From positions 1-37,912 of the IMG/VR virus record IMGVR_UViG_3300000116_000064: 37,912 nt of DNA; one strand, written 5' to 3'. A model generated the notes under the pieces. It was not told where the DNA came from. It did not search any database and saw only the letters and a program-made list of their open reading frames with translations. Of the stretch, positions 1 through 37,912 are shown piece by piece. Source of the stretch: a virus. Position 1 is the stretch's first letter; every line of letters starts with the position of its first letter. The position numbers were made by a program, and so were the translations under genes.

Positions 1-89
1 TCAACATCAGGCCATGCAATTTGCGTTAGGTTATTCCACTTGGTATCAAACCACCCTTGAACGCTTGCCTCTGCTGTTTTAAAACTCAC
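1..89 (-). CDS. Tail terminator-like protein, N-terminal fragment cut by the window end
   Basis: A minus-strand reading frame opens with GTG at 89, overlaps the end of the gp10-like gene by 11 nt, and runs off the window with 29 codons visible. The visible peptide includes GWFDTKW and IAWPDV, which resembles the N-terminal region of phage tail terminator proteins (DUF4128-like), where a stretch 'W...T.IAWPNV' is common. Its place directly after a gp10-like gene is the usual place for a tail terminator, which caps the tail tube and joins it to the connector. The C-terminal part is missing, so the family assignment rests on a short segment and on gene order. Confidence 0.55.
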   Translation of the reverse strand, partial: MSFKTAEASVQGWFDTKWNNLTQIAWPDV

Positions 90-474
90 GCGCTGCCTCT
101 TTCCCTCTAGCTACACCAACTTGAACCGCGCCTTTAACAAATCCTGCAGGGGCTTGTGCAGACCACCCGTCCTCTAGTCTTTGAATATACGGCAGGTTAT
201 TTGTGATATAGATTGATGTTTCCAATTTAATATCTCTTTGAGATACGCTTAAGCCTTGAGCATTTGCCGACGCGCCGTTATCGGCTGCTTGTTCAATCCA
301 TGTCTTGCTTGTATCCGTCCACCAATTAGATTTTGCCCGCCCCGTATCAACAGGTGTTGTTTGAATTAATTGCTGCAAAACCCCCATGGCAACCACACGC
401 TTAACTTTATTTGCCGTTTCTATAACCTTCTTTTGATATGCGCGCTCTATCTGGCGGTCTATATCACTCATCAT
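79..474 (-). CDS. HK97 gp10-like head-tail connector/tail completion protein
   Basis: The 131-residue product has the hallmark of the HK97 gp10 family: an N-terminal helical segment followed by TPVDTGRAKSNW (around residues 40-52) and a later YIQRLEDGWSAQAPAG stretch, where family members have 'P.DTG.L..s....' and 'YA..vE.G....pp'. Proteins of this family act in the neck, between connector and tail tube. The start is ambiguous between two adjacent ATG codons (474 and 471); a GGGGG run precedes both, and the second has better spacing. It overlaps the upstream 90-residue gene by 11 nt and the downstream tail terminator fragment by 11 nt, so translation is probably coupled. Confidence 0.8.
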   Translation of the reverse strand: MMSDIDRQIERAYQKKVIETANKVKRVVAMGVLQQLIQTTPVDTGRAKSNWWTDTSKTWIEQAADNGASANAQGLSVSQRDIKLETSIYITNNLPYIQRLEDGWSAQAPAGFVKGAVQVGVARGKEAAREF

Positions 475-736
475 ACCCCCAAATATCGTCCATAAGGCTA
501 TCTTTCATATGCTCACATGCGCCTTTTAATTGGGCAGGTGTGAAATACTCACCGTAAGATACGCCACTTGTTAAATCACCATCTTTACTCAGAACAAAAA
601 ACCCAAAAGCATGTGTGTTTTCATTTATTGATTTTGATGCGTTCTCTACAGAATTATGAAAATGCGTTCTTTTATTCTCAATAACACGAACCTCTGCCCC
701 GCCGTTTTTCATGCGAATTTTACCTATTTTACTCAT
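464..736 (-). CDS. Hypothetical small protein in the neck region
   Basis: The 90-residue product is not one I recognise. It is acidic near its end (SLMDDIWGYDE), has no membrane segment, and contains a mixed alpha/beta-looking middle with YGEYFTPAQLKGACEHMKD. It starts with ATG in an ATGA overlap with the preceding connector gene and ends 11 nt inside the gp10-like gene. Such tight coupling on both sides suggests it belongs to the virion assembly operon. A role as a connector accessory or chaperone would be a guess from position only. Confidence 0.7.
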   Translation of the reverse strand: MSKIGKIRMKNGGAEVRVIENKRTHFHNSVENASKSINENTHAFGFFVLSKDGDLTSGVSYGEYFTPAQLKGACEHMKDSLMDDIWGYDE

Positions 737-1113
737 CGTCTAAGCCTTAATATATATACAATAGCCGTATCACCTGGCTTTATCTGCTCAATCGGTAAAA
801 CCTGATAAACATCACTCCCGTCTGTGATGGTGTCCTTGTTTGTCGGTGGAGCAGTTAAAGCTGTAGCCGCTATTAAACATTTTTTGTCATCACTGCGGAT
901 TAAATCGCCGTCAATTTCCTTTAGTGTGAAATTCGTAAACAATGCCTTTGGCGTTTGCGTTGTTGCTGTGCCCGGCGTAAAAGTTCCTGCAGCAGGATTA
1001 TAAACATCAACGCCCGGCGTTGTTAATGTTACCGTGCGCCCTTTATCCTGTATCTGTGATAAGGCAACGGCTGCAAGCTTGGTATATAATTCAGACACGC
1101 ACCACCCGCGCAT
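733..1113 (-). CDS. Head closure/head-tail stopper-like protein
   Basis: The 126-residue product sits between a DnaT-like adaptor and a gp10-like gene, where head closure (stopper) proteins are found. The sequence is beta-rich and ends with SDVYQVLPIEQIKPGDTAIVYILRLRR, matching the closing strands common in small head-tail joining proteins ('Y.V..v....P.g..v.y.l..R'). Two starts are possible: ATG at 1113, with AGG about ten bases upstream, or GTG at 1098, which gives only an 8-nt overlap with the preceding gene and begins VSELYTKL. I keep the longer form. The function is inferred from gene order and general fold pattern. Confidence 0.65.
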   Translation of the reverse strand: MRGWCVSELYTKLAAVALSQIQDKGRTVTLTTPGVDVYNPAAGTFTPGTATTQTPKALFTNFTLKEIDGDLIRSDDKKCLIAATALTAPPTNKDTITDGSDVYQVLPIEQIKPGDTAIVYILRLRR

Positions 1114-1606
1114 TTAAACTTGAACCTGATAAAAGCTTTCTCAATAATCCGTCAATTGCTGGTCTTGTAGAACCTGTTCTGCCACCCTCATTGCCTGCCA
1201 TGTATTCAACCTCAATAATATCAACCTTTTCACGTTTAACAGTTTGCGTTTGCACAGGGTTTAACTCATCCCCGCCGATGCTTTCAAGGGCAAGAATACA
1301 AACGGCTTGTTTAAGCTTTTCAGGTATCGTGCCAGCAATGTCAAAATCAGTGTAATACAATTCAGGGTCATGGTAACTACGCGGCCATGCCAAAGGCTGG
1401 TTTGCCTGAGTAGGGTACCCAATCCAACGCCCATAATATACTTGCTCAACATAGTCCGTGGCTTTAATCAAAGCGGCTTGTTTAACCGCATCCGTGCCAG
1501 TCCATGTAGTGTTTCCACGATCATCATGATATGTATCAGCATAAGCTACAGATACATAACTGTTTGCACCATCAACGACCGAACCATCTGTTTGAACTAA
1601 AAACAT
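1091..1606 (-). CDS. DnaT-like head-tail adaptor protein
   Basis: The 171-residue product begins with the pattern VDGANSYVSVAYADTYHDDRG, typical of the phage family annotated as putative DnaT-like ssDNA-binding protein and now regarded as a head-tail adaptor. A conserved LAWPR motif follows near residue 70 (QPLAWPRSYHDP), as does a helical segment IPEKLKQAVCILALE that family members share. Adaptors dock on the portal and carry the stopper. An AGGAT ribosome binding site lies before ATG at 1606, just 2 nt after the preceding gene. The next gene begins inside its last codons. Confidence 0.8.
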   Translation of the reverse strand: MFLVQTDGSVVDGANSYVSVAYADTYHDDRGNTTWTGTDAVKQAALIKATDYVEQVYYGRWIGYPTQANQPLAWPRSYHDPELYYTDFDIAGTIPEKLKQAVCILALESIGGDELNPVQTQTVKREKVDIIEVEYMAGNEGGRTGSTRPAIDGLLRKLLSGSSLNARVVRV

Positions 1607-1608
1607 AT

Positions 1609-1914
1609 TTAAACATCCTCAGCATCAGCGAAAAACAAAACACGCTCTGGATCGTCGCCTTCTGTCCACACATCAAGGGCAGTTTCCGCACTTTTCGCAG
1701 CCTCGTATAAAGCATCAACAGTTTGTTGATAGGCCGGAACCGTGATGTTCATAGAGTAGATATACCCATGGGGATCGGCCTCCCGCGTTGCTTTATCCTT
1801 GTATAGACGAAAGGTAACATTTGCGGTATTTGCGGTTTTACAGTCCGAAATACCGTCAATCATCCAGTATTCCGCGTCAAAACCTTTGTAGTTATATGTT
1901 TTCTGTAGGGCCAT
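1609..1914 (-). CDS. Hypothetical structural-operon protein, 101 residues
   Basis: I do not recognise this product. It is soluble-looking, with a predicted beta-rich start (YNYKGFDAEYWMI) and YSMNITVPAYQQTVDALYEAAK, and an acidic C-terminus (EGDDPERVLFFADAEDV). Proteins with an N-terminal 'l.l.g...a.yw.i....d.....v.v.v..Y.d...R' pattern occur next to fibres and connectors in many siphoviruses. The ATG at 1914 is preceded by AAGGA at good spacing. It overlaps the 54-residue gene upstream by 23 nt and is followed after 2 nt by the DnaT-like adaptor. Confidence 0.7.
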   Translation of the reverse strand: MALQKTYNYKGFDAEYWMIDGISDCKTANTANVTFRLYKDKATREADPHGYIYSMNITVPAYQQTVDALYEAAKSAETALDVWTEGDDPERVLFFADAEDV

Positions 1915-2056
1915 TTTCGGTTTCCTTTTTCGGGGTTAAAGCGTTATTGATAACTGCGTAACACTGGCGCAAAACCTCGTGCGTTTCTGCGTTTACGTTT
2001 AGTTGCCGCGTTGCGTTGTATAAACTGTTCAAAGCTTGTTCAGGTGCTATGTCCAT
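1892..2056 (-). CDS. Small conserved-looking protein after the fibre gene
   Basis: A 54-codon frame starts with ATG at 2056, inside the last codons of the fibre gene, and ends at 1892 inside the next gene. The peptide is a probable helical hairpin: APEQALNSLYNATRQLNVNA, then AETHEVLRQCYAVINNAL. The layout 'ALn.ly.at...l..d.he.....c...l..al' is familiar from small proteins coded beside phage tail or fibre genes. Overlaps of 10 nt upstream and 23 nt downstream support real translation. No function can be assigned. Confidence 0.6.
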   Translation of the reverse strand: MDIAPEQALNSLYNATRQLNVNAETHEVLRQCYAVINNALTPKKETENGPTENI

Positions 2057-4698
2057 GTGATTGTCCTTGTTGTTGTTCCATCGTAAAATTTTAAATTTGT
2101 ACCGTCAAACCACAAATCCCCGGCGTTCGGGCTAGTGGGGGCTGTGCCGCTTCTTATGCGGAATCCAGACTTAGATGTTGTTGATGCGGCAGTGTCTAAA
2201 ATAGCCGTAGGTGTTGTCACGCCGATCCCGACATTGCTGGCGCTGGAAATCTTCATAGCTTCACTATTGTTAATAAAAAACCTATGAACGCCGCCACTGG
2301 TGACATTGAAACGTAAATGATTTGTGCTTTCCTGATACCCAAAAAAAGCACCGAACCTCCCGGCGGCTTTTTGCATTTCAAACCCGGAATAGCCAGCCGT
2401 ATTTGAATTCCGCAGGTTCACCATTGCGGACGCTGTAGACCCATGCACTTCAAATGGGACAGTAGGTGAGTTCGTCCCAATCCCGACATTCCCACCAGAT
2501 GGATTGACGTACAAATACCCGGAAGATGTAGTCTGCAGGTCTGTATAAACGCTACCATCCGTATGCGTCAAGCGTAACTGCGGGTCAGAGCCATCAAGAA
2601 CGTCTAGTTTTCTATCCGGCCCGGTGGTGCCGATGCCTAAATTACCAGAGGTGGAAATCCTCATAGCTTCAATACGACCAACACTTGAATTAGAAACAGT
2701 AAAAGCCAGCGGGCGGCTGTCTGCGTAAATCACCTGATTTACGAAAGCTCCGAAAGACCATGCACCGGAAGGTGCGCCGGTAAATCCGCCACCAAAACCT
2801 AAAACCTGATTACCAGAAGCCACCGTGGAAGAGCCACGCAAGAGTATAAAAGCTTCCGTCGCTGTACCCGATGGCATTACACCAAATCCACCATTGTAAT
2901 TCCCGGAATTTGGCTGTGAAACTGGAAAATCAAGAGATGTGGCAAAAGATCCGCCATCTTCCTCGTAAAAAATCTTTGGATTCGTTTGATCAAACCTGAT
3001 ATTACCAGAAATTTGTAGCTTTTCGCTCGGACTACTCGTCCCTATCCCGACATTGCCCGCATCGGTAATTCTCATCCATTCTGGGGTAGAGAATTGGTCA
3101 GTAAACCTAATACCGCCAGCGCTCAGGCCCCTTATTTGCCCCCCGCTGCCAGAATTATTATTGGTCAGGCGCAGAAAAGGCTCCGCTGATGCATCGTCTC
3201 TATTAAGTGCAATTCCTCCCAAACTGTCATTTACAACAAACGGATATGTTCCTGTGAATGACGCCAAATCAGAGCCAATATTAACGGTTCCATTAACATC
3301 GAGCGTCGCGCCCGGCGAGGCCGTCCCGATGCCGACGTTGCCATCTGCATCAATAACATTCAGCGCAGTTCCGCCGCTGTTTTGAATCTCAAAAATATTA
3401 CCGCTCTGGCTAGACCCGGCCCGTATAGAAACCTGCTTGTTTGTCCCGTTGTACATACCGGTACCATATATGGTATTCCCGATATTAAGCTGGTTTGATC
3501 CAGAAGCGGACAAAGGGGTTGCGCTATATCCAAGCGCTATATTATAATTTCCACCAGTTTGATATACGTAAGACCCCAGCAACAAATTGCCGTTTCCAGT
3601 CCCCATGGAATACGCGGTGTAATACCCGGCAGCTATATTATGACCCCCACTAGTAAGGGCATTTAATGTGTTTTGCCCTAGAACCGTGTTGTATGAAACA
3701 TTAGAGCCCGATGTGAGGCAATTATAACCTAAAACAGAGTTTCCGGTTCCTGTGGTCAGTGCATTGCCTGCTCTGTATCCAAATAAAGAATTTCCACTCC
3801 CGTACGTTACGTTTTGACCAGCATACCCGCCAAAGAAAACAGAACCAACCGCAACTGTTAAGTCTTCCCCTGCGCTGTACCCGAATGTAGTCAGGCTCGG
3901 GTCCAAATTCATAGACCGCACGCCGTCTACGGAAACATAATTACTTGTTTTGTTGGGTATCGCGTCAGCTCTCCGTTCAAATATATTTGACGGTAAAGAG
4001 CTGTCCGGGATAGTGTCGATATATGTTGTTGTAACATTGTCCGCTATTGTAGCTATATAGGCCGCGTATGTGGAGCTGTCTCCAACCTTGCCGCGCAAAA
4101 TCTTTCTGCCTATAACGGTAGGATCACTTGAAACCGGTATGTTATCTATTTGTACGGACTGATTCCCGGCTGTAGTCGTAATCCCGACATAACTGCTTGC
4201 GTCCGTGTCTCCGAATTGATTGTAGTATTGAATGCGATAATAATATTGCCCTATCTCTAAATCGGTTCCGGGCAAAAGAGAAAGGGTAAATGTAGCTGGA
4301 GGGGCGTCTACAGTGGTGAGATTCACACCCTTGTTCGTGTTTATACCTGTAGCGTCCTCGTAAGAAAAACCCTGGTCAGACCCAAACGCCCCGCCGTCGT
4401 TAAATTGTATCTCTCGATTAGAGCCAGCGGGGGTTGTTTCCGGTATCGCCGCGATTAGCGCGTCAACTTCTGCCTGTGTGTATTTATCTAAATCGGTTAT
4501 ATCACTTTCTGTGTGCGTATGGCCGGTGTTTGATTTTGCATCAAGCGCAGCTTGTAAATCACCCTGACTAGATAGAGTTCCGTTTATCTCGCCCCAGTAG
4601 GTGCTAGACACGCCAGACGCAACCTCAACCGTTGCAATCACGTTTTCAGTGACTTCGACCACATTTACAGTTGATACGACATCTACGGTTTCTGTCAT
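2047..4698 (-). CDS. Large repetitive fibre-like virion protein
   Basis: The 883-residue product is a fibre or spike. Residues about 1-130 carry a collar-like part (GHTHTESDITDLDKYTQAEVDALI, split here as TESDITDLDKYT and so on). Residues about 280-410 hold YadA-head-like repeats with alternating N/G and hydrophobic residues (SLFGYRAGNALTTGTGN, SVLGYNCLTSG). The C-terminal half has five copies of a G-N-x-G-I-G-T-x-x-P motif near residues 450, 545, 685, 733 and 820, a pattern common in phage fibres that carry an S74 chaperone. No S74 peptidase domain is visible; it ends FWFDGT-type, NLKFYDGTTTRTITWT. It lies among head and connector genes, so a head fibre or neck whisker is as likely as a tail fibre. 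ATG overlaps the upstream stop (ATGA). Confidence 0.8.
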   Translation of the reverse strand: MTETVDVVSTVNVVEVTENVIATVEVASGVSSTYWGEINGTLSSQGDLQAALDAKSNTGHTHTESDITDLDKYTQAEVDALIAAIPETTPAGSNREIQFNDGGAFGSDQGFSYEDATGINTNKGVNLTTVDAPPATFTLSLLPGTDLEIGQYYYRIQYYNQFGDTDASSYVGITTTAGNQSVQIDNIPVSSDPTVIGRKILRGKVGDSSTYAAYIATIADNVTTTYIDTIPDSSLPSNIFERRADAIPNKTSNYVSVDGVRSMNLDPSLTTFGYSAGEDLTVAVGSVFFGGYAGQNVTYGSGNSLFGYRAGNALTTGTGNSVLGYNCLTSGSNVSYNTVLGQNTLNALTSGGHNIAAGYYTAYSMGTGNGNLLLGSYVYQTGGNYNIALGYSATPLSASGSNQLNIGNTIYGTGMYNGTNKQVSIRAGSSQSGNIFEIQNSGGTALNVIDADGNVGIGTASPGATLDVNGTVNIGSDLASFTGTYPFVVNDSLGGIALNRDDASAEPFLRLTNNNSGSGGQIRGLSAGGIRFTDQFSTPEWMRITDAGNVGIGTSSPSEKLQISGNIRFDQTNPKIFYEEDGGSFATSLDFPVSQPNSGNYNGGFGVMPSGTATEAFILLRGSSTVASGNQVLGFGGGFTGAPSGAWSFGAFVNQVIYADSRPLAFTVSNSSVGRIEAMRISTSGNLGIGTTGPDRKLDVLDGSDPQLRLTHTDGSVYTDLQTTSSGYLYVNPSGGNVGIGTNSPTVPFEVHGSTASAMVNLRNSNTAGYSGFEMQKAAGRFGAFFGYQESTNHLRFNVTSGGVHRFFINNSEAMKISSASNVGIGVTTPTAILDTAASTTSKSGFRIRSGTAPTSPNAGDLWFDGTNLKFYDGTTTRTITWT

Positions 4699-5048
4699 GA
4701 ATTTCTAACCCGCGTTTGAATAAGTGTAATAATACCCTTTGCAATTAAAACGGTTGGGTCCTCGCCGTTGTAGATGATGATTTCGTAATCATATGTGCCG
4801 GGTGTTAAACCTTCAGTATCAGCCGATACTATATACGGGGCTACCTTTCCAGACGCGCCCGTAATAATCAAACGGCTGCCGGACACGTCCGTACTTAATA
4901 GCTCAAGTGTATCTGTATTCGCCGTGTTGTCCATAAGCATCTTGCCATCATAAGACGATATATCAATAACATCTCCGGCCGAATCTTTATAGACAAACTC
5001 CAAAGAGTCGAATGTCACGCCTTGATACATATTAAAATTATAAGCCAC
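4695..5048 (-). CDS. Beta-rich structural protein preceding the fibre
   Basis: The 117-residue product resembles short phage proteins that precede fibre genes and act as fibre-anchoring or baseplate-like domains. Their typical pattern is 'g.tf...f.y.d..g..idlsgy...m.ir......', then 'g.i........t..l..g.Y.ydl.......', and it is matched here by QGVTFDSLEFVYKDSAGDVI and TPGTYDYEIIIYNGEDP. It starts with GTG at 5048 and its stop overlaps the fibre start by 4 nt, so the two are probably made in coupled fashion. I infer that it links the 883-residue fibre to the particle; the sequence does not prove this. Confidence 0.65.
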   Translation of the reverse strand: MAYNFNMYQGVTFDSLEFVYKDSAGDVIDISSYDGKMLMDNTANTDTLELLSTDVSGSRLIITGASGKVAPYIVSADTEGLTPGTYDYEIIIYNGEDPTVLIAKGIITLIQTRVRNS

Positions 5049-5050
5049 GG

Positions 5051-5260
5051 TTATTTACTTTTCTTTTTTATGTTTGTTTTTTTAACTGGTTTTTCTTCGA
5101 TATATTCAGTCAATACATCATCCTCATCAAAAACCTCTATCTCTTTTTTTATTATCTTTGGTGCTTTCTTAAGCTGTATTTGTGCGTTCGGGTCTTTCTT
5201 TAATTCTTCTTTAATCGCTTGGTGAACCCCGCGTGGGTCATTGCTATATATAACTGTCAT
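5051..5260 (-). CDS. Small lysine-rich-tailed protein A
   Basis: The 69-residue product has an N-terminal globular-looking part and a C-terminal tail with EEKPVKKTNIKKKSK. That tail closely resembles the tail of the 83-residue protein at 5840-6091 (EEKPAKKKSAKKKK), so the two genes flanking the sialyltransferase-like gene share a C-terminal module. The start ATG at 5260 is preceded by GGGGAG. The gene overlaps the glycosyltransferase-like gene by 17 nt. Short phage proteins with such lysine-rich ends often occur after capsid genes; their function is unknown. Confidence 0.65.
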   Translation of the reverse strand: MTVIYSNDPRGVHQAIKEELKKDPNAQIQLKKAPKIIKKEIEVFDEDDVLTEYIEEKPVKKTNIKKKSK

Positions 5261-5843
5261 CGTATGCTCCCCATAAATATTTTATTTTTATGCCGAATTT
5301 ATCACTTATTACACCAACCATTTTATTTTCGTAAGCGTAATTATGCCTGTTATTTTCAGACTTTCCTATAAATTCATCGCTTTCCAATATACCGCTTAAC
5401 TCATGGTATTGCGTGATTTTACCGTTCGCTACAGAGTCAAACCCTGCAAGATAGATTTCCTTTGGCTTTAAGTGAATGGCAGTCATAAGAACTGCCGCTA
5501 AGCCCATTGTCGGTGCTTTTCCTGTCTTAAATATCTCGTGAAATGTATCATCAATATTGAAATGATGAACCTGTCTGCCTTCAACTTCTTTTACATTCAG
5601 GTATTTTTTATGTTTGCCAAAGCTATACAACAACCACCCCTCATCAGGAACCATTGTTATTTGTTCTCTGGCCTCTGATAACCAAGGCGCGGGCAAAATA
5701 CCGTAGTCGTATTTCTTGCCAAAGTCTGCCGGGTAGGTATTTTTAAACTCATGCATACGGATAACAATATCCATACCGTCGATATACTCACCCATCCATG
5801 AGTTATAAACAGATGAACCGTTTCCTACGATGCAGGCTCTCAT
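5244..5843 (-). CDS. Sialyltransferase-like glycosyltransferase (GT29-like)
   Basis: The 199-residue product matches the GT29 sialyltransferase plan. It opens with IVGNGSSV (residues 5-12) followed by DIVIRMHEF (25-33), comparable to the large sialyl motif 'vVGNGg.l.......ID..D.ViR.N'. Residues 108-137 (TGKAPTMGLAAVL, IYLAGFDS) fit the small motif 'PstG......al..cd.v.lyGF'. H167 and E172 form an HxxxxE arrangement like motif VS. GT29 enzymes transfer sialic acid from CMP-sugars; whether this one uses that donor is unknown. It lies within the head operon, coupled by ATGA to the upstream lysine-rich gene. No signal peptide or membrane anchor is seen, so it should act in the cytoplasm. Confidence 0.7.
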   Translation of the reverse strand: MRACIVGNGSSVYNSWMGEYIDGMDIVIRMHEFKNTYPADFGKKYDYGILPAPWLSEAREQITMVPDEGWLLYSFGKHKKYLNVKEVEGRQVHHFNIDDTFHEIFKTGKAPTMGLAAVLMTAIHLKPKEIYLAGFDSVANGKITQYHELSGILESDEFIGKSENNRHNYAYENKMVGVISDKFGIKIKYLWGAYDDSYI

Positions 5844-6091
5844 TTCTTTTTCTTGGCCGATTTCTTTTTAGCAGGCTTTTCTTCAGTGGCTTCTTTGCTG
5901 ATTTCCTCTGCGGGGGTTTTTTCTTCAATTTCGGCTTTAACAGTAGCTTTACGGTTGATTCCCTCAAGCCGTTCTTTTTCCATTTTCTTTGCTACGTTAA
6001 AACACACGTTTTTAATTTTGTCAGTCTGCATATAAACTGGTAGTGGCTGAACTCTATCTGTCGAGCCTGTAACATCACATTTTAAGAACAT
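5840..6091 (-). CDS. Small lysine-rich-tailed protein B
   Basis: The 83-residue product begins MFLKCDVTGSTDRVQPLPVY and ends in a highly charged tail with EEKPAKKKSAKKKK. The tail matches that of the 69-residue protein on the other side of the glycosyltransferase-like gene, so the pair look like diverged copies or proteins with a common tail function. ATG at 6091 is preferred over TTG at 6097; both overlap the upstream gene's stop region. Its last codons overlap the next gene's ATG. The abundant lysine could suit binding to nucleic acid or to acidic surfaces, but this is inference. Confidence 0.65.
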   Translation of the reverse strand: MFLKCDVTGSTDRVQPLPVYMQTDKIKNVCFNVAKKMEKERLEGINRKATVKAEIEEKTPAEEISKEATEEKPAKKKSAKKKK

Positions 6092-6917
6092 AATCAAAAG
6101 CCTTTCCGTTTGCTATCTCGTCCCGTGTCCACTGTGCATAAGCCAATCTATGAAGATAGTTTTCTATGCCCTCTGGATAGGTAATATTTGGTTGTATTTC
6201 ATTATACGCAAGCTCGCTATAAGTCGGTGCATATTCACACGCGGTATCACAAATAACAGGAATACCCGCTAAGAGCGCGTCATTTCCTACATTTGAATTA
6301 TGGCAGTACACCGCAAAAGCCCCTTCCAAGTCATCCTCAATCGGACAATCAGGTAATTCCTCTTGTGGTATATCTTTATTCATAGGGTGTCTGCGCTTTT
6401 TATACGGTATCCCTAACTCTTCACATCTTTGTACTGCTTTATTCATCCATTCATTTAATTCGTTTAAATCCATCCCGTGGCTAGCATCATTTGGCGTCTG
6501 CTCACATATAAGTAAATAATCGCCTCCACGCGGTTTTGGATAGTCCAAATCTAAGGCTTCCCATCTATCACTAGGCGCATCATCAGGAAGCCAATTCAAA
6601 CCACCCTTAGAAACCTGCCAGTATCCCTCATATCCATTTGAGCGCATCGCTCTCTTGATATAACCAAGGTCAATAGCAATGCATGGTATACCCCTGCGCT
6701 CGTGTTCAGCAATAATACGTTTCCCAAAATGCCTCATGCCGTATATCACGCATAAATCACAATCCATCCATTCGTTTTCACGAAAGCCGTTTTGAGCGAC
6801 TTGATTTATTTCATATCCATGCTCTAAAAGCCCCTTTACCGTGGCGCTTGGAGAATGGGAATGAGAGGAATGCAGGGGATCAACGTCCCCCGCATACCAA
6901 AAGTTTACTTTAGCCAA
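6075..6917 (-). CDS. Capsule-synthesis/glycosyltransferase-like protein
   Basis: The open frame extends back into the capsid gene, but the sensible start is TTG at 6917, overlapping the capsid stop by 8 nt and giving 280 residues (MAKVNFWYAGDVD). Residues 204-222 read YCHNSNVGNDALLAGIPVI, which fits the C-terminal pattern of capsule-synthesis and related GT-B-type proteins ('t.NS.vg.eALl.GkPVi'). A later region has WTRDEIANGKAFDYV (263-277), another recurring element of such proteins. This suggests binding of a nucleotide sugar or glycan. Its target is unknown. It directly follows the major capsid gene and precedes the sialyltransferase-like gene, so the two may modify one glycan. Confidence 0.55.
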   Translation of the reverse strand: MAKVNFWYAGDVDPLHSSHSHSPSATVKGLLEHGYEINQVAQNGFRENEWMDCDLCVIYGMRHFGKRIIAEHERRGIPCIAIDLGYIKRAMRSNGYEGYWQVSKGGLNWLPDDAPSDRWEALDLDYPKPRGGDYLLICEQTPNDASHGMDLNELNEWMNKAVQRCEELGIPYKKRRHPMNKDIPQEELPDCPIEDDLEGAFAVYCHNSNVGNDALLAGIPVICDTACEYAPTYSELAYNEIQPNITYPEGIENYLHRLAYAQWTRDEIANGKAFDYVLKM

Positions 6918-7911
6918 GAGCGTTAGCCTTCTTGGTTTTGATCTGGATACCGGGCAGTGACTTAAGTGCAGTCGCTGACTTCGTCCAATTAGAGCTTGTT
7001 GCCAATTGTGCAACAGTCGGGTTGGCAGTTGATGTGCTGAAAGACAAGCCCTTAAGCCCAAGAGCGTGGTTTTGTTCAGCTTGCATACGTGTGTAGATAT
7101 TCTCCGCACCGCCTACTTTCTCAATCAAGACATCACCAACGCGTGTTTCCTGTACTTCAGCCGCACCAGCCACAAGACCATAAGTCGTGTAGTAGTTGTC
7201 TGTCGATACAGAGGAAGAGCCGTTATTAAACAGTGCGTCTGAATCAGTCACAACAACAGGGCGGCCAAGTGTACCCGGTGAACCACCATAAATAACAGTC
7301 CCGGCTACGCTGTCAATCTTATCTGTGATTGCCTGTCCTTGAAGCTCAAAGAACACACTAGAGTGCATCACCCACGCTACAATACTAGAAGCTTTATCAC
7401 CAAACTTAGCAAGACCATTATTTAAAATACTATGTGTGATTGTCGCACTTGAGCTGTCTTGAACCAAACTTGAAAGTCCAGCAACTGCATAAGCACCTTG
7501 AAGTCCATAAAGCACAACGTCAATCTGTTCTTTAAGAACGTCATCAGCCGCCTGCTGTCCTAGCAAGAATACCATCTCGTCCATAGACATGTTGCCTTTG
7601 TGCAAAGCTTCGTCTGTAAACTCAACAGGACCGATTTTAATTGAACGGTCAACTTTAACGATTTCACTTTGTGTTGCTTTAAGCCCTGTCGCAGCAGATG
7701 TGCTTGTCAGGTCACGACGTGTTACAAGGTTTGAGATTTTCGCAAGGTATGATTGCTTGATAAACTCGCCGTTTGTAACGTCAGATGATAACAAGATAGA
7801 ATTTGCAGAACTCGCATTGAATACCGCAAGGTTTTGTTCGACACGCTCGGTGTAACCAGCAAAGAACTGCTCGTTATAAACCTTCATGTCACTTGGTAAT
7901 GAAATAGCCAT
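6910..7911 (-). CDS. Major capsid protein
   Basis: The 333-residue product has the length, position and character of an HK97-fold major capsid protein. It follows a scaffold gene and starts MAISLPSDMKVYNEQFFAGYTE. The middle includes VDRSIKIGPVEFTDEALHKG and a helical stretch like the capsid spine helix (DVLKEQIDVVLYGLQGAYA). The C-terminal half has GTLGRPVVVTDSDALF, a typical phrase of the coat family that packs with DUF4055 portals. No N-terminal protease-processed delta domain is evident; scaffolding is supplied by a separate gene. An AGGAG ribosome binding site precedes ATG at 7911. Confidence 0.9.
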   Translation of the reverse strand: MAISLPSDMKVYNEQFFAGYTERVEQNLAVFNASSANSILLSSDVTNGEFIKQSYLAKISNLVTRRDLTSTSAATGLKATQSEIVKVDRSIKIGPVEFTDEALHKGNMSMDEMVFLLGQQAADDVLKEQIDVVLYGLQGAYAVAGLSSLVQDSSSATITHSILNNGLAKFGDKASSIVAWVMHSSVFFELQGQAITDKIDSVAGTVIYGGSPGTLGRPVVVTDSDALFNNGSSSVSTDNYYTTYGLVAGAAEVQETRVGDVLIEKVGGAENIYTRMQAEQNHALGLKGLSFSTSTANPTVAQLATSSNWTKSATALKSLPGIQIKTKKANALG

Positions 7912-7925
7912 TGATTAATCTCCTT

Positions 7926-8591
7926 TTAAGCTAATTTATCGTATGCTTCTTTACCGTGTTCACGGATATAAGCAGTTTTTTGTGTGACGGTCATATCCGC
8001 CTTTTTACCAGTCGCAGCCTTGCCGCCACTGTTTGAGCCATTAGCCCCGCCACCTGCGTTGTTAGGCGCAGATACAAAATGTTTCCCGTCTTCCCCTTGG
8101 GCAAACGCCGAAACAAAGTCTGTTATTGACTGGCCGCCGATAGTAGCAACGGTATTTCCGTCCTGCTCTCCGACCTCAGCCTTGTTCTCTGCCAAAATTA
8201 AAGCTTTGGCTGCTTTTAAATGCGCCGGATTAGTCACACCAGCCTTGTTTAAAGCCTCTGTGATGCCGTTGTCCACCAAAAGCTTATGAAGCTGTGCCTG
8301 CAGGGTTTGATTAACCCCTGTGAGCTTCTCTTGCTCTTTAGCGTATTTTTGCTCCAGCGATTGTTTTATTTTATCAACATCACCTGACGCTTCTAGTGCC
8401 TCTTGTTCGGCTTTTTCCTTAGCTTCCTTAATCTCATCAAGTTGCTCTTGGATGGATTTAATCCCGTCCTTTTGTTTTTTAATCTCGCCAAGTAATTCAG
8501 AGTTCTTTGATTTAAGCCCCTCTGTTTCCTTGTCAATCAGTTTTTGTAGTTCGGCCTTGCCTTCTTCAGTGTTTAAATCGAGTGTAGTCAT
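7926..8591 (-). CDS. Capsid scaffolding protein
   Basis: ATG at 8591 gives 221 residues, has AAGGGG at suitable spacing, and is preferred to the longer frame from 8639. Residues about 25-105 form a long charged coiled coil (KNSELLGEIKKQKDGIKSIQ and following heptads). The C-terminal part is glycine-rich (AGGGANGSNSGGKAATGKK) and ends in a small basic helix (MTVTQKTAYIREHGKEAYD). This is the classic arrangement of phage scaffolds such as the GP20-like minor structural proteins: coiled coil, disordered linker, C-terminal coat-binding helix. It sits immediately upstream of the capsid gene with a 14-nt gap. A low level of separate C-terminal product cannot be excluded. Confidence 0.85.
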   Translation of the reverse strand: MTTLDLNTEEGKAELQKLIDKETEGLKSKNSELLGEIKKQKDGIKSIQEQLDEIKEAKEKAEQEALEASGDVDKIKQSLEQKYAKEQEKLTGVNQTLQAQLHKLLVDNGITEALNKAGVTNPAHLKAAKALILAENKAEVGEQDGNTVATIGGQSITDFVSAFAQGEDGKHFVSAPNNAGGGANGSNSGGKAATGKKADMTVTQKTAYIREHGKEAYDKLA

Positions 8592-8660
8592 TATCATTCC
8601 CCTTGGGTTTGAGTTATGCGCCCTTGGCGCGTTAAGCACCGCCTTTAAGCGGGTATTCTT

Positions 8661-8963
8661 TTAAACATCAGTGCGGTAAAACACAGTGTCACCGGGCTGC
8701 ACAGCCAATTCATTCCAACCGACAGTGCTTGTGAAATAAATTGCACTATCATCCGTATTCGCACTTGACAACTCTATGCGGTGGATTTCTGCAGTGTAAA
8801 ACCTGATTATATTTGTATTGCCTTGCAATGTTATATTTTCAGCCGTTGTTGATGTTGTGGCGTCAGCGGTTCTTTTTACAAGATTGCTTAAATTATAAAC
8901 AGGTACATAACTGTTATTGTCTAACCCTGTTTTTTGATATTCTTCAATTACTATAGTTCCCAT
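8661..8963 (-). CDS. Hypothetical small beta-rich head protein
   Basis: The 100-residue product is predicted to be beta-rich, with alternating hydrophobic positions (NIIRFYTAEIHRIELSS, then AIYFTSTVGWNELAVQPG), and lacks membrane segments. Its ATG lies directly after the minor head protein stop, with AGGA upstream. It is the last gene before a 69-nt gap and the scaffold gene. Small proteins at this place are sometimes capsid decoration or head completion proteins; no family was recognised, so this remains open. Confidence 0.65.
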   Translation of the reverse strand: MGTIVIEEYQKTGLDNNSYVPVYNLSNLVKRTADATTSTTAENITLQGNTNIIRFYTAEIHRIELSSANTDDSAIYFTSTVGWNELAVQPGDTVFYRTDV

Positions 8964-10034
8964 CTAATCCTCGTTAAAAACTTTATTCCATGTTTCGCTG
9001 TCGCGTCTTTTTAGCTCTGCAAGTGTGTATTCTTTTCCTGAGCTATCAGAAAATCTATCAATCGGCAAATTGCCTTTACGAAAGAGCTGTGCTTTTTTTA
9101 CGCCTAGCACTTCGTTTTGTACGGATACGGGCTGTTTTCTTAACCAATCACCATAGCTTAAATCATCAGGCACTGGCCCAGTAGCACTTGCACGTAAGCC
9201 CTTGATATTCGACGGTCCTAAGTATGGTACAACTTGCGAGCGGCAATTCATGTGTGCAGGTGGACGCGGCCCACTATCCACAGAGTATATTTTCCCATCT
9301 CTCGACTGGCACACAGGTGAAGTGCGGCTGTCAAGAACACTATTCCATTTCACGCCCTTAATAATATCAGCATTTTCAGCGTACAAATCATCCTTGGCGC
9401 GACTTGCTACGTGATTAATTGCCGTTCTTATAATCGTCTGCGCATGTCTACGGTCAATCTCCAGTATCCCGTCGCGGTATTGCCTTGCGCGGGTTCCCCT
9501 TATCCTGCGTACAATCTGGTCTGTTGTCTGCCCTTCAATAATACCAATCTTAAGCGCATCACTAACCCGCCTTGCGCTATCCGCACCTAAGCCTTGATAC
9601 CATTCTTTAAGCAAACGCCCTTGAAACGGCTTTTTTGTCACCGCAGCTTTTAACTGGCTTGCGGCAGGGGCAATCATATTTAAATCAACACCAACCTCAG
9701 CGACCGCACTTGTAATTAATCTTTTTTGAAAATCAGCTTCGTAAATAGCAAAATCAAACAACTCATCACGGCTGGTAATATATAAACTCTCTGCAATCTC
9801 TGCGCGTTGCTCTCTAATCAATTTCAAGAGCTTCTCAAGGCGTTCTGTGGAGGCAACTCCTAAATCATATCCCCGTTGCTCAATCTTCACCATACGCGCC
9901 GCTATTTGCGCTACAAGGTCATCATCCGCCTTGTTTAAAAGCTTTATAATGCGTTTGGCTTCGGATGTCTTATAACGCTCTGTCCACACCATATGTCGTA
10001 CGGTGCGATCTAAAATGTCATCATTGATGGTCAT
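8964..10034 (-). CDS. Minor head protein, SPP1 gp7/Mu gpF-like
   Basis: The 356-residue product carries the head morphogenesis domain of the SPP1 gp7/Mu gpF family in its middle and C-terminal third. The signature is visible as VKWNSVLDSRTSPVC, SRDGKIY and RPPAHMNCRSQVVPY, matching family elements 'W.t..D.rtc..C..ldGk.f......P..H.nCRc...p'. The N-terminal part is mostly helical. Such proteins bind the portal and are packaged in small numbers, sometimes being ejected with the DNA. The gene follows a small 67-codon gene and the portal gene. It overlaps the upstream gene by 14 nt. Confidence 0.88.
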   Translation of the reverse strand: MTINDDILDRTVRHMVWTERYKTSEAKRIIKLLNKADDDLVAQIAARMVKIEQRGYDLGVASTERLEKLLKLIREQRAEIAESLYITSRDELFDFAIYEADFQKRLITSAVAEVGVDLNMIAPAASQLKAAVTKKPFQGRLLKEWYQGLGADSARRVSDALKIGIIEGQTTDQIVRRIRGTRARQYRDGILEIDRRHAQTIIRTAINHVASRAKDDLYAENADIIKGVKWNSVLDSRTSPVCQSRDGKIYSVDSGPRPPAHMNCRSQVVPYLGPSNIKGLRASATGPVPDDLSYGDWLRKQPVSVQNEVLGVKKAQLFRKGNLPIDRFSDSSGKEYTLAELKRRDSETWNKVFNED

Positions 10035-10224
10035 AGTACGCCTCTAATGCGGCATCGGTTAAATGGCTTATGATTACACCACCTCTTATCTCACAATGGA
10101 ATATATTTTCCGATAGTGCAAGATTATACATCTTGGCCTTAAATGATGCATCCCTTCGTGCTTTTTCCTCTATTGCAGCCATTAACGGGTCATGCAATAT
10201 CTCGAATACTATTCTATGCCTCAA
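10021..10224 (-). CDS. Hypothetical protein between portal and minor head protein
   Basis: The 67-residue product starts with TTG at 10224, inside the last codons of the portal gene, and ends 14 nt inside the minor head gene. It is a small soluble protein with a helical N-terminal half (AAIEEKARRDASFKAKMYNLAL) and a strand-rich C-terminal part (HCEIRGGVIISHL). Double overlap with well-supported genes favours true expression. I do not recognise a family. Confidence 0.6.
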   Translation of the reverse strand: MRHRIVFEILHDPLMAAIEEKARRDASFKAKMYNLALSENIFHCEIRGGVIISHLTDAALEAYYDHQ

Positions 10225-11596
10225 TTGCGCCCAATGCAGGGGCGCTTTCTGCCTTTAAATCCTGCTCATCTTCAAATGTAAGTGTTTCAGGCACTAATTC
10301 ACCAGATTGCAAACCACTAAAGAACGTGAAATCACTAATGCCGCCGCTTTGCCATGTTGAAACCCAAGCAGTAAGCATTTGTGCGCTCATTGGTGCTGGC
10401 AAGTAATCTTTGTTTAACTCAATCGCAACCTCTTCAGGATTAGCGCCAACCCACTCAGCCATAAATTGCAAGGCTTTCGTAAGTGTGGCATCAACACTGC
10501 CAGCCAATGCCGCCAGTACACTGTTCTCGCCGCCGCGTTTAATCTCGTGCGCCTCTGCTGTTTCAGCCGCCGCCTTTTCAGGGGCAAGCATACGAGCACC
10601 AAGCGCAGCCATTTGCGCTTCTTTCCTGTCCATCGCCTTTTCAATCGTGGCAAACCCTTCGCCGCCGCACTGTAAAAAGCCTGCCTCAGCGTCAGGGGGA
10701 AGCTTTAAACACGTATTCGCGCCTAAGTGTAATTCGGGGAAGTTCTCAGGGTCTGTCACCCCGTTAATCCAAGGCGTAGGCAATCCCGCTACATGCGCAC
10801 CATTCTCTAAGTCAGCACTGTTTCTGTAGTGGGCTATATTCACATACGCCAATGATTCAATTGGTGGGCTTTGTACCTCTGTTGTGCCTTCTTTTGGAGC
10901 AAGAAAATAAAACGGCAATTCTGATAAAGCCCGCCCTTCTTTTATAGGTGTATGTTCTGTATATACATACCACTCGCCGTTTTCATTCATACGCCATACG
11001 CGCTGGATATAAACGCCATCAAGGACAAGTTCACGAATCTGTGTTAAGTATTCACCGTTTTCTTCATATTGCTCTTCAAGTGTTAGCCAGACAAGCATTG
11101 TTGAGTTATTAACCCTGCCGAGCTTCCAATTGCGGATGCTTTCGGCTTTGTATAGTGTTATATACGGACGGCGGCCCATCGTGCGGGCCTGCTTGATTGT
11201 CATTTGCTCATCAGATGGATACGGTGGATAATCCACTAACAACCCGCCGCGTCCAACCTTGATTACTTCCTCAGTCGCTTTACGGGCTAACCCATCAAGT
11301 GTTTCACCTGCAAGGTTTATATCATCTTCAAAAGCTTCCAATGCTGTAGGAAGCTCAATCATTGGCTGTTTTCTAAAAACAAGCCCTGCTAAACCATCTA
11401 CCGTCCTGCCCGTAGCATTAAAGTACAATGCCCGCATCTTATAAGATTTATAGTCTTCATCTGTCTGGCCACCAAGTTTTGGCAGGTATAACGTACCGCC
11501 TTTATGAATAGCACGTTGGCCTGTCGAAGCATCACGGCATATGCGCCATACGCTCGCAAATTCCTCGTATTGTGGATGTAAGCTGTCTATTTCCAT
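10214..11596 (-). CDS. Portal protein (DUF4055-like)
   Basis: The 460-residue product fits the DUF4055 portal group, which is often found with SPP1 gp7-like minor head proteins. Recognisable elements are YLPKLGGQTDEDYKSYKMRA near residue 40, GLVFRKQP near 75, a GRGGLLVDYP motif near 120, and a C-terminal helical segment. The portal forms the dodecameric DNA channel at the unique capsid vertex and works with the terminase. Its ATG overlaps the stop of the large terminase (TAATG). The C-terminus is acidic and short (ESAPALGAIEA). Confidence 0.88.
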   Translation of the reverse strand: MEIDSLHPQYEEFASVWRICRDASTGQRAIHKGGTLYLPKLGGQTDEDYKSYKMRALYFNATGRTVDGLAGLVFRKQPMIELPTALEAFEDDINLAGETLDGLARKATEEVIKVGRGGLLVDYPPYPSDEQMTIKQARTMGRRPYITLYKAESIRNWKLGRVNNSTMLVWLTLEEQYEENGEYLTQIRELVLDGVYIQRVWRMNENGEWYVYTEHTPIKEGRALSELPFYFLAPKEGTTEVQSPPIESLAYVNIAHYRNSADLENGAHVAGLPTPWINGVTDPENFPELHLGANTCLKLPPDAEAGFLQCGGEGFATIEKAMDRKEAQMAALGARMLAPEKAAAETAEAHEIKRGGENSVLAALAGSVDATLTKALQFMAEWVGANPEEVAIELNKDYLPAPMSAQMLTAWVSTWQSGGISDFTFFSGLQSGELVPETLTFEDEQDLKAESAPALGAIEA

Positions 11597-12915
11597 TATA
11601 ACCCTGTTGTGCGCCCTACGGCTATTTTGTTTCCTACAATCGGGAACTCATAATCAATCATGTACCCAATGGCCGTTGTGATGTGCTGTTCTGCACTTTC
11701 TTCTTCAATAAATGTTGAGCCTTTTTTAAGTTGAACCGTAGCCAATCCCTTATGCGTTGTGGGGGCGTTCGCAGTGTTCACAAATAGTGATACCTGCCCC
11801 GCCGCATTCTTAATCTTTGCCCTTACCGCATTTTGCCTGTCACGTATCGCAGGGGCTGCTTTCTTGACTTTTCGTGTATACGTCCAGCCATTATCCCTTA
11901 AAACCTGCTCCATCTCCGTATAATCGGATTGATGCCCGTGTTTTTCACCAGCCCGACCAGCCGGGTCACCGTATATAATTACATGGCGGTTTTTGTGAGC
12001 TTTGTATTTATCAACAAATTCTAATGCTGACTGCCTTGCGACCGCACTTGTTAGAATAATCTCATCTAATAAATAAATATTGTTTGCCCTACGCACACCA
12101 ATACCAGATGACATCGGTGTGTAGTTAAAATCATGATACCAAAGCAATTGCTCATGCGGCTCTATAAGCGCATCCGTGTGATTGTCCTTGCTATAGTCCT
12201 CGTATATCCGCCCGCTGGCCGTTTCAAAGCTGGCTTCAAACTCTTGCCTGAACTGCTTAGCGGACATTGCCAGCTTCATGTCTTCAATGACATCTTCAGG
12301 CAGTATCTCGGATGACTTCCAATGATAAACCCTAAAATTAGGGTCTTGCCCTGTTTCCGCCTTTTCGCATAAATCATAATAATGGTTTAACCCGTCAGGC
12401 ACACCAATAAGCCAACACCACGCCCTATACGTAGGCTCTAATGGGTTCACTGTGTTTAGCGCAGGTAAAATATTACTTTCCCATGCCTCACCCTTTATAT
12501 CGGCAATCTCATCTATTACACCACCCTTCCAAGGGATACCCTCGATACGCTGCGGCTTGTCTAATCCGATAACGTGTATCTCACTGCCATTAGGCATAAA
12601 GATAATCCTGTCACTCTCAGACGGGCGTTTTTTATGCATACATGATAGGCTTAAAGCCTTTAAATCATCCCACCATATCTTGCGGGCTTGGTCATGCGTC
12701 GGCGCAGCGGCAAAATACTGACCCTTGATCTTGTTTGCTCTTTTGACTAAAAACCGTTTAGCACGTTCTGTTTTTCCTGAGCGTCTACCAGCAGGCACAA
12801 GCGGAAACCTTACCCCGTCATCCACCGCGTGGATTAAATCCATTTGCACGGGGTGTTCAATAAGCGGATACCATCTTGATAACTGCCTATCTAGTGTTAG
12901 GTTGCCTGTTTCCAT
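11596..12915 (-). CDS. terL: Terminase large subunit
   Basis: The 439-residue product is the packaging motor ATPase-nuclease. The N-terminal ATPase has a Walker A motif GRRSGKT (residues 43-49), a Walker B GGVIDEIAD (131-139, catalytic glutamate 136) and the usual adenine-binding helix region. The C-terminal RNase H-like nuclease shows YHDFNYTPMS and VIIYGDPAGRAG, containing two of the expected metal-binding aspartates. The combination with a DUF4055 portal favours headful packaging, consistent with a permuted genome, though this is inference. Start and stop are coupled to neighbours by one-base overlaps. Confidence 0.92.
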   Translation of the reverse strand: METGNLTLDRQLSRWYPLIEHPVQMDLIHAVDDGVRFPLVPAGRRSGKTERAKRFLVKRANKIKGQYFAAAPTHDQARKIWWDDLKALSLSCMHKKRPSESDRIIFMPNGSEIHVIGLDKPQRIEGIPWKGGVIDEIADIKGEAWESNILPALNTVNPLEPTYRAWCWLIGVPDGLNHYYDLCEKAETGQDPNFRVYHWKSSEILPEDVIEDMKLAMSAKQFRQEFEASFETASGRIYEDYSKDNHTDALIEPHEQLLWYHDFNYTPMSSGIGVRRANNIYLLDEIILTSAVARQSALEFVDKYKAHKNRHVIIYGDPAGRAGEKHGHQSDYTEMEQVLRDNGWTYTRKVKKAAPAIRDRQNAVRAKIKNAAGQVSLFVNTANAPTTHKGLATVQLKKGSTFIEEESAEQHITTAIGYMIDYEFPIVGNKIAVGRTTGL

Positions 12916-13286
12916 TAGTTTGGAAGCTTGTCTATAAGCTCCTGTAGTTTTGTGCCGGCGTCTATTGAAGTATCAATCTCATGTTTATCAGACCAACCGA
13001 AGTTTTTAAGTGCAAATATTGCCCCTGTAGGGGTGCCCGTAAAAAGCTTTTTTTCCGCATAATGCTCTACACGTGTCTTTGCTGTTTTTATAGTGTCAAA
13101 ATACTTCTCTCTATCTTCGTAGTTCAAAAGTGTTTGCCTATTTGTCTTTAAAGCTAAAGCTAAACCTGTAATTGTAACGGGCTCATCTGCATTTTCGCAT
13201 TTTGTAAAATAATCATCAATCTGATTTTGCAACTCTTTTACACTGGCAAATTTTAATGGCTGCCCACCTTTGTTCTTCTTTTCCAT
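12915..13286 (-). CDS. terS: Terminase small subunit
   Basis: ATG at 13286 gives 123 residues and has a strong GGGGG binding site; the longer frame from 13322 is not needed. The N-terminal half (GGQPLKFASVKELQNQIDDY, then ITGLALALKTNRQTLLNYE) contains a helix-turn-helix of the kind used to bind pac or cos DNA. The pattern 'GRP.kf.s.eel...id.Yf..c......p.TitGLa..Lg.sR.tl..Y' is characteristic of small terminases. The stop overlaps the terL start by one base. The gene begins the late operon, about 40 nt after tandem terminators. Confidence 0.88.
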   Translation of the reverse strand: MEKKNKGGQPLKFASVKELQNQIDDYFTKCENADEPVTITGLALALKTNRQTLLNYEDREKYFDTIKTAKTRVEHYAEKKLFTGTPTGAIFALKNFGWSDKHEIDTSIDAGTKLQELIDKLPN

Positions 13287-13322
13287 ACATCCCCCTAGGA
13301 TAATGTTTTGTGCCTTGCACAT

Positions 13323-13353
13323 AAAAAATCCCTGTCAGGCATAACCTGCAGGG
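13323..13353 (-). terminator. Rho-independent terminator before terS
   Basis: Read leftward, the sequence CCCTG-CAGG-TTATG-CCTG-A-CAGGG forms a 9-bp stem with one bulged base and a 5-nt loop, followed by ATTTTTT. It would end leftward transcripts from the DUF6362-like gene before they enter the terminase genes. Confidence 0.8.
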
Positions 13354-13366
13354 TTGTTACTCAGTC

Positions 13367-13384
13367 AAAAAGCCAAGCATGGCT
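13367..13384 (-). terminator. Second, weaker terminator in tandem
   Basis: Read leftward, AGCCA-TGCT-TGGCT forms a 5-bp hairpin followed directly by a run of five T. It lies about 14 nt upstream of the stronger terminator, giving a tandem arrangement in the leftward direction. Confidence 0.5.
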
Positions 13385-13420
13385 ATAAAATATCACTTTT
13401 GAAGGAAATGTTCAATATGT

Positions 13421-13879
13421 TTATTTTAAGAAATGAACAATATTTGCGGTGTTTGTTTTTTCATTGAGTATACGACATAAAATGTCTATCCCGTCATCAT
13501 GCCATCGTTTGACTGTGGTGGGGGAAACATGCATACGTCTTGCGAGCTTTGACCATGTGTAGACTGGCTTATCGCTTGATGGCCAGCGCAAGGATGCTGC
13601 ACATACTGTTCTTGCGATCCATGGTGTTTTTTTTGTTCTGCAGTAATTGGATAAAGATATGATCCACTCATCAACCTCTAGAAGCTGGTTCATTTGCCTT
13701 GTTGTGGCGCGTAATGCTGGCGGTTCGTTTTCCTTTGGTGAGCCAATCATATCGGCAAAATCTCTTAAAATATCAGGCCAGCCGCTTGCATAACCTCTTG
13801 GCCTTGTACCGTATGGAGGGAGCATCATCATTGTGCGCCCTGCGTCTGCCAGCCGTATTTTTATTAAATCCTTATCCAC
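13421..13879 (-). CDS. DUF6362-like HTH protein
   Basis: The 152-residue product resembles the DUF6362 family of alphaproteobacterial phages and prophages, with PPYGTRPRGYASGWPDILRD at residues 21-40 matching 'P....rp.g..s.WP.v..d'. A C-terminal helix-turn-helix (TWSKLARRMHVSPTTVKRWH, residues 108-127) should bind DNA. The start GTG at 13879 has no ribosome binding site and lies where a promoter would begin the transcript; an internal ATG at residue 17, preceded by AGGG, is an alternative. It sits just before terS with terminators in between, so a role in late gene control or packaging is plausible but unproven. Confidence 0.7.
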   Translation of the reverse strand: MDKDLIKIRLADAGRTMMMLPPYGTRPRGYASGWPDILRDFADMIGSPKENEPPALRATTRQMNQLLEVDEWIISLSNYCRTKKTPWIARTVCAASLRWPSSDKPVYTWSKLARRMHVSPTTVKRWHDDGIDILCRILNEKTNTANIVHFLK

Positions 13880-13885
13880 GCAAAA

Positions 13886-13913
13886 ATAGTAACACGTCGC
13901 TTTTTATTTGCAA
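13886..13913 (-). promoter_or_regulatory. Sigma70-like promoter for the DUF6362-like gene
   Basis: Leftward, TTGCAA (13908-13913) and TACTAT (13886-13891) are separated by 16 bp. The predicted first transcribed base falls on or next to the GTG start at 13879, implying a leaderless or nearly leaderless mRNA. Confidence 0.5.
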
Positions 13914-13919
13914 AGTGAT

Positions 13920-14078
13920 TTATGCCGCCCTTGGTGGGTTGTAAGAATCGTTATCATTCGTAACAAACTTATCATACGCTCCGGTTTCAAATACGTGCAT
14001 TACAAGGTTTTCATTCAGCACATACGGAAACGTATCGCAAAGGTAGTCAAATTCCTTGATGTAATTACTTGGCTTCAT
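13920..14078 (-). CDS. Hypothetical 52-residue protein
   Basis: An ATG at 14078 with GGGAG upstream opens a 52-codon frame that overlaps the preceding small gene by 14 nt. The peptide begins MKPSNYIKEFDYLCDTFPYV and ends NDSYNPPRAA. It contains no membrane segment or known motif. Its good binding site and coupling to the 46-residue gene support it as a real member of the leftward accessory operon. Confidence 0.6.
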   Translation of the reverse strand: MKPSNYIKEFDYLCDTFPYVLNENLVMHVFETGAYDKFVTNDNDSYNPPRAA

Positions 14079-14205
14079 CGTCTTTCTCCCATGGCGCTTT
14101 AGTTGTCATTAACCTTTTAAACCCGTCGTTTTCCTTCGGCGGTTCATCAAGAAACTTTAAAAACTCTAACCACTGTTTTTTATTCAGTGTGTATTGGGTC
14201 TTCAT
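14065..14205 (-). CDS. Hypothetical 46-residue protein resembling a DUF1778 C-terminal tail
   Basis: The ATG at 14205 is preceded by AAAGGAG. The peptide includes WLEFLKFLDEPPKENDGFKR, which looks like the toxin-binding C-terminal tail of DUF1778-type antitoxins ('F...Ld.pp.pn..l..ll') without the preceding ribbon-helix-helix. This similarity is short and may be chance. The gene is followed by the 52-residue gene with a 14-nt overlap. Confidence 0.6.
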   Translation of the reverse strand: MKTQYTLNKKQWLEFLKFLDEPPKENDGFKRLMTTKAPWEKDDEAK

Positions 14206-14325
14206 GGCTTCTCCTTTAACTGGTGGGGCGGCTGAAGTTCGGCTTATTCCAGAGCCTTGCAGTACCGTTATTGTCCGTATCCTGCTTGTGACAAACGCTT
14301 CCGGTGACGCGCCCCTTATTAAAAA

Positions 14326-14595
14326 CTATGGCTTCCGCTCCGGCTTTGGTGTTAATACAGAACCACCTTCTAAAGCGATCACTAGCCTGTTTTGTATTAT
14401 CTCTGCCTTTTGTTCAGGGCTACATATGCTTTCTTCGGCGATTTTAGTGGTGCTGTGCGAGCTTTGCGGATAAAATGATACCCCGATAAGCCCTCCAATA
14501 ATTAACCCTACTGTAAGCGTCTTAAAATGGTTTACTGCTGCTTTCTTAAATTGCTCTCGGCTGTAATGTTCGCCGTCTAGGTATATCTTGTTCAT
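14326..14595 (-). CDS. Small membrane protein
   Basis: The 89-residue product has one probable transmembrane segment, TLTVGLIIGGLIGVSFYP (about residues 26-43), with a charged N-terminal part (SREQFKKAAVNHFK) and a polar C-terminal half. GGGGG precedes ATG at 14595. It lies in the leftward accessory operon, 9 nt after the 107-residue gene. After its stop there are about 120 nt without a convincing start-bearing gene before the 46-residue gene. Function unknown. Confidence 0.65.
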   Translation of the reverse strand: MNKIYLDGEHYSREQFKKAAVNHFKTLTVGLIIGGLIGVSFYPQSSHSTTKIAEESICSPEQKAEIIQNRLVIALEGGSVLTPKPERKP

Positions 14596-14604
14596 AAATC
14601 CCCC

Positions 14605-14928
14605 TTAAACTAAAAACCCGCGTTCATCTAACTCGCTCTCATAAGCTAGCTTAACGTCAAATATTTCTTCAATAGCCTTGGCTGTGTAGTCGTACAGTGC
14701 ATTAGCAAGAGCATCAAGCATATACGTTGTAGTTTCGTTCACGTCTGCCACATCGCCGTTGATATACACCTCGTGCGGGTGTAAATCTTCAAGATCGGCT
14801 AATATCTTATCAAGGTATTGAGTGGCATCTGCGTACCCTTGGGCTGTTTTATCCCATGTCATTGCATCGGCTTTTTTCAATACACGCTCGATATAGTCAA
14901 ACTTCATAAATTCGTTTAATTGCGTCAT
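14605..14928 (-). CDS. Hypothetical helical acidic protein
   Basis: The 107-residue product is mainly helical and acidic, with a middle region YLDKILADLEDLHPHEVY and a C-terminal EEIFDVKLAYESELDERGF. It is the first gene behind the leftward copy of the shared accessory promoter, with a GTGAGG binding site before ATG at 14928. I recognise no family. It resembles other short phage accessory proteins that may act on host functions, but nothing in the sequence shows it. Confidence 0.7.
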   Translation of the reverse strand: MTQLNEFMKFDYIERVLKKADAMTWDKTAQGYADATQYLDKILADLEDLHPHEVYINGDVADVNETTTYMLDALANALYDYTAKAIEEIFDVKLAYESELDERGFLV

Positions 14929-14939
14929 AGAAACCTCAC

Positions 14940-14988
14940 TTTCTTGAACCTATAATAACACAATAAAATAGAAAGTAAACAGATTTTT
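14940..14988 (-). promoter_or_regulatory. Shared accessory promoter, copy A
   Basis: Leftward, AAAAATCTGTTTACTT (14973-14988) contains the -35 TTTACT; TATTAT (14952-14957) follows after 16 bp as the -10. The downstream leader carries AGAAAGTGAGG before the ATG. Two other copies are at 16506-16543 and 23999-24034. Confidence 0.7.
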
Positions 14989-15246
14989 TTATTTATTTTC
15001 TAATTCCTCATGAATTATCTTCTCTTGCTGTGTGATATACCCGTACTTACACCGTAGCTTGTAAACATGTGCATCAAGCTCCCGTAAGAACCCAAGTAAT
15101 TTCTTGGCATCCTCATTCGTGCTGTATGGCTTTGACCGCTTCGGGTTCATCCAATTGAATAGTGTGTTCTGGCTTAGTCCTGCAATCTTTTCCAGCCATA
15201 CCGCCTTTATGCCGCATCTGGTTATTAGTTTTTTAAACTCAGTCAT
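14989..15246 (-). CDS. Small HTH protein (Cro/transposase-type helix-turn-helix)
   Basis: The 85-residue product has a helix-turn-helix in residues about 8-32 (CGIKAVWLEKIAGLSQNTLF, then NWMNPKRSKPYS), resembling the DNA-binding part of small phage regulators. The C-terminal half is a charged helix (LLGFLRELDAHVYKLRCKYG). ATG at 15246 overlaps the preceding stop by ATGA and has GGAGG at 7 nt. The protein could regulate the accessory promoters that lie on either side of its operon; no operator assignment is possible. Confidence 0.65.
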   Translation of the reverse strand: MTEFKKLITRCGIKAVWLEKIAGLSQNTLFNWMNPKRSKPYSTNEDAKKLLGFLRELDAHVYKLRCKYGYITQQEKIIHEELENK

Positions 15247-15554
15247 TCTTTTACCTCCGCGTAAATTTTGGTGTATTTTTCTTTTAAGTCTTCAAGAGCT
15301 TGGTTGTAACCCCTAGCCTCTGCTCTTTCGAAAGGGTCATCAGGTGTATAAGCATCTTTTTTCATACTATCCAAATCCACCTCTTGTACCGTTGGTGCGT
15401 GTTTATCAATAGCAGAAAATACACTCTCACCTATCCCACCGCAAACACCTGCGGTTAAACACACTTGCTCAAACATGAGAAAAGCATCACTACCGTGGTC
15501 GGCATCTATATCATCGTTTGTTGGCACAAGTTTCATCTTTGGTTTATCTATCAT
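15243..15554 (-). CDS. Accessory protein of the DKPxMKLVP mosaic family, left copy
   Basis: The 103-residue product begins MIDKPKMKLVP, contains HAPTVQEVDLDSM in the middle and ends with YTKIYAEV. The rightward gene at 26284-26640 has the same three elements (NDKPEMKLVP, DAPTVQEVDLEL, YGKIYAVK) around a different core. The first bases of the two genes are also nearly identical. This is a modular paralogue pair; the conserved ends may serve a common interaction. An AAGGAT site precedes ATG at 15554. Confidence 0.7.
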   Translation of the reverse strand: MIDKPKMKLVPTNDDIDADHGSDAFLMFEQVCLTAGVCGGIGESVFSAIDKHAPTVQEVDLDSMKKDAYTPDDPFERAEARGYNQALEDLKEKYTKIYAEVKE

Positions 15555-15708
15555 TTTGATAATCCTTTATCTCTTTTTCTATTTCCCTTTGTACTTTTTT
15601 ACGCACTCCACCTTTTGTTTCAGGTACGTCTAAGTTTGTTTTATGATAATAACAACAAGGGCAATTTGCTCTATTACTGTTATTTGCTTGTCTTTCCAAA
15701 GGTTTCAT
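15544..15708 (-). CDS. Small Cys-rich protein
   Basis: A 54-codon frame starts with ATG at 15708, overlapping the upstream stop by one base (TGATG), and ends 11 nt inside the next gene. The peptide has a compact NCPCCYYHK motif followed by a long basic/acidic helix (RKKVQREIEKEIKDYQNDR). The two or three cysteines with His could bind a metal. It occupies the position held by the 72-residue gene in the mirrored rightward cassette. Confidence 0.6.
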   Translation of the reverse strand: MKPLERQANNSNRANCPCCYYHKTNLDVPETKGGVRKKVQREIEKEIKDYQNDR

Positions 15709-16430
15709 CACTCCCCCTTATCCGCGAGTAGTGCGGCGTGTTTTTTAGCAGCATCTCTAATAACCGTATGTTTGCTTGCTGATATTTTCTTCGCATCTTC
15801 TAAAGCTGAGAAATAAGGCTCGCTTACATCCTCCCGCTTCACCGCTATGGTGTCATCGTCAATCTTGACGATTTCTTTTGCATGTTCATCGTTATGTGTA
15901 AAGTTTTTGGCTTTTTCTTTACATGTGTCGGGGGTGGTGAGCCGCTTTTTCAGTTCTTCAAATAAGTTGTTAAGTCCGTTTTCATGTGCCCAGCCTAATT
16001 CACCGCCCCATATAAAATCGCTGACCTTACAGGCAAAATCTTGTAGCTCCGCATGTGAAGAGTCGTTTTCGTGTGTATTTGGTGGAATAGAATAGCCCTT
16101 ATTAAGAGCCTCTAGTTCACGAACAGCATCACCGAGATCAGTTAGCCAATCTCCCTCGTGCCATGTTTCAATACCGTCTTTGCGTTTTTTGATGTCTAGT
16201 GTTTTTCGTGGCTTTAATTCTGCAAACAAATCGCGGCCGTCTACATGGCTGTAAGAAAGCCCAATCACTTTATTAATCGCTTCGATTACATCCACCTGCG
16301 GACGCTCTAGGGCGGCGCGGATTGTTTGAATTGCTGTTTGAACTTCACTATGTCGAATAGATTGCTCTTTTTCATTCCATGAAGAAAAATCTTCTATAAC
16401 ATCCAAAGCTTCAATCGCGTCTTTATTCAT
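15708..16430 (-). CDS. Accessory protein of the MNKDAI mosaic family, left copy
   Basis: ATG at 16430 (MNKDAIEALDVIED) is the natural start because it overlaps the stop of the leader peptide; this gives 240 residues. Conserved segments shared with the rightward gene at 25296-26069 are MNKDAIxALD, IRAALERPQVDV, DDTIAVKREDV and AALLADKGE. Between them the sequence differs. Some segments are nearly identical at DNA level, so the two genes have exchanged pieces recently. The variable cores are helical and polar. I know no function; the pattern is that of an accessory protein with interchangeable middle parts. Confidence 0.7.
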   Translation of the reverse strand: MNKDAIEALDVIEDFSSWNEKEQSIRHSEVQTAIQTIRAALERPQVDVIEAINKVIGLSYSHVDGRDLFAELKPRKTLDIKKRKDGIETWHEGDWLTDLGDAVRELEALNKGYSIPPNTHENDSSHAELQDFACKVSDFIWGGELGWAHENGLNNLFEELKKRLTTPDTCKEKAKNFTHNDEHAKEIVKIDDDTIAVKREDVSEPYFSALEDAKKISASKHTVIRDAAKKHAALLADKGE

Positions 16431-16485
16431 TGGTTTGTTCCTCACATTGTTTAACACACTGCTTAATAATTTCAATCTCGGTCAT
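16423..16485 (-). CDS. Leader peptide (20 codons), left copy
   Basis: ATG at 16485, preceded by GTGAGG, encodes MTEIEIIKQCVKQCEEQTNE. Its stop overlaps the ATG of the 240-residue gene (ATGAATAA). The rightward cassette has the same leader (16 of 20 residues identical by eye). Conservation at protein level and identical overlap suggest it is translated and couples translation of the gene behind it. Confidence 0.65.
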   Translation of the reverse strand: MTEIEIIKQCVKQCEEQTNE

Positions 16486-16505
16486 GTTTCCTCACTTTCT
16501 AACCA

Positions 16506-16543
16506 ATTAAAGCACAGGATAGAAATAAAGTAAACAGATTTTT
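16506..16543 (-). promoter_or_regulatory. Shared accessory promoter, copy B
   Basis: Leftward, AAAAATCTGTTTACTT at 16528-16543 holds the -35 TTTACT; TTTAAT at 16506-16511 follows after 17 bp. AGAAAGTGAGG precedes the leader ATG, as in copies A and C. Confidence 0.7.
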
Positions 16544-16545
16544 TG

Positions 16546-16582
16546 ATAAAAGAAACCCCCCGCCAGTGAGGGTGACGAGGGG
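16546..16582 (-). terminator. Leftward terminator upstream of promoter B
   Basis: Read leftward, CCCCTCG and CGGGGGG pair over 7 bp (one G-T pair) around a 13-nt loop, followed by TTTCTTTT. It would stop transcripts arriving from the primase side just before promoter B. Confidence 0.6.
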
Positions 16583-16683
16583 CTAGTCAAACAAGAAAGC
16601 GCATCAGATATACGCAAGGGTATATTAACCGAATTTTAACCTGATTGCAATAAACTTAAATTATAAGCTTCCCCAAAACTTAA

Positions 16684-16717
16684 CCCCTAGCCTGTTTATC
16701 CAAGCTAGGGGCTTTTT
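16684..16717 (+). terminator. Rightward terminator with no gene in front of it
   Basis: CCCCTAGC (16684-16691) and GCTAGGGG (16704-16711) form a perfect 8-bp stem with a 12-nt loop, followed by CTTTTT on the plus strand. In the leftward direction the T-run is poor. No plus-strand coding frame lies upstream, so it may end a small RNA or block stray transcription. Confidence 0.65.
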
Positions 16718-16899
16718 CCAGATGCAATTACTAGAAAATTTACTCAGTTCTGTGTGTAAGATTTATTCTCAAAATCAACCCTTATAGATCAACACGGTTG
16801 AAAAATAAAAGTTCCTGTAAACCATACCATATCCGGTGGGGGTGTCAATAATATTTTTATTTTACAAAATAATTTGCACCTATTAAATAGGAATTTGTT

Positions 16900-17180
16900 C
16901 ATAGTCAAGGTCGATTTGACGTTAGTCGCGTTACTTATGTAAAGAAAACTATGTGCTAAGTTATTAATATATAATAATATATAATATAATATATATATAA
17001 ATATATATTAAGGTCAAATAATCATACACTTTAAGATTTACATATTATATAACACAAAAAGACACCCCCCTTGACCCTTGACGAAATTATATGGAAATAG
17101 TATTTTTCGCAGTTTTCCAATACTTGAAGGCACTTATTTTCGTCAAATTTGACGTTAGTCCGAATTGACGTTAGTCGTGA
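16900..17180. other. Candidate replication origin region
   Basis: This gene-free stretch has three copies of TTGACGTTAGTC (16916-16927, 17149-17160, 17165-17176), all in the same orientation. Between the first and the other two lies a 50-bp tract (16961-17010) made only of A and T. A perfect 14-bp palindrome CGTCAAATTTGACG (17141-17154) overlaps the second copy, and TTGACG occurs again at 17078-17083. Iteron-like repeats plus an easily melted tract beside a primase-helicase gene are what one expects of an initiation site. The function is inferred; no initiator gene was recognised. The rest of 16718-16899 shows no gene or clear signal. Confidence 0.5.
16916..17176 (+). repeat. Three direct repeats of TTGACGTTAGTC
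   Basis: Exact 12-bp copies are at 16916-16927, 17149-17160 and 17165-17176. The last two are separated by only 4 bp. The base following is G, C and G respectively, and all copies are preceded by T or A-rich sequence. Confidence 0.85.
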
Positions 17181-17197
17181 ATATAAAAAACATTTAT

Positions 17198-17230
17198 AAA
17201 AAAAAGACACTACATTACATAGTGCCTTTT
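17198..17230 (-). terminator. Terminator of the primase-helicase gene
   Basis: Read leftward, GGCACTA-TGTAATG-TAGTGTC forms a 7-bp stem (one G-U pair) followed by eight T. It starts about 26 nt after the stop codon of the primase-helicase gene. Confidence 0.75.
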
Positions 17231-17255
17231 CATGATTATATTAATTATTTATTAT

Positions 17256-19421
17256 TTAAAATAAATATTTATATACAGTTAGTTCCCTGCCCCGACCATC
17301 ATTTTGCATTTTATCTTCCATAATCTGCCCGCCCTCAATAAGATTGGCGATAATATCACTCCGCTTACGCCTATCAAGATATTGTGTTTTTCTCGTAAGA
17401 TTGTGTCTTGTTATACCATTTCGCCCCTCATCACGGATGATATTCATTACCTTCTTTAAATCAGCCTCATAGGTATTTTCTGAAATATAATGCTTAATCT
17501 TTGATATAAAGTTATTGGCGTTCCATATCGCTAAATCAATCGCCCACTGCATGGCATGCGTATTAATTGTAAACGTATCGGTTTCAACACAAAGCAATGA
17601 TAGCTTACCCGCATGCTCAGCCGCTCTATTCCAGATTGCACGCTCATACTCTTGACTAGCCCCTTGCATATATACACGCGCTTGCTTCATAAAGGCATAA
17701 AACAATTGACGCGCCCCATCATCGAACTTGGCTATGCGCGGCTTAATAGAGGTATATTGCGCTAAATCGCCGTCACTCCCGTCACTATGAAACATCTTTT
17801 GATCCTGCCAAAAATGAACCGCATCTATTAAACTCTTTGGTGGCTTACCAAATGTGTTGTTTAAATTCGGCTCAACATCAAAGCGGGTGCTTTCAAATAT
17901 AAGCCATCTACTTAAAAACCCGTCGATACTATCATCAGCATTTAATGACTTATAAAAGCGGCTGGGTACGGTTGTTGCGTATATATTAAGACATGGCTGG
18001 TCTATATCCCCGCGCCCCCCTGCTGCCTCGTTATTGGCGTATTCTTGGCCTATAAACTTATGCCCTGCATGGTTATACATATGCATCATATTTGTTGTAA
18101 TGGCCTGCGTATGCGCTGCGCCCCGCGCCCCGCTTATAGCGGATAAAAATCGCCCGAACTCGTCAATCCGCATAAAACCGCGACCGCTTGCCCGCACAAC
18201 CGAATTTATAACCGCCGTACTACTGGCTGGATCCCCTAAAAGCGTGCTATGTATACCGCTCGCCGCATAAAGCCGCTCTATACATTGGCGTGCGTGTTCC
18301 TTACCCGCGCCGCTTTCTGCCACACCCAAAACATAAAAATTAGAGCGCAAATTGGTTTCTGTCCTGATTTTATGCGCCATGATATTACCCGCGCACGGTA
18401 TAGCGGCAGCCAAGGCAAGAACAGGCTGCGGATATAAAGAGGTATCAAGTATCCAGCTTATTAAATCACCGATAAAAGAAGGCGCGTTCTTAATTAAATA
18501 ATCAGGTATATCCGAATTTTCATGATTAAATGGTGAAATTTTATTTTCTACAATTACAGGCGGCGGCTCTACGATAAACTCATCTGGAATATTGCGGGGG
18601 TGCGTCCTGCCCGCCTTAATGCCTGATTTAATCGTTGCCTCTACTTCCTTTCCTTTTAAACCTATGGAATGCGCAATGGCGGTTAATTCATTTATAATAT
18701 CATTCTCACTCAAACCATGGGGTATAAACTGCGATAACGCAAAGGCGGATTTATTAAGCTGGTCATTCCGTCCGCCCTCGCCTGTGCGCGATAATATCTC
18801 ACATTCTGATTTAAACGCCGCATCTATATAATTATTGTAACTGCCTTGCGGCTTGTATTCCTGCCTTGGCACAACCTGCACTTCTTCTTTTTTCGCCATA
18901 TACTCCTTTAATGCTTTAGGCATATCGGCTAAATCAGTATCTAGCGGCGCATTTACCCATTCATAACATACACCCGTATGATGTATGGAAGGCGGGGCAA
19001 CCACATACCCGCCATCGGCGCGAAAATCTATATTATGCCCGTTTATCTTGGCGCGGTTTTTCATACCCTCTTCATACTTAAAATATAAGTGCCGCCCCTT
19101 AGCGGTTTTAGCCTCCCATGTTTGGGGCAATTTCGGGAAATCATCGGGCAAATCACCATCAATATCCAAAACCATAACGCCCGATATTTTGCCCGTCACA
19201 ATACCAACGTTGTATTTTTCTTGCGAATAACTGGCAACCGCCCACGGCGTCATACGCTCTTTTGTATATGTGCGCCAGTTAATCGGGGGATGCTTACCCG
19301 CAGAGCCGCAATCTTTTATACCGCAAGTACAGCCCTGCTCATCAATGCCGTATATCGGTATAACCGATAAGCCTAATTGTAGATATTTACTAAAGCCGTA
19401 TATTTCTTGCGTTTCATGCAT
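17256..19421 (-). CDS. Primase-polymerase fused to DUF3987-type helicase
   Basis: The 721-residue product begins with a primase-polymerase (Prim-Pol, AEP-type) domain: a Cys-containing insert CTCGIKDCGSAGKHP (31-45), a catalytic VLDIDGD (84-90, D86 and D88), KGRHLYFKY (109-117, H111) and IDFRADGGYVVAPPS (131-145). After a linker helical domain, a DUF3987-like ATPase follows with Walker A VAESGAGKE (367-375) and Walker B MRIDEFGRF (417-425). The C-terminal end has a winged-helix-like part (GITRHNLTRKTQYLDRRKRS). It should prime and unwind DNA at the phage fork. A GGGGAG site precedes ATG at 19421. It is transcribed away from the recombination operon, and its downstream side is the candidate origin. 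Confidence 0.88.
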   Translation of the reverse strand: MHETQEIYGFSKYLQLGLSVIPIYGIDEQGCTCGIKDCGSAGKHPPINWRTYTKERMTPWAVASYSQEKYNVGIVTGKISGVMVLDIDGDLPDDFPKLPQTWEAKTAKGRHLYFKYEEGMKNRAKINGHNIDFRADGGYVVAPPSIHHTGVCYEWVNAPLDTDLADMPKALKEYMAKKEEVQVVPRQEYKPQGSYNNYIDAAFKSECEILSRTGEGGRNDQLNKSAFALSQFIPHGLSENDIINELTAIAHSIGLKGKEVEATIKSGIKAGRTHPRNIPDEFIVEPPPVIVENKISPFNHENSDIPDYLIKNAPSFIGDLISWILDTSLYPQPVLALAAAIPCAGNIMAHKIRTETNLRSNFYVLGVAESGAGKEHARQCIERLYAASGIHSTLLGDPASSTAVINSVVRASGRGFMRIDEFGRFLSAISGARGAAHTQAITTNMMHMYNHAGHKFIGQEYANNEAAGGRGDIDQPCLNIYATTVPSRFYKSLNADDSIDGFLSRWLIFESTRFDVEPNLNNTFGKPPKSLIDAVHFWQDQKMFHSDGSDGDLAQYTSIKPRIAKFDDGARQLFYAFMKQARVYMQGASQEYERAIWNRAAEHAGKLSLLCVETDTFTINTHAMQWAIDLAIWNANNFISKIKHYISENTYEADLKKVMNIIRDEGRNGITRHNLTRKTQYLDRRKRSDIIANLIEGGQIMEDKMQNDGRGRELTVYKYLF

Positions 19422-19454
19422 GTGTTTTTCTCCCCTGAAAAAAAATGAAAAAAA

Positions 19455-19502
19455 TGTATTGACTATATTGGTATAAAATTATAATCTCACAATGTCAATA
19501 CA
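19455..19502. promoter_or_regulatory. Divergent early promoters inside a perfect inverted repeat
   Basis: TGTATTGAC (19455-19463) and GTCAATACA (19494-19502) are perfect 9-bp inverted arms, 30 bp apart. The left arm supplies the rightward -35 TTGACT with a -10 TATAAT at 19480-19485 (15 bp spacing). The right arm supplies the leftward -35 TTGACA with TATACC 17 bp further on. One protein binding both arms could control both operons. Confidence 0.65.
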
Positions 19503-19505
19503 GAC

Positions 19506-19530
19506 TTACTGATTAACAAACCGATTAACC
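19506..19530 (+). repeat. Leader repeat, copy 1
   Basis: TTACTGATTAAC and CCGATTAACC lie 3 bp apart in the 5' leader of the Sak4-like gene. The same two elements, partly fused, recur at 20300-20320 in front of the DUF669-like gene. Confidence 0.7.
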
Positions 19531-19551
19531 TACGAACAGAAAGACAGACCT

Positions 19552-20298
19552 ATGAATCAATCAATAGACCTATCTACCTTAAAGAAAACAACCGAACAAA
19601 AGCCACCGCGTATTGTTATTTATGGCGCGGGCGGGATTGGAAAATCCACCTTTGCGGCGGATGCCCCTAACCCTGTATTTCTTGATATAGAAAACGGGCT
19701 GGACGGTATCGAGTGCGCGAAGATTAAAATAAAATCATGGGATGATTTAGGTTTGGCAATGCTTGCCCTGCAAGGTCAAGACCATGAATTTAAAACAGTC
19801 GTGATTGATAGTATCGACTGGCTGGAACAGCTTATACACAAGCATGTTGCAGAGCTTCACGGCGTTAAATCCGTTACCGATATTTCATACGGGCGCGGAT
19901 ATGGTGAAAGCCTCGTATATATTGAACGCCTTTTAAACGGGCTTACAAGATTGCGCGATGAAAATGGCATGACGATTATCTTAATCGCGCATGACCAGAT
20001 TAAACGCTATGATGATCCTATGGGCGACGGGTATGACCGTCATCAATTAAAACTGCATGAAAAAGCAGGGGCAAAGGTCTTTGAATGGGCGGACGCTGTA
20101 TTATTTGCCAAAACAAAGACATTAACGAAATCATCACAAGAGGGCTTTAAAAAGAGCGTTAAGGCTATAGACGGCGGGCGCGTTATTTACACAAATGACA
20201 GCCCTGCATTTATGGCTAAACACCGCGCAAGCCTAGCCCTACCCGATGAAATCCCCCTATCATGGGAAGCTTTTATTTCAAACGTAGGGCAAAGATAA
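19552..20298 (+). CDS. Sak4-like RecA-fold recombination ATPase
   Basis: The 248-residue product is a compact P-loop ATPase with Walker A GAGGIGKS (25-32) and Walker B TVVIDSIDW (82-90), followed by a conserved ISYGRGYGES stretch and IILIAHDQIKR (about 143-153). This is the pattern of the phage AAA_24/Sak4 group, which acts as a single-strand annealing or recombinase partner in phage recombination. Its neighbour is a DUF669-like protein, the usual companion thought to bind ssDNA. It is the first gene of the rightward replication operon, starting at ATG 19552 with only a weak AAAG binding site. Confidence 0.85.
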   Translation: MNQSIDLSTLKKTTEQKPPRIVIYGAGGIGKSTFAADAPNPVFLDIENGLDGIECAKIKIKSWDDLGLAMLALQGQDHEFKTVVIDSIDWLEQLIHKHVAELHGVKSVTDISYGRGYGESLVYIERLLNGLTRLRDENGMTIILIAHDQIKRYDDPMGDGYDRHQLKLHEKAGAKVFEWADAVLFAKTKTLTKSSQEGFKKSVKAIDGGRVIYTNDSPAFMAKHRASLALPDEIPLSWEAFISNVGQR

Positions 20299-20299
20299 T

Positions 20300-20320
20300 T
20301 TACTGATTAACCGATTAACC
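20300..20320 (+). repeat. Leader repeat, copy 2
   Basis: TTACTGATTAA runs straight into CCGATTAACC, identical to copy 1 at 19506-19530 apart from a 4-bp deletion. It lies between the Sak4-like stop and the DUF669-like start. Confidence 0.7.
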
Positions 20321-20339
20321 AACCAAAAAGGAGAATACT

Positions 20340-20786
20340 ATGACTTTAATACCAAATTACAACCCGAATGAGGTGGAAGCACAAACAGAATTTGATGCGC
20401 TGCCCGCCGGCGATTATGCCATGATTGCCACTGAGGGCGAAATCAAGGACACAAAAGCCATGAATGGTAAATACGTTCAATTTACAAACGAAGTGATCGA
20501 GGGGCAATATAAGGGGCGTAAATTATGGACGCGCTTTAATGTTGTAAACCCGAATGATAAGGCTGTGCAAATAGGACGCGCGCAATTAAAGCAATTTGCG
20601 GAAAGCATTAAAAACCCTGATGCAAATGATGTAAGTGCGTTTTTAAACAAACCGTTCGTTGGTAAAGTCACAATGAAAAACGACGCGCAACACGGCGCAA
20701 GTAATGACGTTAAGGGCTTTAAACCTTATGGCGCGCAAGAAACAGGCGCGCCAGCAACAGCAACCGATAAACCTTCATGGGCTTAA
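20340..20786 (+). CDS. DUF669-like ssDNA-binding protein
   Basis: The 148-residue product fits DUF669: a beginning 'F....a.f..lpaGdY' (FDALPAGDYAMIATEGEIKD), then a middle YVQFTNEVIEGQYKGRKLWT with FNVVNPNDKAVQIGRAQLKQ after it, which is the family core. The C-terminal tail is rich in Ala, Gly and Thr and ends near SWA. Such proteins accompany Sak4-type recombinases in many siphoviruses and probably bind ssDNA. A strong AAGGAG site precedes ATG at 20340. A 9-bp inverted repeat overlaps its stop codon. Confidence 0.85.
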   Translation: MTLIPNYNPNEVEAQTEFDALPAGDYAMIATEGEIKDTKAMNGKYVQFTNEVIEGQYKGRKLWTRFNVVNPNDKAVQIGRAQLKQFAESIKNPDANDVSAFLNKPFVGKVTMKNDAQHGASNDVKGFKPYGAQETGAPATATDKPSWA

Positions 20787-20817
20787 TTTCTTCTCCCTGA
20801 ACAAAACACCATGAAGG
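20772..20817 (+). other. Inverted repeat across the DUF669-like stop codon
   Basis: CCTTCATGG (20772-20780) and CCATGAAGG (20809-20817) are perfect 9-bp inverted arms with a 28-nt loop, and no T-run follows. In RNA this could form a stem that protects or divides the operon message between the DUF669-like and helicase genes. Confidence 0.45.
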
Positions 20818-20867
20818 CTTGTCCTCGGCATGACTTAAAACTGCCTTTCTTTTTTAACGGGGGATTT

Positions 20868-22487
20868 ATGACTTATAAACTTCGTGATTATCAACAAGAA
20901 GCCGTTGACGCTTGCCTTGAATATTTAAGCCATAAAGAGGGCAACCCCTTAATCGTTGCACCGACAGGCGCGGGCAAGAGCTTAATCATTGCCGCGCTAT
21001 TTAAGGAAATGATTAAATACGACGGTATGCGTGCCATGATGGTTACGCACGTCAAGGAATTAATCGAACAAAACTATGACAAGGTTAAAAGCCTGTGCCC
21101 TGAATATTCATTCGGAATATATAGCGCAGGGCTTGGCAAGAAAGATGCAACGAAAAACATTACATTCGCCAGTATTCAAAGCGTATACAAGCGGGCAAAA
21201 GAATTCGGTGCGATTAATCTTATCATAATTGATGAGGCGCATTTATTAAGCCCTGAGCAAACAACGCGCTATCAGGTCTTTATAAACGCGCTAAGGGAAA
21301 TAAATCCCCGCCTTCGTATTGTGGGGCTTACCGCAACGCCGTACCGCACAAAAGACGGTATGATTATCGGTAAAGGCTTGTTTGATGATGTATGTTATCA
21401 AATAGAAATACCGCGCCTGATTGCGGGCGGGTATCTTGCGCCGCTTATAAGTAAGGGCGGCGTAAAAGAAGCAGATATGAGTAATGTCAAGATAACGGCG
21501 GGCGATTATAACGAAAAGCAAATGTCTAATGTATTCAGGCAATCGGATTTTGAGCATGAATGCATAGAAGAGATTTTAAAATACGGACAATCCCGTAAAT
21601 CGTGGCTTTTATTTTGCTGCGACCTACAGCACGCAAAAGACATTCAAACCATGTTATTGGCACGCGGTATATCATGCGGGTATATCGACGGTAAAATGAA
21701 TAAGGCAGCGCGTGAAAAAGTTATAAATGACTTTAAAGCGGGCGTTACAAAAGCCTTGTGTAATGTAGGCGTGCTAACAACGGGCTTTGACCATCCTGAT
21801 ATTGATATGGTTGTTTTGCTACGCGCTACCGTATCGACAACGCTATATGTCCAGATGTGTGGGCGTGGTATGCGGATTGCAGAAAGCAAGGAAAACGCCA
21901 TTATCCTTGACTTTGGAATGAATATCGTAAGGCACGGCGCGATTGATAATATTGTTGTTAAGAAAAAAGAGTTTCGCGCCGTTGATGATGATAGTGAATA
22001 TGAGGTTAAAAAACAGCCATTGGTTAAATGCCCGCAATGTAATGAGCATCACCACCCGCGAAGCCGTATATGTCCGTATTGCGGGTATCAGTACCCGACC
22101 AATATAGAAAAGAAAGCGAGCGAGGCGGCGATATTATCGGCAGATGAAAAGCCAAGGGTTATTGATGTGCAAGACGTTATTTATGCACGCCATACAAAGG
22201 CGGGTAGTCCTGATAGCATGCGGGTGACGTATGTACCTACGAACCTTATGGAACGCGCCATAAGTGAGTGGATATGCCTTGAACATGAAGGGTATGCAGG
22301 GCAAAAGGCGCGGCGTTGGTGGAATAACCGGAGTGAATTTGATTTGCCGCCCGCCATTATTGACGAAGCATTAGAGCGCGTCTGGGAGCTGCGTAAACCG
22401 CTACAAATAAAGGTAAACAAGAAAGGGAAATATGATGAAATCACTGAATATTTATTCGAAACAGAGGATGTGCAGCGCACTAACTGA
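20868..22487 (+). CDS. DEAD/DEAH-box helicase with C-terminal zinc ribbon
   Basis: ATG at 20868 with GGGGG upstream (539 residues) is preferred to the longer frame from 20811. The superfamily 2 motifs are complete: Q-motif-like LRDYQQEAV (5-13), Walker A APTGAGKS (31-38), DEAH (122-125), LTATPYR (154-160), a motif V region VGVLTTGFDHPDIDM (300-314) and motif VI QMCGRGMR (329-336). A four-cysteine zinc ribbon follows (C388, C391, C402, C405). Helicases of this kind work in phage replication or recombination. Its last 56 nt overlap the next gene. Confidence 0.9.
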   Translation: MTYKLRDYQQEAVDACLEYLSHKEGNPLIVAPTGAGKSLIIAALFKEMIKYDGMRAMMVTHVKELIEQNYDKVKSLCPEYSFGIYSAGLGKKDATKNITFASIQSVYKRAKEFGAINLIIIDEAHLLSPEQTTRYQVFINALREINPRLRIVGLTATPYRTKDGMIIGKGLFDDVCYQIEIPRLIAGGYLAPLISKGGVKEADMSNVKITAGDYNEKQMSNVFRQSDFEHECIEEILKYGQSRKSWLLFCCDLQHAKDIQTMLLARGISCGYIDGKMNKAAREKVINDFKAGVTKALCNVGVLTTGFDHPDIDMVVLLRATVSTTLYVQMCGRGMRIAESKENAIILDFGMNIVRHGAIDNIVVKKKEFRAVDDDSEYEVKKQPLVKCPQCNEHHHPRSRICPYCGYQYPTNIEKKASEAAILSADEKPRVIDVQDVIYARHTKAGSPDSMRVTYVPTNLMERAISEWICLEHEGYAGQKARRWWNNRSEFDLPPAIIDEALERVWELRKPLQIKVNKKGKYDEITEYLFETEDVQRTN

Positions 22488-22647
22488 GGCACTGCAGATT
22501 ATTCAATCCATACCAGTAAAGCGCGAATGCATGTCATGCGAACATTTTAGAGATGGTTGCTTACTGGCTGACGGTAAAATGCCCCCGCAAGATATAAAAG
22601 AAAACGGGTGCGAGGCATGGGCTGAGGCCGACTATATTCCATATTGA
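22432..22647 (+). CDS. Small Cys-rich protein
   Basis: The 71-residue product has RECMSCEHFRDGCLLADG and a later ENGCEAW, giving a C-x2-C-x6-C plus a distal Cys that could bind one metal ion. The start is ATG at 22432 or 22435, after AGGGAA, within the helicase gene. It overlaps the next frame's TTG, but the next gene most likely begins 18 nt later. Small proteins with this 'C..C..f.dg.C.....p....e..GC..W' pattern are common in phage replication operons of proteobacteria. Function unknown. Confidence 0.7.
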   Translation: MMKSLNIYSKQRMCSALTEALQIIQSIPVKRECMSCEHFRDGCLLADGKMPPQDIKENGCEAWAEADYIPY

Positions 22648-22664
22648 GTAAAAGGACTAATAAT

Positions 22665-23033
22665 ATGAATTATGAATTAAATAGAATACTTTATATCGAA
22701 GGCGAATTGCACGCTTTAAAAGCTGAAAAGGCCGTTATTGATGATAAAATAAAGTTATTTCAAAAAGAACTTGACAGCGTAAAAAAAGATGCTGTGACAT
22801 TTATGCTGGATAACGGCGTTTTAAAGACGGAAACCGAGCATCATATATGGGGCGTTAGGCAAGCCCCACCCTCGGTTGTCATTACAAACTTGCATGAAGT
22901 GCCGACCAAATATTTACGGGTAAAAGTAGAGCCTTTAAAGAATGATATTAAAAAGGCTATTCAGCGGGGTGATATTGTAGAGGGCGCGGTGTTATCCGAC
23001 GGGGATCAAGTGTTATATTGTAAGGCGAAATAG
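22665..23033 (+). CDS. Gp157-like protein
   Basis: ATG at 22665, with AAAGGA upstream, gives 122 residues. The N-terminal half is a coiled coil (LHALKAEKAVIDDKIKLFQK and following), and the C-terminal half has VRQAPPSVVITNLHEVPTKY and KNDIKKAIQRGDIVEGAVL. This matches the siphovirus Gp157 family, whose members end with a region '..p..y.......dk..ik..lk.G..v.ga.l'. The family was named from a streptococcal phage and linked to resistance, but its molecular role is uncertain. It ends the co-directional run; a leftward gene meets it head-on one base later. Confidence 0.8.
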   Translation: MNYELNRILYIEGELHALKAEKAVIDDKIKLFQKELDSVKKDAVTFMLDNGVLKTETEHHIWGVRQAPPSVVITNLHEVPTKYLRVKVEPLKNDIKKAIQRGDIVEGAVLSDGDQVLYCKAK

Positions 23034-23177
23034 CTATGCGCTTTTTTGTATGGATTTTTCAACAACCATTCGGACATAAGTCGTGTATGGCAAGCCTGTT
23101 TTGTCCGCCACTTCTTTTAATTTATTCAAGTGTTTTTCATCGCAAAGATAAGTTATACGCTGGTCTAGTTTTTTCAT
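23034..23177 (-). CDS. Small ribbon-helix-helix-like DNA-binding protein
   Basis: A minus-strand frame of 47 codons starts with ATG at 23177, preceded by AAGGG, and ends next to the Gp157-like stop. The peptide starts MKKLDQRITYLCDEKHLNKL and continues KEVADKTGLPYTTYVRMVVE. That is a ribbon-helix-helix layout: a short strand (QRITYL), a first helix, a G-x-P turn and a second helix. It is the only leftward gene inside an otherwise rightward 7-kb block, so it may repress its own or nearby promoters. A TTTACT -35-like box lies upstream of it. Confidence 0.65.
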   Translation of the reverse strand: MKKLDQRITYLCDEKHLNKLKEVADKTGLPYTTYVRMVVEKSIQKSA

Positions 23178-23208
23178 TTTTAGCCCTTATAATTAAATAC
23201 AAACAATG

Positions 23209-23238
23209 TTATCATGTATTTAAATAAAAGTAAATGCA
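23209..23238 (-). promoter_or_regulatory. Probable promoter of the ribbon-helix-helix gene
   Basis: Leftward, TTTACT and TAACAT are about 17 bp apart between the small Zn-ribbon-like gene and the ribbon-helix-helix gene. The -35 resembles the TTTACT of the shared accessory promoter, but the longer common element is absent. Confidence 0.4.
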
Positions 23239-23254
23239 CCCGATCCGAATTGGT

Positions 23255-23371
23255 ATGGATATGAATAACGTCATTGAATTACGCCCTTGTGAATGTGAGC
23301 GATGCGGTGTTACTATAAGCCAGTGGGATTGGATACCCGTTTGTATGGGATGCTGGATAGTGTGGCACTGA
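23255..23371 (+). CDS. Tiny zinc-ribbon-like peptide
   Basis: A 38-codon frame starts at ATG 23255 (an in-frame ATG at 23234 is an alternative) and ends with TGA overlapping the next ATG. The peptide contains CECERCGVT and, fourteen residues on, VCMGCW, so two cysteine pairs are arranged as in a zinc ribbon or knuckle. Coupling with the next gene and the paired cysteines support it despite its size. Confidence 0.55.
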   Translation: MDMNNVIELRPCECERCGVTISQWDWIPVCMGCWIVWH

Positions 23372-23607
23372 TGAGCAAAGTTATAGATTTTCACACAAGA
23401 GAAATACTAGATGAAACCTATAACGTCCATGAAATAGCGCAAGATGTCCTTTATTTGATGGACGAGAACTTAAACCTGCCAAACATACCCGCCGCGCTTG
23501 CCTTAATGTATCTGGCGTATGAGCTTTTACAATATGAACGCCGCTATCTTACCTCTGACATGAACTATATCGAGATTGCAAAGATGATTGACGAGGCGTA
23601 TAAGTGA
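23371..23607 (+). CDS. Hypothetical 78-residue helical protein
   Basis: ATG at 23371 is chosen because it overlaps the stop of the zinc-ribbon-like gene; the longer frame from 23302 lies over that gene. The product MSKVIDFHTREILDETYNVH continues as a helical protein with LNLPNIPAALALMYLAYELL. Its stop overlaps the GTG start of the RusA-like gene. It is probably part of the same unit as the resolvase. No family recognised. Confidence 0.65.
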   Translation: MSKVIDFHTREILDETYNVHEIAQDVLYLMDENLNLPNIPAALALMYLAYELLQYERRYLTSDMNYIEIAKMIDEAYK

Positions 23608-23999
23608 GTGATTTAATATTTACACTACCAATAGAAATTAAGTTTCCAAAACAAAAAAGCTTTGTTTTAAATTTAAATCAATACCGCCGTAGACATTATC
23701 GTGTTTTAAATAATGCAAAAATCATATTTACAGAAATTGTCATCAAACAAGAGGTTCCGAAATATAACTACCCATTCGATAAAATACACGTAACCTATAA
23801 ATACTATCCGAAAACAAAAGCATTATATGATAGCATGAATATTGCGGCGGTTGTTGATAAGTTTTTTATGGATGTCTTGGTTAAAAAGAAAATAATCAAA
23901 GACGATAACTATAAAATCGTTGAATTTCCTAACTTTATCCCTATGCCATGCGATAAAAATAATCCACGTATAGAAGCATATATCAAAAAAATAAATTAA
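23604..23999 (+). CDS. RusA-like Holliday junction resolvase
   Basis: The 131-residue product has the RusA layout: an N-terminal basic part with LNLNQYRRRHYRV, and a catalytic acidic set in DSMNIAAVVDKFFMDVL (D76, N79, D85, D90) followed by IIKDDNY (D100, D101). In RusA the pattern is 'D.DN..K...D.L.....i.DD'; here serine replaces the second aspartate before MN, a tolerated variation in phage homologues. It would cut four-way junctions before packaging. It starts with GTG overlapping the upstream stop and is followed directly by accessory promoter copy C. Confidence 0.75.
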   Translation: MSDLIFTLPIEIKFPKQKSFVLNLNQYRRRHYRVLNNAKIIFTEIVIKQEVPKYNYPFDKIHVTYKYYPKTKALYDSMNIAAVVDKFFMDVLVKKKIIKDDNYKIVEFPNFIPMPCDKNNPRIEAYIKKIN

Positions 24000-24034
24000 A
24001 AAATCTGTTTACTTCCTATTTAAGATAGTTTAAT
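23999..24034 (+). promoter_or_regulatory. Shared accessory promoter, copy C
   Basis: AAAAATCTGTTTACTT at 23999-24014 carries the -35 TTTACT (24008-24013); TTTAAT at 24029-24034 is the best -10, 15 bp away. AGAAAGTGAGG precedes the first ATG at 24058. It begins inside the last codons of the RusA-like gene. Confidence 0.65.
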
Positions 24035-24057
24035 CTGTTCTTAGAAAGTGAGGACGT

Positions 24058-24372
24058 ATGAACAAACAAGAAATACTAGCAGAGATTGAGCGATTAAAGG
24101 CAAAGGTCGACGCTATGCCGGATGATCTAAAAAAATTTAAACAAGAATATTCAAACTATGATTGTGTTGTTCCCAAAGGAGCAGAAAAAGCACTTAAAAC
24201 CGGTGAATACTACGTAGAGCATCCAGCATGGAACCACTGGGGAATGATTTATTTTAAAGACGGGAAGTTTATAGAACAGGTTTTGCAATACGGTTCTGTT
24301 GTCGGAATAGTAGAGGGTGACACTCTAGAACAAGTTTTTAAAAATGTTAACGACAAATATGGATGGGGATAA
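24058..24372 (+). CDS. Hypothetical accessory protein, 104 residues
   Basis: The first gene behind promoter C encodes a protein with an N-terminal helix (NKQEILAEIERLKAKVDAMP) and a C-terminal mixed region with NHWGMIYFKDGKFIEQVLQY. It has a GTGAGG binding site. Nothing identifies its role. Its last helix (EGDTLEQVFKNVNDKYG) and small size are typical of host-directed early phage proteins, which is an inference from position. Confidence 0.7.
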   Translation: MNKQEILAEIERLKAKVDAMPDDLKKFKQEYSNYDCVVPKGAEKALKTGEYYVEHPAWNHWGMIYFKDGKFIEQVLQYGSVVGIVEGDTLEQVFKNVNDKYGWG

Positions 24373-24376
24373 AGCG

Positions 24377-24652
24377 ATGAGTGATAAACCATACTTACTT
24401 GTAAAATGGGGAACCATCAAAGGATACGGAAACCTGACAGATGCACAGGTTAAAGCTTTGCAGAAATGGGCTGATTTAGGTGTTTCAATATCTGCCATGG
24501 CTCACAAAGACACGCCAGAACAAAAAAAGCTTTTATGTGATGCGTTTGATTTGTTCGAAGACGGGCAAATACAAAACGATTGGTGTGGTACAGTTTACAC
24601 CGTGGATGAAGCGAAAAAATATATTATGGAGTACGGACAAGATGACAAATAA
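24377..24652 (+). CDS. Hypothetical accessory protein, 91 residues
   Basis: ATG at 24377, four bases after the previous stop and after GGGGAT, gives MSDKPYLLVKWGTIKGYGNL. The longer frame from 24344 lies over the preceding gene. The product has a helical middle (DAQVKALQKWADLGVSISAM) and an acidic C-terminal half ending near EYGQDDK. Its last codons overlap the next ATG. Confidence 0.7.
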   Translation: MSDKPYLLVKWGTIKGYGNLTDAQVKALQKWADLGVSISAMAHKDTPEQKKLLCDAFDLFEDGQIQNDWCGTVYTVDEAKKYIMEYGQDDK

Positions 24653-24770
24653 TTTGGAAAGAGCTACAGAGAAGGCTGTTGAAACGGTAATAGTCGCACC
24701 AATAGCAATAACGGTTGGCGTTGTTAAAGGTGTTGGCAGTGCGATAGAAAAACTTACGAGGTGGATATGA
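24642..24770 (+). CDS. Small hydrophobic peptide, 42 residues
   Basis: ATG at 24642 overlaps the previous stop; the frame ends at 24770 in an ATGA overlap with the next gene. The peptide has one long apolar segment, TVIVAPIAITVGVVKGVGSA, flanked by charged ends (NNLERATEKAVE and IEKLTRW). It may sit in the membrane as a single segment or lie as an amphipathic helix. GGAG lies about ten bases upstream. Confidence 0.6.
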   Translation: MTNNLERATEKAVETVIVAPIAITVGVVKGVGSAIEKLTRWI

Positions 24771-25117
24771 CTGATGATTACAAGGCGGCAGATGAATGGT
24801 TTCATGAAAAATCACAGGCGTATCGTTTTGCCGATACAAAGGAATACAGAGCCATTAGGAAAGCCCTACGCATAGCCCAGAGGGTGCAGGAATTAGGTGT
24901 TGTAGACCCAGATAGCGAAATTGTGGCGTGCGTTGCCCAAAAAGCAAATGGTAATGATGCGATTTTAACATCAACACACATAAAACCTTTACCGCCATAT
25001 GAATGTTTGTTTTTGTTTACAACTTTCAATAAGTCCATCCTTGAACATTTAATAAGGTCGTGCGGGTGTGATGAAAATCAGGCGCAAAAGCTTTTAGAGG
25101 AGGTGCTGGGTGAATAG
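24767..25117 (+). CDS. Hypothetical accessory protein, 116 residues
   Basis: ATG at 24767 with GAGG at 5 nt is preferred to GTG at 24761. The product has a helical N-terminal region (ADEWFHEKSQAYRFADTKEY), a middle ILTSTHIKPLPPYECLFLFT and a C-terminal IRSCGCDENQAQKLLEEVLG. No known domain. It overlaps both neighbours by 4-8 nt, in line with one polycistronic message from promoter C. Confidence 0.65.
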   Translation: MTDDYKAADEWFHEKSQAYRFADTKEYRAIRKALRIAQRVQELGVVDPDSEIVACVAQKANGNDAILTSTHIKPLPPYECLFLFTTFNKSILEHLIRSCGCDENQAQKLLEEVLGE

Positions 25118-25244
25118 TATAAAATACAAATTGGCTTTATGGTTGTTGCGGAGAATAAAAACTAACTGCAAAATTTTTGAAATGTCTAAAAAAGATGCAA
25201 TTAGTGCTGTTTTTGATATGAAAATATGGATCAAAACAAAATGA
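25110..25244 (+). CDS. Small basic protein, 44 residues
   Basis: GTG at 25110, after a strong GAGGAGG, starts a frame overlapping the previous stop and ending in ATGA with the leader peptide of the next gene. The peptide is basic and has LALWLLRRIKTNCKIFEMSK and DMKIWIKTK. Without this gene 130 nt would be empty within a tightly packed operon, which supports it. Function unknown. Confidence 0.55.
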   Translation: MNSIKYKLALWLLRRIKTNCKIFEMSKKDAISAVFDMKIWIKTK

Positions 25245-25303
25245 CCGAGATTGAAACCATTAAGCTATGTGTTAAACAATGGGAGAAACAAAACAATGAA
25301 TAA
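25241..25303 (+). CDS. Leader peptide (20 codons), right copy
   Basis: ATG at 25241 overlaps the previous stop (ATGA) and encodes MTEIETIKLCVKQWEKQNNE. Its stop overlaps the ATG of the 257-residue gene exactly as in the left cassette. The left copy differs at 4 of 20 residues by eye. Confidence 0.6.
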   Translation: MTEIETIKLCVKQWEKQNNE

Positions 25304-26069
25304 AGACGCGATTAAGGCTTTGGATGAGATTTATTTTGAAGCACAACAATATAATAAAACTTGCTCTTCATCTGACTGGAAAAATAATTGCAAGAAAAAC
25401 TATGAAACAATCCGCGCCGCCCTAGAGCGTCCATCCGTATCTAAATACTGTAAAGATGCTGAACAAACAGCTAAACAGCATGAAAAACTTATTGAGTGGC
25501 GACAAAAACTAGAAAGTGAAATCGCACCACTCTTAGGTTTTGAACGTGATGAAGAATACGGATGGGTTACGGGTGAAGCGTGTTTAGACGATTTGTTATA
25601 TATGCTGATTGTAAGGTACAAAAAGTTTCTAGAGCGTCCGCAGGTGGATGTTGATGAACAACACATGTGTGACACCAATAAGTTTAAGCGCGGTGATTAT
25701 GTCCGTAAAAAAGGCGACAAAGGGCAATGGCATGGTGTTATATGCGGCACATACAGCACAGATTGTACGCCGATAGGGTACGCAGTCGAAAGTGTGTTTG
25801 AGAGAAATTCAGTGCAGATATATCCCGAAAGCGCATTAGAGCCGTGGGAAAAACCCGACACCATAGCGGTGAAGCGGGAGGATGTGCCTGAGGGGGTGAA
25901 AAATCTAATTGCTGAAATTGATCTAACATTAGATTACTTTGTTGTTGAGTTTCCAGAGGATCAATTCCCGCAGGTTTGGAATGACCCTATAAGCCACTAT
26001 TCAGGCGGCATAAGCCCGAACGATTTATTAAAGATCAAAGCCGCACTCGCGGATAAGGGGGTTGTATGA
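25296..26069 (+). CDS. Accessory protein of the MNKDAI mosaic family, right copy
   Basis: ATG at 25296 gives 257 residues and overlaps the leader stop. It shares MNKDAIKALDEI, IRAALERP, FLERPQVDV, DTIAVKREDV and a final AALADKG with the left copy. Between residues about 43 and 112 it has a segment flanked by two LERP copies, absent from the left gene. The middle also has KFKRGDYVRKKGDKGQWHGV and IQIYPE-like parts, which look like a small beta-barrel (KOW/SH3-like) unit. Function unknown. Confidence 0.7.
   Translation: MNKDAIKALDEIYFEAQQYNKTCSSSDWKNNCKKNYETIRAALERPSVSKYCKDAEQTAKQHEKLIEWRQKLESEIAPLLGFERDEEYGWVTGEACLDDLLYMLIVRYKKFLERPQVDVDEQHMCDTNKFKRGDYVRKKGDKGQWHGVICGTYSTDCTPIGYAVESVFERNSVQIYPESALEPWEKPDTIAVKREDVPEGVKNLIAEIDLTLDYFVVEFPEDQFPQVWNDPISHYSGGISPNDLLKIKAALADKGVV
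25422..25639 (+). repeat. CTAGAGCGTCC direct repeats bounding a 207-bp in-frame segment
   Basis: CTAGAGCGTCC occurs at 25422-25432 and 25629-25639, exactly 207 bp (69 codons) apart. The left paralogue has a single copy (reverse strand, 16300-16310) whose upstream flank matches copy 1 and whose downstream flank matches copy 2. Confidence 0.8.
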
Positions 26070-26284
26070 GTGAGATTACATATATAAGTGGCCTTTCATA
26101 TATATCAACAGTTGATGATGTTGTTGAAACTCTGGAGAGCTTAATTTCAGACAGTGATCATCTGACGGGTGATGATTTTATAAATGATTTACAGGGGTGT
26201 GATTGTGGTTTGAGTTTGTATGAGGCTAAATTATTGCTGGATGAATACAAGAGGTTGCTGAAATTAGCGGATAAGGGGGAGTGA
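26066..26284 (+). CDS. Hypothetical accessory protein, 72 residues
   Basis: ATG at 26066 overlaps the previous stop. The product is acidic and helical (DDVVETLESLISDSDHLTGD, YEAKLLLDEYKRLLKLADKG). Its last residues LADKGE repeat the ending of the MNKDAI genes, another sign of module exchange in this cassette. It stands where the Cys-rich 54-residue gene stands in the left cassette. Confidence 0.65.
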   Translation: MSEITYISGLSYISTVDDVVETLESLISDSDHLTGDDFINDLQGCDCGLSLYEAKLLLDEYKRLLKLADKGE

Positions 26285-26640
26285 TGAATGATAAACCAGA
26301 GATGAAACTTGTGCCAGTAGAGCCAACGGATGAGATAAAAAACATTCAAGAGGAAGGGCGCAAGGCTTTTGAAGATTTATTTAATCTTAACACTAAAGAA
26401 GGTTATCCATTAATTCGTTTAAGACCGGAAGTTAATGTAACAGAGCATGTTGAGGCTTTCAGGGAATTGCAATTTTTGCCATATAAGCTAACCAAAGACG
26501 CACCAACAGTGCAAGAGGTGGACTTGGAGTTATTACACCAGAACCCTAAATTAACAGACGCAAATTATGATTACCAGTGCGGCTTTCTCGATGCCATTAT
26601 AGAATTTAAAAAATACGGTAAGATTTACGCAGTTAAGTAG
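26284..26640 (+). CDS. Accessory protein of the DKPxMKLVP mosaic family, right copy
   Basis: ATG at 26284 (after TGA overlap) gives 118 residues; GTG at 26281 is an alternative. NDKPEMKLVP at the start, DAPTVQEVDLEL near the middle and YGKIYAVK at the end match the left copy at 15243-15554. The segment between the first two elements differs in sequence and length. It is the last gene of the rightward operon and faces the leftward tail genes. Confidence 0.7.
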   Translation: MNDKPEMKLVPVEPTDEIKNIQEEGRKAFEDLFNLNTKEGYPLIRLRPEVNVTEHVEAFRELQFLPYKLTKDAPTVQEVDLELLHQNPKLTDANYDYQCGFLDAIIEFKKYGKIYAVK

Positions 26641-26732
26641 TATAAGGGAAATCCGTTTCAGGGTCACCAACCTCTAATATAATTGCCGCATCGCAATATA
26701 TATTAACTTTGATTTTGCTTTATAATACTCAC
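26633..26732 (-). pseudogene. Possible frameshifted small gene after the fibre partner
   Basis: GTG at 26732 overlaps the previous stop (GTGA), a usual start arrangement here, but stops after nine codons. A single-base shift in the AAGCAAAATC stretch would open the rest of the frame to 26633, reading IKVNIYCDAAIILEVGDPET and ending FPYTT. The downstream frame has no normal start codon of its own. It may be a broken gene, a sequencing error or chance; no other gene lies in this 88-nt gap. Confidence 0.3.
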
Positions 26733-26974
26733 GGTTTTTTATACTTTTCCTTAACTGAAAATATTTTATCAATCATTGTATTTGTTTCATCCGCAAGGGA
26801 AATTCCGCTGTCTTTTTGCGCTTTAAATTGTTTCCAGATAATATCCAGCTGATCGCCAATGTCAGGATATTCCGCCTTTCGCGTCTCCAGTATATCGTTA
26901 AGGGTGTACGGTATTTCCTCTTGTGATAAAAGATTACCTTTTCCATCATATAATTCTCTGTATCGCTTTTCCAT
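26729..26974 (-). CDS. Fibre-associated small protein
   Basis: The 81-residue product begins MEKRYRELYDGKGNLLSQEE and contains EYPDIGDQLDIIWKQF, a pattern shared by many small proteins coded after phage fibre genes ('...YPsi.dQLd.i.'). These are thought to be tail fibre-related or fibre assembly helpers. It starts at ATG 26974, 1 nt after the fibre stop, with GGAG in the end of the fibre gene. Confidence 0.7.
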   Translation of the reverse strand: MEKRYRELYDGKGNLLSQEEIPYTLNDILETRKAEYPDIGDQLDIIWKQFKAQKDSGISLADETNTMIDKIFSVKEKYKKP

Positions 26975-26975
26975 T

Positions 26976-28160
26976 TTATGCGCTCCTTAATACTATTCCA
27001 TGCGGTGCTGTACCGTAGCCCGTCTGTCCTGTCGGCGTACCAAAAGGATCGGGTAATGCCCCATAAGTATGTGAAATCGTTACAGCGTGTGCGGCGTAGT
27101 TTGTTTGCGGGTCGGCGTCCACACCCATATAATTAAAATGATCTGCCTGCGCAGAGGTGATATTCGGTGAAAGCTGCGGCGTGCCGTCGCTTACAAAAGC
27201 TAAATAATAAGCCTTATCCGCCGTTAAGGCTTGCGATATTGTTATTTCCTTTAATCCCGTTGCATCCGTTGTAAATGTTCCTGCGTCAAGAACAAGATCC
27301 CCAGGGAAACCGTTTGACCCCATTTCATAAATACCAACACGAACACTTTTACCAGCCGCTGCCGAGTGCACATACATTGAAATTCTATCAAACGTACCTG
27401 TAGCGGGCAAAACCAGCACTCGTGCGTATAAAGTGTCGGCTGTCACTGCTGTACCTACAGTTGTATTAATGCGTGAGTAACTCATTCCGGCGTAGTAATA
27501 TCCTGATTTATAACCTGTAATTAACGCCGTCGAGCCGCCGCCGCCGCCGCCAGCACTAGGCAAATCATCTAATAAAACTTTTTTCGCAGCCGCGCCACTT
27601 GCGTCATACGTGACAACATAATCGGCCGCCCCATCAGGGGTTGCGTCTGCTGTTAAACCAAAGATATTCTTAAAGAAGTTTGAAGGTGTGATTTTTAAGT
27701 TCGTTCCTGCGCTTGCATCATATATCGGTATGTAATCAGTTGTAGCATCAGGGAAAGCACCCATCGCCGTCATGTTACTTATATCTATAGACAGGTTTGT
27801 TGTAGAGATCGCCAAGCCTGTGCTTATATCCAGCCAAGTAACCGCACCCGCGCTGTCATCCCAAAACATAATACGGTCATCGTTTGGATCAGCCAAGCTC
27901 GCGCCCGTGCCACCATCCGCTAGAGCTAAATCGTTTGTTAATGATAATGTCGTGAATGTACCCGCTGCCGGAGTGGAGCCACCGATAACAGAATTATCTA
28001 TCGTTGCGCCCGTGATCGTCGGTGTTGTCAAGACATAAGACTTGAAATTGGCACCCGTTATTTTCTCATCCGAGGTTTCGCCGTTTCGCCTTGTCAAAAA
28101 CAGGCTATCGTCTGCGGCTATTGCCGTTTCTGTTAAGGTTGGGAGTGTTTTGTTTACCAT
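26976..28160 (-). CDS. Tail fibre/receptor-binding protein
   Basis: The 394-residue product has a fibre architecture: an N-terminal anchor-like region (LPTLTETAIAADDSLFLTRR), a repetitive shaft with LSLTNDLALADGGTGAS and two similar units (TDYIPIYDASAGTNLKI, ADYVVTYDASGAAAKKV), a glycine hinge SAGGGGGGS near residue 210, and a C-terminal globular part of about 180 residues with jelly-roll-like strands (FDRISMYVHSAAAGKSVRVG). The C-terminal part probably contacts the host. Its ATG follows the TAG of the small upstream gene directly, with GGAGG before it. Confidence 0.82.
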   Translation of the reverse strand: MVNKTLPTLTETAIAADDSLFLTRRNGETSDEKITGANFKSYVLTTPTITGATIDNSVIGGSTPAAGTFTTLSLTNDLALADGGTGASLADPNDDRIMFWDDSAGAVTWLDISTGLAISTTNLSIDISNMTAMGAFPDATTDYIPIYDASAGTNLKITPSNFFKNIFGLTADATPDGAADYVVTYDASGAAAKKVLLDDLPSAGGGGGGSTALITGYKSGYYYAGMSYSRINTTVGTAVTADTLYARVLVLPATGTFDRISMYVHSAAAGKSVRVGIYEMGSNGFPGDLVLDAGTFTTDATGLKEITISQALTADKAYYLAFVSDGTPQLSPNITSAQADHFNYMGVDADPQTNYAAHAVTISHTYGALPDPFGTPTGQTGYGTAPHGIVLRSA

Positions 28161-28313
28161 CTAGTTGTCCTCCGTATCAAACATATCAGATAATGCATCA
28201 TTAGTATAGTAGGAATCCGCAAGTGCGTCATCAGTAAAATAAAGGGCATTGCCCGCCGCCCCGCCTGTCGTGACGTTCGCACTTAATCCCAATCCTAATC
28301 TAAGCCCCCTCAT
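28161..28313 (-). CDS. Small protein between Rz1 and the fibre
   Basis: ATG at 28313, with GGGAG upstream, encodes MRGLRLGLGLSANVTTGGAA followed by a repeated unit, TDDALAD then TNDALSD, 50 residues in all. The frame overlaps the Rz1-like end by 14 nt and stops right at the fibre ATG. Similar 'GLGLGL' small proteins are coded beside fibres in other phages, which is a loose memory rather than a family match. Confidence 0.55.
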   Translation of the reverse strand: MRGLRLGLGLSANVTTGGAAGNALYFTDDALADSYYTNDALSDMFDTEDN

Positions 28314-28476
28314 TCACCAGCTCCCACGTTTCATTGTGTATTAAAATCTGTTCGGCTGTGCCACGTGTTAGCGCGTCATGACGACTTGGATATATTGGTT
28401 TAACCCATGTGTCGGCGGGACACGCAGCACAACCCCCTAGCAGTATACATGAAAATATGATTAATCGCGATACCAT
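28300..28476 (-). CDS. o-spanin, Rz1-like lipoprotein
   Basis: ATG at 28476 lies inside the end of the Rz-like gene in another frame and encodes 58 residues. The start MVSRLIIFSCILLGGCAACP is a lipoprotein signal with lipobox LGGC (Cys16). The mature part is short and has a Pro and aromatic residues (DTWVKPIYPSRHD). Rz1 proteins anchor in the inner leaflet of the outer membrane and join Rz to fuse the membranes at the last step of lysis. The overlapping Rz/Rz1 frame arrangement is typical. Confidence 0.8.
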   Translation of the reverse strand: MVSRLIIFSCILLGGCAACPADTWVKPIYPSRHDALTRGTAEQILIHNETWELVNEGA

Positions 28477-28688
28477 TTATCCAGTGCCTTTTCTATTTCT
28501 TTATCCGTCTTGCGTATATACTCATTCTGGACGTTTTTAGCTATGCTGTGTGCGCTCTCTTGTGCTTTGGATACTTCCATTGACTTTTTATTGTACCCAC
28601 GCTCATACGCCTTTAAATCGGTGTAAAAGAGCGCAGTAAGAACTATTAATACAATCCCCACCGCGCCCCATAGTTTTAGCTGGCTCAT
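28461..28688 (-). CDS. i-spanin, Rz-like
   Basis: The 75-residue product starts with a transmembrane segment, LWGAVGIVLIVLTALFY (residues 6-22), followed by a charged coiled-coil-like helix with KKSMEVSKAQESAHSIAKNV. This is the plan of an i-spanin, though shorter than lambda Rz. Its ATG overlaps the stop of the holin-like gene, and Rz1 is nested at its end. Only the topology and position support the name. Confidence 0.75.
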   Translation of the reverse strand: MSQLKLWGAVGIVLIVLTALFYTDLKAYERGYNKKSMEVSKAQESAHSIAKNVQNEYIRKTDKEIEKALDKWYRD

Positions 28689-28867
28689 TACTCTGCTTTA
28701 AATAAAGGCGTTTTCGTGACCGCGCGTAAACCAAACATTAAAATACCGATGCCTGCTGTTACGTACGACGCATTTTCTGCCGTTAGGAACTGCGTGTAGT
28801 CGAAAGTTTCCAACGCGCCAAAAATTGTGACAAGTAACGCGATAATGAATGTTTTGTATCCTGACAT
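28688..28867 (-). CDS. Holin-like small membrane protein
   Basis: ATG at 28867, behind a strong GGAGG, encodes 59 residues: KTFIIALLVTIFGALETFD (a first hydrophobic segment), then SYVTAGIGILMFGLRAVT (a second), ending TKTPLFKAE. Two-segment proteins with a 'Y.vaGIgi....LR..T.tP' ending are common in lysis regions of proteobacterial phages. It overlaps the end of the endolysin gene by 85 nt in another frame and the Rz start by one base. Holin function is likely by position but not proven. Confidence 0.7.
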   Translation of the reverse strand: MSGYKTFIIALLVTIFGALETFDYTQFLTAENASYVTAGIGILMFGLRAVTKTPLFKAE

Positions 28868-29268
28868 TTGACTGCCTCCTTTTTTATCTCGGGATTATAT
28901 GCCCAAGGTAGTTGATAGTGGGGGCCGTCTTTAAATGTTTTCCAGTCCCCGCCCCATTCTATATCAATATTTAACTCTTGACCAGCTTGTTTCATTGCGT
29001 CTGCGATTTTGTAATAATACGCCCAATTCCATGATATTTTATTATCAACCCACGCACCAAGATCGACGGCATGTCCTGTTAAGTGGCGGCTGTTCATTGT
29101 CTGGCTTGCGCCCTTTTTAACTAATTCCTTTTGACGTTTTAGCGTTCTTAATCCCTCAATGACAACAAAGTCTATTTCTGTTAATTCTATTGCACGTTTC
29201 ACAACCTTGATTAAATCAGGATGAACGCCTTTTAACCTATCCAATGACCTGCGCGATAACTTAAACAT
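28783..29268 (-). CDS. Endolysin, M15-family peptidase
   Basis: ATG at 29268 (MFKLSRRSLDRLKGVHPDLI), with GAGGA at 6 nt, gives 161 residues; ATG at 29274 is too close to that site. The zinc ligands of M15 peptidases are visible: H62 and D69 in SRHLTGHAVDLG, and H117 in DGPHYQLPW, with the EWGGDW signature between. Such enzymes cut the peptide cross-bridges of peptidoglycan (L-Ala-D-Glu type in T5). No signal sequence is present, so export depends on a holin. The C-terminal 28 codons overlap the holin-like gene and may be dispensable. Confidence 0.9.
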   Translation of the reverse strand: MFKLSRRSLDRLKGVHPDLIKVVKRAIELTEIDFVVIEGLRTLKRQKELVKKGASQTMNSRHLTGHAVDLGAWVDNKISWNWAYYYKIADAMKQAGQELNIDIEWGGDWKTFKDGPHYQLPWAYNPEIKKEAVKCQDTKHSLSRYLSQFLARWKLSTTRSS

Positions 29269-29279
29269 ATTCATTCCTC

Positions 29280-29561
29280 TTATTTATCGGCTTTCTTATC
29301 CAACTTTTCATCAAATTTATCAAATTTATTTGAGATATTTTCTAATTTTAACATTATTTTATCAAAACCAGATTGCACATCTACTTTAGTCGCAAAGGTT
29401 TCCGCCGAATGTAGCATGTGTTTTGAAAGATCATCTTTAAGTTTTTCATGTGAAGTTTGCCCATCTTTTATTAATGAAAGTATCATTTTAAATGCCCAGC
29501 CCGTTATAGCTGCCCCGAATGTTATTACAAATCCACCTATCCATAAAAAAAAATCATGCAT
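29280..29561 (-). CDS. Membrane-anchored coiled-coil protein in the lysis region
   Basis: The 93-residue product has one N-terminal membrane segment (FFLWIGGFVITFGAAITGWA) and then a long heptad-rich helix with FDKIMLKLENISNKFDKFDE and DKKADK at the end. Similar topology occurs in holin-like and XhlA-type proteins. It lies just before the endolysin gene, so a lysis or superinfection role is possible. Start ATG overlaps the preceding stop region (AATGCATGA). Confidence 0.65.
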   Translation of the reverse strand: MHDFFLWIGGFVITFGAAITGWAFKMILSLIKDGQTSHEKLKDDLSKHMLHSAETFATKVDVQSGFDKIMLKLENISNKFDKFDEKLDKKADK

Positions 29562-30189
29562 TAAAAAATCCTGTAATATAATAAATAATAACTATTAAAC
29601 AAATAAGGTTGCGAAGCGCACCGTTTGTATACTCCGCAAATACCGTTTCTTGCGTAACCAATAAATTCCCAACCATATACGCGAACGCCTTTGCTATGCC
29701 TGTACTAAAGAATAACATAGCAGGTATATATTGACCAATAGCCAACATGATCAACCCACTTGGCAAGCCCACCAATGAACCCGTTAAGAACATTCCAAAT
29801 ACGTTACGCCAGTATAATTTCTTGCGTATTTCGTTATTGTATTTCTCAGTTTCAGATTTGGTGAACTTATGACCTTCGGGGTAATTCTCGCGCCAATCTT
29901 TACCGAAAAACCACTTAACGATAAAATCTAGTCTTTCAACGCGATCCTTTTGTCCTACAAGCTGTCTATCTAGAAAATACTGTCCATGCCCTGTTGCTAT
30001 TCCAAACGCGCCCAGTAGTGCTAAAAACGCCCAGAAATCGACATACAATGAACACGCCAGCACAAAGGCAAACATGACTAAAGCACGTTCAATTATTTCC
30101 TTTGTCTTTAATACCCCGCCGCCATCTATCCGTCCGTATATCGCGCCTAAAAAGATAAACTTCAATGATGCGAGGATTATAAATATCAA
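29554..30189 (-). CDS. Multi-pass membrane protein
   Basis: The 211-residue product starts with TTG at 30189, overlapping the fibre stop (TTGA). It has about five hydrophobic segments: near residues 1-20, 35-60, 125-150, 150-175 and 190-210, with a charged cytoplasmic-looking stretch (FGKDWRENYPEGHKFTKSET) in the middle. Phages with similar tail-lysis borders carry such membrane proteins of unknown role. It could modify the host membrane or glycan transport, or be part of the lysis set; nothing decides this. Confidence 0.6.
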   Translation of the reverse strand: MIFIILASLKFIFLGAIYGRIDGGGVLKTKEIIERALVMFAFVLACSLYVDFWAFLALLGAFGIATGHGQYFLDRQLVGQKDRVERLDFIVKWFFGKDWRENYPEGHKFTKSETEKYNNEIRKKLYWRNVFGMFLTGSLVGLPSGLIMLAIGQYIPAMLFFSTGIAKAFAYMVGNLLVTQETVFAEYTNGALRNLICLIVIIYYITGFFNA

Positions 30190-31391
30190 GACGTACCAAC
30201 CTTTTCAATTATAATTTCTCCGTAAATTTCCTTTACACCTGAGAACGACTTGGCAGTTCCTAAATCACTTGTTCCTGAATTGGTCGTCACCCTATACCGT
30301 AGGGATATTTCTTTAGTACCTGCCAATGTCACCACACCATAAACATCTCCCACATTCGTATCACCATCTACTGAATTACTAAAAAAGTTATTGCCTTGGG
30401 CAATCTCTGCCGTGTCTGTTACGTTGTAAATCTGCATATAGCCTGCGTTACAGCGGTAAAATGGTGATCTACCCGTGATGCGATATGTACCCGCGGGCAG
30501 TGTTACTTTGTTACTGGATAGTGACGCACCGCTAATTTCATTTGTAACCACTGTGTTTATAGCCAGAGTTTGCAATGATCCTGTAGTCGCCGCGCCGCCT
30601 GTAGTCCCGCTTGTTTCTTCTCTGCGTGCATACAAAATTTGTGATGTGTAATCCCCTGCTAATGGTGCGCCGCTTGCTCTTTCATAATTTGTACAACGCC
30701 AATCACCGCTTGCATATTCTACAAACTCCGCCTCATCCCCTGCCGCCGTTGTGATGTTCGCCCCGCCTGGTAGAATTAAATCTGTAGCATGATGCGTTAG
30801 CGTTAAAACCCCGTCAAAATGCAATTTAATAACCGTTCCTACACCAAGGCTATTAATAGACGTAATTGTTGTCGTTCCCGTAACGTCAAAATAATTACCA
30901 TCTGAAATAACAGGCAATGCGCTTGCGCTGGCTACATCTGCACCTTTGGCCAATTTGAATGTCGCGCTTGACATTGTTGTATCGCCAGATAGCGTGTTTG
31001 CGCCTGATAAGGTTGCACCACCTGATAATGTAGTCGTGCCGGATATGGTATAATCGCCTGTTATCGTTTCATTTCTACGTTTGGATAAAATATCACCCGC
31101 CAAAGGTGCGATATAAACATCGCGTGTGCCGCTTCCCCAATCAACCGCCGCATCACTATTTGATGATGCAAGAACAGTATCACGGCTTAATGTATCAGGG
31201 CTTCCAGCCGTAACCGTCCCAATACCTGTTTCCCAGTTTGTACCGTCTTTAATCGTATAAGCACAAGTATTGCCATCACCAACGCCGTCAACAAAAGACT
31301 GATAGCCCGTTGTTGCCCCTGCAAGGTTAAGTGTGCCTGTACCTTGTGTTGTCGATGTTTCTAAAACTCTATCAGCAAGTGCGTATGCCAT
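30186..31391 (-). CDS. Tail fibre/tip protein
   Basis: The 401-residue product starts with the common phage beginning 'm.....DrVketttttGtgt.tL.ga..g..sF' (DRVLETSTTQGTGTLNLAGA), which attaches fibres to tail tips. A shaft with a four-fold TLSG repeat (TTLSGGATLSGANTLSGDTT) follows, then strand-rich sequence and a C-terminal domain similar to C1q or TNF-like folds, with SSNKVTLPAGTYRITGRSPF and ISLRYRVTT. It likely forms a trimer and contacts the host or a decorating carbohydrate. GGAG precedes ATG at 31391. Confidence 0.8.
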   Translation of the reverse strand: MAYALADRVLETSTTQGTGTLNLAGATTGYQSFVDGVGDGNTCAYTIKDGTNWETGIGTVTAGSPDTLSRDTVLASSNSDAAVDWGSGTRDVYIAPLAGDILSKRRNETITGDYTISGTTTLSGGATLSGANTLSGDTTMSSATFKLAKGADVASASALPVISDGNYFDVTGTTTITSINSLGVGTVIKLHFDGVLTLTHHATDLILPGGANITTAAGDEAEFVEYASGDWRCTNYERASGAPLAGDYTSQILYARREETSGTTGGAATTGSLQTLAINTVVTNEISGASLSSNKVTLPAGTYRITGRSPFYRCNAGYMQIYNVTDTAEIAQGNNFFSNSVDGDTNVGDVYGVVTLAGTKEISLRYRVTTNSGTSDLGTAKSFSGVKEIYGEIIIEKVGTS

Positions 31392-32171
31392 TTATTTTAT
31401 CTCCGTAATTTTATATGATTTTTGATATATGCCGAAAAACTCATTAATAATAGGCGTTGTTTCATCCGATACGCCGTAAACATATTGTCTTTGAAAATGC
31501 GTTGTCGCAGCCATGTCCTTAATGTAAAGGATGTCTTTTGATGTGCCGCGCAGCCTGTCAATATCGTAAACTACGCCGTACATTTCGTTCTCTGTGCCAA
31601 AATCCATTTGCAAGTCAACTGTGCGTAATGGGGTACGTGTTACGGGGCTTAATGCCTGAGACATTGTTCTTTGTAGCCTTGAATTGTCTCTAAAACCCTC
31701 ACCAAGCCCCCAGCTTGCATTGATAGCAGGGGAAAAACACTTATCCATATAAAGCCGACCTGCTTGGAAATACCCGTCTGGATTCGCCGCATCAGAAACC
31801 TCTATCTTCCAATAACGATACGTTTCACTTGATGCCAGCTTTACAGCAAACAAATTGCTATCATACCCAACATCCGTTCCCGTAATTAAATCTTGGCTGG
31901 ATAATGTAAAATCACTTACTGCACTTGTTGTTCCTGCTTTTATCGTTACACTTCCACTTGATGTGCCGTTGTGTGCTACCAGCGCGATAAAATCAATCTC
32001 GGTTGCCGCGCCAAAATCTATTTCAATATCCGCTGTGTTTAAGTCCGATGTTCTCCATATTCTGGAAAGCCCCATATCCTGCAAACGGTTTACTGTATTA
32101 TCAGCCAATGCGCTTGACGCTGTGAGCGTTGCATCATCGGATAATGGAACTGCTAAAATAATATTACTCAT
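31392..32171 (-). CDS. Tail tip protein with galactose-binding-like fold
   Basis: ATG at 32171 overlaps the preceding stop (ATGA) and gives 259 residues. The N-terminal part (IWRTSDLNTADIEIDFGAAT, then IDFIALVAHNGTSS) has the pattern of discoidin/F5-8C-like galactose-binding domains, common in the tails of proteobacterial siphoviruses. The C-terminal half has RTPLRTVDLQMDFGTENEMY, also typical of this tail protein group. It is probably part of the tail tip between hub and fibre. Confidence 0.7.
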   Translation of the reverse strand: MSNIILAVPLSDDATLTASSALADNTVNRLQDMGLSRIWRTSDLNTADIEIDFGAATEIDFIALVAHNGTSSGSVTIKAGTTSAVSDFTLSSQDLITGTDVGYDSNLFAVKLASSETYRYWKIEVSDAANPDGYFQAGRLYMDKCFSPAINASWGLGEGFRDNSRLQRTMSQALSPVTRTPLRTVDLQMDFGTENEMYGVVYDIDRLRGTSKDILYIKDMAATTHFQRQYVYGVSDETTPIINEFFGIYQKSYKITEIK

Positions 32172-33838
32172 CCCCAAAGCTCCAGTTCAGTTTCACCGCT
32201 TTCAGCATCCTCGCTTATCCCTGTAATTAATACGCTTTTGCCATTTTCAAGTCCAAAACGGTTCAATTCAATGTTGATTGTATCACCAATATAGACACGA
32301 AATAACAAGTTTTTAACCGTAACACGATAAACGGTTCTTTTTGTGCCATATATCCGTTTAAATCTGGTTAACTGCGAAGTAGCATCAGCCTCATTTATAA
32401 GTAAGGTATTAAATTCAAGCTCGCTTAAGCTTGCTGTTCTGCCCTTTACAACGCCATCTGTTGCAAGTACCGTTCTGTAGTCTTTTGAAGTAAATTGTTC
32501 ATAAGCATCAGTTGCCGCCGCCGCAAGATTATCCACACTTTGCACCGTCCAAGAACGCGCATAACCCGCTTTAATTCTCCACGATGGATTAATAACCCTG
32601 ATTACAGAAAACTTTCCATCAACAACATCGTTCTCGTTTATTGTATAGATTGCCGTACTTGGCGCATCAATTACGCCAGCCGTAAAAAGCCCCCTGCGTG
32701 TAAATGTCCAGTAACATTGTAGAGGTATTAATAGCTCGTTTACTATTTTTTGTGCGTCGGTGTTGTTTTGAATAAATATCCCGACAGTTGAATTGATTGT
32801 GCTGTCTAATTCATTGAGCGCACCTTGATCTATATCGGCACTTGAAAAACTTTTTGAGCCTAATTTTGTTTTTAATATACGCGAAATTATAGCCCCCGCG
32901 TCATCAATATAACCGCCTGTGTTATCACCTTTAACATCAGCCGTAATAAGTCCGTCAGGATTGCCGCCAAGCTTTATATAACCGCCTGATAATTGTGTCT
33001 TAAAATGCGAACCTGTTACACTTGCCGCCGTTATGTCTGCTACATCACCTTGAGAATTTAATTCAACACCCCTATCATAAACGGCTGTTACTTCTTCAAT
33101 AGAGCCGTCATGTACTTGATAGATGTTATTCCCAATATCAACAGGCACGAGGGTTACGTTCTTCACCTCACCATATACCAATGGTTTTGGCTTTCCCTCT
33201 AGGTTAGATGCCCCTTCAAGACCGCCAGCACCCGTATACAAGCTTTGCAAAAACTCCGTTTGCATAACCTTGGTTTTGTCTTGAATATTTATAATTATTT
33301 CAGCTTCGTCATATTCTATATCACCACAAACGCCACTGAATATTCTTGAGAACTGATTTCTTGTAAAAGATGGATCGCCTGCGTAAATATTTACGGCGCG
33401 GCCATTCCAAAAGTAATCCGCGTAATTTTCAAAATACGCATCACCGTTTAGTATTCTTAGAGCACCGAATGAAACAGAGCCGCCGCGAAACTCATCACCA
33501 CTTAAAATAGAAACATCAAATTGAAACGGGTTTTTTAAATAAGGCTGGTATACCGTATGCGATGGCGTATCAGAGCCGTTTGTTGTATATCCAAAAGCCG
33601 ATAAGTATTCTTGTGTTTCTGCCCCGGTGTAGGAAAAATCAATATCACCAAAAGTACCGCCGCCGTATGGGGCTTGTCCGCCGCTTTCAACTGCTATACT
33701 TGCATCAAATGGACTCAATTCAACTAAATACTCAAGATTTACGCCCTGATTAAGTAACAACGCAGCAAAGGGATCGGCAACTGCCCCGCTATCAGTATCA
33801 TCCATAGCCCCGTAGGGAAGGTCACCAAAACTAAGCAT
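32168..33838 (-). CDS. Tail hub/baseplate-like protein
   Basis: The 556-residue product follows the tape measure gene, as hub proteins do. The N-terminal part contains strand-rich stretches with FQFDVSILSGDEFRGG, YFWNGRAVNIYAGDP and FSRIFSGVCGDIEYDEAEII, fitting the hub domain that covers the end of the tail tube. A later part has KPKPLVYGEVKNVTLVPVDI, and the C-terminal part has FRVYIGDTINIELNRFGLEN, strands found in 'tail protein' families of rhizobial and other proteobacterial phages. ATG overlaps the TMP stop by 8 nt. Confidence 0.7.
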   Translation of the reverse strand: MLSFGDLPYGAMDDTDSGAVADPFAALLLNQGVNLEYLVELSPFDASIAVESGGQAPYGGGTFGDIDFSYTGAETQEYLSAFGYTTNGSDTPSHTVYQPYLKNPFQFDVSILSGDEFRGGSVSFGALRILNGDAYFENYADYFWNGRAVNIYAGDPSFTRNQFSRIFSGVCGDIEYDEAEIIINIQDKTKVMQTEFLQSLYTGAGGLEGASNLEGKPKPLVYGEVKNVTLVPVDIGNNIYQVHDGSIEEVTAVYDRGVELNSQGDVADITAASVTGSHFKTQLSGGYIKLGGNPDGLITADVKGDNTGGYIDDAGAIISRILKTKLGSKSFSSADIDQGALNELDSTINSTVGIFIQNNTDAQKIVNELLIPLQCYWTFTRRGLFTAGVIDAPSTAIYTINENDVVDGKFSVIRVINPSWRIKAGYARSWTVQSVDNLAAAATDAYEQFTSKDYRTVLATDGVVKGRTASLSELEFNTLLINEADATSQLTRFKRIYGTKRTVYRVTVKNLLFRVYIGDTINIELNRFGLENGKSVLITGISEDAESGETELELWG

Positions 33839-36800
33839 TCAGGCTGTTTCCTATCCGTTCCATGGCTTTTCTTAAATCCTTATTCTCTTTTCTAAGCTCC
33901 TCAAGTTCTACAAGCATTTGCTGCATTACGGATGTTTGCTGCGCATTTGAAAGTGTTATCTCACGCGCTATACTATCACTTAACGCACCTTCCCCGCCTA
34001 ATTGCTCGCCAATACCGGTGATTGATTGGCGTACAAAGCTTTCTAATGCGCTAAAGCCTTCGCCACTGGCAAAAACATCACGCCCTAAGCCTAACAATTG
34101 GCTGGCCTGTGATGTAATATTACCAAGCCCGCTTAGATCACCCCCTTGTATCGCGCTAAGGTTTTCATCAAAGTTAGCCCGCGCCAAGGAAAGTCTTTCA
34201 ACCGCCGATAATGTAGAGCTTCCAGATAAAGCTTGTGAGTCTAGAAAGTCTTGTAATGGCTGCAGTGCACCTGTGATAAATGCCTGTCTTTGTTTCTCAT
34301 AACTATCTGTAAGTTTATCAACAGGCAATCCAAGCTCTTGCGCTTTTGTTTTAAGTTCTGCGAATTGTTCATCTAATGCCTCAAGGGCTTGTTGTAGTGG
34401 ATTAATTGATTCCTCTATCTTTTCAAACCCCTCGATTAAATCAATTATTTGCTTGGCTTCCAGTGCAGCAATCGCACCGCTTTCAAATGTAGTGTTTTCA
34501 CTAAACGATTTTCTAACCGCTTCGGCCAAAACATCGGAAATACCTGTAAATTTTGCTGTACTAAATGATGTCGTTAATGCATAATTTATAGCATCCTCGA
34601 TTGATCCGAATGTTTGTCTATCCCTGCCTTCAATATCTGCAAAAATACCATCTCTGCGGGCAGTGGCAATCATAAATCCTGCAAAGTCGTCTGTTAATTT
34701 TGCACCAAGGCCACTTAGAAAAGCGTTTGTTGATTGTGTAATTTGTGAAGATATAGCGTTAAATTGTTCTTGCTGCTCTGGTGATGCCTCATTGGATGTC
34801 GCTCTTATTTGAGCAATCATACCGTTGCTAACATCAAAACCTCCGTCAATCGCTCTAGAAGGCACAGAACCACCACCAAACAACCCACCTAATGCATTTC
34901 CTGCAAAAGCACCAATTAACGCACCTGCGGGGCCACCAGCAAAACCAAGAATTGTACCCATAGATGCACCTATAGCAGTACCACCTATGCCGCCAGCGAT
35001 GCCGCCGATAGATGCCCCGATACCTCTATCGCTGCCAAATAAAGCATTAGCTAACATATTACCGCCAAAGCCTGCCAAGCCTGCCGCTGGTGTAAATGCA
35101 CTAGCAAGTGAGCTTGTGCCCGGCAACATCGGCCCTATAAAATTCGCATTAGTCAAACCAAGGCTCGCACCAATAGAATTAATACCTGAACCTATAAGAG
35201 AACTTGCACCAAATATAGGGGCACTAAGGCCAGACGTAAGACCACTAAAACCATTTGACAAAAGGCTTCCAAGGTTTCCAATGGAAAACCCACCACTAGA
35301 CCCGCCACCAATTATTGAACCTAACCCGCCAGCACTTGCACTTGAACCGCCTAATGCCGTGCCTCCTGCAATACCAAGACTTAATAATATAGGCCTTGCC
35401 GCCGCCTGATAAGCAATCTCACCAAGGAAATTCATAAAGGATGATTTTAGACCTGAAATAAAACGGTCAAACACACCCTCGCTATTTGTGAATGCGTCTT
35501 TAAATGCTGTAGACAAATCTCTTTCGATTGCATTTGACAAATCATCTATTGATTCTGTCATGTCTTTATCAATACGGTTAGCAATATTTTCTTTTATCGT
35601 ATCACCAACGCTTTTTAAGCTTTTATCAATTTCCTGTACATTCTCATTCACTGCAGGTAAATCTAGAACAGGTGGTATGATTGTAGTTTCTCTCGCAACT
35701 GATCCACCCTGAACACTTTGTTGCCAACTCCCTATATTGGAAAGAATATTTTGAACATCTGCACGTATATCTTCTGGTGTTTGTCCTGAAAAACGCCCTA
35801 CATTTGATTGATTGTTTTTTCTCTGCGTATTATAGTCGCCAAGAGCGTTAGTTGCTTCTTCATAAGATAAACCGCCTGCAAGCATGGCATATAAAACAGC
35901 GGGGCCTGACGTTAGAAAATTAGTCAAATCTGCAAATTTATTTAAGAGCTTATCAATGGCAATTCCAGCTTGACCCATTGCTGTAACAATCACTGCCGCT
36001 AGATTGCCTGAAACCTCTGCAGCCAATCCTGCAAGCCCGCCGAATTCATCTTTAAAATATATTACTGAGGCCACCAATGAACCAACAGCCACTGCTGCCA
36101 ATCCTAAAGGATTAAGAACAGTTACACCGCCAAGAGAAATAAGAGCCAATCTCAAGGCACCTGTCGCACCAAGCATTGAAACCATTGCTGATTGTGTTGC
36201 TATAAAAGATGCCGTAATCGCGCCTATACCTTTTACAATAGATGCAACAGCACCAACATTCATTACAGCAAACCAAGCAATAGTCCCTGCTGTGACTGCT
36301 TTAAGAAGATTGGCTATACTACCTAAATTCTTAGCAACAACATCAAGAGCCGCAGCCAAATTATTAGATGAACTCTCTAATAACTTACTTTCCGAGCCTA
36401 AACGGATAAACTCGTTACTAATACGCTGGAGTGATCTGCTTATAGTAGGGGGTATTTCATACGCCTTAATGGCTTCTTCGGATGCGAGTAAAGCCCCCAG
36501 AAAGCTTTCAGTCGTTAATTTTCCCTCTTGTGCAAATTTCTTTAGATCAGTTGCTGCTTTACCACCTAATTCTTCAGCGATAATCTTAGCAAGTAACGGC
36601 GTTCCTTCAATAAGTGAGTTAATCTCTTGTGATGCATTGGCAAAGTTACCTGCTAAACCTTGGGTAAGCTGTGTCATAACTGCACCCGCCGCTTGTGCAT
36701 TCGCGCCAGATGCCGCAAAACCCCTTGAAAGCAATTCAGTTACTTTTGTGAGATCTGTTGTGTTTTTAACCGCGTCAGGAAGGGATGAGTTAAGCCGCAC

Positions 36801-37163
36801 AAAGTTTTGTGTTAAATCACCAAAAGCATCGCCTGTGCTTTGAGCAATGTTGTAAAGGTCATTAAAACGGCGCGTGTATTCTTCAGTGTTTCTAGTGACG
36901 TTTTTAAGCTGTGTTTCAAGGGTTGTGATATTATCTGAAAATATCATAAGTGCGCGAAGACCATAGGCAGTCATAAGCCCTGTTACAGCTCTTGTAAGGG
37001 CAACCGTAGCGCGTGAAGTTGCCCCCATTTGTTTTTCAAGATTTTTAGAGGATGAAGTCGCCTTATTCCCAGAGGCAGCAATATTATCCAAGTCGCGCTT
37101 AATGGTTTTCGCACCACTACCCTTAGACTTAATCTCAATGCTAATGCCTACATCACTGGTCAT
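33831..37163 (-). CDS. Tape measure protein
   Basis: This 1110-residue protein is the longest product. The N-terminal third holds a tape-measure domain (TTLETQLKNVTRNTEEYTRR, GFAASGANAQAAGAVMTQL, ANASQEINSLIEGTPLLA). Hydrophobic segments lie around residues 285-400, and a Gly/Ala/Ser-rich stretch near 600-790 resembles membrane-active parts (ASIGGIAGGIGGTAIGASMG). The C-terminal end is coiled coil (VMQQMLVELEELRKENKDLR). It sets tail length; at roughly 1.5 Angstrom per residue a tail near 165 nm is predicted. It begins with ATGA overlap after the chaperone frame. Confidence 0.92.
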   Translation of the reverse strand: MTSDVGISIEIKSKGSGAKTIKRDLDNIAASGNKATSSSKNLEKQMGATSRATVALTRAVTGLMTAYGLRALMIFSDNITTLETQLKNVTRNTEEYTRRFNDLYNIAQSTGDAFGDLTQNFVRLNSSLPDAVKNTTDLTKVTELLSRGFAASGANAQAAGAVMTQLTQGLAGNFANASQEINSLIEGTPLLAKIIAEELGGKAATDLKKFAQEGKLTTESFLGALLASEEAIKAYEIPPTISRSLQRISNEFIRLGSESKLLESSSNNLAAALDVVAKNLGSIANLLKAVTAGTIAWFAVMNVGAVASIVKGIGAITASFIATQSAMVSMLGATGALRLALISLGGVTVLNPLGLAAVAVGSLVASVIYFKDEFGGLAGLAAEVSGNLAAVIVTAMGQAGIAIDKLLNKFADLTNFLTSGPAVLYAMLAGGLSYEEATNALGDYNTQRKNNQSNVGRFSGQTPEDIRADVQNILSNIGSWQQSVQGGSVARETTIIPPVLDLPAVNENVQEIDKSLKSVGDTIKENIANRIDKDMTESIDDLSNAIERDLSTAFKDAFTNSEGVFDRFISGLKSSFMNFLGEIAYQAAARPILLSLGIAGGTALGGSSASAGGLGSIIGGGSSGGFSIGNLGSLLSNGFSGLTSGLSAPIFGASSLIGSGINSIGASLGLTNANFIGPMLPGTSSLASAFTPAAGLAGFGGNMLANALFGSDRGIGASIGGIAGGIGGTAIGASMGTILGFAGGPAGALIGAFAGNALGGLFGGGSVPSRAIDGGFDVSNGMIAQIRATSNEASPEQQEQFNAISSQITQSTNAFLSGLGAKLTDDFAGFMIATARRDGIFADIEGRDRQTFGSIEDAINYALTTSFSTAKFTGISDVLAEAVRKSFSENTTFESGAIAALEAKQIIDLIEGFEKIEESINPLQQALEALDEQFAELKTKAQELGLPVDKLTDSYEKQRQAFITGALQPLQDFLDSQALSGSSTLSAVERLSLARANFDENLSAIQGGDLSGLGNITSQASQLLGLGRDVFASGEGFSALESFVRQSITGIGEQLGGEGALSDSIAREITLSNAQQTSVMQQMLVELEELRKENKDLRKAMERIGNSLNA

Positions 37164-37881
37164 TTTTTGCTTTCTTCAAATTCAAAGTCTACTTGCTCCA
37201 ACGCTCTTATATGGTGCAGTAAAATGTCTGTTTCTTCGCAGTTTAAGCCATGCACACGCGCATAATGCTGTACGGATGACCAAGGTATCTGCCCCGCCGC
37301 CATACCTATTGAACGCTCTGTTAAAAGCTCTTTATAGGCTTCTAGGTAAAATTCCAGCCCTTTCATGAGAACAGGCTGCTCATTAAGCACACGAACGTAA
37401 GCCCCCTGCTCCTCGGCCTTTAAAAGGTCTTTAAGCTTAGGGGCGTACTTTCTTCTCCAGAGCTGGAAGTCAGTTAGTTTTTTGCTTCGGCCTCTATTTC
37501 TTCTTTGCGGAAATTCGCCACCGTATTCGCTTGGTCTTGAATATCTTTAAATAGTTCAGGAAGGTCGGTAAGTAACTTAACCACATTCTCTTTGGTAAAT
37601 GGCATGTCTTTACCATCCCTGCCCTTAACACCCTTCCAGCCAATAATAACAGCCTCAGCATAAGTCTCCGCCATAAGCTTTTCAGCCACCGCATCGTCCA
37701 TCGTGCCGTTTTGTAATTGTCTGCGGTAGGGCTTCATTTTTGCATTTAAAACCCTTGCAAATTTCTTGTTCTCGCCACCTGCGCGGTGAATTGTAATTAC
37801 ACCTGACTTGCCGTAATCAAGGTCTACACCTTCGCCAGCCTCTAGATTTTCATTGGTACTAAAAGTTTCATAGAATGACAT
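37160..37881 (-). CDS. Tail assembly chaperone, long form made by -1 frameshift (G-T type)
   Basis: The frame -1 to the short chaperone is open from the slippery site A AAA AAC (37477-37483) to the stop at 37160 with no need for its own start. After the shift at AAC the product continues LTDFQLWRRKYAPKLKDLLK, through SIGMAAGQIPWSSVQHYARV (an element typical of second tail chaperone domains) to the end DFEFEESKK, adding 105 residues to the first 135 for a total of about 240. In lambda the G and G-T proteins act together on the tape measure during tube assembly. The stop overlaps the TMP start by 4 nt. Coordinates give the full fused region. Confidence 0.82.
37455..37483 (-). promoter_or_regulatory. 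Programmed -1 ribosomal frameshift signal
   Basis: In the leftward mRNA the zero-frame reads GCA AAA AAC TAA, so the X-XXY-YYZ heptamer A AAA AAC lies in the right frame, directly in front of the stop codon. About nine nt further, TTCCA-GCTC-TGGAG can form a short 5-bp hairpin (37455-37468) that may stimulate the shift. Confidence 0.85.
37474..37881 (-). CDS. Tail assembly chaperone, short form (G-like)
   Basis: The 135-residue product begins MSFYETFSTNENLEAGEGVD and contains GENKKFARVLNAKMKPYRRQ and AEAVIIGWKGVKGRDGKDMP. These fit the tail chaperone pattern of a small beta part followed by helices with a conserved '.......i.gW.g..d.dG...pft.en'. It ends EIEAEAKN, with the slippery heptamer in its last codons. 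AGGA precedes ATG at 37881. The upstream gene (major tail protein in most phages) is almost wholly outside the window. Confidence 0.85.
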   Translation of the reverse strand: MSFYETFSTNENLEAGEGVDLDYGKSGVITIHRAGGENKKFARVLNAKMKPYRRQLQNGTMDDAVAEKLMAETYAEAVIIGWKGVKGRDGKDMPFTKENVVKLLTDLPELFKDIQDQANTVANFRKEEIEAEAKN

Positions 37882-37912
37882 ATTTTCCTCATCGGGTTAT
37901 GGTGGGGATACC

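Follow-up and report, generated by a model that had tools for sequence, protein, structure and literature searches.

The sequence analysed is the IMG/VR record IMGVR_UViG_3300000116_000064 from an uncultured phage, 37,912 bases in length, and this whole stretch of DNA is referred to below as the window. Positions 5051 to 6917 contain four open reading frames (ORFs) on the minus strand, which lie between the capsid gene and the genes for a 117-aa protein and a fibre protein. The initial annotation had counted two glycan-enzyme genes here; both enzyme genes are present, but the stretch also holds two ORFs for small lysine-rich proteins. In the order of transcription, the genes of the region are as follows:

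6910 to 7911, minus strand: major capsid protein (MCP), Gp13-like (PF20036, E = 7.5e-79; phrog_247, E = 1.7e-45).
6075 to 6917, minus strand: KpsC/Capsule_synth-like protein of 280 aa with a TTG start, a predicted retaining beta-Kdo (ulosonate) transferase (motifs, Foldseek search, conservation in the sister contigs L002 and L012).
5840 to 6091, minus strand: lysine-rich small protein, 83 aa from the ATG at 6091 (85 aa from the TTG at 6097), with a KKKSAKKKK tail (ORF).
5244 to 5843, minus strand: GT29 sialyltransferase-family protein of 199 aa (PF00777, E = 3.1e-8; motifs L, S and HxxxxE).
5051 to 5260, minus strand: second lysine-rich small protein, 69 aa (ORF alone).
4695 to 5048, minus strand: 117-aa phage protein, phrog_1084 (function unknown; E = 1.3e-10).
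2047 to 4698, minus strand: fibre protein of 883 aa (phrog_9942, E = 1.7e-22).
1091 to 1606, minus strand: head-completion/connector-type gene (Pfam name DnaT_2; PF20557, E = 1.1e-43), with counterparts at L002:3098-3601 and L012:9716-10216.

The TTG start of the KpsC-like gene at 6917 overlaps the MCP stop by 8 nt, the first lysine-rich ORF overlaps the KpsC-like ORF by 17 nt, the GT29 ORF overlaps the first lysine-rich ORF by 4 nt (ATGA), and the second lysine-rich ORF overlaps the GT29 ORF by 17 nt. The ORFs, their coordinates and the 4-17 nt overlaps given in the initial annotation were thus reproduced. This tight coupling with the capsid gene and among the genes themselves implies late co-expression with the virion genes, as had been proposed, and the conserved position in the sister phages described below adds support. 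No clear promoter signal emerged from scanning (22 found as against 15.4 expected), and between positions 900 and 9000 the number of terminator-like sites was 16 as compared with 6.8 expected from shuffles. Over the GT29 stretch the GC content drops to 0.36-0.40, compared with about 0.43-0.48 across most of the surrounding region. Searches against Pfam and PHROG profiles yielded no family match above the cut-off for the first lysine-rich protein and no significant one for the second.

Several other features of the window deserve mention. The name of the 1091-1606 gene product, "DnaT_2, putative DnaT-like ssDNA binding", looks like a misnomer, as its position and its counterparts in the sister contigs suggest a head-completion type. 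The fibre gene lies within the head operon, in the capsid-connector interval, and may encode a fibre that belongs to the head and not to the tail. The ORFs at 25251-26069 (plus strand) and 15708-16475 (minus strand) have alike N-termini (MK.LS.VLNN.RNK.MNKDAI.ALD), which suggests a gene duplication.

The retaining beta-Kdo transferases are defined by a QXXXD motif containing the nucleophilic Asp and by a CMP-binding (K/R)XHP motif (PMC10148158, PMC12887879). In the 280-aa protein these motifs read QTPND (residues 140-144) and RRHP (residues 175-178). The distance from Asp144 to RRHP is 31 residues, and 30-31 across the homologues, compared with 32 in KpsC, where we counted from Asp160 to Lys192 (peptide numbering of PMC10148158) and infer that Lys192 is the K of KXHP. 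Shuffling the window protein 200,000 times produced the same arrangement in 158 cases. L002, L012 and the distant podovirus ct7QV12 retain both QXXXD and HP, and the narrower pattern QxPxD is invariant in four phage homologues, one of which is only 29% identical. When the structure model was compared with 350,542 chains by Foldseek, the best four PDB matches were the E. coli and Thermosulfurimonas KpsC structures (8fuw, 6mgc, 8fux and 6mgb), and WbbB was also listed; the model is a weak one (pLDDT 54), and the top match had an E-value of 7.8e-5 and a probability of 1.0 but a TM-score of only 0.32.

Profile searches were less informative. The sequence profile of the KpsC-like protein placed KpsC among the top PDB matches, but at E = 0.4, a wider profile (A3) returned only noise from the PDB, and the NCBIfam search gave no matches. 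The family search suggested by the initial annotation did not bear out membership in the capsule-synthesis family: the window protein had no match to PF05159 (Capsule_synth) in the Pfam search, and its counterpart in L002 reached 16.1 bits (E = 0.008), under the cut-off of 20. We therefore rejected the assignment to Capsule_synth and call the protein KpsC-like rather than a family member; as Pfam is insufficient by itself, this designation rests on the motifs and the fold search. The protein shares QXXXD and (K/R)XHP at matching spacing with KpsC (GT107), WbbB (GT99) and KrkA (GT140), the group that also gives the best fold matches of its low-confidence model, but it differs from them in being a single short module (275-283 aa) whose sequence similarity lies below the family cut-offs. 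The overlap with the capsid stop given in the initial annotation holds (8 nt), the PF05159 threshold is not reached, and we regard the KpsC-like identity as probable from the motifs and the ranking of KpsC in the fold search with the weak model.

Homologues of this protein were also found in other phages. In Caulobacter phage C1 (gp164; L010:4776-5636) and Pelagibacter phage Mosig (Mosig_00185; L009:4938-5756) they likewise lie beside other transferase/methyltransferase-type genes, but in both proteins the aligned position lacks the Asp of QXXXD, and the His of the HP motif is missing as well. There is hence no need to assume the Kdo mechanism for them, and they may have an activity different from Kdo transfer. 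An alignment that includes the two was too diverse for collection searches. An unannotated KpsC-like ORF with intact motifs is also present in podovirus ct7QV12 (MW202713.1), at L008:4792-5613, beside an aminotransferase-like gene and the terminase; the match to this ORF carried the name of the neighbouring PLP-enzyme.

The assignment of the 199-aa protein to GT29 is supported by several sequence comparisons. In the Pfam search it scored above the PF00777 cut-off (33.8 bits vs 23, E = 3.1e-8), and 34.9 bits when both the L- and S-motif stretches were counted. Motif L occupies residues 4-45 and motif S residues about 104-137, followed by H167-x4-E172. The four closest relatives in IMG/VR are 29-37% identical over the matched stretches (overall identity to the nearest phage relatives is about 28%), and I21-D22-D25-R29, G114, H147 and H167-E172 are invariant in all five proteins, so that motifs L, S, III and VS occur in order, each region with invariant residues, and include a candidate catalytic His. 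A profile built from the five proteins could be aligned to pig ST3Gal1 from end to end (E = 7.7e-7), with both conserved His regions inside the alignment, and it matched the GT42 enzyme CstII more weakly. The sialyltransferase-like gene with large, small and HxxxxE motifs was accordingly recovered as first described. The phage protein shares with pig ST3Gal1 (PDB 2wnb/2wml) motif L (G-x-G ... IDxxDIVIRM), motif S (P-T-x-G), the motif III-region His and HxxxxE, but it is only 199 aa long, and neither an N-terminal membrane anchor nor any signal or membrane segment is apparent by eye. Its AlphaFold model was built without an alignment (pLDDT 29) and is for this reason unusable. An MptE-like identity (PF01973) was discarded, as that match was weak (E = 0.15) and the PF00777 match far stronger.

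To judge which parts of the locus are stable, we turned to the two sister contigs, L002 and L012, whose capsid protein is 80% identical to that of the window. The KpsC-like gene follows the MCP gene directly in both, at 66% (L002) and 63% (L012) identity, and the identities among the three phages range from 61 to 66%. In L012 it is followed by a small lysine-rich gene in the same place as in the window (8806-9144 of L012), then by a methyltransferase-like gene (PF13489, E = 8.4e-6, just under the cut-off) in the slot occupied by GT29 in the window, and then by the connector gene. In L002 the connector gene comes immediately after the KpsC-like gene, leaving the GT29 slot empty and the KpsC-like gene as the only recognised enzyme of the cassette. 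The fibre gene had no match in the L002 or L012 records, both of which are possibly fragments. Taken together with the drop in GC content, the comparison indicates that the KpsC-like gene is stable in this phage group while GT29 and the fibre are variable, and the presence of either a methyltransferase-like gene or nothing in the GT29 slot indicates cassette exchange. The description of the genes as inserted into the head operon hence fits the GT29/fibre part, which is missing there in the two sister contigs, but not the KpsC-like gene, which is kept in all three phages.

GT29-like enzymes in phages had been called unusual. This applies to isolates, where only distant matches were obtained among 50,697 records, but not to IMG/VR, where at least 61 contigs carry GT29 (61 of the 65 retrieved with one motif). 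Single-sequence searches with the protein found nothing in viral contigs, genome contigs or phage isolates, and it was a motif-based DNA pattern that recovered the GT29 contigs where these searches had failed. In the contigs of the closest relatives (L057, L044 and L062) a short-type GT29 gene occupies the same genomic slot, upstream of the connector genes, and is clustered with methyltransferase, sulfotransferase and other transferase-like genes. The capsid gene precedes the cluster in L057 and L062, where an MptE-like gene lies beside GT29; contig L044 ends inside the cluster before any capsid gene, and its capsid side is inferred. These are otherwise different phages with larger clusters than that of the window: the capsid of L057 belongs to another family (PF19774), and the KpsC-like gene was not detected in L057, L044 or L062 by a search without a positive control among the records. 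Other viral GT29 genes lie elsewhere, e.g., beside ribonucleotide reductase genes, which implies that the slot is not universal.

The recurrence of these clusters suggests that phages use the post-capsid slot to acquire surface-sugar functions. However, in Vibrio phage vB_VnaS-L3 the interval between the capsid and head-closure genes is occupied by a putative DNA methylase gene (L160:5376-6173), which indicates that the slot takes non-glycan genes too. The enzyme genes could thus be cargo in a tolerated capsid-connector position with no selected role in this phage, and the low GC content of the GT29 stretch would be consistent with a recent arrival. We consider this improbable, as the catalytic motifs are intact and the KpsC-like gene has been kept in all three phages at 61-66% identity, its QXXXD and HP motifs being invariant.

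Both signatures point to CMP-activated ulosonic-acid donors, and that of the KpsC-like protein suggests Kdo or a related ulosonate more than sialic acid. The profile search found no CMP-sugar synthetase (PF02348) in the contig, which is consistent with the use of host CMP-sugars; CMP-Kdo is made by most Gram-negative bacteria. Most likely, the two enzymes act at a late stage of infection and transfer sugars resembling Kdo or sialic acid. Judging from the motifs, the KpsC-like enzyme would draw Kdo (or a related ulosonate) from the host CMP-beta-Kdo pool and transfer it by a two-step double displacement in which Asp144 acts as the nucleophile and RRHP binds CMP. In KpsC, replacing the corresponding residue (D160C) leaves a protein that is modified with Kdo almost completely in vivo (PMC10148158). 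The GT29 enzyme would then add a second sugar, sialic-acid-like or Kdo-like, by inverting transfer, with His167 as a candidate base. To our knowledge, neither the GT29 nor the KpsC-type family acts on DNA; moreover, both signatures are those of CMP-ulosonate transferases, and the partner genes in related cassettes are sulfotransferases and methyltransferases. These observations make it very unlikely that the small enzymes modify a small molecule, a nucleotide or a base of the phage DNA instead of a surface glycan, although PMC12619734 describes phage glycosyltransferases as commonly acting on DNA.

The acceptor is less evident. The virion is slightly preferred over the host envelope, given the late expression together with the capsid, and the acceptor could be a glycan on the capsid, the lysine-rich small protein or the fibre, whose extension would create an acidic, exchangeable coat. 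We therefore put forward, tentatively and at somewhat below even chances, that the locus encodes two late, capsid-co-translated CMP-ulosonate glycosyltransferases whose likeliest acceptor is a particle glycan. As the known transferases for Kdo and sialic acid mostly elongate sugars that are already in place, an enzyme on its own might just as well use a glycan of the host as acceptor. Among the window proteins that were examined, none was recognised as a protein-initiating glycosyltransferase. Considering also that the KpsC-like enzyme stands alone in L002, where it needs a pre-existing glycan acceptor, remodelling of the host envelope is nearly as likely, at a probability of roughly one in three. 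In that case, the enzymes would act late on envelope glycans (the LPS inner core, lipooligosaccharide or capsule), which would help the released progeny to avoid binding to debris and infected cells and would exclude competing phages; the KpsC and WbbB relatives indeed work on lipid-linked or O-antigen glycans. However, the site right behind the capsid gene and the coupling imply late, abundant expression, whereas the known genes for exclusion or seroconversion are mostly transcribed early in infection or from a prophage. Furthermore, no tyrosine-type integrase was found in the contig, which does not favour lysogenic conversion, and no membrane-anchor segment is apparent by eye.

Modification of the particle, the reading we slightly prefer, has few precedents, as we know of few cases of glycosylated phage particles. 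The closest are the glycosylated virions of the mycobacteriophage Che8 and its relatives, in which phage-encoded glycosyltransferases likewise provide a capsid glycan (Freeman et al. 2023, as cited in PMC11256854 and PMC12619734), but in Maravista the genes for these enzymes map close to the 3' genome end, unlike the post-capsid genes of the window. In the literature searched we found no relevant report on GT29 in phages or on phage-encoded Kdo transferases, and none of a phage in which a KpsC-like, retaining transferase of the Kdo type occurs together with a GT29 enzyme. The fuller proposition, that a Kdo- or sialic-acid-like self-coat is made from the host CMP-ulosonate pool by KpsC-type and GT29 enzymes encoded in an exchangeable post-capsid slot on which distant phages have converged, is more speculative, and we would give it only about one chance in four.

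The short phage GT29 proteins may represent compact relatives of the sialyltransferases, and in metagenomic phages the recurring capsid-connector slot offers a practical starting point when searching for enzymes that modify the virion. Should the cassette serve to decorate particles, environmental phages would vary their surface charge and recognition by using the sugar nucleotides of their hosts.
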